Shown here: positions 1 through 40,134 of the stretch, piece by piece | Layout of the letters: every line of letters starts with the position of its first letter | Numbering within the stretch: position 1 is the stretch's first letter | Origin: Pleurocapsa sp. CCALA 161 | GTDB taxonomy: Bacteria > Cyanobacteriota > Cyanobacteriia > Cyanobacteriales > Xenococcaceae | Length of the DNA stretch: 40,134 nt | Direction of reading: 5' to 3' | Assembly: GCF_003003995.1 (NCBI RefSeq) | Contig: NZ_PVWF01000046.1 | Coordinates: 1-40,134 of the forward strand | Made by a program: the position numbers and the translations under genes | Notes under the pieces: generated by a model | What the model saw: only the letters and a program-made list of their open reading frames with translations | Told to the model about the DNA's origin: nothing | The model's database searches: none

Positions 1-950
1 GTCAGAGTAGCTTTTAAATTGTTCTGACCTCGTTGCAGAGCCTGATAATAGAGAACTAAATCACCGAGTAATAAAACTCCTTGAATAGTTTGATAAATAA
101 TTAAACCAAAAACTATGAAGATAATAATGCCTGCAAAAGCTTGGGCTAAGAAAAAGGTTGTGGAACGTTTAATCGAAATTCCTAATTTTTCTTTATAAAG
201 CTTACTTCTAATTTTGTCGTACTCATTACTAAACCAATGACCTAAATTGAAGAGGCGAACTTCTTTGGCAAACTGTTCATTGGTTAGCATCCACCCTAAG
301 TACATCGACTGTCTTTCTAATTGAGTGCGTTTACGCTGCCAACTATACATAGTCCGAGAATACTCCATCCTGACAAAGACTGCTGGAATAGTCGCTACTA
401 GCAAAACACCAATAATCCCCCAATGTAGAGATACTAACAACCCCACCATGGCGATTAAGGAGATAAAATTTTGCACTAACTGAGCAAGACGAGTTAGAAT
501 TTGCGGTGGTCGATAGGGAGCTTCTTGCTGCGCTCTTTGTAGAGCGTCGTGATATTTGGCATTTTCATAGTATTCTAGGTCTGCTTCTATTGATTTAGCA
601 TGAATAATACCCTGCATATAGTCAGTTACTTTTTGAGCATGGGCTGTATTTACCAGCTCATTTAAGGATTGGCAGAAACTATCAACAATCGTAGCAACTC
701 CTGCTAAGACAATTAGGGGTAAAACTTGAGCGAAAACTTGCTCAGGATTACTGGCTTTGAGGTTGATAGTTACTGTATCAATAATTAGTTTAGCCAGATA
801 AATCAACGCCAAAGGCATCAATCCTTGTACTACTACTAGAGCTAGTCGAGTAATTGTCCAACCAGGACTACTTTGCCAAACTAAACGTAGAGCTGGTAGA
901 AAGCGAATCGCCACTTTAAATTTCTTTTTAACAGTTTGGCTAATTTTCAT
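1..950 (-). CDS. ABC transporter, N-terminal membrane domain (partial), lasso peptide exporter
   Basis: The gene begins at the ATG at 948-950 (MKISQTVKKKFKVAIRFLPA) and stays open to the left window edge, giving about 316 residues. The visible part is the transmembrane half of a type I exporter (ABC_membrane fold): hydrophobic segments occur near residues 30-55 and 100-115, and again near residues 160-180 and 270-295. The nucleotide-binding domain lies outside the window, so no Walker motifs can be checked. It starts 27 bases after the kinase gene ends and is the last visible gene of the lasso peptide set, the usual place for a McjD-like exporter that releases the mature peptide and gives immunity. 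That role is inferred from context. The sequence alone supports only an ABC exporter. Confidence 0.85.
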   Translation of the reverse strand, partial: MKISQTVKKKFKVAIRFLPALRLVWQSSPGWTITRLALVVVQGLMPLALIYLAKLIIDTVTINLKASNPEQVFAQVLPLIVLAGVATIVDSFCQSLNELVNTAHAQKVTDYMQGIIHAKSIEADLEYYENAKYHDALQRAQQEAPYRPPQILTRLAQLVQNFISLIAMVGLLVSLHWGIIGVLLVATIPAVFVRMEYSRTMYSWQRKRTQLERQSMYLGWMLTNEQFAKEVRLFNLGHWFSNEYDKIRSKLYKEKLGISIKRSTTFFLAQAFAGIIIFIVFGLIIYQTIQGVLLLGDLVLYYQALQRGQNNLKATL

Positions 951-977
951 GATTTAAGAGGCAAAAGAGTACTTTCT

Positions 978-1844
978 TTATATTTGGTTTAGGTCTTCTT
1001 TTATTGACATTACTAACTCAGGGAGTTCTGATAGTACAAATTTGCGTTCTAATTTAAAGATAGGTATGTTGCTAACCAAGTTAGCGCACTGTTGAAAATG
1101 AACTTGCTCTAATTCCTGATGTTTCAAAGCTTGGACAGCACGAGTATGACGAACTAATTCCATGAAAGCGTTTTGGGGAGAAAAAAGAGTTATTTTGTTG
1201 CGATCGCCATGAGCTAATACATAAATTCGTTTCAAAGGGTAGGGTTGATTGACAAACCCATGTCCTAGCTGATGTACTCGTTTTTGAGTTAAAGGATGCA
1301 GAGGAGATAGAGTACCGCGATCAAAACCTAATGCTTCAGCAGAATCTGATCTTAATTTGATACTGGGAAAAGAGGGAATAACTAAATAAGGATTAACCTT
1401 GGTGTTAATTGCCATTACATCTTCAGTCAGAACACCATATCCTTCGCGATGCAATGCTGAAGCAATAGTTGATTTACCTGAACCTGAAGAACCAAGAAAA
1501 GCAATTGCCCCACCTTCTACTAATACACAACTAGCGTGTAAAACTAGGAATCCTCTTTGTTGTAGTAGTACCACCATTGCTGAACCTAAAATACAAGGAC
1601 ACAACACATTTTCACTTATTCCTACCTCTGGATTGATAATTATTTCTTGACCATTTCTAATTAAAAATTCTCCTACTCCAGGAAGTTTTCCTAATAAATG
1701 ATTTTGATCTTTGAAATAATTTAGCGAATATTTTTTTAGGTTTTTAATAGTCACAATTACGTCTGGTTTACCATCATGTTTAACTGACGCTAATAACGTG
1801 GTTTCTGATTTTATAATTAATCCATAGGCAGTTGAAGTATGCAT
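978..1844 (-). CDS. HprK-like kinase of a lasso peptide cluster
   Basis: A 288-residue protein resembling the C-terminal catalytic domain of HPr kinase/phosphorylase. An LHAS motif at residues 102-105 precedes a P-loop, GSSGSGKS, at about 118-125, followed by EDV at 141-143, which matches the order in HprK-like proteins. It has no HPr-regulatory N-terminal domain of the E. coli/Bacillus type. Such kinases are known from lasso peptide clusters (the paeninodin type), where they phosphorylate the C-terminal residue of the precursor. Here the gene sits directly between the precursor and the exporter, so the precursor peptide is the likely substrate (inference). The predicted precursor ends in Thr rather than the Ser seen in characterised examples. 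The gene follows a terminator-like hairpin at 1882-1908, so its expression probably depends on read-through. Confidence 0.82.
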   Translation of the reverse strand: MHTSTAYGLIIKSETTLLASVKHDGKPDVIVTIKNLKKYSLNYFKDQNHLLGKLPGVGEFLIRNGQEIIINPEVGISENVLCPCILGSAMVVLLQQRGFLVLHASCVLVEGGAIAFLGSSGSGKSTIASALHREGYGVLTEDVMAINTKVNPYLVIPSFPSIKLRSDSAEALGFDRGTLSPLHPLTQKRVHQLGHGFVNQPYPLKRIYVLAHGDRNKITLFSPQNAFMELVRHTRAVQALKHQELEQVHFQQCANLVSNIPIFKLERKFVLSELPELVMSIKEDLNQI

Positions 1845-1881
1845 AAGTGTAGTTAAATCATTTTTATTAAATATTTAAGAA

Positions 1882-1908
1882 AAGGGAGAATAAAAAATAT
1901 TCTCCCTT
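1882..1908 (-). terminator. Hairpin between lasso precursor and kinase genes (attenuator-like)
   Basis: A perfect 11-bp inverted repeat (aagggagaata / tattctccctt) with a 5-base A/T loop lies 52 bases beyond the precursor stop codon. On the transcribed (minus) strand the stem is followed by a T-rich stretch (ttctt, then AT-rich). This is the layout of an intrinsic terminator or a 3'-end stabiliser. Because the kinase and exporter continue in the same direction beyond it, partial termination would make the precursor more abundant than the enzymes (inference). Confidence 0.7.
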
Positions 1909-1959
1909 GTTTATTAAATTGATGTATTTTATGTATTTAGATTTTACTAATTTTACTAA

Positions 1960-2121
1960 TTAAGTATTAATAGTAACATCTCCAGAACCATCAGTTGGGA
2001 TACCCAGAGTAGTTCCATTAACAATAATAGAATCCTGAACTGGAGACGGACCTCTTGCTTGAGTAACAGTATCAATATTACCGTAAGCAGTTAGCTTGGG
2101 AGTTGAATATTTTGTTTTCAT
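1960..2121 (-). CDS. Lasso peptide precursor (leader plus core)
   Basis: A 53-residue peptide starting MKTKYSTPKLTAYG. This start is chosen because aaggag lies about 7 bases upstream; the ATG two codons earlier (2127) is almost on top of that site, and a longer frame to 2184 would run over the promoter. The leader fits the lasso consensus YxxPxLxxxGxxxxxT exactly (Tyr5, Pro8, Leu10, Gly14, Thr20). With Thr20 as the conserved penultimate leader residue, the core begins at Ala22 and Asp30 falls at core position 9, so an Ala1-Asp9 macrolactam ring (ARGPSPVQD) is predicted. The core would be 32 residues, rich in Gly, Ser, Thr and Asp, ending DVTINT. This is long for a lasso peptide. A trimmed product is possible. 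The family assignment is strong; the exact core boundaries are inferred. Confidence 0.85.
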   Translation of the reverse strand: MKTKYSTPKLTAYGNIDTVTQARGPSPVQDSIIVNGTTLGIPTDGSGDVTINT

Positions 2122-2134
2122 TTGCATTCTCCTT

Positions 2135-2150
2135 GTGAATAAATATTCAC
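2135..2150 (-). promoter_or_regulatory. Inverted repeat next to the precursor ribosome binding site
   Basis: gtgaata-aa-tattcac is a perfect 7-bp inverted repeat with a 2-base spacer. It directly abuts the aaggag ribosome binding site of the lasso precursor and lies just downstream of the proposed -10 box, so it would form the very 5' end of the transcript. It could be an operator for a dimeric regulator or, less likely with so short a loop, an RNA element affecting translation or stability. The sequence is certain; the function is inference. Confidence 0.5.
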
Positions 2151-2155
2151 TATTT

Positions 2156-2184
2156 AATATACAATATTTTCCTTTAAAAATCAA
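2156..2184 (-). promoter_or_regulatory. Sigma70-type promoter of the lasso precursor
   Basis: On the minus strand TTGATT (2179-2184) and TATATT (2156-2161) are separated by exactly 17 bases. They match the -35 and -10 consensus at 4/6 and 5/6 positions. The predicted start of transcription is near 2149, about 28 bases before the chosen start codon. This would give the precursor its own transcript, separate from the upstream cyclase. Confidence 0.6.
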
Positions 2185-2307
2185 CTTTTTTAATTATAAT
2201 AGAGCAATAAATTAAATATCGATAACTCAAAAATACAAGTAATTATGTAGAATAACTTATTGTAAAATAATATCAAAAAATAGTTTAACTTGCTATTAAT
2301 AAAAATC

Positions 2308-4326
2308 TTAATCTTTGTAATTCATCATGATTGCAAGCCATAAAGATAGAGAAATACTAGCCCAGATTTTAATGATTATATTTTCTGTAATTTTTCCTTC
2401 GTTAATTGAATTTTGATACATTGACTTTAAATGGGCAATGTCTACAAAATCGGCAATATTTTTTGATTTAATTATCATTGCCTCTTCTAAAATTTTCTGG
2501 TCATACTCCAATAAACCTTTAATCATTCCTGGAGTTATATCAGTTTTATCGCCTCGCCATTGAATTTTAGGTGGAAGGATACTATCCATTGCTCTTCTCA
2601 AAACCATCCTTGACCAACCTTGATTTAGTTTTTGTGTTGCGGGTAAAGCCAAACAAAATTCAATCAATCTTTTGTCCATAAAGGGATGACGAGATTCAAT
2701 TCCAAAAGCAGCAGCATAAGCATCCAATCCTTCTAAAGGAATCGAAAACAATCCTGAAGTTAATTCCCGCCAGTGATGCTCTTTTTGTGTCCATGGTGGA
2801 TCTTTGGAACGATCAAAAGATTGTACGCGCTCGCTCAATCCAATACGTTGAGCAAAATCAGGGTTAACTAGAGGAAAAGGATTAGATGGAGTGCGTTTAG
2901 ATCGATTGAAATAACGTAATTTCTGTTTAATTCCATCGGGAACTATCGCTTTGAAACCATAGTTAAGCCAAAGTCGGCGATGGGAAATTTCAACAGCTTC
3001 ACTAATTTGATGAACAGCTTGCCAAAAAGCCAACCATTTTCCTGTTCTAGCTAGTTCTTTTAGAACAGGTAATCCATAATGACGTAAAAGCTTAGTAGGT
3101 GACTGATTAAAGTTTTTAGCTAAAGCTGTTCCTTCGACTAAAAAGGCTTTCCATTTTCCTGCTCTAGCTAATTCACTTAAATAATAAACCCCGTGGGAAA
3201 CGGTGCTATCGCCATCAAAACCATTTAAACTAATACGTACCCCAGCTTCTCTGGTAGCACGGTTCAAACCCCAAACTAGATAGCAGTTACCAATCAGCGA
3301 TTCATCACAATATTTAAAAAAATTTTGCCATTCCGATAGAGGTCCTGTCTGGTCGGGATGAACAAAATGGGGGATGAGATCCCCCTGAGCAATTACTGTT
3401 TCAATATAATTACGTTCGTTGGATTCTGGAACACTATCAAAGATGTTAGAAAAAGTATGAAGTCGCTTTCCTTGTTCCTTTAATAAATTCTTTGCCACAC
3501 AAGTAATTGAAGAAGAATCTAAGCCACCACTTAGATGAGAACCAATAGGGTAGGCACTCCGCAAACGACATTGAACAGCTTCGGTAAATATTTCTAAAAA
3601 TGCTTCGGCATATTCTTGATCGGAATTAAGTCTTATTTCTTCACCAGGTTCAAGCGACCAATAACGATGTAGCGTAAGCTTCCCTTTTCGGTTTATAGTT
3701 AATGTATGTGCAGCAGGAAGCCGCCAAATATCCTGATATGATGTGATGCTTGGGTCTTCTAAAGTAGAGGTTAAGTAATCCCCAATTCTAACTTCGTTAA
3801 GTTGGAAGGGAACATCAGCTAATCGAACTATGGCTTTGATTTCAGAAGCAAAAACAAAAGTTTGATTTGCTTGATGGTAATAGCAAAATGGTTTTACCCC
3901 AAAATGATCTCTGGCGCAAAACAGTTTTTGTTCGCGTTTATCCCAAATGGCAAAAGCAAAATCACCTAACAACTCTTGAGGACAATTTTCACCCCATTTA
4001 TAGTAAGCTTTTAAAATAAGCTCTACATCGGTAATTTTTTCAGCAGCGAGATCTCTTAAATCCAGACGAGAAATCAATTCGTCGCGATTGTCAATTCTGG
4101 CATCAGCAGTAATTACGCAGTTTCCATAATCATCAGTTAATGGTTGCTTCTCCAGTAACGATTCAGGAGTAGTCCAAAGCAGACGATGACCCAAACCAAC
4201 GTTATCTTGACACAAGATATCAGCTCCATCTGAACCACGATGAGCTAGAGTATCTGACATCTTTTGTAAAACATTTGATTCGGCTGGCTGACCATCAAAA
4301 TAATAAACACCGAAAATTCCGCTCAT
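2308..4326 (-). CDS. Lasso cyclase, asparagine synthetase B-like (C protein)
   Basis: A 672-residue protein with the two-domain layout of class B asparagine synthetase. Residues 1 to about 215 are a glutaminase-like N-terminal domain (MSGIFGVYYFDG) and the rest is an ATP-pyrophosphatase-type synthetase domain with the PP-loop SGGLDSSS at 266-273. The catalytic Cys2 of true glutamine-hydrolysing synthetases is Ser here, as expected for a lasso cyclase, which activates an Asp or Glu side chain with ATP and closes the ring on the peptide N-terminus instead of using ammonia. Its neighbours, a B1/B2 pair upstream and a precursor with a matching leader downstream, make the cyclase role much more likely than asparagine synthesis. 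A 186-base gap containing the precursor promoter separates it from the precursor gene. Confidence 0.88.
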   Translation of the reverse strand: MSGIFGVYYFDGQPAESNVLQKMSDTLAHRGSDGADILCQDNVGLGHRLLWTTPESLLEKQPLTDDYGNCVITADARIDNRDELISRLDLRDLAAEKITDVELILKAYYKWGENCPQELLGDFAFAIWDKREQKLFCARDHFGVKPFCYYHQANQTFVFASEIKAIVRLADVPFQLNEVRIGDYLTSTLEDPSITSYQDIWRLPAAHTLTINRKGKLTLHRYWSLEPGEEIRLNSDQEYAEAFLEIFTEAVQCRLRSAYPIGSHLSGGLDSSSITCVAKNLLKEQGKRLHTFSNIFDSVPESNERNYIETVIAQGDLIPHFVHPDQTGPLSEWQNFFKYCDESLIGNCYLVWGLNRATREAGVRISLNGFDGDSTVSHGVYYLSELARAGKWKAFLVEGTALAKNFNQSPTKLLRHYGLPVLKELARTGKWLAFWQAVHQISEAVEISHRRLWLNYGFKAIVPDGIKQKLRYFNRSKRTPSNPFPLVNPDFAQRIGLSERVQSFDRSKDPPWTQKEHHWRELTSGLFSIPLEGLDAYAAAFGIESRHPFMDKRLIEFCLALPATQKLNQGWSRMVLRRAMDSILPPKIQWRGDKTDITPGMIKGLLEYDQKILEEAMIIKSKNIADFVDIAHLKSMYQNSINEGKITENIIIKIWASISLSLWLAIMMNYKD

Positions 4327-4380
4327 AATGCATATTTGAAAAAAGTGTTAATATTTAAGTTGCTGCACAATAACAATAAT

Positions 4381-4689
4381 TTAATTAAGAATTTCTTCTT
4401 CGCTTACTTCAAGTAATTTCGCTGCTTGCATTTCCCTCAATATTGATTGAAGATCTTGCTCTGCTTGTTCTGGAGTTACTTCGTATTCCTCTAGAATTAA
4501 GTCAAGTAATTTTTCTTTCGTTTGGGGTTGTTGTAACCACTGCCAAATATCGACTCCAACTGAATTAAGACCGTAATAAACTCCAGATTCTAGGTCGAGA
4601 ATAACTGCCTCATCAGCAATTTCTGAATACAGATGGTTTTGGGATATTTTATAAGTTGTAGATTGATTCGTAGTAATTTTAATGCTCAT
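4381..4689 (-). CDS. PqqD-family lasso leader recognition protein (B1/RRE)
   Basis: A 102-residue protein with the PqqD fold that serves as a RiPP recognition element. The central ADEAVILDLESGVYYGLN and the following aromatic helix (VGVDIWQWL) are typical of the family. It would bind the leader peptide of the precursor and deliver it to the B2 protease. An aggaa ribosome binding site stands about 5 bases before the ATG. It lies between the protease and cyclase genes on the same strand, 54 bases before the cyclase. The separate B1 and B2 arrangement seen here is common outside the proteobacterial fused-B type. Confidence 0.9.
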   Translation of the reverse strand: MSIKITTNQSTTYKISQNHLYSEIADEAVILDLESGVYYGLNSVGVDIWQWLQQPQTKEKLLDLILEEYEVTPEQAEQDLQSILREMQAAKLLEVSEEEILN

Positions 4690-4904
4690 GTTTCCTTCAG
4701 GCTCACTTACGCTACGTAATTAGAATAAGTAAATAAAAATGCTTTACTGAAGCTTATTCGAAATACCTTTTAAATATAGGTTGTAGATAAGTAACCAAAA
4801 AGTAAGATCACTATAATTTTGAAAGTTTTTATGGTTACACAAACAATTGCAATACCTTGCTCGATCGCTCTTTTCCACGATTACTTCATCAACCTTGGGA
4901 AAAG
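4690..4904. other. 215-base gap between lasso B2 and B1 genes
   Basis: No reading frame of note. The stretch is AT-rich near the B1 start and contains a HIP1-like gatcgctc near 4861. No convincing promoter or terminator was recognised. Confidence 0.4.
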
Positions 4905-5369
4905 CTAGACTTGCATTAAACGAGGAGTAATCTTGGCAATATCAGCGCGGTCATTTAGCACTTTGCCGTTGTAAGTAACCCAAGCATGACCCATATCTTC
5001 TCCCCAGCCAATTTCCAGTTGAGCATTAATTCCCCGTGCTTGCAACCACTGATGTAAAACTAGGGAACGATGTAAACATTTAGGGCCCAGAGGATGAATT
5101 TTGGCTGTCCAAGCGATCGCGATCGCCCTTTGCCGAATTTCTCTGGTTATTTCTGAGTTTAAACTAGCTGGTTGAAGATCGGCAGGAACTTTTAACGCCT
5201 CTAGAGCCATCTCTTTAAGCCGACTATCTACCCACCATAGTTGCTTGAATGCCCATAGACAAAGTGGGATATACTTCGGCTTGGCGATCACTTTACCCAG
5301 TAACTGAGGAAATATCAAGAAAACTTTTATTATCTGGGAAGAGGCGATCGCATTTAAGATCATATTCAT
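4905..5369 (-). CDS. Lasso leader peptidase, transglutaminase-like (B2)
   Basis: A 154-residue protein of the lasso peptide B2 / transglutaminase-like cysteine protease family. The catalytic triad is visible as Cys98 (GPKCLHRSLVL), His128 (GHAWVTYNG) and Asp140 (VLNDRAD). It removes the leader from the precursor, after the conserved Thr-x, in cooperation with the PqqD-like B1 protein encoded next. It is the first clear lasso gene in transcription order and begins 36 bases after the glycosyltransferase gene upstream, so it may share that transcript. The length is normal for a stand-alone B2 protein. Confidence 0.9.
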   Translation of the reverse strand: MNMILNAIASSQIIKVFLIFPQLLGKVIAKPKYIPLCLWAFKQLWWVDSRLKEMALEALKVPADLQPASLNSEITREIRQRAIAIAWTAKIHPLGPKCLHRSLVLHQWLQARGINAQLEIGWGEDMGHAWVTYNGKVLNDRADIAKITPRLMQV

Positions 5370-5405
5370 ATTAGTTATCTGCTTTGCTACTTAAAATAAA
5401 AAATT

Positions 5406-6551
5406 TTAATTTGATAAAGCTTGTTCAAAACTAGCGAGGATAGTTTCCCAAGAAAAATTTTGTTGAGCATCAACATAACCTTGTTGACCTAAGGTTTTAG
5501 CTAGAGAAGGAGCTTTAATCAATTTTTCGATTAATTTGCCCAAGGCGATCGCATCTTCAGGGGGAAACAAATAACCATTTACACCATCTTTAATTAACTC
5601 TAATGCGCCCCCCGCAGCAGAGGCAATTACTGGCTTCTGAGCCAACTGCCCTTCGACAATTACCCTGCCAAAAGGTTCTGGTTCAGTAGAAGTATGAACT
5701 ATAATGTCACAAGCTTTCATGAGAGTGGGAATATCATCCCGAAACCCCAACCAATGAACTCTTCCTTTTAATTCAGGTGTCTCAGCTAAAGTTTTAAGTT
5801 CAGTAACATATTCTTGTTCTCCAAATAAAGCTGTTCCGACTAGAAGCACATGAACTTTAGGGCTGTGTTTAATCGCCTCTAACAAAATATGCTGACCTTT
5901 CCAATAAGAAAAACGACTAAATAATCCTACTAAAAAACCATTGCCAATGCCTAATTGCTCACGAATTTTTTTGACATCATCGAAATTTACCAGGTCAAAT
6001 TTCTGAGGATCAAAACCGTTGTAAACTACGCGAGTTAACTTCGCTTTTCCTCCAGCAACAACAAAAGCTTTCCCTGTAGCTTGAGAATTAACCAACACTT
6101 TAGCAGCAAATTGATTAGCTAAAAAAATCGCTACTAGACGATTAACTTGACTAAAATGCCCAGCTGTTAGGATATCGTGCAAATACCACAAAACTGCTGG
6201 ACTACCTCTTAAAGAAGCTAAAGCTGCCGTAATAAAAGCTTTTTGAGAATTAGCTAAAATTAGATCGTAACCTTTTGCTTCTCGGTCAATATAACCTGCA
6301 ATCTGCCAAAGTTCGGGGATCGTTACTAACGAGCTTAATCCTCCAGAAGTACGCAAATTGAGCATAGTGTTAGAAACAGGGGCAACCTGGACTTTAACTC
6401 CTGCTTGTTCTAGACGTTCGCGTAAAATACCATCTTGAAATAAAAGTACTTTGCTCGTATCTGCATATGCAGTTGCCAAGTCTAATAGACTAAGTTCAGC
6501 TCCTCCCATAACAGCTGTGTGATCGACAAAGAGAATTCTGTGTTGCTTCAT
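5406..6551 (-). CDS. Glycosyltransferase family 4
   Basis: A 381-residue GT-B fold glycosyltransferase. The N-terminal domain opens HRILFVDHTAVMGGAELSLL, with the glycine-rich acceptor-side loop of the family. The C-terminal nucleotide-sugar domain carries the E-x7-E motif in EPEPFGRVIVEG followed by KPVIASAAGG. The ATG at 6549-6551 is preferred over the TTG one codon earlier. It begins only 10 bases after the end of the STAND ATPase gene and ends 36 bases before the lasso B2 protease, so all three could be cotranscribed. It may belong to the exopolysaccharide cluster across the intergenic region, or it could decorate the lasso peptide. The sequence does not decide, and the sugar and acceptor cannot be told. 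Confidence 0.88.
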   Translation of the reverse strand: MKQHRILFVDHTAVMGGAELSLLDLATAYADTSKVLLFQDGILRERLEQAGVKVQVAPVSNTMLNLRTSGGLSSLVTIPELWQIAGYIDREAKGYDLILANSQKAFITAALASLRGSPAVLWYLHDILTAGHFSQVNRLVAIFLANQFAAKVLVNSQATGKAFVVAGGKAKLTRVVYNGFDPQKFDLVNFDDVKKIREQLGIGNGFLVGLFSRFSYWKGQHILLEAIKHSPKVHVLLVGTALFGEQEYVTELKTLAETPELKGRVHWLGFRDDIPTLMKACDIIVHTSTEPEPFGRVIVEGQLAQKPVIASAAGGALELIKDGVNGYLFPPEDAIALGKLIEKLIKAPSLAKTLGQQGYVDAQQNFSWETILASFEQALSN

Positions 6552-6561
6552 CAAAATATTT

Positions 6562-7926
6562 TTAAAGAGCTAGTTGAACCAATTTTCTACGCACATAGCT
6601 TTTCATGATTGGCATGAGAGAATATTGGGAGTTGTCTTTTACCATGAGCGATCGCTTTTCTAAAGATGCAATACTCTTGTTAAATTTTATTTTAGATTGA
6701 GCATGTTTTAGATTGGTGGCTAAATCTTTTTGAGGGATTGGTTGACAAGATATTGCTAACCAAAAAATAATTTCTTTTTCTAGTTTTGATAAGCAATCTA
6801 GCTCTTGCTCTAATAAACTAACAATTTCTTCTACAAGACACAGCTCTTGCACAACTTGTTCTAAGTCTTCATGATCATCATGAAAAATATTCAAGTGAGA
6901 AGCAGTAATTTTTAATAATTGGGGATTACAATGCAACCTTGTCGATAAATCTAGTAGCTTTGTCTTCTCGATCTTAGTACTGTCTAAATTGGTAATTTGC
7001 TCAATAGTTGATTCTTCTAATCCTTGAAGATCGAGAATTTTAATCTGGTTCATACCATAGTATTCGAGAGACTTAGGCCTGACTCGGCTGGCGCAAATCA
7101 TCAGACTTTGATGATTAGTAGCTATAATTGACCTTAAAAAGTGTCCGTAGTCTTCAAGATTTCGTTGATAGCAAATACCTACTTGATCGACTTCTAGAAT
7201 AGATTCTAAATCATCTAATACGAGTAAAATTCTTTTCTGTTTTAAATGGTTAATTAACTGAGCCAGTAATGAACTTAAGTCTTGTTGGGTAAATCCTGAA
7301 TTGCTGTGTTGGTCTTGGTTTTGACCGATTATTTTTAAAAAATTATTAGTTAATGTTGTTGGCGATAGCGAATTATTGAGTGAAAACCAGATAACATAAT
7401 CAAATTGGCTCTGATTATCTTTGGCAAATTTAGTAATCAAACTAGTTTTACCACAACCAACCATTCCAGAGACTACAATACAGTTACAGTTTGAATCTTG
7501 ACTCCAAGATTTTAAAAGCTTTATTTGTTTGTCTCTACCAATAAAATGCTCTGTATTAGGAGCTGTCGCCCAATGGTAAAATTCTCGTTTTAAAGATTCA
7601 GTAGATAGTACTTGAGAATTTTGATTGGTTAGCAATTCATCTCTCTTATTCACAACTATTGAGCAACTGATCTTCTGTCTCATATAAGGAACAAAATTAC
7701 TCTTATTAATTTGCTCATTAAAAGCATTAGAAAGAATCTGCCACAAATTACAGCCTACAGTCTTAATGTATTCTGGATCGTAATTGTAATCACAAGCCAT
7801 CTTAGAATATGTCTTGCCATTCCACACTTCTCTCAGTACTATTTCTTGAGTTGCACTCAGGTAGGTAGGACTGATAGTACGGTCTATTAAAGACAAAACA
7901 GAGTTAAAATCTATTGGATTAGTCAT
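6562..7926 (-). CDS. STAND-type NTPase with N-terminal helix-turn-helix, putative regulator
   Basis: A 454-residue protein from the ATG at 7924-7926 (MTNPIDFNSVLSLID). A TTG 24 codons upstream is possible, but that extension looks unlike the family. Residues 1-85 resemble the winged-helix domain found at the start of many cyanobacterial STAND proteins, with the signature WNGKTYSKMACDYNY and LWQILSNAF. An NB-ARC/AAA-type NTPase follows, with Walker A GMVGCGKTS at 154-162 and Walker B ILLVLDD at 233-239, then a helical and winged-helix end. No WD40 or TPR sensor repeats follow, so it is short for a STAND regulator. It is divergent from the exopolysaccharide cluster and precedes a glycosyltransferase. 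By analogy with XssQ, the STAND activator of synechan genes in Synechocystis, it may regulate the cluster (inference). Confidence 0.75.
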   Translation of the reverse strand: MTNPIDFNSVLSLIDRTISPTYLSATQEIVLREVWNGKTYSKMACDYNYDPEYIKTVGCNLWQILSNAFNEQINKSNFVPYMRQKISCSIVVNKRDELLTNQNSQVLSTESLKREFYHWATAPNTEHFIGRDKQIKLLKSWSQDSNCNCIVVSGMVGCGKTSLITKFAKDNQSQFDYVIWFSLNNSLSPTTLTNNFLKIIGQNQDQHSNSGFTQQDLSSLLAQLINHLKQKRILLVLDDLESILEVDQVGICYQRNLEDYGHFLRSIIATNHQSLMICASRVRPKSLEYYGMNQIKILDLQGLEESTIEQITNLDSTKIEKTKLLDLSTRLHCNPQLLKITASHLNIFHDDHEDLEQVVQELCLVEEIVSLLEQELDCLSKLEKEIIFWLAISCQPIPQKDLATNLKHAQSKIKFNKSIASLEKRSLMVKDNSQYSLMPIMKSYVRRKLVQLAL

Positions 7927-8924
7927 TGCGGATAAATGAAGTCTATGTAGAGCGTGGAAATAGATACATCTCTGAAAATAGATACAAACATACTTCAATT
8001 TAGTTTTTTAAGCACAGATAGTTGATTTTGTTAATAGTACAATGGTTATTTGTTAGCTACTATACTATTATGAAATATTTTGTTTCCTTACTTTTTTATA
8101 TGTCAAAGTTGTGAATTTTTGACAATGGCAAGCTATAATCCATACAATATTGGTTTAGGAAAAACAGTGTTGTATGAACCGATACTTAAACTTAATTTAA
8201 ATGGTTTTACTTGTGATTTCCCGAATAACATAAAACAATACATCGTTAGACCCACTAAAGTCAACTGTATTAAGTGATTAAATTAAGTGGTCATTTTTTC
8301 CTTGTGAGGACATTACAGCAGCACATATATATATATCAATTTAAATGGTTTTGATCAAGGTATTTCAATAAGCATGTACCTGATGGCTACTCGACACAAG
8401 TACCTCAAACCCTTTTTAAATATAAATTCTTTCTTTTGAGTGCAAAAGACACTTTTTGAGCAAGCGATCGCTTGTAAGCACTGACAAAATTTAATTTCAA
8501 CGGAAAATATAGGATTGACATGGATGTGTCAGGTAGCCAGACGTGTATGTTGTGCTACAAGATTTACTTAAGCAATTGCACAGTCAGTTATTTTAGGGTT
8601 TTAATTTTGCCTCTTGATAGGGAAAACGCTTGTGCCACTAAGTATAATTACTCAGTGGTATAAGTGCGATACTCGTTCCCTATAACTTTCATATAACTTT
8701 TAAGTCACTTTAAAGAAATTATTTTTTTGATAGGTTTAACTTAACTGTTTATTTCTAAATATAAATACGGAGATTTAAAAACTTAAACTTCTTATAATCT
8801 CCTCTTATCGAAATAAATTGGATCAGCCGAAACAGAGAGTAAAGCGAAGTTTATAGTCTTACATGTTGAAGAATAAACGCAGACTAAGTAGCGAAATTTT
8901 GACAATAGATAATATCGGATATAA
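7927..8924. other. Divergent intergenic region of about 1 kb before the exopolysaccharide cluster
   Basis: No convincing gene. An open frame at 8125-8277 (MASYNPYNIGLGK) has no ribosome binding site or recognised relatives. Structure seen: an alternating AT run at 8325-8336, a 14-base direct repeat aatttaaatggttt at 8194 and 8338, an imperfect inverted repeat at 8627-8668 and a smaller one at 8769-8802. The size and position between two divergent transcripts suggest promoters and control sites or a long 5' leader for the downstream operon. No specific promoter can be asserted. Confidence 0.5.
8627..8668. repeat. Imperfect inverted repeat upstream of the exopolysaccharide cluster
   Basis: The arm cgcttgtgccact (8627-8639) pairs with agtggtataagtgcg (8654-8668) apart from a two-base bulge and two mismatches or wobble pairs; the spacer is AT-rich. 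It lies about 255 bases before the first glycosyltransferase. It could be an operator or a leader-RNA hairpin. No T-run follows on either strand, so it is not a typical terminator. Confidence 0.45.
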
Positions 8925-10085
8925 ATGAAGGTAGCCTTAGTACATGACTATTTAACGCAACAAGGTGGTGCTGAAAGAGTTTTTCAGCTACTATGCAGCC
9001 TTTTTCCAGAGGCCGATATCTACACATCTCTTCATGATGTCAAAAATACCATCGAGCTTCAGGGACGTCCAGTGCAAACGACTTTTTTACAGAAGCTGCC
9101 AGGAACGAAAAAAAACTTTCGTTTGTTCGCGCCTTTTTACTATTATGCTTTTCGCCAACTAGATTTACAAAAATACGATTTGATCTTCAGCAGTACTTCG
9201 AGCTTTGCTAAAGGAGTAAGCAAAAAACCAGGAGCAATGCATATCTGTTTTTGCCATAATGTTACTCGTTTTCTTTGGAATACCCGAACTTACTTAGAAG
9301 AATATAGTGGTATTAAAAAATTCTCCCCTTTAATCAAGCCGATTCTGAAATTAATGAGACAGCAGGATTTGCTATATGCTCGAGAACCAGATTTATATAT
9401 TGCTAACTCGACCACGGTGGCAGAAAGAATTGAGCGCATTTATAAAAGGAAAGCTTTAGTAATTAATTATCCTATTAACACTGATAAGTTTATATTTTCA
9501 GCCGAAAAAGAAGATTATTATTTAATTTCATCCAGAATGATTAGCTATAAAAGGCTAGATATTGCGATCGAAACCTTTAACTGGCTGGGGCTACCATTAG
9601 TCATTATCGGGGATGGTCCAGAACGGAAACGTTTAGAAGCGAATGCTTTAGATAACATCAAGTTTTTGGGTTATGTGGAGGATGAATGGCGCACTTACCT
9701 AATGGCAAAAGCCAAAGCGGTTATTGTGACCGCTCTAGAAGACTATGGTTTAGTGCCAGTTGAAGCTAATGCTAGTGGCACTCCAGTCATCGGATATGGT
9801 GCAGGGGGAATACTCGATACGCAAATTTCAGGTAAGACAGGAATTCTTTTTAATCCTCAATCCCCTGATGCCTTGCAGTTAGCAATTAAAGATGCAGAGG
9901 ATCATCAATGGAATTATGAAGAAATTCGCAACCATGCGATCGCTAATTTTTCAGAATCAGTATTTTTTAAACAAGTAGTGGAGGTTATTCAAGAGTTTTG
10001 TGGTCGTTCAGTTTTAAACGACTTGAACCTTAATGAGAAGTGGTTAGAAGAACTAAATAATAAAAAAGCTATTACAAAAGTATAG
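8925..10085 (+). CDS. Glycosyltransferase family 4 (mannosyltransferase-like)
   Basis: A 386-residue GT-B enzyme. The N-terminus MKVALVHDYLTQQGGAERVF is typical of the WbaZ/GumH-like group of family 4 transferases. In the C-terminal domain GDGPERKRLE (about 229-238) precedes the E-x7-E motif EDYGLVPVE at 272-280 and the GTPVIGYGAGG loop. It would add a sugar, possibly mannose, to a lipid-linked repeat unit on the cytoplasmic face of the membrane. It is the first gene of the plus-strand exopolysaccharide cluster and ends 10 bases before the copolymerase gene, so the two are almost certainly cotranscribed. The sugar specificity is a guess from the subfamily. Confidence 0.9.
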   Translation: MKVALVHDYLTQQGGAERVFQLLCSLFPEADIYTSLHDVKNTIELQGRPVQTTFLQKLPGTKKNFRLFAPFYYYAFRQLDLQKYDLIFSSTSSFAKGVSKKPGAMHICFCHNVTRFLWNTRTYLEEYSGIKKFSPLIKPILKLMRQQDLLYAREPDLYIANSTTVAERIERIYKRKALVINYPINTDKFIFSAEKEDYYLISSRMISYKRLDIAIETFNWLGLPLVIIGDGPERKRLEANALDNIKFLGYVEDEWRTYLMAKAKAVIVTALEDYGLVPVEANASGTPVIGYGAGGILDTQISGKTGILFNPQSPDALQLAIKDAEDHQWNYEEIRNHAIANFSESVFFKQVVEVIQEFCGRSVLNDLNLNEKWLEELNNKKAITKV

Positions 10086-10095
10086 ATATCAAAGT

Positions 10096-12387
10096 ATGGA
10101 TCAAAATAATTGGGAAACAGAAACACAAGGCGACTTAGGGTATGGAGAGCTTTTTAGTAAGCTTTGGCATCGTCGCCTGTGGTTTATCGGAGCTTTTACG
10201 GGGGTATTAGCGATCGCGGTTCCTCTAGCTCTGCTCAAACCAGCTGTATATCAAAGCTATATGCAGATCCTAGCAGAATCTAATTATCAAGCTAAGGATC
10301 TTCAAGATAACCAACGAGACTCAGAGGAGCAATTTGCTGATGCCAATGTAGAGTTAGATTACACTACTCAAATTAAGGTTTTGACAAGTCATGAGATCCT
10401 GCAAAGAGTAGTTAATCAACTGAAGTTGAAAGACCAACGGTCAGAGCAGGCTTCGTCGTCTTACGGCGGAGTAATCTCTGACTCGGAAGCAACAACTGCG
10501 GCAATTATTGCAGCCTTGCGTGAATCTATTGGCGTGTATCAAGTTTTAGACGAAAGTACCGACTCGAATAAAGACTCAGCTACTAAAATTATTCAGGTAA
10601 GTTATGTTGGCAGTAGTCCTGTCGAAACCAAAAAAGTTTTAACAGCGATTCAAGAAGTTTATCTAAAATACAATCTCGAACAGCAGGAAAAGCGTCTTCG
10701 GGATGCACTCACTTTTATTAATCAGCAAATTCCTCAAGCAAGAAAAGAATTAACTCAAACTGAGACAAATTTGACCAAGCTTACTAAAGAGAACAACCTT
10801 GTCTCTCCAGAAGCAGAAGCCACTTCGGTCAAAGAAAATATTAGACAAATTGCTCAAGAAAGAGAAGCATTAAAAGCTCAAGTGGGTGAAATTGCTGGAA
10901 GTTCTTCAGCTCTTCAAGAGCAGTTGGGTGTGTCTGTTGAAAATGCTTTGGCTTTATCTCGCCTTAGTCAATCCCCCCGATATCAAAACTTGTTAAATAA
11001 CTTGAAACAAATGGAGCAGGATCTTGCCACTCAACAAACTAAATTTACTAATTATAATCCAGCCTTAAAAAGTGCGATTGAAGAGAAAAAAATTCTTCAA
11101 GATTTATTATCCGAGGAAGCAGAAAGAATATTGGGAGAACTACCTCCTAACTTTAGTAGCGATTTAAAATTGCTTCAAAAACAAGGATTGGTTGGTAGTG
11201 ATACAGGGATTGCCAATACGGTTAATGACTCCCAAGCAAGATTGACAGGTATTCGTCAACGAGATTTGAGTTTGGCTCAAACTGAAGCAGCACTTAAGCA
11301 GAGATTGGTTGGTTTTCCCGAACTAATTTCTCAGTATAGAAATTTAACCCAAGAATCCGAAATCAAGCGACAAGCCGTGCAAAGACTGTTAGAAGCTAAA
11401 CAGAAGCTAGAAATAGAATTAAGCCGAGGTGGAAATAACTGGCAAGTAATTGAGCCACCCCAAGCAGGATTACAAATTGCTCCTAATTTAGCTAAAGATT
11501 TATTACTTAGTTTGGTAGTTGCTAGTTTTGTGGGTGGATTTGCAGCTTTTGTCAAAGATTTTACTGATGAGACAATTAATACATCTAAAGAAATTGAACG
11601 TCGAACTAGTCTGCCAATTCTAGGTACTGCTCCTGGATTATCAATTTCATCTTCTAATAATTTACTAACTCGGCTTCCATTTAGATCTATTTCTAGTGAT
11701 ACTAGTTCGATCCAAAATGTAATTCAGTGGCAACCATTTAGAGAAGCGATCGATTTAATTTACGAAAATCTTAAACTAGCTTATTTAAATTCTTCTTTAG
11801 TTGGATCAGCTCTAAAATCGATCGCCATAACTAGTGCGGTAGCTGGAGAGGGAAAATCAACTTTGACCCTTGGTTTGGCTTTAAGTATTGCTAGGGATCG
11901 ACAAAAAGTTTTGGTTATTGATGCCGATCTTCGCTCTCCCAGTTTACATAAATCTTTTGCTCTAACTAATTTATCTGGATTAACAAACTTTTTAGGAGGA
12001 GAAATCAGCCTTCCCCTGATTCATCAAGTTTCGCTGTCGGGGGCAAGGATAGACTTAATTACATCTGGCACTATGACTGAAGACCCTGTCAAAATACTTA
12101 ATTCTTCGAGATTAGGGCGTTTTATTGAACAGCAAAAAGAAAATTATGACTTGATTTTAGTCGATACTCCTCCCGCGATCGGAATGGTAGATGCAATTAA
12201 AATTGCGTCTATCTGTGATACCTCTTTAATCGTATCGCGCTTGAATAAATCTAAAGTTTCTAAATTTTTAGAAGTTACAGCTTTGTTTGGCAAATTAAAT
12301 GTCTTAGGAATTGTCGCTAATGATTCCCAAGATGTTGCCAAAGCATATGGAAAAAGACCTAAATACCTGTTACCTCAGCAAGTTTAA
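10096..12387 (+). CDS. Wzc-like polysaccharide copolymerase with BY-kinase domain
   Basis: A 763-residue inner-membrane protein. A Wzz-type domain is framed by two membrane segments (about 28-50 and 466-488) and has a long coiled-coil periplasmic part (about 195-440). A cytoplasmic bacterial tyrosine kinase domain follows, with Walker A AGEGKST at 583-589, Walker A' VLVIDADLR at 605-613 and Walker B LILVDTPP at 686-693. Such proteins set chain length and couple polymerisation to export. The C-terminal tail has only two tyrosines (751 and 757) instead of the usual tyrosine cluster, so regulation by autophosphorylation may be reduced. It sits between a glycosyltransferase and the initiating sugar transferase in a tight operon. 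Confidence 0.92.
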   Translation: MDQNNWETETQGDLGYGELFSKLWHRRLWFIGAFTGVLAIAVPLALLKPAVYQSYMQILAESNYQAKDLQDNQRDSEEQFADANVELDYTTQIKVLTSHEILQRVVNQLKLKDQRSEQASSSYGGVISDSEATTAAIIAALRESIGVYQVLDESTDSNKDSATKIIQVSYVGSSPVETKKVLTAIQEVYLKYNLEQQEKRLRDALTFINQQIPQARKELTQTETNLTKLTKENNLVSPEAEATSVKENIRQIAQEREALKAQVGEIAGSSSALQEQLGVSVENALALSRLSQSPRYQNLLNNLKQMEQDLATQQTKFTNYNPALKSAIEEKKILQDLLSEEAERILGELPPNFSSDLKLLQKQGLVGSDTGIANTVNDSQARLTGIRQRDLSLAQTEAALKQRLVGFPELISQYRNLTQESEIKRQAVQRLLEAKQKLEIELSRGGNNWQVIEPPQAGLQIAPNLAKDLLLSLVVASFVGGFAAFVKDFTDETINTSKEIERRTSLPILGTAPGLSISSSNNLLTRLPFRSISSDTSSIQNVIQWQPFREAIDLIYENLKLAYLNSSLVGSALKSIAITSAVAGEGKSTLTLGLALSIARDRQKVLVIDADLRSPSLHKSFALTNLSGLTNFLGGEISLPLIHQVSLSGARIDLITSGTMTEDPVKILNSSRLGRFIEQQKENYDLILVDTPPAIGMVDAIKIASICDTSLIVSRLNKSKVSKFLEVTALFGKLNVLGIVANDSQDVAKAYGKRPKYLLPQQV

Positions 12388-12404
12388 TCACACGGAGAAT
12401 ATAA

Positions 12405-13337
12405 ATGACTGCCAGTATTTTAATTCAAACATCTAAAGTACTCAACTTGAATATTGGTTCATCAAAACAAGAAAATTACTTACCTATTTGCGATTTGAAA
12501 TGGAGACAAAAAAATCTTTGGATTAAAAATATTGCTGACCAAGGTAGTTATAAGTTCCCAGCTTTAACCAGAAAGCAGTGGTTAGAAAATTGCCTATGTA
12601 ATTCTTGGTTAAAAAGGGTTTGTATCGATCCAGAATTGGGTGAAAAATCGATTAAACTCTGGGCGGATACTTGTAAGCGAGCAGGTAAGCCAATTTTTTT
12701 GCGTATTACTTCTAACAATCATTTACCTAGCTGTCGCCAGACTGTTTATTGGAGAGCAAAAAGAATTTGTGATTGGTTAATTAGTGCAATTATTTTGTTG
12801 GTTATTAGCCCTTTAATGTTGCTAGTTGCTTTATCAATTAAATTTAACGGTTCTGGTCCTATATTTTATTGTCAATGGCGAGTTGGAACAAGAGGTAAAT
12901 TGTTTAAAATCTATAAGTTTCGGACTATGACTGTAGATGCAGAGTTAAAACATCATGAAGTAATGAAGGCTCAGGAAGGATTGCACAAAGTTGAAAATGA
13001 TCCCAGGGTTACTTTTGTTGGTAAATGGTTGAGAAAGTATAGTCTTGATGAATTGCCTCAGTTAATTAACGTCTTAAGAGGAGAAATGAGTCTAGTCGGT
13101 CCTCGACCTTGGGCTTTATATGACGCATTACGGTTAGGAAAATTAGGCAAGCAGAGATTGAATGCTTTACCTGGTATAACTGGGGCATGGCAGGTGGCAA
13201 GTCGTTCTAATCAATTAAATTTGAATGATGTGACTAAATGTGATTTAGAATACTTGTATAGTTGGTCTTTAATTCAAGACTTAAAGATTTTGCTAATGAC
13301 TGTGCCTAAAGTTATTTCTGGGTTTGGTGCTTATTAA
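12405..13337 (+). CDS. Initiating sugar transferase (HepC-like)
   Basis: A 310-residue member of the bacterial sugar transferase family (polyprenyl-phosphate hexose-1-phosphate transferase). Residues 1-120 form a cytoplasmic domain without a recognised motif. A membrane-embedded helix follows (about 126-150, DWLISAIILLVISPLMLLVA), then the catalytic part with KIYKFRTM and the signature DELPQLINVLRGEMSLVGPR. It would load the first sugar phosphate onto undecaprenyl phosphate. The N-terminal domain and size resemble HepC of heterocyst polysaccharide clusters (recalled similarity, not aligned). It starts 17 bases after the copolymerase gene, with cggaga as a likely ribosome binding site. Confidence 0.88.
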   Translation: MTASILIQTSKVLNLNIGSSKQENYLPICDLKWRQKNLWIKNIADQGSYKFPALTRKQWLENCLCNSWLKRVCIDPELGEKSIKLWADTCKRAGKPIFLRITSNNHLPSCRQTVYWRAKRICDWLISAIILLVISPLMLLVALSIKFNGSGPIFYCQWRVGTRGKLFKIYKFRTMTVDAELKHHEVMKAQEGLHKVENDPRVTFVGKWLRKYSLDELPQLINVLRGEMSLVGPRPWALYDALRLGKLGKQRLNALPGITGAWQVASRSNQLNLNDVTKCDLEYLYSWSLIQDLKILLMTVPKVISGFGAY

Positions 13338-13661
13338 CTTTGACATCATTCTAAGAAGTTGCCAAAAAAATATAAGTTGCTATTGTTACATTGAAGTAAC
13401 CTTAATCCCTATAGCTTGGGGGACTTTCGATTATTCACCTCTCAAGTTTGCCAGCCTGGAGACACTTAATAGTTACTTAGATATAACTATCAAACCAGGC
13501 ATTAATGTATCATAATCAGTTTCAACAATGAACACCAAAATTTTTAAGTTCTTATTTGATGAAATTCTTCAAGAAAAATATTCAAACACAAAGCTTTCCA
13601 TAGAAAAAAATATTGGTAGAGTTCTTGCTACTTTTTTTGGTAACAAATTAACACAATCGCT
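13338..13661. other. Gap between sugar transferase and ABC exporter
   Basis: A 324-base stretch with no recognised gene. An open frame at 13324-13515 overlaps the end of the sugar transferase and has no visible ribosome binding site. The 3' part holds the small frame described separately at 13528. An imperfect repeat of short T/A runs is present; no clear promoter or terminator was identified. Confidence 0.4.
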
Positions 13662-13668
13662 ATGCTGA
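13528..13668 (+). CDS. Possible 46-residue small ORF overlapping the exporter start
   Basis: An ATG at 13528 opens a 46-codon frame (MNTKIFKFLFDEILQEKYSN...) whose TGA at 13666-13668 overlaps the first codons of the ABC exporter. The exporter lacks a clear Shine-Dalgarno sequence, so translation of this small frame could couple to it (ATG and TGA within 7 bases). The peptide is Lys/Phe-rich and matches no family known to me. It may be a chance frame in AT-rich DNA. Confidence 0.25.
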   Translation: MNTKIFKFLFDEILQEKYSNTKLSIEKNIGRVLATFFGNKLTQSLC

Positions 13669-15518
13669 TTCGTCCTAAAATTCCAATTGCTATTCGTAAA
13701 TTGCTGAAAAGTACCAGCTTTTGGCATGACAACTTTATCATTCTCAGAGAATTTAAAAATTTTCGTAAAATTGCAGTTATCGCCTTAACTTGTACTTTAC
13801 TGGGTGCTTTGTTTGAAGGAACTACTGTTGGCTTAATTGCTTCTTTTTTGCAGGTATTAACTACTCCTGAAAAGCCACCGATTGAAACTGGTATTGTTTG
13901 GTTTGACACTAGCTTATTGGCAACGCAGGCATCTCCATCAGAACGAGTTTATCGACTAGCTGGTTTTATTCTAATTACGATTTGGCTGCGATCGCTTTTA
14001 AACTACTTTGGACTTTATTATTCTCGACTAGCTCAATCTAACCTATGTGATCATTTGCGTAAAAGGTTATTTGAGCAACTACAGAGCTTGAGTTTGAGTT
14101 ATTACTCGACGAGCCGTTCGGGATCTCTCATCAATAGCTTGACAACAGAAATAAACCAACTAAAACAAGCTTTTAATGTTTTTTCTGGCTTGATTAACAA
14201 AAGCTTCTCGCTGATAGCTTATGCAGCTTCAATGTTTTGGCTATCTTGGGAACTTTCTTTGGCGGCAATTGCGCTATATACTCTTCTGTCAGTAGGACTT
14301 TCAACGCTGATTCGTCGTGTTCGTCAAGCGAGTTTTGCTGTACCACAAGCTAATGGCAAACTTTCTTCAATTGCTATTCAGTTCATCAATGGGATTCGGA
14401 CTGTTAAAGGTTCAGCATCTGAAGACTTTGAAAGGAGAAGGTTTTACCGCTCCAGTGTAGAGATAATTCAAAAAGAAGATAAAGTTGCAGCGATTTCCTC
14501 CTCAGTACTACCTCTAGCTGAAGGATTTGGTAGTACGATTTTAATCGTCATGGTAGTTGTTGCATTTAATCTTTTTATTTCTAAAGGTAATTTGCAAACG
14601 GGTTCGCTACTTACTTTTATGTTTGTGTTATTACGGATGATGCCCCTGGTATCTCAAGTTAACAACATGAGAGAAAATTTGAGTCGTTTTCAAGGTTCAA
14701 TTAATAACATTCAAGAACTATTAAAGGTAACTAATAAACCTTATTTAATTAATGGTCATCTAGAATTTAAAGGACTACAAGAGCAAATAAGTTTTTTAAC
14801 AGCTAATTTCGGTTATGAGCCAGCTCGTTTGGTTTTAGAAGATATTAATTTAATTATTGAAAAGGGTAAAGTCACAGCATTAGTCGGCGGCTCAGGAGCT
14901 GGCAAGAGTACTTTAGTCGATCTTATTGCTCGTTTTTACGATCCGACAAAGGGTTCGATTTTACTAGATGGAAAAAACTTAAAAGATTTTGATATTGCTT
15001 CCGTTCGTCGCAAAATGGCGATTGTTAGCCAAGATACTTTTATTTTCAATGCCTCAGTGAGAGAAAACATTGCTTATGGTTTGGAAGAAATTAGAGAAGA
15101 AGATATTTGGCAAGTTGCGAAGTTAGCTCATGCCATTGAATTTATTCAAGAATTACCAGAAGGTTTAAATACAATACTAGGCGATCGCGGAGTCAGGTTA
15201 TCAGGTGGTCAAAAACAGCGTATTGCGATCGCTCGTGCTTTGCTTAGAAATCCAGACATTCTTATTTTAGACGAAGCAACCAGTGCCTTAGATTCGGTTA
15301 CGGAACAGTTAATTCAAGAATCATTGGAAAAATTATCTAAGGGACGGACTGTAATAGCGATCGCTCATCGTTTATCTACTATTGCTAAAGCAGATAAGGT
15401 TTTCGTACTAGAGAAGGGAAAAGTTGTCGAACAAGGTAATTATCAACAACTATTAGCCTTAGAAGGAAAGTTTTGGAAGTATCATCAGATGCAGCATAGA
15501 ACATTCCAAATTTCTTGA
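13662..15518 (+). CDS. ABC exporter, permease-ATPase fusion (HepA-like)
   Basis: A 618-residue half-transporter. An N-terminal membrane domain (six segments, about residues 35-340) is followed by a nucleotide-binding domain with Walker A GGSGAGKST at about 409, the signature LSGGQKQ near 512 and Walker B ILILDEATSALD near 533, then the switch histidine in AIAHRLS. It resembles the MsbA-like HepA exporters of cyanobacteria, needed to deposit the heterocyst envelope polysaccharide, including the stretch FWHDNFIILREFKNFRKIA before the first membrane segment. It probably moves a lipid-linked glycan or other envelope component across the inner membrane. No Wzx flippase was found in the window, so this exporter may fill that role (inference). 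Confidence 0.85.
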   Translation: MLIRPKIPIAIRKLLKSTSFWHDNFIILREFKNFRKIAVIALTCTLLGALFEGTTVGLIASFLQVLTTPEKPPIETGIVWFDTSLLATQASPSERVYRLAGFILITIWLRSLLNYFGLYYSRLAQSNLCDHLRKRLFEQLQSLSLSYYSTSRSGSLINSLTTEINQLKQAFNVFSGLINKSFSLIAYAASMFWLSWELSLAAIALYTLLSVGLSTLIRRVRQASFAVPQANGKLSSIAIQFINGIRTVKGSASEDFERRRFYRSSVEIIQKEDKVAAISSSVLPLAEGFGSTILIVMVVVAFNLFISKGNLQTGSLLTFMFVLLRMMPLVSQVNNMRENLSRFQGSINNIQELLKVTNKPYLINGHLEFKGLQEQISFLTANFGYEPARLVLEDINLIIEKGKVTALVGGSGAGKSTLVDLIARFYDPTKGSILLDGKNLKDFDIASVRRKMAIVSQDTFIFNASVRENIAYGLEEIREEDIWQVAKLAHAIEFIQELPEGLNTILGDRGVRLSGGQKQRIAIARALLRNPDILILDEATSALDSVTEQLIQESLEKLSKGRTVIAIAHRLSTIAKADKVFVLEKGKVVEQGNYQQLLALEGKFWKYHQMQHRTFQIS

Positions 15519-15571
15519 TATTTGAACTTAATTAATTCTTAAACTTTTAATTTTCTCCTAATACAAAAGTC

Positions 15572-16420
15572 ATGAAAAATATAGATAATTTCATTTTAAT
15601 AATCGGCTCTATGAAATCTGGTACCACTAGCTTATATAATTATTTAGTTCAGCATCCACAAATAGCCAGTTGTGTTCATAAAGAGCCGAATTTTTTCGCT
15701 TTTGATCATCATTGGAACAAAGGATTTGAATGGTATTCAGAATTATGGGAGGATTGGGACAAGAATAAGCACGAAATTGCTTTAGAAGCTTCTACTAACT
15801 ATACTAAAAAACATTCTTACCCTTATACAGTGGAAAGAATAAAGTACATAAAAAGTAAATACAAAATTAAATTTAAGTTTATTTATCTAGTTAGAAACCC
15901 GATCAAAAGAATAGAATCTCATTACACTTATGCAATGACTACTAATGACCTGATCAACTTAAAAAAATTGTCTGAAGGGATAGACGATGATTTAATTGAA
16001 ACTTCTAAATATGCTAGACAAATTAGCGAATTTTACAAGGCTTTTTCTCAAGATCAAATTTTGATGCTTGAGTTTGATGAATTAAAAAATACCCCTAATA
16101 AAACTTTATGGCAAGTTTGCAGTTTTCTAGACATAGAACCAAATTATCAATTTAGGAATTTGGATAAAGTTTATAATCCTACTTACTCACGAATTATGGA
16201 TGTACCCTGGTGGATCAAACTTAAACGAAACAAGCTAGCAAAAAACGTGAGTACTGTTTTTTCACAAAAGCAAAAAGAGAAACTGAGATTGCTAATTGGT
16301 GGTCGTAGAATAGAACGCAAATTCGAATTATCTACTCAACAAAAAAAATCAATTAAAAAATTGCTCAAAGAAGATTTAGAAACATTAAAAAGCAATTATG
16401 GAATCAACTTAATGGATTAG
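15572..16420 (+). CDS. Sulfotransferase 1 (PAPS-dependent)
   Basis: A 282-residue sulfotransferase. The 5'-phosphosulfate binding loop appears as IIGSMKSGTTSLYNYL at 10-25, followed by KEPNFFAFDHHW, the conserved second-strand motif of carbohydrate sulfotransferases of the heparan sulfate type. The 3'-phosphate binding motif is YLVRNPIKRIESHY at 105-118. It would transfer sulfate from PAPS to a sugar hydroxyl of the polysaccharide unit. The length is that of a single-domain cytosolic enzyme, with no signal peptide or membrane anchor. It is the first of five sulfotransferase genes in this cluster and lies 53 bases after the HepA-like exporter. Confidence 0.9.
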   Translation: MKNIDNFILIIGSMKSGTTSLYNYLVQHPQIASCVHKEPNFFAFDHHWNKGFEWYSELWEDWDKNKHEIALEASTNYTKKHSYPYTVERIKYIKSKYKIKFKFIYLVRNPIKRIESHYTYAMTTNDLINLKKLSEGIDDDLIETSKYARQISEFYKAFSQDQILMLEFDELKNTPNKTLWQVCSFLDIEPNYQFRNLDKVYNPTYSRIMDVPWWIKLKRNKLAKNVSTVFSQKQKEKLRLLIGGRRIERKFELSTQQKKSIKKLLKEDLETLKSNYGINLMD

Positions 16421-16487
16421 TAACTAATATCAATTATTTTCAAAATTTTTATTATACTCTTGAACACGCTATGTTGCAGGAAAAGAC

Positions 16488-17519
16488 ATGTCATTAAAGA
16501 TAGGTATGGTTTTTGCCGATTTACCCCAAGAAGGAAAAAAACCTGGTGGAGTTTCTGTAGTTATCCATGAACTTGCTAATGCGCTAGTTCGGGCAAAGAA
16601 TTTTGTGAGAATATATACTTACTCTTCAAAGCCACACGATGCCTTGTATGAAGTAGTTAATCTAAAACCTTTGATTAATATGAAATTATCGAGGCGTCTT
16701 TTTCTACCCTTTCAACTAATTTTTCTTGATTATCAAGATCTAGATTTGCTACATTTGCATGGAGAAGATTGGGCTTATCTGAAACGAGATATTCCCACCA
16801 TCAGAACATTTCATGGCTGTAGTCTTAATGAAGCGCAATTTGCTGATAATTTAAAATCTAAATTTATCTTCAAAGTCTATCATTATCTTGAAATATTGGC
16901 ACGAAAGCTAGCCAACCTATCTGTAGGCATAGGAGATGATACAGTAGCATTGTTGGATGTCAAACACATTATTTATAATGGATACACCAAAGCTTTATAC
17001 TATCCACCACAGCACAAAGCTAATAAACCAACTGCAATTGTAATCGGAACTTTGCAAGGACGTAAGCAATCTATATTAGCCATTGAATTATTACTAAAAA
17101 TAAAAAAGGAAATACCAGAATTAGTAATTCATGCAGTAGTTGATCAACCATATAATCATCCAGATGTTAATAATTGGATTGGAGTGTCTAGTGAAAAGTT
17201 AGCTCAGTTGACTAGAGATTCTTGGATTGGAGTTTCAACAACACTTTATGAAGGATTTGGTATCTATTATTTAGAATGGATGGCATCAGGAACCATCCCT
17301 GTGACTTTTGAAAATGTAGGCATTAAGAATTTGATCAAAAATTACCAAGCAGGTATTTTTTGTGAAGATACCAATGATATGTACCATAAAGTACTGTCTA
17401 TTTTGCAAAATTCATCTTCTAGAATTGCTTATTCTCGTAATGCTATTACAGCATCTAAATCTCTAAGTTGGGATGGAATAGCAGAAGAATACATAAAGTT
17501 TTACTCTCAACTTATGTGA
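16488..17519 (+). CDS. Glycosyltransferase family 4
   Basis: A 343-residue GT-B enzyme starting MSLKIGMVFADLPQEGKKPG, with the glycine-rich N-terminal loop of family 4 (KPGGVSVVIHELANAL). The C-terminal nucleotide-sugar domain includes STTLYEGFGIYYLEWMASGT, where the E-x7-E pair is EGFGIYYLE, followed by TIPVTFENVG. The canonical GTPVI loop is therefore diverged (GTIPVTF). The donor and acceptor sugars cannot be read from the sequence. An acaggaaaag ribosome binding site precedes the ATG. It sits between two sulfotransferase genes in the same operon-like run. Confidence 0.85.
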   Translation: MSLKIGMVFADLPQEGKKPGGVSVVIHELANALVRAKNFVRIYTYSSKPHDALYEVVNLKPLINMKLSRRLFLPFQLIFLDYQDLDLLHLHGEDWAYLKRDIPTIRTFHGCSLNEAQFADNLKSKFIFKVYHYLEILARKLANLSVGIGDDTVALLDVKHIIYNGYTKALYYPPQHKANKPTAIVIGTLQGRKQSILAIELLLKIKKEIPELVIHAVVDQPYNHPDVNNWIGVSSEKLAQLTRDSWIGVSTTLYEGFGIYYLEWMASGTIPVTFENVGIKNLIKNYQAGIFCEDTNDMYHKVLSILQNSSSRIAYSRNAITASKSLSWDGIAEEYIKFYSQLM

Positions 17520-17635
17520 AATAGTAAATAAAAATTATTCTTTTTATCTATTCGTATTTTTGTATAAGATGAAGTATTTATTTCTAATGACGAATCAAAA
17601 ATAGAAAACTTGTATTTCACAGTGAAATCATTGCA

Positions 17636-18595
17636 ATGTTTAACATGAAACAATCAGATAAAATAAACTTAGTTTACATTGCTAGCATCGGTCATAGTGG
17701 TTCTACTTTAGTAGAATCTATGTTAGGTACTCATTCTAAAATAGCTACCTGTGGGGAAATTCATATTTGGCCTCATGAAATTATTCGTCAAGGAGTTTTA
17801 CCTTGTAGCTGTGGAAAATCTGTTATTGATTGCGAGTTTTGGGATAAGATGCTCAAATCAGTGAACCCCTTAGACCAATCAGAGCCACAGATAGATTTTT
17901 TCAGAGAAAAACATAACGCTGGACACACAGTTAGACTAAACAGATTGTTAGATTTTACTAGTAAAAAACTTGATCTTGAAACCGAAAGAAAGATACGAGT
18001 ATATGCTCAAAATAACTATAGTGTATTTAAATCATTTTTAGAACTAATACAAGTAGAACTAGATACTCAAGTAGATTGGATAGTAGACGCTTCTAAAGAT
18101 CCTTATCGCTTGGCTTGGCTTGCTCGCTCTGATCTTTTCAACCTCAAAGTGATACAGATAGTAAAGAATCCACCTGCATTTATTTATTCAATGCTGAAGA
18201 AGCTACCGAAAGACAAAGCACACTCACCTTATCATCGATTTTATGAAACTACCAGACAATCTCTAAAATGGTCAATTGAAAACGAGTTAATCTCACAGGC
18301 AGCCCTAAATCACCTTAAAGCAGAAGACTATATGCTAATTAATTATGAAAAATTAGCATCACAACCGTCCGAAACATTTAAGCAAGTATGTAAAATGCTT
18401 AATTGTCAATTTGAAGAGAAAACGGTAAATAATTTTCGCGCGGGCAACGTTCACACAATTGCAGGTAATCCAATGCGTTACCAAAAGGGAGGAATTGTTT
18501 TAGATGAGAAATGGAAAAAATTGCTATCAGCTAATCATCGTCGAATGGCAGAGACATTAACTTTAATAAATAGGCATACATATGGTTATCGTTAA
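17636..18595 (+). CDS. Sulfotransferase 2
   Basis: A 319-residue protein with a PAPS-binding P-loop-like motif IASIGHSGSTLVESML at 15-30 and GTHSKIATCGEIH after it, as in Sulfotransfer_3-type enzymes. A WIVDASKDPYRLAWLA segment and IQIVKNPPAFIYSML in mid-protein correspond to the 3'-phosphate binding region, in which the usual Arg is Lys (VKNP). The pair of cysteines in LPCSCGKS and another in VIDCEFW resemble a small cysteine-rich insertion seen in this subgroup. The first ATG (17636) is followed three codons later by another, and either may be used. It is distinct in sequence from sulfotransferase 1, implying a different sugar position. Confidence 0.85.
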   Translation: MFNMKQSDKINLVYIASIGHSGSTLVESMLGTHSKIATCGEIHIWPHEIIRQGVLPCSCGKSVIDCEFWDKMLKSVNPLDQSEPQIDFFREKHNAGHTVRLNRLLDFTSKKLDLETERKIRVYAQNNYSVFKSFLELIQVELDTQVDWIVDASKDPYRLAWLARSDLFNLKVIQIVKNPPAFIYSMLKKLPKDKAHSPYHRFYETTRQSLKWSIENELISQAALNHLKAEDYMLINYEKLASQPSETFKQVCKMLNCQFEEKTVNNFRAGNVHTIAGNPMRYQKGGIVLDEKWKKLLSANHRRMAETLTLINRHTYGYR

Positions 18596-18655
18596 TGGTG
18601 AGGTGGTTAAATATAAATGAGCTAATTAAACATATTAAGTATAGAGGAATATCGT

Positions 18656-20041
18656 TTGAACTCTCAATCAAAACTTGCAAATAACTTTGCCACTCAAGTA
18701 TTTAAAATAAAGTTTCAACCTTCATCTGCTTGGGCAGCCATTTTTAGCTTATTATTTTTAACTGTTACTTTGGTCATAATTAATGCCGGTAATATTATCA
18801 ATTTATTTTTTCCCATAACAGCAACTGCAATAGCTATCTTTTTATATTTTCGTCATCCCATAATCTACGTTAGCTTTATGTGGTGGATGTGGTTTTTAGC
18901 ACCTTTGGTTCGTCGTTTGGCGGACTATAGAGGAGGGGGATACACTGAGCCAAGCTTGATTTTACTTACCCCTTTTTTAGTAGTATCAATAACTATTGTT
19001 AATTTTGTAAATTACTTTCCTAAATTATTTCGTCAAGACAATTTACCTTTCATTTTATCTTTTTTAGGGTTATTTTATGGTTTTTTTATTGGTTTGATCA
19101 AGTGGTCTATATTTGAGACAGGAATTGGTTTCCTCAACTGGTTTAGTCCTGTTCTCATGGGATTTTATCTATCTACAAATTGGCGTAACTATCCGAAATA
19201 TCGCCAGATAATACAGCAAACCTTTATATGGGGAGTATTGATTATGGGATTGTACGGTTTAATACAGTTTTTAACTGCGCCAGACTGGGATGTCTTTTGG
19301 CTGACTAATAGTGAATTTAGTTCAGCAGGAAAACCCGTTCCCTTAGAAATTAGAGTGTGGAGTACTATGAATGATCCTGGGGCTTTCGCTAATACTATGG
19401 GTGCCGGATTATTAGTTTTATTTTCTGGGGAAGGAATACTAAACTTAAGTACGTCTATTGTTGGTTACATGTCATTTTTATTATCGTTGGTGAGATCTGC
19501 TTGGGGAGCTTGGGTTATAGGTCTATTAACGTTTATAACTTCTGTCAAATCTAGATTTCAAATTCGTTTTATTGTCGGAATATTGATATTGTCTATGTTT
19601 ATCATCTCTTTAAGTACAATAGAACCATTCTCGACAACTTTGAGCGCGCGTTTCCAAACTGTCTCTGAGATTGAAAACGACAAAAGCGCCCAAGTTAGAG
19701 TAGAACTATACAATGAAGAGTTAAATAGTGCTCTACAGAATTTGATAGGAAATGGGATAGGGGACAGACGAAATTATCATAGTACTTTTTTAGCCGTTTT
19801 TATGAACCTAGGATGGCTAGGAACAATTCCCTACTTCAGTGGTATATTTTTACTGTTTTGGAGCTTGTTTCAAAATATTGGCAACTATTTAGATTTATTC
19901 GGTAGGATTGCAAGAGCAATTTCATTCAGTACTTTTTCCAAGATTTTTCTCGGAATTATCGTTATTGATGTTCGAGGTATGGTTTTATGGGGATTCTTAG
20001 GTTTAGGAGTAGCGTGTCAAAAGTATTATCGTTATCGATAA
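18656..20041 (+). CDS. O-antigen ligase/polymerase-like membrane protein (Wzy candidate)
   Basis: A 461-residue integral membrane protein with about ten hydrophobic segments spread from residue 28 to the C-terminus. The stretch YRGGGYTEPSLILLTPFLV after the third segment and a long loop with the fairly polar region around 320-370 (SARFQTVSEIENDKSAQVRV) are typical of cyanobacterial exopolysaccharide polymerase candidates of the Wzy/WaaL superfamily. It would join lipid-linked repeat units on the outer face of the inner membrane. The start is a TTG at 18656-18658, supported by agagga about 8 bases upstream; no better ATG is in frame. Sequence divergence in this family makes the exact function (polymerase or ligase) uncertain. 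Confidence 0.78.
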   Translation: MNSQSKLANNFATQVFKIKFQPSSAWAAIFSLLFLTVTLVIINAGNIINLFFPITATAIAIFLYFRHPIIYVSFMWWMWFLAPLVRRLADYRGGGYTEPSLILLTPFLVVSITIVNFVNYFPKLFRQDNLPFILSFLGLFYGFFIGLIKWSIFETGIGFLNWFSPVLMGFYLSTNWRNYPKYRQIIQQTFIWGVLIMGLYGLIQFLTAPDWDVFWLTNSEFSSAGKPVPLEIRVWSTMNDPGAFANTMGAGLLVLFSGEGILNLSTSIVGYMSFLLSLVRSAWGAWVIGLLTFITSVKSRFQIRFIVGILILSMFIISLSTIEPFSTTLSARFQTVSEIENDKSAQVRVELYNEELNSALQNLIGNGIGDRRNYHSTFLAVFMNLGWLGTIPYFSGIFLLFWSLFQNIGNYLDLFGRIARAISFSTFSKIFLGIIVIDVRGMVLWGFLGLGVACQKYYRYR

Positions 20042-20111
20042 ATTTTTTGTAGTCTTTTGATATTTTTGGTTTCAATTAATACACAATTTTGATAGATATT
20101 TAAATTATTCA

Positions 20112-21077
20112 ATGAACATTAAAATTGCCGTGGATAAAATTAAAAATTGGGTTTTTGTAACGGGAGTTCCTCGTAGTGGAACGACGTTTGCGGGAACAGT
20201 ACTAAGTCTTCCTTTACAAGTTGATTATATACATGAACCATTCAATCCCACCTGTGGTATTGCGGGAACCGACTTGTGGTATCCGTATTTTAGTAATACT
20301 ACCGACACTGAGGATAAGGATAGATATCATGATTTAATTAAATCTATTTTTAGCTATGATTTTAGTTTGAAAAATAACATTCCTCCTGATGATTCTTTGG
20401 TAAAAAAAATTGGTAAAAAAGTCGTTGGTAGTAGAGGGCCTTTTAATCTAACTTTAGCGAAACTAAATCCATTACATGAAGCTGCAATTATAAAAGATCC
20501 TACTGGGATATTTTTAACAGAGTATCTGTATCTTAATTATGGCGTTAAACCAGTGATTATTGTTAGGCATCCGACTTCACTTATTGCTAGTCTTAAAAGG
20601 TTAGATTGGGTTCCCAATCTAGCTCGATTTCATGATAAACCGCATTTGATAGATGATTACTTTTCTGAAGAAAGAGAACTGCTAACTAAAGAATGGTCAA
20701 ATAGTATTCAAAAATCTTCTGTTCACTGGAAAGCTGCATATAAAGTCATGTTAGAACAAGCTAGTAAGTATCCAGATTGGCAAGTAGTGACTCATGAAGA
20801 CTTGAGTCAAAAACCTGTTGATGTTTTTCATTCCCTTTATGAAAAGCTAAATTTACCTTGGTCTGAATCAGTCAAACAAAAAATTATTAATTTAACTAAG
20901 GTAAATAAATCTGCTCAAGCAAGACAAGGAAAAGTCCAAGATTTCAAAAGAAATAGTGCTAAAATTTTTGACATGTATCGCCAATCTTTAACAATAGTAG
21001 AAAGACAAGAAATTTTTGAGATTGTTAAAGATGTAGCTTTGCAAGTTTACACTGAAAAAAGCTTTGCACTGGATTAA
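20112..21077 (+). CDS. Sulfotransferase 3
   Basis: A 321-residue sulfotransferase. The PAPS-binding loop reads FVTGVPRSGTTFAGTVLS at 15-32, followed by DYIHEPFNP, which matches the second conserved element (HEP) of this group. The mid-protein VIIVRHPTSLIASLKRL is the 3'-phosphate binding motif with the conserved Arg-x-Pro-x-Ser pattern. It is longer than sulfotransferase 1 and closer to the Sulfotransfer_3 or tyrosyl-sulfotransferase-like types. No membrane anchor is seen, so it acts in the cytoplasm, presumably on lipid-linked repeat units. It lies between the polymerase and the secreted hydrolase genes. Confidence 0.88.
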   Translation: MNIKIAVDKIKNWVFVTGVPRSGTTFAGTVLSLPLQVDYIHEPFNPTCGIAGTDLWYPYFSNTTDTEDKDRYHDLIKSIFSYDFSLKNNIPPDDSLVKKIGKKVVGSRGPFNLTLAKLNPLHEAAIIKDPTGIFLTEYLYLNYGVKPVIIVRHPTSLIASLKRLDWVPNLARFHDKPHLIDDYFSEERELLTKEWSNSIQKSSVHWKAAYKVMLEQASKYPDWQVVTHEDLSQKPVDVFHSLYEKLNLPWSESVKQKIINLTKVNKSAQARQGKVQDFKRNSAKIFDMYRQSLTIVERQEIFEIVKDVALQVYTEKSFALD

Positions 21078-21150
21078 TTTAAAGAAACTTAAAGCCAAGA
21101 AAAAGAAGGTGTAAATTAAATGTTAACGAAAATACAAAATCGGAAAAAGT

Positions 21151-23169
21151 ATGATTTTCACAATTAAGAAAATAATAAATGTTGCAATCATCGTAATTGC
21201 TACATTTATATTATTAATAGCTAGTCATAATGCATTTAGTATAGGTAATCAACTAAAATTTTACACTGACGAATCCTACTTAATGAATATACCATTTGGT
21301 ACTCATTCTCACTGGTTACAACCTTGGAGAGCTTATCTGGAGACTGTCCCTGCTAAAAAATTTTTAGATGGTATAGGAATAGTTTTTCAAGAAAAACAAA
21401 ACCCGAAGTTAATTGCACAGATGTTAGCTAAACACGGAGTGCGTCATGCTCGTTTTGAAATCAGTTGGGGAATGCTGGACTATGGTGATGAAACAAAGCT
21501 GATAACTAATAAGGAAACGGAATTTAAAAATAGATTAATTGCTTTAAAGAATTTTGGCATACGTCCACTTATCCTACTCAATTCTAATCACGGCTTACCT
21601 TGTCCTATTAAATTACAAAATAAAAGGGTAACTACAACCGCACATATTGGCGATCGCAAAATAATACTGGATTCAGTAAACAATCTTAGTGTTGGATACA
21701 GTGGTTTGTCTAATATTTCAGGAAAAAAATGGGCTGCTGAAGCCTTAATTACTGAGATTAGGGGAAATCAAATTACTATTTCTAAACCCTTAAGCAAGAA
21801 CATTATGGCAGGTTCTTCTATTGAAATAGCCACTCTGAAATACAAACCTTTTTCTTCACCTGGAACGATTGATTATCAAGAAACGTTGAGTGGTTGGTTT
21901 AATTATATAAATACAATTGCAGGGTTTGTAACCAAAACTTTGGAAACTGAAAATAATGATGATAAAGGATTCGATCTGGAAATTTGGAACGAATTAACAT
22001 TTGGCTCTAACTTTTTAAATATAAATTCATATTACGAACATCAGTTAGATGAACATTATAGTAAAAAAGATATTTCGAACAACTTGATTGGTGAAACAGC
22101 AAGGTATATTGACAATCATTCTAATGACTTTCTGGGGGTAAAAATTACTAATGGTTTTGCCAATACAATCCCATGGCCAGCATCGTCTCAATTACCACCT
22201 AGAATTCATGCTTTAAGTAAGCATCCTTATCCTAAATTTAAAAAGTATCCTCAAGATGAACCAAAATCTAAACCTGTTAACGCTTTAGGATTAAGAGATC
22301 TGGAGTTTCAATCTAAATTCACACCACATTATTCCACATTCTTTCCCGAATCATCTGCCACAGGTTTACTTAGTTCAACTATAGTTAGAGATATGGCTCC
22401 AATAACCTCAGAAGTACACGGTGTTGACCACGGGCGTTATGGAAGAAAAATTTCGGGACAAGTTGTATCTACTCCAATCTGGATCACTGAAGCGAATGTT
22501 TCTCCAAGTAATTATGACCCAAATATATCTAATGAAAGGGCATTGAAAATCAAAGCTAAAGCAGCAGCCAGATATTTCTGTTTTTTCTTAAATAAAGGTG
22601 CAGAGAGATTATATTTATTTGCTGCTGGAGGTAGATGGAAAGATAATAATTTGGCTGTTGTTCAAGAAAACTTTTTGAAATATGCTTTTTCAAACAGTGA
22701 TTATCCAATTAAAGATGATTTTTATATCTCTCCAGCTTTAAAGGTTTTAAAAAGAATTTGTGATCAAATGACGCTAAATATTGATTCAGATTTAGTTGAC
22801 ATCAAACAATTAAAGATTATTTCCATAACTGATTCACACAATCACTATCAATTTCAAGGTAACAACATTGAAAAACATCCAAATTTATATAATAGAGACG
22901 TATTTACTTTTCTTCCTTTTCAAGTTAATCAAAAAAAGTTCGTAATCCCATATTATATAATGACTAGAAATTTGATGGAGGATATGGTTTCAGAAAGTTT
23001 TACAATCAAGATTAATGGAGAACAGCTAAGTAAAGCTTCAGTTCAAGTTTATGATCCTATAAATAATAGGAAATTACCTGTTTCAACTAAATATTCCCAT
23101 GATAATTTATCAATTAAGTTAACTGCTACAGACTATCCGTATCTTTTAATCATAAATAATAATACATAA
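21151..23169 (+). CDS. Secreted or membrane-anchored clan GH-A glycoside hydrolase
   Basis: A 672-residue protein. The hydrophobic segment at about 10-30 is an uncleaved anchor or signal peptide. A TIM-barrel hydrolase of the GH39-like clan GH-A type follows: LDYGD and RPLILLNSNHG mark early strands, Glu281 in LEIWNELTFGSNF is the likely acid/base and Glu447 in PIWITEANVSPS the likely nucleophile. Between about 155 and 240 an inserted beta-rich segment (DRKIILDSVNNLSVGYSG...) breaks the barrel. The C-terminal part (about 560-670) looks like a beta-sandwich. In polysaccharide clusters such enzymes trim, release or remodel the polymer outside the inner membrane. The substrate is unknown, and relatives in other cyanobacterial clusters are mostly unannotated as far as I know. 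Confidence 0.7.
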   Translation: MIFTIKKIINVAIIVIATFILLIASHNAFSIGNQLKFYTDESYLMNIPFGTHSHWLQPWRAYLETVPAKKFLDGIGIVFQEKQNPKLIAQMLAKHGVRHARFEISWGMLDYGDETKLITNKETEFKNRLIALKNFGIRPLILLNSNHGLPCPIKLQNKRVTTTAHIGDRKIILDSVNNLSVGYSGLSNISGKKWAAEALITEIRGNQITISKPLSKNIMAGSSIEIATLKYKPFSSPGTIDYQETLSGWFNYINTIAGFVTKTLETENNDDKGFDLEIWNELTFGSNFLNINSYYEHQLDEHYSKKDISNNLIGETARYIDNHSNDFLGVKITNGFANTIPWPASSQLPPRIHALSKHPYPKFKKYPQDEPKSKPVNALGLRDLEFQSKFTPHYSTFFPESSATGLLSSTIVRDMAPITSEVHGVDHGRYGRKISGQVVSTPIWITEANVSPSNYDPNISNERALKIKAKAAARYFCFFLNKGAERLYLFAAGGRWKDNNLAVVQENFLKYAFSNSDYPIKDDFYISPALKVLKRICDQMTLNIDSDLVDIKQLKIISITDSHNHYQFQGNNIEKHPNLYNRDVFTFLPFQVNQKKFVIPYYIMTRNLMEDMVSESFTIKINGEQLSKASVQVYDPINNRKLPVSTKYSHDNLSIKLTATDYPYLLIINNNT

Positions 23170-23261
23170 GAGGAAATATAATTACAAAGTTCAGAAAATT
23201 AATAACGTCAGTAATCACAATTTATTCGTTAATATTCAACCATACTTTTATTATCAAAAAA

Positions 23262-23963
23262 ATGCGGATCTCACATAAATACAAATTTATTTTTTTTGCT
23301 AATCCAAAAACAGGTTCTGAGACTGTAAGAGAAATACTCAAACCGTATTCTGATGTGTCATCTGTTCATTATAAAGAAAGAACTCCCCAAAATCCATTCT
23401 ATTCTCATATAACTCCAAAAGAAGTCAAACAAATATTTCAAGAACGAGACTTGAACTACGATGAATACTTTAAATTTACTTTTGTTAGAAATCCTTGGGC
23501 CAGGCTTGTATCTTTATATGAAATGATTTACGATACTGAAGCAGGAGGATTTGTCAAAAACAAGCTAAAATTTGAATTAAAAAGGCTTTCTAAAAAAATA
23601 TTTCTGAAAAAACCTGACTTTAAAGATTGGTTATTAACAATAGACAATGATGGCATTGGTGCAGGGGGGAAAGACTGGGAAAGGTGGAGAAGATATGGAA
23701 GTTATTCCATTGACAATTATATTATGGACAGCGAAAGGAATGTTTTAGTAGACAAAGTAGTAAGACTTGAAGATATCAAGACAGAATTAATTCCTGTGTT
23801 AAGGAAAGTGGGAATACCGCATGCAGAAAGTATTAATTTAAAGAAAAGTAATAGTAGAAAATACAAAAACTATATGACATATTATAGCAAAGACTCTATC
23901 GAATTGGTAAGCAAGCTATATAAATATGATATTGAGAATTTTAATTATAGCTTTGAATATTAA
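23262..23963 (+). CDS. Sulfotransferase 4 (Sulfotransfer_2-like)
   Basis: A 233-residue small sulfotransferase resembling the Sulfotransfer_2 family, the group with chondroitin and heparan 2-O-sulfotransferases. The 5'-phosphosulfate loop is FFANPKTGSETVREIL at about 11-26, where Lys replaces the Arg of the other family members. The 3'-phosphate motif is FTFVRNPWARLVSLYEM at about 71-87, with the conserved RNPWxRxxSxY pattern. It is a close functional relative of sulfotransferase 5 downstream but differs clearly in sequence. The gene and its surroundings are very AT-rich. Confidence 0.85.
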   Translation: MRISHKYKFIFFANPKTGSETVREILKPYSDVSSVHYKERTPQNPFYSHITPKEVKQIFQERDLNYDEYFKFTFVRNPWARLVSLYEMIYDTEAGGFVKNKLKFELKRLSKKIFLKKPDFKDWLLTIDNDGIGAGGKDWERWRRYGSYSIDNYIMDSERNVLVDKVVRLEDIKTELIPVLRKVGIPHAESINLKKSNSRKYKNYMTYYSKDSIELVSKLYKYDIENFNYSFEY

Positions 23964-24245
23964 AGTTCTATATTTATTACTTCAAGCCTCAAAAGAACTT
24001 GAATTATAAACCTGTAGTAATACTAAAGTACTAAATTTCAAAACTAACTTAAGTCTTTATTAATGCTGTGTAAATAGAATTAAAAATTAAAATCTTTGTT
24101 TTTTTCTTCCTGTATAGGTTATGCCATCTCAGTACTTTCAACAAATACTATACACAAGCTAGTTAAATTTAATCGATCTAAAAAGTTATTTTATTACAGA
24201 CTTAAAATCTTACTAGTAAACACTGAAGTTTATTTAATAAAATAG
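23964..24245. other. AT-rich gap of 282 bases
   Basis: No reading frame with a recognisable product and no strong inverted repeat. The stretch is rich in A and T, like the flanking sulfotransferase genes. It could hold an internal promoter for the acyltransferase that follows; no element can be asserted. Confidence 0.35.
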
Positions 24246-24887
24246 ATGAGAAAAATTTTACTTTTAATTGCAGTAATTCTCCCTTTACCTATTAAATTAT
24301 TTGTTTATAAATTTATAGGGTGGAGTATCGGTAAAAATGTAAAGATTGGCTTTAGCTACATCAACTGTGAACATTGTATTTTGAAAGATAATGTTACAAT
24401 CGGAAACTTTAATATCATTAGGCGTTTAACTTTGTTTCAAATAGGAGGTGGCCCTTGTATAAAAAACTTTAATCAGTTTTTCTTCTCTGGCAATAAGGAT
24501 GAGTCTCCTTCCTGGTCTGGCAAAATAATTTTAGAGGAAAAAGTAAACATTATGAGCCATCATTTTATTGACGCGGGAGGAAGTGTAAATGTTGGTAAAA
24601 ACACCACTATTGCTGGCAGAGATTCTCATATTTGGAATCATGGAATTAGCTACATCAATGGTAGTACTAAAAAAGAAAAACTAAGATATGAAGTAAATGT
24701 AGGTAGAAATGTTTATGTTGGGGCTAGAGTATCGATTTTAGGATGTAGTGTTCCAGACCAAGCTATGGTTGGTGCCGGAAGTGTAGTTAATAAATCTTTT
24801 CCCCCTGAAGAATATCCTATATTAATCGCTGGAAATCCAGCTATAGTTAAGAAGCGTTATGAACTGCTTAATAATTTAGATAAATAG
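24246..24887 (+). CDS. Acyltransferase, left-handed beta-helix type (1)
   Basis: A 213-residue protein with hexapeptide-repeat character (I/V-G-x-x-x-x): GKNVKIGFSYINCEHCILK, DNVTIGNFNIIRR, NVGKNTTIAGRDSHIWNHG and VGRNVYVGARVSILGCSVPD. It ends with AMVGAGSVVNKSFPPEEYPI and LIAGNPAIVKKR, as in O-acyltransferases acting on sugars. The hydrophobic N-terminus (about 4-25, LLLIAVILPLPIKLFVYKF) suggests membrane association. The histidine in SHIWNHG is a plausible catalytic base. It likely acetylates or otherwise acylates the polysaccharide or its lipid-linked precursor in the cytoplasm. It lies between two sulfotransferase genes, which supports joint tailoring of one polymer. Confidence 0.82.
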   Translation: MRKILLLIAVILPLPIKLFVYKFIGWSIGKNVKIGFSYINCEHCILKDNVTIGNFNIIRRLTLFQIGGGPCIKNFNQFFFSGNKDESPSWSGKIILEEKVNIMSHHFIDAGGSVNVGKNTTIAGRDSHIWNHGISYINGSTKKEKLRYEVNVGRNVYVGARVSILGCSVPDQAMVGAGSVVNKSFPPEEYPILIAGNPAIVKKRYELLNNLDK

Positions 24888-24944
24888 ATGATTCTAATTG
24901 TAAACCTACTAATTAATGTAATAGACAGGCAAAAATAAATAGCT

Positions 24945-25763
24945 ATGTTTGAATGCGAACGTTTAGTTTACTTACAACTTCAAAAAACTGGTTGTACCCA
25001 TATAGCTCAATTATTAAATGACTATATTGGAGGAAAACAAATCCAAAAACATAACAGTTTACCTGTTAATTTAATTGGTGAAAAATACATTATCGGCTCA
25101 ATTCGTAATCCTTGGGACTGGTATGTATCTTTATGGGCTTTCGGTTGTAATAGTAAAGGACTATTTCGGAAGAAATTGACATCACATAATCTAAATCATT
25201 TAAGATGTTTTCCTGTTAAAGAAAAAAAAGTAAGATCGATAAAGGCTTTATTTCATGAAGTTAACAAACCTATGAGTCTATGGAAAAAAACCTACGCTGA
25301 TGTAGAAAACCCTAGACTTTTTAGAGACTGGTTACATTTAATTTTCGATCCAATGAGAAAATACGATCTTACAGAAGGATATGGCTTTAGTCCAATCAGT
25401 TCATTTGCAGGTCTTTTAACCTATCGATATACTTGTGTACACAGCAATGTTTTAAAATTAAATAAGTTATTTAATAATACCGATATTATTTCTTTTGATC
25501 AATTGCTTGAATTTGATAAACAAAATAATTTGTTAAATGGAATTATAAGAAATGAAAGTCTTGAACAAGATTTAATTCAAGTTTTAAAAGATGTTGGATA
25601 TAAATTGACATTAGAAGAGCAAGAAGAAATTATATCTAGAAAAAAAATCAATACATCTAAACACAAACCATCTAGCTTCTACTATGATGATGAAACGGTT
25701 AATATGGTTCGTTCAAGGGAACAACTAATAATCGACAAGTATCAATATAACCCTCCAGAGTAA
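24945..25763 (+). CDS. Sulfotransferase 5 (Sulfotransfer_2-like)
   Basis: A 272-residue protein with the features of a small sulfotransferase. LVYLQLQKTGCTHIAQLLND at about 7-26 is the PAPS-binding loop, with Lys at the key position as in sulfotransferase 4, and GSIRNPWDWYVSLWAFG at about 51-67 is the 3'-phosphate motif. The two motifs are unusually close, so the first domain is compact and a longer insertion follows (about 70-150). It is 57 bases after acyltransferase 1 and 44 before acyltransferase 2, a tight arrangement consistent with cotranscription. The acceptor is not predictable. Confidence 0.8.
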   Translation: MFECERLVYLQLQKTGCTHIAQLLNDYIGGKQIQKHNSLPVNLIGEKYIIGSIRNPWDWYVSLWAFGCNSKGLFRKKLTSHNLNHLRCFPVKEKKVRSIKALFHEVNKPMSLWKKTYADVENPRLFRDWLHLIFDPMRKYDLTEGYGFSPISSFAGLLTYRYTCVHSNVLKLNKLFNNTDIISFDQLLEFDKQNNLLNGIIRNESLEQDLIQVLKDVGYKLTLEEQEEIISRKKINTSKHKPSSFYYDDETVNMVRSREQLIIDKYQYNPPE

Positions 25764-25807
25764 AATCTGGTTTGGATTGTTGAATTTTATTGAATTAACT
25801 GAAAATC

Positions 25808-26431
25808 ATGAAAATTAGTAAATTTTTTAAAAAAGTTTTTAGCATCAATAAATTTGCTAAGTATAAAAAAAGTAAGATTTTTATTCATCCCGACTCAAAA
25901 GTTGGTAAATTTACTACAGTTGGTTTTGGTACTAGAATAACAGGACCGGCATTTATCGATAGTAAAAAAGAATCTCCCGTTTCAATTGGCAAGTATTGTG
26001 CGATCGCACACAATTTAAGAATTAGAACCAGAAATCACTATACTGGATACATTAATATGCAGCATAGATTTCAGCGTCGATATAACTTTCCCGAACTTGT
26101 TAGAACCAAAGGAGCGATAAATATAGGTAATGGTGTCTGGATAGGAGATAATGTAACTATCTTGCCTGGAGTAGAAATTGCTAACGGCGCAGTTATAGGT
26201 GCAGGTTCGATTGTAACAAAGAGTATACCACCATATTCAATTGCCGTTGGCAATCCTGCCAAAGTAATTAAAAAAAGATTTAGCGACCAGATCATAGAAC
26301 AACTTCAAGAGATAAACTGGTGGGATTGGTCAGAAGAAAAAATTAAAAACAACAGACGTTTTTTTGAAACTGATTTCAGTCAAATAAAGAAGGATGAAAT
26401 GTTTATGATAAATAAAGTGATAGTCGATTGA
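25808..26431 (+). CDS. Acyltransferase, CatB-related left-handed beta-helix type (2)
   Basis: A 207-residue hexapeptide-repeat O-acetyltransferase related to the CatB/XAT group. Visible repeat blocks are ISIGKYC-like ([12 protein letters not shown]), [20 protein letters not shown] and [21 protein letters not shown], then [15 protein letters not shown], with the characteristic tail [11 protein letters not shown] and NRRFF. The histidine in RTRNHYTGY sits where the catalytic His of this group is expected. It would add an acetyl group to a sugar. It is the last plus-strand gene of the polysaccharide run, and its stop codon lies inside one arm of an inverted repeat shared with the convergent surface protein gene. 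Confidence 0.88.
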
Positions 26432-26503
26432 GCTAATTATTTTATTTAAGCACAAACCTAACACAATCCATCCTTGATTATTTTATGTATTAATTATCTC
26501 AAT
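26427..26503. repeat. Inverted repeat between convergent genes, possible terminator
   Basis: attgagctaatta (26427-26439) pairs with taattatctcaat (26491-26503) with one mismatch, across a 51-base AT-rich spacer. The left arm contains the stop codon of the second acyltransferase and the right arm ends just beyond the stop of the convergent surface protein gene. It may help end transcription from both sides, but the large loop is not typical of an intrinsic terminator. Confidence 0.4.
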
Positions 26504-26505
26504 GA

Positions 26506-29500
26506 CTATTTGATACTAATATTATCAATTGCCAATATGTCACCTTTATTAGGATCGATTCCTTTAGAATTAGCCTGAAAAACAATAAATTCATAGCCAT
26601 TGCCAAAGTTTAAATCCCAGCTAAAATTCTTCCAATCAAAACTATCTCCACCTACAGTCTTTTGTAATAACTGTTTTCTTTTCATAGGAAGTGTTCCTAC
26701 TTGTTGAGGACCTTGAATATCCCAAGCTGAATTACGAAATTCCCCATTCACTCCCCATACAGTTACTGTTAGTTGATTAAGATTGTTATTCCCTTCTGTA
26801 TTTTTAATGTTCATGGTTAAAGTTTGATTGCCTCGGCGCATCCCCTCATCAAAAACACTTTGACCGATGCCTTTAACCATATTTTTAGATACTGTTGCTG
26901 CACCTCCATTACCAATTTGAGAATTACGAGTCCAATTGTCAGCTAAACTCCATCCTTGATTGGCTGCTGCACTACTAAAGTCTTTAGTATCATTAGAAGA
27001 ATTAAAATTACCGTCAACAATCAAATTCTCATATGCTTGAGATACTAGGTTAATAGTCTGAGTCAAAGTTTGAGTTGCACCTTGATTGTCCCACACTGTA
27101 AGAGTTATGTTTTTATCACCAGCACTATTAAAATAATGACCTACTTGGCGACCAAATTTATCAATTCTGCCGTCATTATCAAAATCCCAACCATAGCTAA
27201 CAATTCCTTTGCCATCTAAATTTTTTTCTGAAGAGTCAGTGTCAAAAGAATCGGATGCATCAAACTGTACTGCGAAACCTCCTAATGTTTTATGGGTAAA
27301 TTTAGCTGTGGGTGATGTATTGTTCTCTACTATATTAAATTTGCTGTTAACAATTTCAAAATAAGATGAATAACCCGTGGGTGTACCATCATTGAATTTT
27401 CTGGTATTGAAATTTTGGATGTTATGAGCAAAAGTAACATTTGTAATTGAAGAATTATTCCGACTTTGATCCTGATCAAAGGGTATTTGCAACCCATATT
27501 CAAATCCATCAATATAAAGATTAGCAAAGTTATTATTCATCGAACCTGAATTACCTACAATTCCTTTACCTTTAGGATTAAGGCGATTTCCTACAATCAA
27601 ACCGTTTTTTAAATCAACTTGAGAAGCATAAATAAAACTAACGCCTGCGGATCTATTATTCCAGACTTTAAAGTCTTTCACCTGAGAATGAAAATTATGG
27701 GCTGGTGGTTTTGAACTTGCTGTTGCCCCATCAATTTCTAGTTGATTATCAAGATTTTTAAGAGTTGCCCAAAAATTCATTCCCATTCTAGAGTTATAAC
27801 TTTCAAAACCCGACAGTTTACGGAGAGGCACTGCCGATACATCTATAACACTTTCATCGCCTGTCCCTTTAGCAAGAGATTGATACTGTGAAGGTAAATT
27901 TTTAACGGCAATAGTTTGTGCATCTCTGACTTGTTGTCCGCCGTCACCTCCGCCATAGTGAACAATTCCTGCTGATTCAGCACTAATAGCAATGTTATCA
28001 ACAATATCGATTTGCCCTGCCCCTTGAACCCAATAGCCTTCACCATTAAAGCCAAAATCAAATCGATTAACGCGTTTAGAACTAGGCTCAAGATCTGGTC
28101 GGTAACTATCATCGCCAGTAGTTTTAATGGTAATATTATTACGCCAAGTACCAATTTCGTTACCTGCTTCAGCAGCAATACCAGTACCTACTACATCAAA
28201 AACTACATTATATTCTATGTTTACATGACTATCATGATGAGCAATTCCCCAGCCAGGACTACCAACAACAGCGTTTCCTTTAGCTATAGCTGCTGAGCCA
28301 TTCCAATCGTCTGCGCCTGTACGATGAAAGTGTAGAGAATATCTGCCTCTAGGATTTGTACCCGATCCTTTAGTTCCGTCTACATTTTGACTAGGATCGT
28401 CAATAAGCTTATTTTTGTCTGTTCGCCCCAAATTATAGAAGCCAGCATTTTGCACTACCACATTGGGATTATGCATGAACATTACGTGACCGCGATGATT
28501 TACTGGAACACTATCACCGTTTTCAGTTTCAAAACTTACATTTCTGGTGGTGTTGGCAACGTAAAGATTGAGGCGATTTTTATATCCATCTGGACGCTTG
28601 TGGTCAAAGCGCAATAGCTGATTATCTCCAGCAGCAATATCGTTATTGGTAAAACTAATTTTATTTCCATCAATTGCAGTGATGGTCAGAACCTCATCTT
28701 GAAAACGAGAATTGTCTCTATCAGAACCTTTGTTGTTGTAGCTGGTGCCACCTAAAACAAGCTGGTCTCCAACTTGCCAGCCTTGTGGTGTATTTGTTCC
28801 TGTAGGGAGATTAAGAATTAATTCTCGCTCCCCTGCTAAAACATCTTTTTTAAGTGCCACAAAATCAAGTTTATCAGCACCATAAATTTGAACTTTACCT
28901 TGAGAGATCAAACCCCGACTAAGTTGTTCAGTATCCCATTGAGTATCAATTGCTTTGTCGCTAGTAAAAATAATTTGGGCTGTTTTATTAGCTTGAATAG
29001 GATTATTTAAATTACCAATAAATAATTTACCTTCAGAAGCAACAAATAAAGTGTCTACCAACATTTTGGTATTACTTTTGCTTGAAAAGTTAAGAGTCCC
29101 ATCAACTCTCAAGGTATATAAACGGTTATTACTTTCTTGAGTGTAATTGACTCGAATACCTTCTGGAATCAATACTTGCGCTCCATCAGTAGGTAACTTG
29201 CCATTTTGCCAGGTATTAGGATCGAACCAACTACCATTGGTAATTGCAACATGAGTAGCATCTGCTTCATCTATTAGGGCATCATCACTATGTAAAATAC
29301 CTTCAAAAACCTCAGTAACTTCTGGCGGAAATACCCTAGCCGATTCTATTTTTCCTGTTTGTATTTCTAAATCCCAATTACCACCTAAAGCACTGTTGCC
29401 TGTCAAGTCCTTTGAAGCCGCAATGTCAGCACCTGTAATATCGCTTAATTCTTGAATTAAATCTTTACCATCTTGATCGATAGCAACATTGCAACCATAA

Positions 29501-29838
29501 AAAAGAATATCGCCTTTCTCGCTTAAGGCATTACCCCAATTTTTGATTTGCTCGTCATAAAAATCTAAAGTATCAAGATTTAATTGTGAATTACCAAATT
29601 GAACGCTACCAGCTTGTCCATGAGAAACAATCTGGATACTTTCAAGATTGTGGTATTGAGCTAATTGTTTGCTAATTTGTTCGATTCCATTTTGTAAAGA
29701 ATCTAGGATAACTATTTCACTACTAGGAGTAGCAAGATCGATTAAACTTTGATAATTTTCTATTGCTGAATCGATAAATAGTAAATCATCTTTAAGTTGA
29801 AGGTTGTTAAAGTTTAAATGAATTAAAGAGTCAAACAT
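26506..29838 (-). CDS. Large surface/secreted protein: DUF4347, G8, beta-helix and PKD domains
   Basis: A 1110-residue protein from the ATG at 29836-29838; a TTG two codons upstream is also open. A DUF4347 domain (about 20-165) has the hallmarks IVSHGQAGSVQFGNS, ILFYGCNVA and GADIAASKDLTG. Residues about 205-330 are a G8 domain (WFDPNTWQNGKLPTDGAQVL), followed by a long parallel beta-helix region (about 430-830) and a PKD domain (about 870-965, SYGWDFDNDGRID). A C-terminal carbohydrate-binding-like beta-sandwich ends it (NLIVDGNFNSS onwards). No classical signal peptide is visible, as is usual for DUF4347 proteins, which are thought to be exported by type I or other routes. No RTX nonapeptides are seen. 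It probably binds or modifies extracellular glycans (inference). Confidence 0.85.
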   Translation of the reverse strand: MFDSLIHLNFNNLQLKDDLLFIDSAIENYQSLIDLATPSSEIVILDSLQNGIEQISKQLAQYHNLESIQIVSHGQAGSVQFGNSQLNLDTLDFYDEQIKNWGNALSEKGDILFYGCNVAIDQDGKDLIQELSDITGADIAASKDLTGNSALGGNWDLEIQTGKIESARVFPPEVTEVFEGILHSDDALIDEADATHVAITNGSWFDPNTWQNGKLPTDGAQVLIPEGIRVNYTQESNNRLYTLRVDGTLNFSSKSNTKMLVDTLFVASEGKLFIGNLNNPIQANKTAQIIFTSDKAIDTQWDTEQLSRGLISQGKVQIYGADKLDFVALKKDVLAGERELILNLPTGTNTPQGWQVGDQLVLGGTSYNNKGSDRDNSRFQDEVLTITAIDGNKISFTNNDIAAGDNQLLRFDHKRPDGYKNRLNLYVANTTRNVSFETENGDSVPVNHRGHVMFMHNPNVVVQNAGFYNLGRTDKNKLIDDPSQNVDGTKGSGTNPRGRYSLHFHRTGADDWNGSAAIAKGNAVVGSPGWGIAHHDSHVNIEYNVVFDVVGTGIAAEAGNEIGTWRNNITIKTTGDDSYRPDLEPSSKRVNRFDFGFNGEGYWVQGAGQIDIVDNIAISAESAGIVHYGGGDGGQQVRDAQTIAVKNLPSQYQSLAKGTGDESVIDVSAVPLRKLSGFESYNSRMGMNFWATLKNLDNQLEIDGATASSKPPAHNFHSQVKDFKVWNNRSAGVSFIYASQVDLKNGLIVGNRLNPKGKGIVGNSGSMNNNFANLYIDGFEYGLQIPFDQDQSRNNSSITNVTFAHNIQNFNTRKFNDGTPTGYSSYFEIVNSKFNIVENNTSPTAKFTHKTLGGFAVQFDASDSFDTDSSEKNLDGKGIVSYGWDFDNDGRIDKFGRQVGHYFNSAGDKNITLTVWDNQGATQTLTQTINLVSQAYENLIVDGNFNSSNDTKDFSSAAANQGWSLADNWTRNSQIGNGGAATVSKNMVKGIGQSVFDEGMRRGNQTLTMNIKNTEGNNNLNQLTVTVWGVNGEFRNSAWDIQGPQQVGTLPMKRKQLLQKTVGGDSFDWKNFSWDLNFGNGYEFIVFQANSKGIDPNKGDILAIDNISIK

Positions 29839-30270
29839 AATCAATCAATACTTAATATTTCTGGTTTTTGATAAGTAAATTTATTTCGCTTGAAAATAAG
29901 TTTTTGAAAACTTTGTATATTTTTTAAATATTAAATATTATTTTGTAATTTGACTTCCGCAAAAATACTACATTTATCTCTTTCGAACGAAGAAACAAAT
30001 TTTTTAGTCAAAAATATGAAATATTTGTTTGTCTAGAGATATTTCTCGGACTGTACAAGGGAATTTATAAATTTTCGATAAAGTTTAAATTAATAAATTC
30101 GACATCCAAAAGTTCGGATTTGTGGTAAACTTTGTTACTGTAATATTTGCGATCAATGGTGTCGGATAAAATAAGATTTGTGAAACTCGATAAAATTACC
30201 TATTTATATAACTTACATAGATCAAAAAGATATTTAAAGTTATTAAAATCAATTTTCTCAAGCAGATAAA
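29839..30270. other. Divergent promoter region of 432 bases
   Basis: This gap separates the minus-strand surface protein from the plus-strand glycosyltransferase and so should hold promoters for both. It is very AT-rich. A TTGACT at about 29949 on the plus strand has no good -10 partner. No gene, hairpin or clear operator was recognised. Confidence 0.4.
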
Positions 30271-31410
30271 ATGATGAAAATCATACAAATAGGTTTAGAA
30301 TGGTTTCCCGAAGGTGGCGGAGGACTTGATCGCTATTATTATGATTGCTGCCAATGCCTACCCCAAGCTGATATTAAAGTTACAGGCTTGTTAGCTGGCT
30401 CAGAGAAAGTAATCCAAGACAGCAATCGACTAGTTACAGCTTTCGCTTCCCCCAAAGATTCTCTGATTCAACGCTGGCTAAAAATGAGTCGGGTTTTCCA
30501 TCAAACCCTGTCAGCAAATCAATACGACCTCGTCGTATCTCACTTTGCACTCTATACCTTCCCAATTCTCAATCAACTTCACAATATTCCCCTTGTTACT
30601 CATTTTCATGGACCTTGGGCATTAGAAAGCGATGTCGAAACTCCAAAACCAGTCGCAATCTGGGTCAAAAAACAAATTGAAAAAGCCGTTTATCGTCGTT
30701 CATCCCAATTTATCGTCCTCTCCCAAACCTTCCGCGATATCCTACATCAAGAATATCAAGTCCCTTTAGCCAAAATCCAGATTATTCCTGGGGGAGTAGA
30801 TGTAGATCGCTTTAACATCAATCTTTCTCCCGTCGAAGCCCGTAGCCAACTCGATTGGCATCCAGATCGACCAATTATTTTCTGTATCCGTCGCTTGGCA
30901 AAACGCATGGGATTAGAGAACCTAATTACTGCCATGGCACAAATACGCGATCGCTATCCTGATATTCTCCTCTATATCGCTGGTAAAGGTGCATTAGCTG
31001 ATAGCCTACAAACTCAAATAATCGAACTAGACTTAACAAATAATGTCAAACTACTAGGATATATCCCTGACGAACAACTACCCTTATGCTATCGTGCTGC
31101 TAACTTCTCTGTTGTTCCCACTGTTGTGTTGGAAGGTTTTGGGTTGATAGTAGTGGAATCCTTAGCGGCTGGAACTCCAGTACTTGGAACTCCTATTGGT
31201 GGTATTCCTGAAATTTTACGACCATTTTCGGCAGATTTAGTCTTTGAAGGTTATCAACCAGAACAACTAGCACGAGGAATTATGGAAGCCTTATCAGGCG
31301 ATCGCATTTTACCTGATAGCCAAGCTTGCTTAGACTATGTTCAAGCTAATTATAATTGGCACGAAATTGCCCAACAAATTAAACTCGTTTATCAAAGCGC
31401 ATTAAATTAA
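30271..31410 (+). CDS. Glycosyltransferase family 4
   Basis: A 379-residue GT-B enzyme. The N-terminal loop WFPEGGGGLDRYYYDCCQ and VTHFHGPWALESD are typical of family 4 enzymes acting in cyanobacterial polysaccharide synthesis. The C-terminal domain has AGKGALADSLQ and the E-x7-E motif EGFGLIVVE followed by GTPVLGTPIGGIPE. Two ATG codons stand in tandem at 30271 and 30274. The gene uses noticeably more C and G in third positions than the sulfotransferase genes nearby, which suggests a different history. It is separated from the main cluster by the surface protein gene and ends overlapping by four bases the convergent oxygenase gene. Confidence 0.9.
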   Translation: MMKIIQIGLEWFPEGGGGLDRYYYDCCQCLPQADIKVTGLLAGSEKVIQDSNRLVTAFASPKDSLIQRWLKMSRVFHQTLSANQYDLVVSHFALYTFPILNQLHNIPLVTHFHGPWALESDVETPKPVAIWVKKQIEKAVYRRSSQFIVLSQTFRDILHQEYQVPLAKIQIIPGGVDVDRFNINLSPVEARSQLDWHPDRPIIFCIRRLAKRMGLENLITAMAQIRDRYPDILLYIAGKGALADSLQTQIIELDLTNNVKLLGYIPDEQLPLCYRAANFSVVPTVVLEGFGLIVVESLAAGTPVLGTPIGGIPEILRPFSADLVFEGYQPEQLARGIMEALSGDRILPDSQACLDYVQANYNWHEIAQQIKLVYQSALN

Positions 31411-32351
31411 AGATTATTTTCAAATTTATTGAGAGCTTGTTTTAGTTTTCGATTCCAAAAAACATATTCTTTTTGTTGAGCAGAAAGACAAGAAGCAAAT
31501 CTTAACAAATCCTGAAGTGGCAAACTAGATTTACAATAATAAGGGCGCAAGGGAAAAGCTGAAGTGTAATCAAAAAAAATCGACAAACGGTCGGATGTTT
31601 GAGGAATTAAACCTCGATGAAAAATGTTAGCTGTATCGACAAAAATTACCGTACCAGTTTGACCCTTACAAGAAATCCATTCAGAGCTAGATACAAAACG
31701 TTCTACTTTTTTGCTTGGTAAATATTCATGGTTATATTTAAGTTTACGGATTAGAGCTGAGGTAAAACGTTTAGGAATATATTGAAAAGCTCCGCTATTT
31801 TGATCGACATCCTTCAAATAAATAATAATTTTTACTATCCTGCGATCTTCTTTATCCAGATGCCAAAGTCTCGTTTTGTAGGCGATATTATTAGCAATAT
31901 CTCTACGTACATAAGCACCATGATAGGCTACTGGCAACTTTAAATATTTACTGATAGTAGCAATTAATTTTTGCTCTAACCCCCAAGTAAAAATTTCAGG
32001 ATACTCAATTACTTTTTGAGATTCTGCAATTAATAGATATTGCTTGGGATTCACTAGTTTTTTTGCTTGTAGGGATGGTAGAACGTTGAAACACGATTGC
32101 ATTAATCGCTTTGAACTATCTATGTCCAAGCGATCAATGTGCGTAACACAAATTCCTTGATTTTCGAGTTGGAAATCAAGATCTTGGTAATGCGAAAAAA
32201 CCTCGCTTAAACTAATTTTATAATTTAAAATCTGATTTTCGTAAAAGCGTTCTTGAGAATAATTGAAAAGCTGAAGCTGAAAAATTTCCTTGATGAATCT
32301 ATTTTTAGTTTTTCTAATTAAAGTGCGAAGGTGATCGTTAAAAAAGTGCAT
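31407..32351 (-). CDS. PhyH-type Fe(II)/2-oxoglutarate dioxygenase
   Basis: A 314-residue protein of the phytanoyl-CoA dioxygenase superfamily. The iron-binding triad is visible as the HxD in RLWHLDKEDRR and the distal His in NIFHRGLIPQ, and the 2-oxoglutarate-binding Arg is in TSDRLSIFFDY. Residues 1-90 are less conserved. PhyH-like enzymes hydroxylate small molecules, lipids or sugars. The substrate here is unknown. Its stop codon overlaps that of the convergent glycosyltransferase by four bases. On its upstream side lies only insertion-sequence debris. It may belong to a glycan-modification set with the surrounding genes, but no direct evidence shows this. Confidence 0.78.
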   Translation of the reverse strand: MHFFNDHLRTLIRKTKNRFIKEIFQLQLFNYSQERFYENQILNYKISLSEVFSHYQDLDFQLENQGICVTHIDRLDIDSSKRLMQSCFNVLPSLQAKKLVNPKQYLLIAESQKVIEYPEIFTWGLEQKLIATISKYLKLPVAYHGAYVRRDIANNIAYKTRLWHLDKEDRRIVKIIIYLKDVDQNSGAFQYIPKRFTSALIRKLKYNHEYLPSKKVERFVSSSEWISCKGQTGTVIFVDTANIFHRGLIPQTSDRLSIFFDYTSAFPLRPYYCKSSLPLQDLLRFASCLSAQQKEYVFWNRKLKQALNKFENNL

Positions 32352-32672
32352 TTTCAGCAGTACATACCATTATATGCTGTTTGTAATCTATTGGATTATA
32401 ACTTACCTCAGATTACTATTTATTTTAAGCGGTTAAGTAGCACTACAAAAAAAAGATTGATGACTTTAGAATTAGCTTTCGTTTTCTCTATATTTTCAGA
32501 ACTGAATAATTTTAATTAACCAGCTAGGGGTCAGAGAGAGAATCGGCGTTGCTGAATTGAAGTATGAAGGATAAAATTTTTCATCAAATCAGGATACCTT
32601 AAAAAACTAATAAGTAGCTCCACCTAGAAAAACGTAAAATAGAAACTGAAAAATTAAAATTCATCATTACGA

Positions 32673-32800
32673 ATGCCAGCAGCATTGAAAATAACTTTAA
32701 CGACTGAGGAAAATAAGACTTGACAAGAGTTAGAAGTCTGTCAAACAGGGGTGCGCTCAAAAACAGTTGGTGTCGCCCAACAGGCGATCGCTAATTAACG
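32673..32800 (+). pseudogene. Remnant of an IS630-like transposase N-terminus
   Basis: Reading from the ATG at 32673 gives MPAALKITLTTEENKT, a stop, then QELEVCQTGVRSKTVGVAQQ in the same frame and another stop. This resembles the start of IS630-type transposases (MPAxLKITLTxEE...LxELRVxQT), recalled rather than aligned. In-frame stops and loss of everything after about 40 codons show that it is dead. It is different from the IS630-type element at 33831-35040. Confidence 0.45.
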
Positions 32801-32864
32801 TTCTCGCTTTTGAGGAAATAGAAATTTCAAGCCGAAATCAACAGAATTAAAGAAGCCAAAAAAA

Positions 32865-32902
32865 GGCAGTGTTTAAAGAGATGAATCAATTAAGACACTG
32901 CC
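32865..32902 (+). promoter_or_regulatory. Hairpin abutting the start codon of the ISKra4-like transposase
   Basis: ggcagtgtttaa (32865-32876) pairs with ttaagacactgcc (32890-32902) with a one-base bulge. The right arm ends exactly at the ATG of the transposase at 32903. Such a hairpin could hide the ribosome binding region and keep transposase synthesis low when transcription comes from outside. It could also be part of the element's left end. Confidence 0.5.
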
Positions 32903-33823
32903 ATGAATCAAAATTATAATGATCTTATTGAACAAATCAGTGATCTTCTATTTAAGAAGATAGTAGAGGAAGAGCCAAATCTAGCTGAAAAAGTAAATCA
33001 AGTTGACACAGACTTATTATCATTGTTACGAGCCATTGGCTTGAGGGTGATGTCAATGTTATTAAGTTTGTTAGTTAATCAAGTCACAAGCCAAGTGAAA
33101 CAAACTGGTTGGGTTATCCATAGAAGACCAAAAATTAAATATACAGTAATTTTTGGGCAGTTGAAAATAGAGTCTCCCTATTTATGGAATAAAAAAAATC
33201 AACAAGGAATTCGTCCTGTTACTGAAAAATTAGGAATCGCTCACGGAGATTACTCTATAGGAGTGAAACGAGTCTTAACATTTGGAGCCGAAGAATCCTT
33301 TGAAGGAGCAGCCATGAGGTTTCAAGAACATTACGGCTTTTGGGTTGAAAGAAATGCAGTTAGAAGAGAAGTCGAAGCGGTCGCTAATTTAGGACAGCAA
33401 TATATTGAGCATCGCTTAAATAGTCTTAAACAGCAAGTCGACGACCACAAAAATCAAACCCTGGGTTTACCCAGACTAGTAGTTGAATTGGATGGTTGTC
33501 AGATTCGCACAGGAGTCTATTTTGCTGCTCAAAAAGCAGAATTAACCCCGAAACGTCAACTCATCCCAAAAAAGCGAACAATCAATTGGCGTGAAGTCAG
33601 AGTTGGATTTGCACGTCCAGTTGATGATCAGAAAAAAGGATTACCAATAGGCTCTGGAGAAGTTGAAAGTGCCCATCGTTATATTCCTCAAAAGCGATTA
33701 AAAATTCCAGGAGCGACATGGCATCCTAATACAATTAATCCCATGTTAGCTTTACGAGTTATCCGAGCCAATGAATGGTGGTCAGACTTTTGGACTCATC
33801 TCATCGAGAAAAAGCTGGCTTGA
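32903..33823 (+). pseudogene. ISKra4-family transposase with internal in-frame deletion
   Basis: A 306-residue frame. The N-terminal part (about 1-240) matches ISKra4-type transposases: VIHRRPKIKYTVIFGQLKIE, YGFWVERNAVRREVEAV and the first catalytic-type region VVELDGCQIRTG. It then jumps from REVRVGFARPVDDQKK straight to GLPIGSGEVESAHRYIPQKR, a motif that belongs near the C-terminus. Well over 100 residues, including the second part of the DDE core, are missing without a frameshift (about 33645). The protein would be inactive. The usual right end of the element is not visible before the IS630-type element begins 7 bases after the stop. Confidence 0.8.
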
Positions 33824-33888
33824 TTTTATACCAATTCCTAAAAGTCACTGGAGACTTAATATAGATATAAAATAATCTAAAAAAGCTA

Positions 33889-35023
33889 ATGTCAGGAGTA
33901 CCTAAAATTGAGATTGTTGAATCAGCAGAGACATTAAAATCTCTTATGAAACAGCAAAAAGCTGCGTTGAATCATGCCAAGGTGCAGAGTTTATATCTGC
34001 TGAAAATAAATGTTGCAGAAACCGTAAGACCCGATCGCAGTCATTATGGGGCGCTCTGAATCAACTATTCATTATTGGCTTCAGTTATATAAAACTGGAG
34101 GAATGTCAAAACTTTTAGAAGAACCACCTCAAACAGGAAGACCTAAAAAAATAGAAGTAGAAACGAGAGCTTCTCTTCAACAAGAATTATCTGACCCAGA
34201 AGGATTTAATAGTTATCAAGAAATAAAACTATGGCTTGCCCTCTGCCAAAATATTGAAATAAGTTATTCAACAGTGCATAGAATTGTTAGATATGAATTA
34301 AACGGAAAATTAAAAGTACCTCGTCCGACTCATGAGAAACAACAACCAGGAATAATAGCGGCTTTTAAAAATCACTTCCCCGATAGAATAAAGGGATTAA
34401 TCAATGATATTAGAGGTAAATGGGGAGATAAGTTGGCTATCTCCTATTGGGTTCAAGACGAAACTAGATTGGGTCATCGAACAGAATCTGGTCATAAAAT
34501 AACTAGAGCAGGAGTGAAACCAAAGCAAGTTTGGCAGTGGTATTACAGTTATTACTATATATATGGATTAGTTGAACCATTACAAGGTAGAAGCTTTTTC
34601 TATGAGTTTTCACATTTCAATTCCGACTGTTTGGGATTATTTTTAGAACAATTTTCCCAAGAATATAGTAATGAGATTCACATCATTCAACTAGATAATG
34701 CGCCAATTCATATATGCGTAGCGGTTATCCGAAGGTGTATCCTTTAGGACACCTTCGGATATACCCTTTAGGGATCCTTTAGGACTGCCCACAAATTAAT
34801 AGTTCCTGAAAATGTAATTCTCTTATTTCAGCCTCCCTATTGTCCTGAACTTAATCCCATTGAACGAGTCTGGCAATATATCAAACAGAAGTTAAAAAAC
34901 TTATTTTTTACTAGCCTTGATGATGTTAAATATAAGGTTGCAAAAATTCTTAATTCTTTATCTGAAGATATCGTTCATTCTTTGACTGGCTGGGACTATA
35001 TTTTAGATGCCTTATCTCTCTAG
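33889..35023 (+). pseudogene. IS630-family transposase, frameshifted and interrupted
   Basis: The first frame starts at the ATG at 33889 (MSGVPKIEIVESAETLKSLM) and runs to a stop at 34057-34059. An extra C in the run at about 34027-34029 shifts it: one base less would join LKINVAETV to AVIMGRSESTIHYWLQLYK, which continues from 34046. The second part has a helix-turn-helix, then the DDE core with WVQDETRLGHRTESG (first Asp) and IIQLDNAPIH (second Asp). A palindromic insertion then breaks the frame at about 34713. Beyond it the frame resumes as AHKLIVPENVILLFQPPYCP and ELNPIERVWQYIKQKLKN with the final Glu, ending at the TAG at 35021-35023. All catalytic residues are present but divided among three segments. 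Confidence 0.82.
34713..34783. repeat. Palindromic repeat inserted in the IS630 transposase
   Basis: About 70 bases break the transposase frame between NAPIH and AHKLIV. They contain a perfect 12-bp inverted repeat, atccgaaggtgt / acaccttcggat, with a 10-base loop (34726-34759 or close), preceded by gcgtagcg and followed by ccctttaggg and a second cctttagga. Words such as gcgtagcg, tccgaagg and cctttagg recur in the small dispersed repeats of many cyanobacterial genomes. The insertion looks like a mobile or MITE-like repeat that landed after the IS had inserted. Confidence 0.65.
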
Positions 35024-35042
35024 CCACTTTTGAGAATTGGTA

Positions 35043-35242
35043 TCAGGATCTTTTTCTGACTTTTCAAAAGCCGTATTTAAAGCAAGTTGAGCAATATTTC
35101 CTTGCTGGTAGAGGAATTTACGGCTCACTCCTTCTTGATGGGCTAAATGACTGATCTTTTCCTTTTTGGACAAGACCTTGACAGCTAAATCTTGACGATG
35201 AAGAGGCTGAAGACCCGAAGCAACAGAAGGAGATAAATTCAC
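35043..35242 (-). pseudogene. Truncated transposase N-terminus
   Basis: From a GTG at 35240-35242 the frame reads MNLSPSVASGLQPLHRQDLA and KEKISHLAHQEGVSRKFLYQ, a helix-turn-helix typical of the start of a cyanobacterial transposase or DNA-binding protein, then NIAQLALNTAFEKSEKD. The frame then runs into the end of the IS630-type element at 35042. The rest of the gene is not found on the far side of that element, so a deletion must have occurred as well. The family is not named with confidence. Confidence 0.55.
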
Positions 35243-35426
35243 GCAATTTGCTCACATATTTGGCTGATTTTCACTAATTTAACAGCATTAGGCATTTCTC
35301 TGCTGTCGGGCAACCATTGAGAACATCTGCTCTATGAGATAGGCTAATTTTCTGCCAAAGTGTAACCCTGGTTTGAACAACGCCTTATTGGCGACACAAC
35401 CTGTCGGCTGTACGCCCTATTGTTAC

Positions 35427-35961
35427 TCACTCTTGGTTCGATATTATCTCTTCCACATTGCGGAGGAAAGGAAAGGTATAACCACCAAGTCCCAGTAGTA
35501 AGCCACAGCTAGAAAATAAAGTAATCATCAGCGCCATACCAGCTCCTATTTCTGTACCAAAAAAACCACCGAATAAGCGGGCTAAACTACCACCATTTTT
35601 CATTGCTGGCTCAAAAAAATGATCGGCTAGAGGGCCAGAGATCGCTGCTCCTAAAGGAATAGCAATTTGAGCGATTAAATCACGAGCAGCAAAAACTCGA
35701 CCCTGAATCTCAGGTTTAACCTTAGACATCCAAATTGCTTGATTAGAGCTATCGGGAAAGGGAGAACAAAAACCACTAGTTACAGCAGCAGCAATCTTGA
35801 TTAACGTTCACCTTGGGAGTTTGGGTAAAGAATAAAATGAAAGATAGAGGAGTTGCTTGTCCTGTAACCGACCAAGCCCAGATCGTAATGGCAAAGTTGG
35901 TCATCTCGGAACCGAGCATAGAAGCTAGTTGACCTATCCAAACAATTAGAAAGGTGCGCAT
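35427..35961 (-). pseudogene. MFS transporter remnant with large internal deletion
   Basis: Two pieces of one major facilitator transporter lie in order. The first (35961 down to about 35815) is the N-terminus MRTFLIVWIGQLASMLGSEM with the first membrane helix, up to LSFILFFTQTPK. The second (about 35807 down to 35427) is in another frame and carries AAAVTSGFCSPFPDSSNQAIW followed by MSKVKPEIQGRVFAARDLIA and the last helices, as in macrolide-efflux/EntS-like transporters. Some 250 residues from the middle are missing (estimated from a usual length near 420). It is 60 bases downstream of the siderophore receptor on the same strand, so it may have been a siderophore exporter or permease partner. 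Confidence 0.8.
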
Positions 35962-36021
35962 CGTTAATTATGGTTTATTCCTCAGGAAAGTGGGATTTAA
36001 CGGTATTAATTGATCTATTTA

Positions 36022-38553
36022 TTAAAACTCGATCGCCAACGAACCAACCACTGTAAAAGGTTCTCCAGGATCATTACCTCTTTCCCTGACTGGAGAAGCA
36101 CCTACTATATAATCCACATCAAATATATTTTTTAAATTCAGGGCTGCACGCCAATTATTACGTTCATAAAATATAGCCCCGTTAGTGAGAAAGAAACTAT
36201 CTAATTGAAAGGAGTTATCTAAATCCCCTTCTCTCTCGCCGACAAAGTTAAAACCCAAACCAAAACCAAGTCCTTGGAGATTGCCCTGTTGCAGTTGATA
36301 GGTTGTCCATAAACCAGCACTATTTTCGGGGGCATTGGGTAAACGATTACCCACCGCAATCGCATTATCCTCGGAAACTTCTGCATCGATGTAGGCATAA
36401 GAAGCAATAATATTCCAACCAGACATAATTTCTCCCGTTACATCCAGTTCGATACCTTGGCTTGACTGTTTTCCTGTAGCAACAGAAGAAAAAGGATCGT
36501 CAGGATCTTCACTAGCGACATTCTCTTTATCAATATTGAAATAAGCCAAAGTAGTAAATAATTTACCTTTTAAAAATTCAGACTTAACTCCAAATTCAAA
36601 TCCCTCTCCCTCTGTTGGATCTAAAGCCTCGCCATCGCTAGTGGTTTCGGGATTGGGGGCAAATGATTGAGAGTAGCTAGCATACAGTGAAACTGGCTTA
36701 ATCGGTTTATAAACAACTCCTACGCGAGGAACAACTGAATCGTTAGTATTGCTTAGTTCTGTCTGTTCGAGATTATCGGTGACAATTTGCTCCACCGTGT
36801 CATAACGCAATCCTGCTAAGAGAAAGAATTTCTTGCCAAAAGTAACCCTGTCTTGCGCAAAGATTCCCAATCGTCGGGTTTCGGTTTCGCGATCGCTAAT
36901 TAAAGGTAATGTATCAAAATCTGGTCTGGGAGATGTGTCGTATACCGGGTTAAATAAATCGAGTTCTAAAGGAGTTTCTTCATCTAAGCGAATTAAATCG
37001 TTAAGATTATCCTCGGTTAAATTAAGATCCAAGCCAAGTAAAACCTGGTGATCTATTTTACCTGTAGCAAATTTCCCCTCTGTACTGGTTTGTAAAGAAT
37101 AACTTTCACCGTCTTGAGGTTGAGCCGCCCAAAAGCGAAACACAGTATTACTTTCTTCATCAATTTCAAAGGGGAAAGCCGTTTCTAATCGGGCAGTTTG
37201 TTGGGTAAAGCGAAAAGCGTTACGCAGTTTCCAATTTTTACTAAATCGATGCTCTAGATCGTAACCAACACTCAAAAATTCCTCTGACCCAAAGTCGTCA
37301 GGTTCGTTAGTAATTTGGTCGAAGGGAATATCAGCAATTTCTTCGCCAATAGCAGGAACACCATAACTGGGGGGTCGATCATCGTTGGCATACTCTAATT
37401 CAAAATTGAGGTCGGTATTTTTGCCAACCTTCCAAGTCACCACAGGAGAAATATAAAATCGCTCGATATTTTCGTCTACATCTTGGATACCATCACTGCT
37501 GCGGTATAGTGCATTTAATCGGTAAAGTAGATTACCATCTTTCGTTAATGGACCCGAAAAATCGATGCTGGGACTAATAAAACTACGATTGCCAAACTGT
37601 GTCTCAATATTATAGAAAGGTTCGGATGTTGGTTTTTTGGTTACGAGGTTAATTAAACCTCCAGGTTCAATCTCGCCGAATAGTAGTGAAGCTGGTCCTT
37701 TTAAAACTTCAATGCGTTCTAGGTTAGCCGTCTCTGGAATGACATCTGCGCCAAATTGTCTAAACCCATTGCGAATAATTGGGGCTTGATCAAAACCACG
37801 AATGCTAAACTGAAGGTTTCTACCTAAATCTGTTCCGCCAAAGGTTACACCGCTAACGTTACGTAGTGCTTCATCGAGACGAATTATCTGTTGATCTTCT
37901 AAGACTTTTTGCGGAATTACTTGAACTGATTCGGGGGTATCGAGGATCGATGTATCGCTTCGCGTGGCAGAAGTCACCTTGGGAACGACGTAATCGTCTT
38001 CTGCTTCCCCCTCCCCTGTGGCAATAACTTCAATTTCTTCATCTACTTCCGTTTGTGCCGTACTTGCTTGGGAACTTACGCTCAAAATTAAGTCATCTCT
38101 ACTGGGAACTAATTCCACCGATGGTGCATTTTTCTCTCCCGTAATTACGATCTGAATGTTACTATCATCTATTTGAACCACCTTAATTTCAGTAATGCCT
38201 GGTGCGGGATTAGTTTCTCGGAAATTATTCCCCGTTGGTAATGCTAAAGTGGCATCTAAAATATCAATAATTAGATTATTTCCTTCAGGCAAAATTAAAG
38301 GCACTAATTTTTGTCCTGTGGGGGTTTGGAAAACTAGCTCTAATCCCTTAGCGGTTTCCTTGAGTTCTACCCCCGTAACCCGAATCAGCTTCTCTGGAGA
38401 TGTTTCTTGGGCTAGTAAATTTTGGGCAGAAATAGAATAAGATTTTGTCTCTGGATTTTTGGTCTTTGCGGCTACGGGTTTAATTCCGTAAAGGCAGAGG
38501 AATATACTCAGGTAACCCAAGAATAAACCAAAATTATTAAACTTTTGCTTCAT
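36022..38553 (-). CDS. TonB-dependent siderophore receptor with AMIN domain
   Basis: An 843-residue outer-membrane receptor. A signal peptide (about 1-29, ending PVAAKT) is followed by an AMIN domain (about 55-160), typical of cyanobacterial FhuA/IutA-like receptors. EEIEVIATG near 174 is a candidate TonB box. The plug domain (about 195-310) contains TPESVQVIPQKVLEDQQ and RIEVLKGPASLLFGEIEPGG. The 22-strand barrel continues to the C-terminal Phe in VGSLAIEF, the expected outer-membrane signature. It imports an iron-siderophore complex using energy from TonB. The frame is intact. Iron (Fur) control is expected, and a weak Fur-like sequence lies upstream. Confidence 0.93.
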   Translation of the reverse strand: MKQKFNNFGLFLGYLSIFLCLYGIKPVAAKTKNPETKSYSISAQNLLAQETSPEKLIRVTGVELKETAKGLELVFQTPTGQKLVPLILPEGNNLIIDILDATLALPTGNNFRETNPAPGITEIKVVQIDDSNIQIVITGEKNAPSVELVPSRDDLILSVSSQASTAQTEVDEEIEVIATGEGEAEDDYVVPKVTSATRSDTSILDTPESVQVIPQKVLEDQQIIRLDEALRNVSGVTFGGTDLGRNLQFSIRGFDQAPIIRNGFRQFGADVIPETANLERIEVLKGPASLLFGEIEPGGLINLVTKKPTSEPFYNIETQFGNRSFISPSIDFSGPLTKDGNLLYRLNALYRSSDGIQDVDENIERFYISPVVTWKVGKNTDLNFELEYANDDRPPSYGVPAIGEEIADIPFDQITNEPDDFGSEEFLSVGYDLEHRFSKNWKLRNAFRFTQQTARLETAFPFEIDEESNTVFRFWAAQPQDGESYSLQTSTEGKFATGKIDHQVLLGLDLNLTEDNLNDLIRLDEETPLELDLFNPVYDTSPRPDFDTLPLISDRETETRRLGIFAQDRVTFGKKFFLLAGLRYDTVEQIVTDNLEQTELSNTNDSVVPRVGVVYKPIKPVSLYASYSQSFAPNPETTSDGEALDPTEGEGFEFGVKSEFLKGKLFTTLAYFNIDKENVASEDPDDPFSSVATGKQSSQGIELDVTGEIMSGWNIIASYAYIDAEVSEDNAIAVGNRLPNAPENSAGLWTTYQLQQGNLQGLGFGLGFNFVGEREGDLDNSFQLDSFFLTNGAIFYERNNWRAALNLKNIFDVDYIVGASPVRERGNDPGEPFTVVGSLAIEF

Positions 38554-38601
38554 TATTTTACGCTAATTTTTCTGTTTTTCAAGCTTGGTCAATCAAAATA
38601 A

Positions 38602-38623
38602 GATCGCAGATATATCTGCGATC
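38602..38623. repeat. Perfect 22-bp palindrome upstream of the siderophore receptor
   Basis: gatcgcagatatatctgcgatc reads identically on both strands. It lies about 50 bases before the receptor start. It includes two partial HIP1-like words (gatcgc and gcgatc). It could be an operator for a dimeric regulator, or a hairpin in the 5' untranslated RNA; a dimeric DNA-binding site is favoured by the absence of a loop. Confidence 0.6.
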
Positions 38624-38667
38624 CTGGCAACTAGGGCGATCGCGATTTTCTACTCAATCGCATATAC

Positions 38668-38690
38668 TTATCAATATTATTTATCATTAA
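38668..38690 (-). promoter_or_regulatory. Possible Fur box
   Basis: On the minus strand ttaatgataaataatattga followed by taa resembles overlapping Fur hexamers (GATAAT-type repeats, partly TGATAA and TTGATA). It lies about 115-137 bases before the receptor start. The match is imperfect in AT-rich DNA, so the call is weak, but iron control of this gene class is the rule. Confidence 0.3.
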
Positions 38691-38975
38691 GCTCTAAACT
38701 ATCATCCTAGAACTTAGGAAATTTTTCAAAAAATAATACACAACTTAATGAAAATATAATTCAATAGAATAAAAAATGAGTTTTGTCTACAAAATGTATT
38801 GAACGATACATTTAATCAGAAAATCCTTGAATGATTGTTAATATTTTCAAGTACCTTCTTCAGCAATGAGAAAGAAAACTACCCTAAACACTATCGTTTT
38901 TAAGATTCTGTTGCAAAAAACTGGAGCTAATCTGTAGTATAAAACAAGTATAAACAACTACTAGGCTAGATGAAC

Positions 38976-38999
38976 GGTTCTGTTGCAAAAAGTTTTAAC
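38976..38999 (+). repeat. IS6-like terminal sequence without an element
   Basis: ggttctgttgcaaaaagttt resembles the conserved ends of IS6-family elements (GGTTCTGTTGCAAAGTTT; recalled). A second, shorter match in the same orientation, gattctgttgcaaaaa, lies 72 bases earlier at 38904-38919. No transposase is nearby, so these look like solo ends or remnants. Confidence 0.45.
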
Positions 39000-39126
39000 A
39001 GACAGAAAACCTAGAGAATTCTCTAAAAGCTTAATAGAAATAGTTATCAATTACCTATAAAATAATCAGACGATCCGCTGAAGATTGCTGGCTTCGACAA
39101 TCGTAAAAAAATCGCAGGAGAATTAA

Positions 39127-40128
39127 TTGAACCAAATTAGTAAAATCCATCCTTCTAAAATGGGGCTACTTGCCAGCCTGTATGTTTCTCAATATATACC
39201 CTTGATGTTTTTCTATGAGGCATTGCCAGTATATATGCGTTACTCAGGAAGTTCTTTACAGACGATCGCCCTAGTTAACTTGTTAATTTTACCTGTTGTG
39301 TTCAAGTTTCTTTGGTCGCCTCTAATTGATCGCTATGGTTATACCCGTTGGGGACATTATCGTTTCTGGATTGTCTTGTTTCAATTGATAGTGTCGCTGC
39401 TAACAGTAGTTTGTGCTTTTATTGATATATCCCAAAACCTTAACCTATTGCTCATAATTGGTTTTGTAATGTGTGTTTTTTGTACCAGCCAAGACATTGC
39501 AGCCGATGCGATGGCGGTTAACTTACTTTCTCCTGCTGAAAGAGGTTTAGGCAATGGGATTCAAGTGAGCGGTCACTATTTAGGGGCGGTAATTGGCAGC
39601 GGTGGAATGTTGATTTTGCTCGACAAGATCGGCTGGCAAAAAACGATGTTGCTCATTGCTTTGATTATGTTAATCTCTCTGTTGCCCATCCTACTTCATC
39701 AAGAACAAGTGAGAGTCAAGCCACCAGGGCAAGCACCGACTATCTGGCGCGACTTAGGTGAATTTTTTAGTCGTCGGGAATTGTGGCTTTGGCTGGTAAT
39801 TTTAGCGACCTATACCACTGGCTCAAGTATGGCAATCACTATGTTCCGCCCTTTGTTAGTGGATTTAGGTTTATCCGCAACGCAAATAGGTTTACTGTTG
39901 GGAGTTGTTAGTTATGGCGTGGGAATTTTGGGGGCTTTAGTTGGCGGTTTGACAGTTAATTTTTTTGACCGCAAACGGTTATTGATTGCTGGAGGTTGCT
40001 TTCAAGCCTTAGTGATCTCAGCTTTTTTATTGCCCGCCTGGGGATTTAGCAGCCTCATTATCGGTTTAATAAATGGGTCGAAAACCTCGCCCTTTAGGGC
40101 GATTCTTGATGATCAATATACTCCTTGA
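39127..40128 (+). CDS. RhtX/AmpG-like MFS siderophore transporter, C-terminus disrupted
   Basis: A 333-residue major facilitator protein with about ten membrane segments. The TTG start at 39127 is supported by aggag six bases upstream and the absence of an in-frame ATG nearby. Features are FFYEALPVYMRYSGSSLQTI after the first helix, KFLWSPLIDRYGYTRWGHYR in the first cytoplasmic loop and CTSQDIAADAMAVNLLSPAE, which fit the RhtX/FptX siderophore importer group related to AmpG. Its position opposite a TonB receptor suggests the inner-membrane step of siderophore uptake. The last residues (about SKTSPFRAILDDQYTP) come from an inserted repeat (hairpin at 40087-40102), so the last helices of a normal protein of about 400 residues are missing. 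Confidence 0.8.
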   Translation: MNQISKIHPSKMGLLASLYVSQYIPLMFFYEALPVYMRYSGSSLQTIALVNLLILPVVFKFLWSPLIDRYGYTRWGHYRFWIVLFQLIVSLLTVVCAFIDISQNLNLLLIIGFVMCVFCTSQDIAADAMAVNLLSPAERGLGNGIQVSGHYLGAVIGSGGMLILLDKIGWQKTMLLIALIMLISLLPILLHQEQVRVKPPGQAPTIWRDLGEFFSRRELWLWLVILATYTTGSSMAITMFRPLLVDLGLSATQIGLLLGVVSYGVGILGALVGGLTVNFFDRKRLLIAGGCFQALVISAFLLPAWGFSSLIIGLINGSKTSPFRAILDDQYTP

Positions 40129-40134
40129 TCTTAG
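40074..40134. mobile_element. IS200/IS605-like end hairpin inserted at the transporter 3' end
   Basis: gtcgaaaacctcgccctttagggcgattcttg contains the perfect hairpin tcgccc-ttta-gggcga (40087-40102), reminiscent of the structured ends of IS200/IS605-type or TnpB-only elements in cyanobacteria (recalled, not compared). A second inverted pair, gatcaa / ttgatc, follows at 40111-40130. The transporter homology stops where it begins, and the window ends inside it, so the element cannot be followed. Confidence 0.45.

Follow-up and report, generated by a model that had tools for sequence, protein, structure and literature searches.

Which residue does a lasso peptide kinase modify when its precursor does not end in Ser? 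In the available text of the two sources, characterised lasso kinases phosphorylate either the C-terminal Ser of the precursor (PMC9266682) or, in the case of BsfK, Ser3 of the ring (PMC10368454). The question is raised by a lasso peptide locus of Pleurocapsa sp. CCALA 161. It was studied in the window, that is, the whole analysed stretch of 40,134 nt (assembly GCF_003003995.1, contig NZ_PVWF01000046.1, positions 1-40,134, forward strand), and in related loci.

The gene cluster and its continuation on a second contig

All six lasso genes, encoding B2, B1, cyclase, precursor, HprK-like kinase and ABC exporter, are carried on the minus strand (Table 1). The one-strand gene set described in an earlier, sequence-only reading of this DNA was thus borne out by the ORFs and their family-model matches. 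That reading had called the cluster complete; the six genes are present, but the exporter is truncated at the contig end. Its remainder is found on contig C75, whose end overlaps the window end by exactly 77 bases. The exporter half and the 605-aa exporter of L086, a locus from the same genus, share 95% identity. C75 also brings to the locus a nucleotidyltransferase, a component of pseudomycoidin-type pathways, which adjoins the exporter in L086 too. No nucleotidyltransferase was found in 12 loci, a count that may partly reflect where the examined stretch ends.

Judged by its gene content, the cluster is a lasso peptide cluster of a known cyanobacterial type. It is more than a chance assembly because matches lie above curated cut-offs, the gene set is common to relatives' loci among the stretches retrieved for comparison, and dN/dS between the window and L086 is low (0.05-0.27 for B1, B2, cyclase, kinase and exporter). 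A kinase was present within 5 kb on the same strand at 57 of 59 cyclases (the window included; L006/L074 and L007/L193 are the same loci under two ids), and the loci behind this count were picked for their precursor or cyclase and without regard to a kinase. The lasso pathway with a kinase, as proposed earlier, is therefore well supported by this count and by the family models. By the same count a kinase belongs to the normal equipment of such clusters, and the view that it is an unusual feature was rejected.

In B2, Cys98 and His128 of the triad suggested previously do not vary among the 55 aligned proteins (window included). A conserved Asp140 as its third member was rejected: in this alignment the position is Asp in 6/55 and Gly in 49/55 proteins, which gives it no support. 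The cyclase carries SGGLDSS, which we take to be the ATP motif. The Ser that had been pointed out in place of its glutaminase Cys2 is indeed there, but it is the family norm (54/54 aligned cyclases, window included).

The Rfam scan of the window gave 0 matches. Promoter-like and terminator-like sites between 900 and 5700 were no more frequent than in shuffled sequence (terminator-like sites, 3 observed against 2.8 from shuffles). The inverted repeat between the precursor and kinase genes scored in that search on the plus strand only. It folds well as minus-strand RNA (z = -5.9), and L086 has a hairpin at the equivalent place (z = -4.8).

Table 1. Features of the lasso peptide locus; positions refer to the window unless C75 is named.
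Feature	Position	Strand	Basis
ABC exporter, transmembrane half, truncated at contig end, 316 aa	3..950	-	PF00664 (24 bits, below cut-off of 28); L086 homology
HprK-like lasso peptide kinase, 288 aa	978..1844	-	TIGR04352 (HprK_rel_A; 38 bits, below cut-off of 200); Hpr_kinase_C (18 bits, below cut-off of 33); alignment; Foldseek
Inverted repeat, possible leaky terminator	1882..1908	.	
Precursor peptide, 53 aa, family lasso_cyano	1960..2121	-	NF033528 (40.8 bits, cut-off 33); sequence reading
D23-G24-S25-G26-D27 codons; Ser25, predicted phosphate acceptor	1978..1992	-	
A1 to D9 codons, predicted 9-residue macrolactam ring	2032..2058	-	
Thr(-2), Gln(-1) codons, predicted leader end	2059..2064	-	
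Lasso cyclase, Asn-synthetase-like, 672 aa	2308..4326	-	NF033535 (961.8 bits, cut-off 525)
B1, PqqD-like leader-binding protein (RRE), 102 aa	4381..4689	-	PF05402 (PqqD; 70.2 bits, cut-off 23.4); NCBIfam lasso B1 models below cut-offs (62 vs 80, 45 vs 70)
B2 leader peptidase, transglutaminase-like cysteine protease, 154 aa	4905..5369	-	NF033537 (47.3 bits, cut-off 33); Transglut_core3 (48.9 bits, cut-off 26)
Exporter remainder	C75 1-945		Exact 77-base overlap with window
Nucleotidyltransferase, NTP_transf_5 (PF14907)	C75 951-2180		215 bits

The precursor and its predicted ring

The second ATG was taken as the start of the precursor because an AAGGAG ends 7 bases before it. The product consists of a 21-aa leader, with YSTPKL...G and hence the YxxPxL pattern, and a 32-aa core. 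Thr is present at -2 in 116/116 cores of the kinase clade described below (window included); precursors were found with a pattern that accepts Thr, Ile or Val there and constrains the leader, not the tail. Asp occupies core position 8-10 in all 116 (window included), with D9 in 41/45 cores of the first set and 70/71 of the new one. In the window the acidic residue within core positions 7-9 is Asp9, and from the family rules a nine-residue ring is predicted. The expected monoisotopic mass is 3133.59 for the lasso and 3213.56 with one phosphate. The core ends in Thr32 and contains, apart from Ser25, Ser5 and Ser10. Window and L086 precursors are 54% identical with dN/dS of about 0.9, and Ser25 is kept between them.

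An invariant serine inside the tail

In the kinase tree the window falls within a clade of 23 kinases (SH-aLRT 99, by a quick method that gave a long-branch warning, with no such branch in this clade). The set of cores was made up of this clade together with L086 and L179, two loci included by kinship, their kinase frames being broken or cut. For it, 78 stretches were read; L004 (on the same contig as L086), L009, L093, L094 and short search-returned loci were left out, and a scan of genome contigs yielded just 6 loci. An aligned tail Ser, Ser25 in the window, was present in 45 of 45 distinct cores from 25 clusters. In 100 shuffles of these cores the best Ser column reached a mean of 10.3 and a maximum of 31, but such figures overstate independence, as neither the shuffles nor the Fisher test allows for the common descent of the cores. 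No other column has Ser or Thr in every one of the 45 cores, and 5-27 further residues follow this Ser.

A strict motif was fixed from the first 45 cores before cores from new genomes were seen. The 71 new cores are those beside kinases with their best match in the window's clade. Of these, 63 have the strict motif, against a shuffled mean of 9.2 and maximum of 20, and 8 lack it. A relaxed motif, set after these misses had been seen, was found in 68/71; one of the three remaining cores has Cys for Ser. The new genomes all have family code f6, which was also the source of 14/25 first clusters; the other 11 come from f1, f2, f8, f11, f24 and a named Elainella. Codon usage sets the invariant Ser apart: it is encoded by TCN in 112 cases and AGY in 1 (n=113), as against TCN 144 and AGY 135 for other tail Ser (n=279). 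For this comparison the Ser was identified from the alignment in the first cores and with the relaxed motif in the new ones.

The C-terminal Ser was rejected as acceptor; it cannot serve in the window because the core ends in Thr. Such a Ser is present in 1/45 clade cores and 5/71 new cores. In other clades 23/62 cores end in Ser, and Ser is in the last four residues of 46/62 cores, compared with 7/45 in the window's clade. The available evidence points to the internal Ser25 as the acceptor.

The conservation of this Ser could instead serve folding, trimming or export. It is conceivable, if rather unlikely, that a lasso is made in which the internal Ser is kept as a trimming site, for exporter recognition or for the tail fold, and in which the kinase has another target, such as a hydroxyl in the ring. 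BsfK does phosphorylate a ring residue, Ser3, as described in the available text of PMC10368454. Ser5 and Ser10 are also present in the window core, and Ser10 is common to L086. The variable segment after the tail Ser, sometimes with a Cys pair, may have a role of its own. However, no ring position (1-9) is a conserved hydroxyl in the clade, and core position 3, in particular, is Gly in 43/45 cores and in the window. At core position 10 the commonest residues in the clade are V, T and F. A single column is left that is Ser or Thr throughout, and it is in the tail.

As a separate observation, the segment after the tail Ser differs from relative to relative, and Cys pairs or G-V-x-x-P are seen in some of them.

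The kinase and its Glu-Asp pair

The predicted kinase structure (pLDDT 78) resembles the HprK/PEPCK fold: Foldseek matched it to PEPCK and HprK, with loose superpositions. By alignment position, we take His103, Lys124, Glu141 and Asp142 of the window kinase to be the published catalytic residues. In the alignment of 65 kinases, position 141 is Glu in the window and Asp in the other 64, so that the window has His-Lys-Glu-Asp in place of His-Lys-Asp-Asp. The latter residues are essential in the studied lasso kinases, according to the available part of a review (PMC9266682).

The exchange could mean that the kinase of this lineage has lost or changed its activity and that the product is an unphosphorylated lasso. 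In L086 the cyclase, kinase and nucleotidyltransferase are each split into two ORFs in different frames, which would agree with such a loss, but L086 is a MAG contig with a coverage of 3.07 and the broken frames may be errors. Two further Glu-Asp kinases were found in the new genomes, and they differ in their neighbours: that of L282 adjoins a precursor without the motif, whereas that of L289 adjoins a normal Ser motif. The kinase dN/dS of 0.145 over 209 aligned residues (window against L086) indicates purifying selection on the window kinase, and L086 carries the same Glu; both argue for a maintained protein. Decay of the kinase was rejected on these grounds, and an unphosphorylated product is considered improbable.

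Trimming after the invariant Ser, giving a paeninodin-like lasso with C-terminal (phospho)Ser, would be compatible with phosphorylation of Ser25 and would fit the terminal or near-terminal Ser of other clades and the cluster L006, where one kinase accompanies a core ending in TFS and two ending in TFSGTF, but it is quite improbable, since no peptidase besides B2 was found among the proteins scanned (8 in the window, 2 on C75) and the patterns after the Ser in some relatives suggest that these residues are kept.

Proposed pathway and its meaning

We favour, with moderate confidence, a lasso pathway in which the kinase phosphorylates Ser25. B1 would bind the leader of the precursor, and the kinase would act at the tail motif DGS(G)D of the linear precursor, like its studied relatives: action on the precursor in its linear form is what the available text of three sources describes for known lasso kinases (PMC9266682, PMC8498205, PMC10368454). 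B2 would cleave after T(-2)Q(-1), and the cyclase would close a ring of 9 residues by linking Ala1 with Asp9, which leaves a tail of 23. A sugar or nucleotide cap may be placed on the phosphate by the C75 nucleotidyltransferase, in line with the proposal made for pseudomycoidin; release of the product would fall to the ABC exporter. Phosphorylation of the product is plausible; the Glu-Asp pair and the undescribed acceptor site weigh on the claim.

For the group as a whole we lean, if only slightly, towards the reading that a widespread cyanobacterial kinase clade phosphorylates a fixed mid-tail Ser, a third acceptor position, with a variable extension after it, that a nucleotidyltransferase caps the phosphate in part of the clade, and that the window uses a Glu-Asp pair. 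If this is true, there are at least three modes of acceptor choice among lasso kinases (end Ser, ring Ser3 and mid-tail Ser), and a C-terminal-Ser rule for phosphorylation would overlook a large group of cyanobacterial clusters. The role of lasso peptide phosphorylation has not yet been unravelled, according to the available part of the review PMC9266682, and a phosphate that separates the threaded part from a variable extension would be a new handle on it. The prediction is a precise one, involving a single residue, a single mass shift and a single mutant.

Comparison with known systems

NCBI has models for the cyanobacterial lasso precursor and cyclase. Lasso peptides are called 'underexplored in Cyanobacteria' in the available text of PMC9967302, and clusters of this class have already been published from Roseofilum (PMC9967302) and Cyanocohniella sp. 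LLY (PMC9332814). Like the window, the former have B1, B2, cyclase and exporters, and the latter has B1, B2, cyclase and precursor; neither a lasso-cluster kinase nor an acceptor site or product mass is mentioned in the available passages of the two accounts. Among the matches listed in the open-licence PMC literature, neither a characterised cyanobacterial lasso peptide nor an internal mid-tail Ser acceptor was found. The product of the window is thus likely to be undescribed, as had been surmised from the sequence.

The paeninodin cluster (PadeK/ThcoK; Paenibacillus, Thermobacillus), as far as the available text of two reviews describes it (PMC9266682, PMC8498205), shares with the window the lasso genes, an exporter and an HprK-like kinase, which there takes the linear precursor as its substrate. 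PadeK uses the C-terminal Ser, whereas the window core lacks one and its clade conserves the internal tail Ser; the motif of PadeK/ThcoK is His-Lys-Asp-Asp, unlike that of the window kinase. The pseudomycoidin cluster (PsmK, PsmN), in the part of its description available, is similar in having a kinase and a nucleotidyltransferase near the lasso genes, the window's being on the adjoining C75. PsmN presumably belongs to PF14907. In pseudomycoidin the phosphate is on the C-terminal Ser according to the available text of the review (PMC9266682), unlike the predicted Ser25. BsfA/BsfK of Bradymonas sediminis, in the available text of PMC10368454, resembles the window in having a precursor without C-terminal Ser. 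BsfK is distant from PadeK and is aided by B1; it targets ring Ser3 with Ile(-2) in the leader, whereas the window has Thr(-2) and a tail Ser as the candidate acceptor.

A lasso peptide cluster probably split between two contigs

The window is one whole contig, C153, of 40134 bases; the cyanobacterial genome to which it belongs measures 5.37 Mb. On the minus strand of its first 5.4 kb lie, in the order of transcription, the genes for the leader peptidase B2, the leader-binding protein B1, a cyclase, the precursor and a kinase, followed by an ABC exporter gene of which only the first half is present. Family models were matched over their cut-offs by the cyclase (NF033535, 961.8 bits against 525), B2 (NF033537, 47.3 against 33), the precursor (NF033528 lasso_cyano, 40.8 against 33) and B1 (PqqD model, 70 against 23). 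The lasso peptide cluster on one strand, proposed in the sequence-only reading, is thus borne out, and it is almost certainly a genuine member of this known class. The lasso cyclase model has a single match in the whole genome; of the three Asn_synthase matches, the lasso cyclase scores 146 bits and the remaining two 33 and 22.

The cluster had also been called complete. The exporter, however, runs into the contig end, and its other half is found at the start of C75, another contig of the same genome; the two contig ends have exactly 77 bases in common. On C75 the rest of the exporter is followed by a 409-aa NTP_transf_5 protein (PF14907, 215 bits). The same gene order is seen in L086, a stretch from the same genus; there the exporter is intact (605 aa), the nucleotidyltransferase is spread over two frames, and the genes that follow are the same. 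The join is well supported, though not proven. The nucleotidyltransferases of C75 and L086 are only 40-46% identical, whereas the adjoining exporters are 95% identical, which could be read either as replacement by a non-orthologous gene or as very fast change. The window and L086 alone have B2 ahead of B1; B1 is first in the remaining 52 of 54 same-strand neighbouring pairs (53 loci).

Coordinates of features in the window and in fetched stretches
Stretch	Positions	Feature
Window	4381-5369	B2 upstream of B1
Window	5406-6554	Glycosyltransferase gene
Window	6562-7998	NB-ARC/STAND ATPase (PF00931, 56 bits), adjoining the glycosyltransferase gene
C75 (locus L218)	951-2180	Nucleotidyltransferase
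L086	12888-14127	Nucleotidyltransferase
L006	9158-9891	Triplet of precursors next to a single kinase
L078	9143-13982	Tandem array of five ORFs with a B1-like match, next to a single cyclase

The kinase is a normal component of these clusters

Searches of 386 genomes of the phylum gave precursor model matches in 19 at E 0.001 (10 over the cut-off) and cyclase model matches in 23 at E 1e-90 (17 over the cut-off); within the order, the cyclase model matched 47/388 genomes at E 1e-130. Neighbourhoods were surveyed in 78 stretches, window included, chosen by precursor or cyclase and not by kinase. Among cyclases scoring at least 700 with a profile built here, 57 of 59 have a same-strand kinase no more than 5 kb away, the exceptions being those of L186 and L200; for lower-scoring cyclase frames the count is 12/21. 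The kinase is therefore a normal part of clusters in this cyclase family. The nucleotidyltransferase is present in 38 of the 78 stretches.

Three 15-kb stretches (L073, L079, L080) carry a kinase, B1, a B2-like protein, an exporter and a nucleotidyltransferase, and no cyclase was found within them. Their precursor cores start QVGGSGGF, without an acidic residue at positions 7-9, and perhaps represent a family of phosphopeptides that form no lasso ring.

The precursor and a conserved serine in its tail

The window precursor is MKTKYSTPKLTAYGNIDTVTQ-ARGPSPVQDSIIVNGTTLGIPTDGSGDVTINT (leader-core), its start being placed at the second ATG because AAGGAG ends seven bases upstream. From Thr at position -2 of the leader and Asp at core position 9, a nine-residue ring is predicted. 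Calculated masses are 3133.59 for the lasso form and 3213.56 for its singly phosphorylated counterpart. A hairpin between the precursor and kinase genes (z -5.9; -4.8 in L086) may allow excess precursor production; no excess of terminator-like sites was found, which counts against a terminator role.

In a tree of 66 kinases, built by a quick method with a long-branch warning elsewhere than in this clade, the window kinase falls within a clade of 23 (SH-aLRT 99). Precursors beside these 23 kinases, with those of L086 and L179, gave 45 distinct cores of 30-58 residues from 25 clusters, 14 of them from family f6 and 11 from f1, f2, f8, f11, f24 and the named Elainella. In the aligned tails one column is Ser in 45/45 cores, and no other column has Ser or Thr throughout; with shuffled tails (100 alignments) the best Ser column averaged 10.3, maximum 31. 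This serine, Ser25 in the window, lies at core position 23-38 with 5-27 residues after it. A C-terminal Ser occurs only once in the clade, as against 23 of 62 distinct cores outside it, and Ser is within the last four residues in 7/45 against 46/62. Many of the outside cores look like the paeninodin type, and a few have the ring motif GGSGGD.

A precursor model spanning leader and ring, and hardly the tail, matched 61 of 217 f6 genomes at E 1e-7. From 50 previously unused ones, 51 stretches were fetched, with 80 precursors, one identical to the first set and 76 distinct and new; of the latter, 71 adjoin a kinase whose best match falls in the window's clade, 2 another kinase and 3 no kinase in range. 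The first set had supplied a strict motif, [GDS]S.[DSN] no earlier than core position 22, and 63/71 new cores carry it (shuffled tails average 9.2, maximum 20; 500 rounds); 5/71 have a C-terminal Ser. Relaxing the motif post hoc by one more allowed residue gives 68/71; the three exceptions include a core with Cys replacing Ser. Since f6 also supplied 14 of the first 25 clusters, this result tests new species, not a new lineage. All 116 of 116 clade cores, window included, follow a Thr at -2 and carry Asp at one of core positions 8-10.

Across both sets the conserved Ser is encoded by TCN, with all four third bases, in 112/113 cases and by AGT in one, as against 144 TCN and 135 AGY for other tail serines; the Fisher values of 6e-11 and 3e-14 are underestimates because the sequences are related. 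Because a switch between TCN and AGY as a rule takes two substitutions, this near-exclusive use suggests that the serine was hardly ever lost and regained. It also does not seem to depend on the nucleotidyltransferase: it is present in all 20 clade loci counted (window, L086 and L179 aside), of which 8 have that gene and 12 lack it in the stretch.

In many precursors (L062, L069, L170-L173 and, among the new genomes, relatives such as L247) two Cys residues follow the conserved Ser, suggesting that the C-terminal extension forms a disulfide loop. One of the L006 precursors ends TFS and two end TFSGTF, which offers a natural way to see whether an acceptor serine has to be terminal.

The window kinase and predicted phosphorylation at Ser25

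The kinase profile match is weak (HprK_rel_A, 38 bits against a cut-off of 200). In Foldseek, however, an AlphaFold2 model of the protein (built from 5 sequences; pLDDT 78, pTM 0.80) matched PEP carboxykinases as well as HPr kinases, with best E 3e-7; for HprK 3tqf_B, E was 1.3e-5 and TM 0.60 on target, 0.34 on query. His103 and Lys124 are invariant across 65 aligned kinases.

Phosphorylation at Ser25 is the best reading of these sequences and a rather probable one. The conserved Ser might instead have a role other than phosphate acceptor. Alternatively the kinase may have changed in this lineage, for which speaks Glu141 in the window where 64/65 kinases have Asp. The L086 kinase, outside the 65, likewise has Glu, and among 53 new-genome kinases, 46 of them readable by the catalytic pattern (one cut short), the Glu-Asp pair occurs in 2. 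Against such a change, comparison of the window with L086 gives the kinase a dN/dS of 0.145 (exporter 0.05; B1, B2 and cyclase 0.12-0.27; precursor 0.9), so that the protein appears maintained in this lineage, though with a changed predicted catalytic residue. Lastly, the peptide could be trimmed at the conserved Ser. These three alternatives are not all mutually exclusive. The phosphorylated product that the sequence-only reading suggested from the kinase is plausible. With a core ending in Thr its acceptor cannot be a C-terminal Ser, and the conserved tail serine is the probable one; the Glu-Asp pair keeps this a prediction.

Comparison with known lasso kinases

Among the open-licence papers searched, none was found to report a lasso peptide whose acceptor lies inside the tail, or to describe the product of a lasso cluster from a cyanobacterium. 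PMC10368454 gives Ser3 of the ring as the acceptor for BsfK, and PMC13381572 gives Ser3 for LppK, of a non-lasso family. Kinases of L191, L199 and L202, which group with that of L198 in the tree, accompany lasso-like precursors with ring motifs such as GGSGGD or SGSNTD; these kinases look as if they use a ring Ser. According to the reviews PMC9266682 and PMC8498205, a His-Lys-Asp-Asp motif is essential in the lasso kinases studied, and PadeK, ThcoK, SyanK and PsmK phosphorylate a C-terminal Ser. Unlike the substrates of these four enzymes, the window core ends in Thr.
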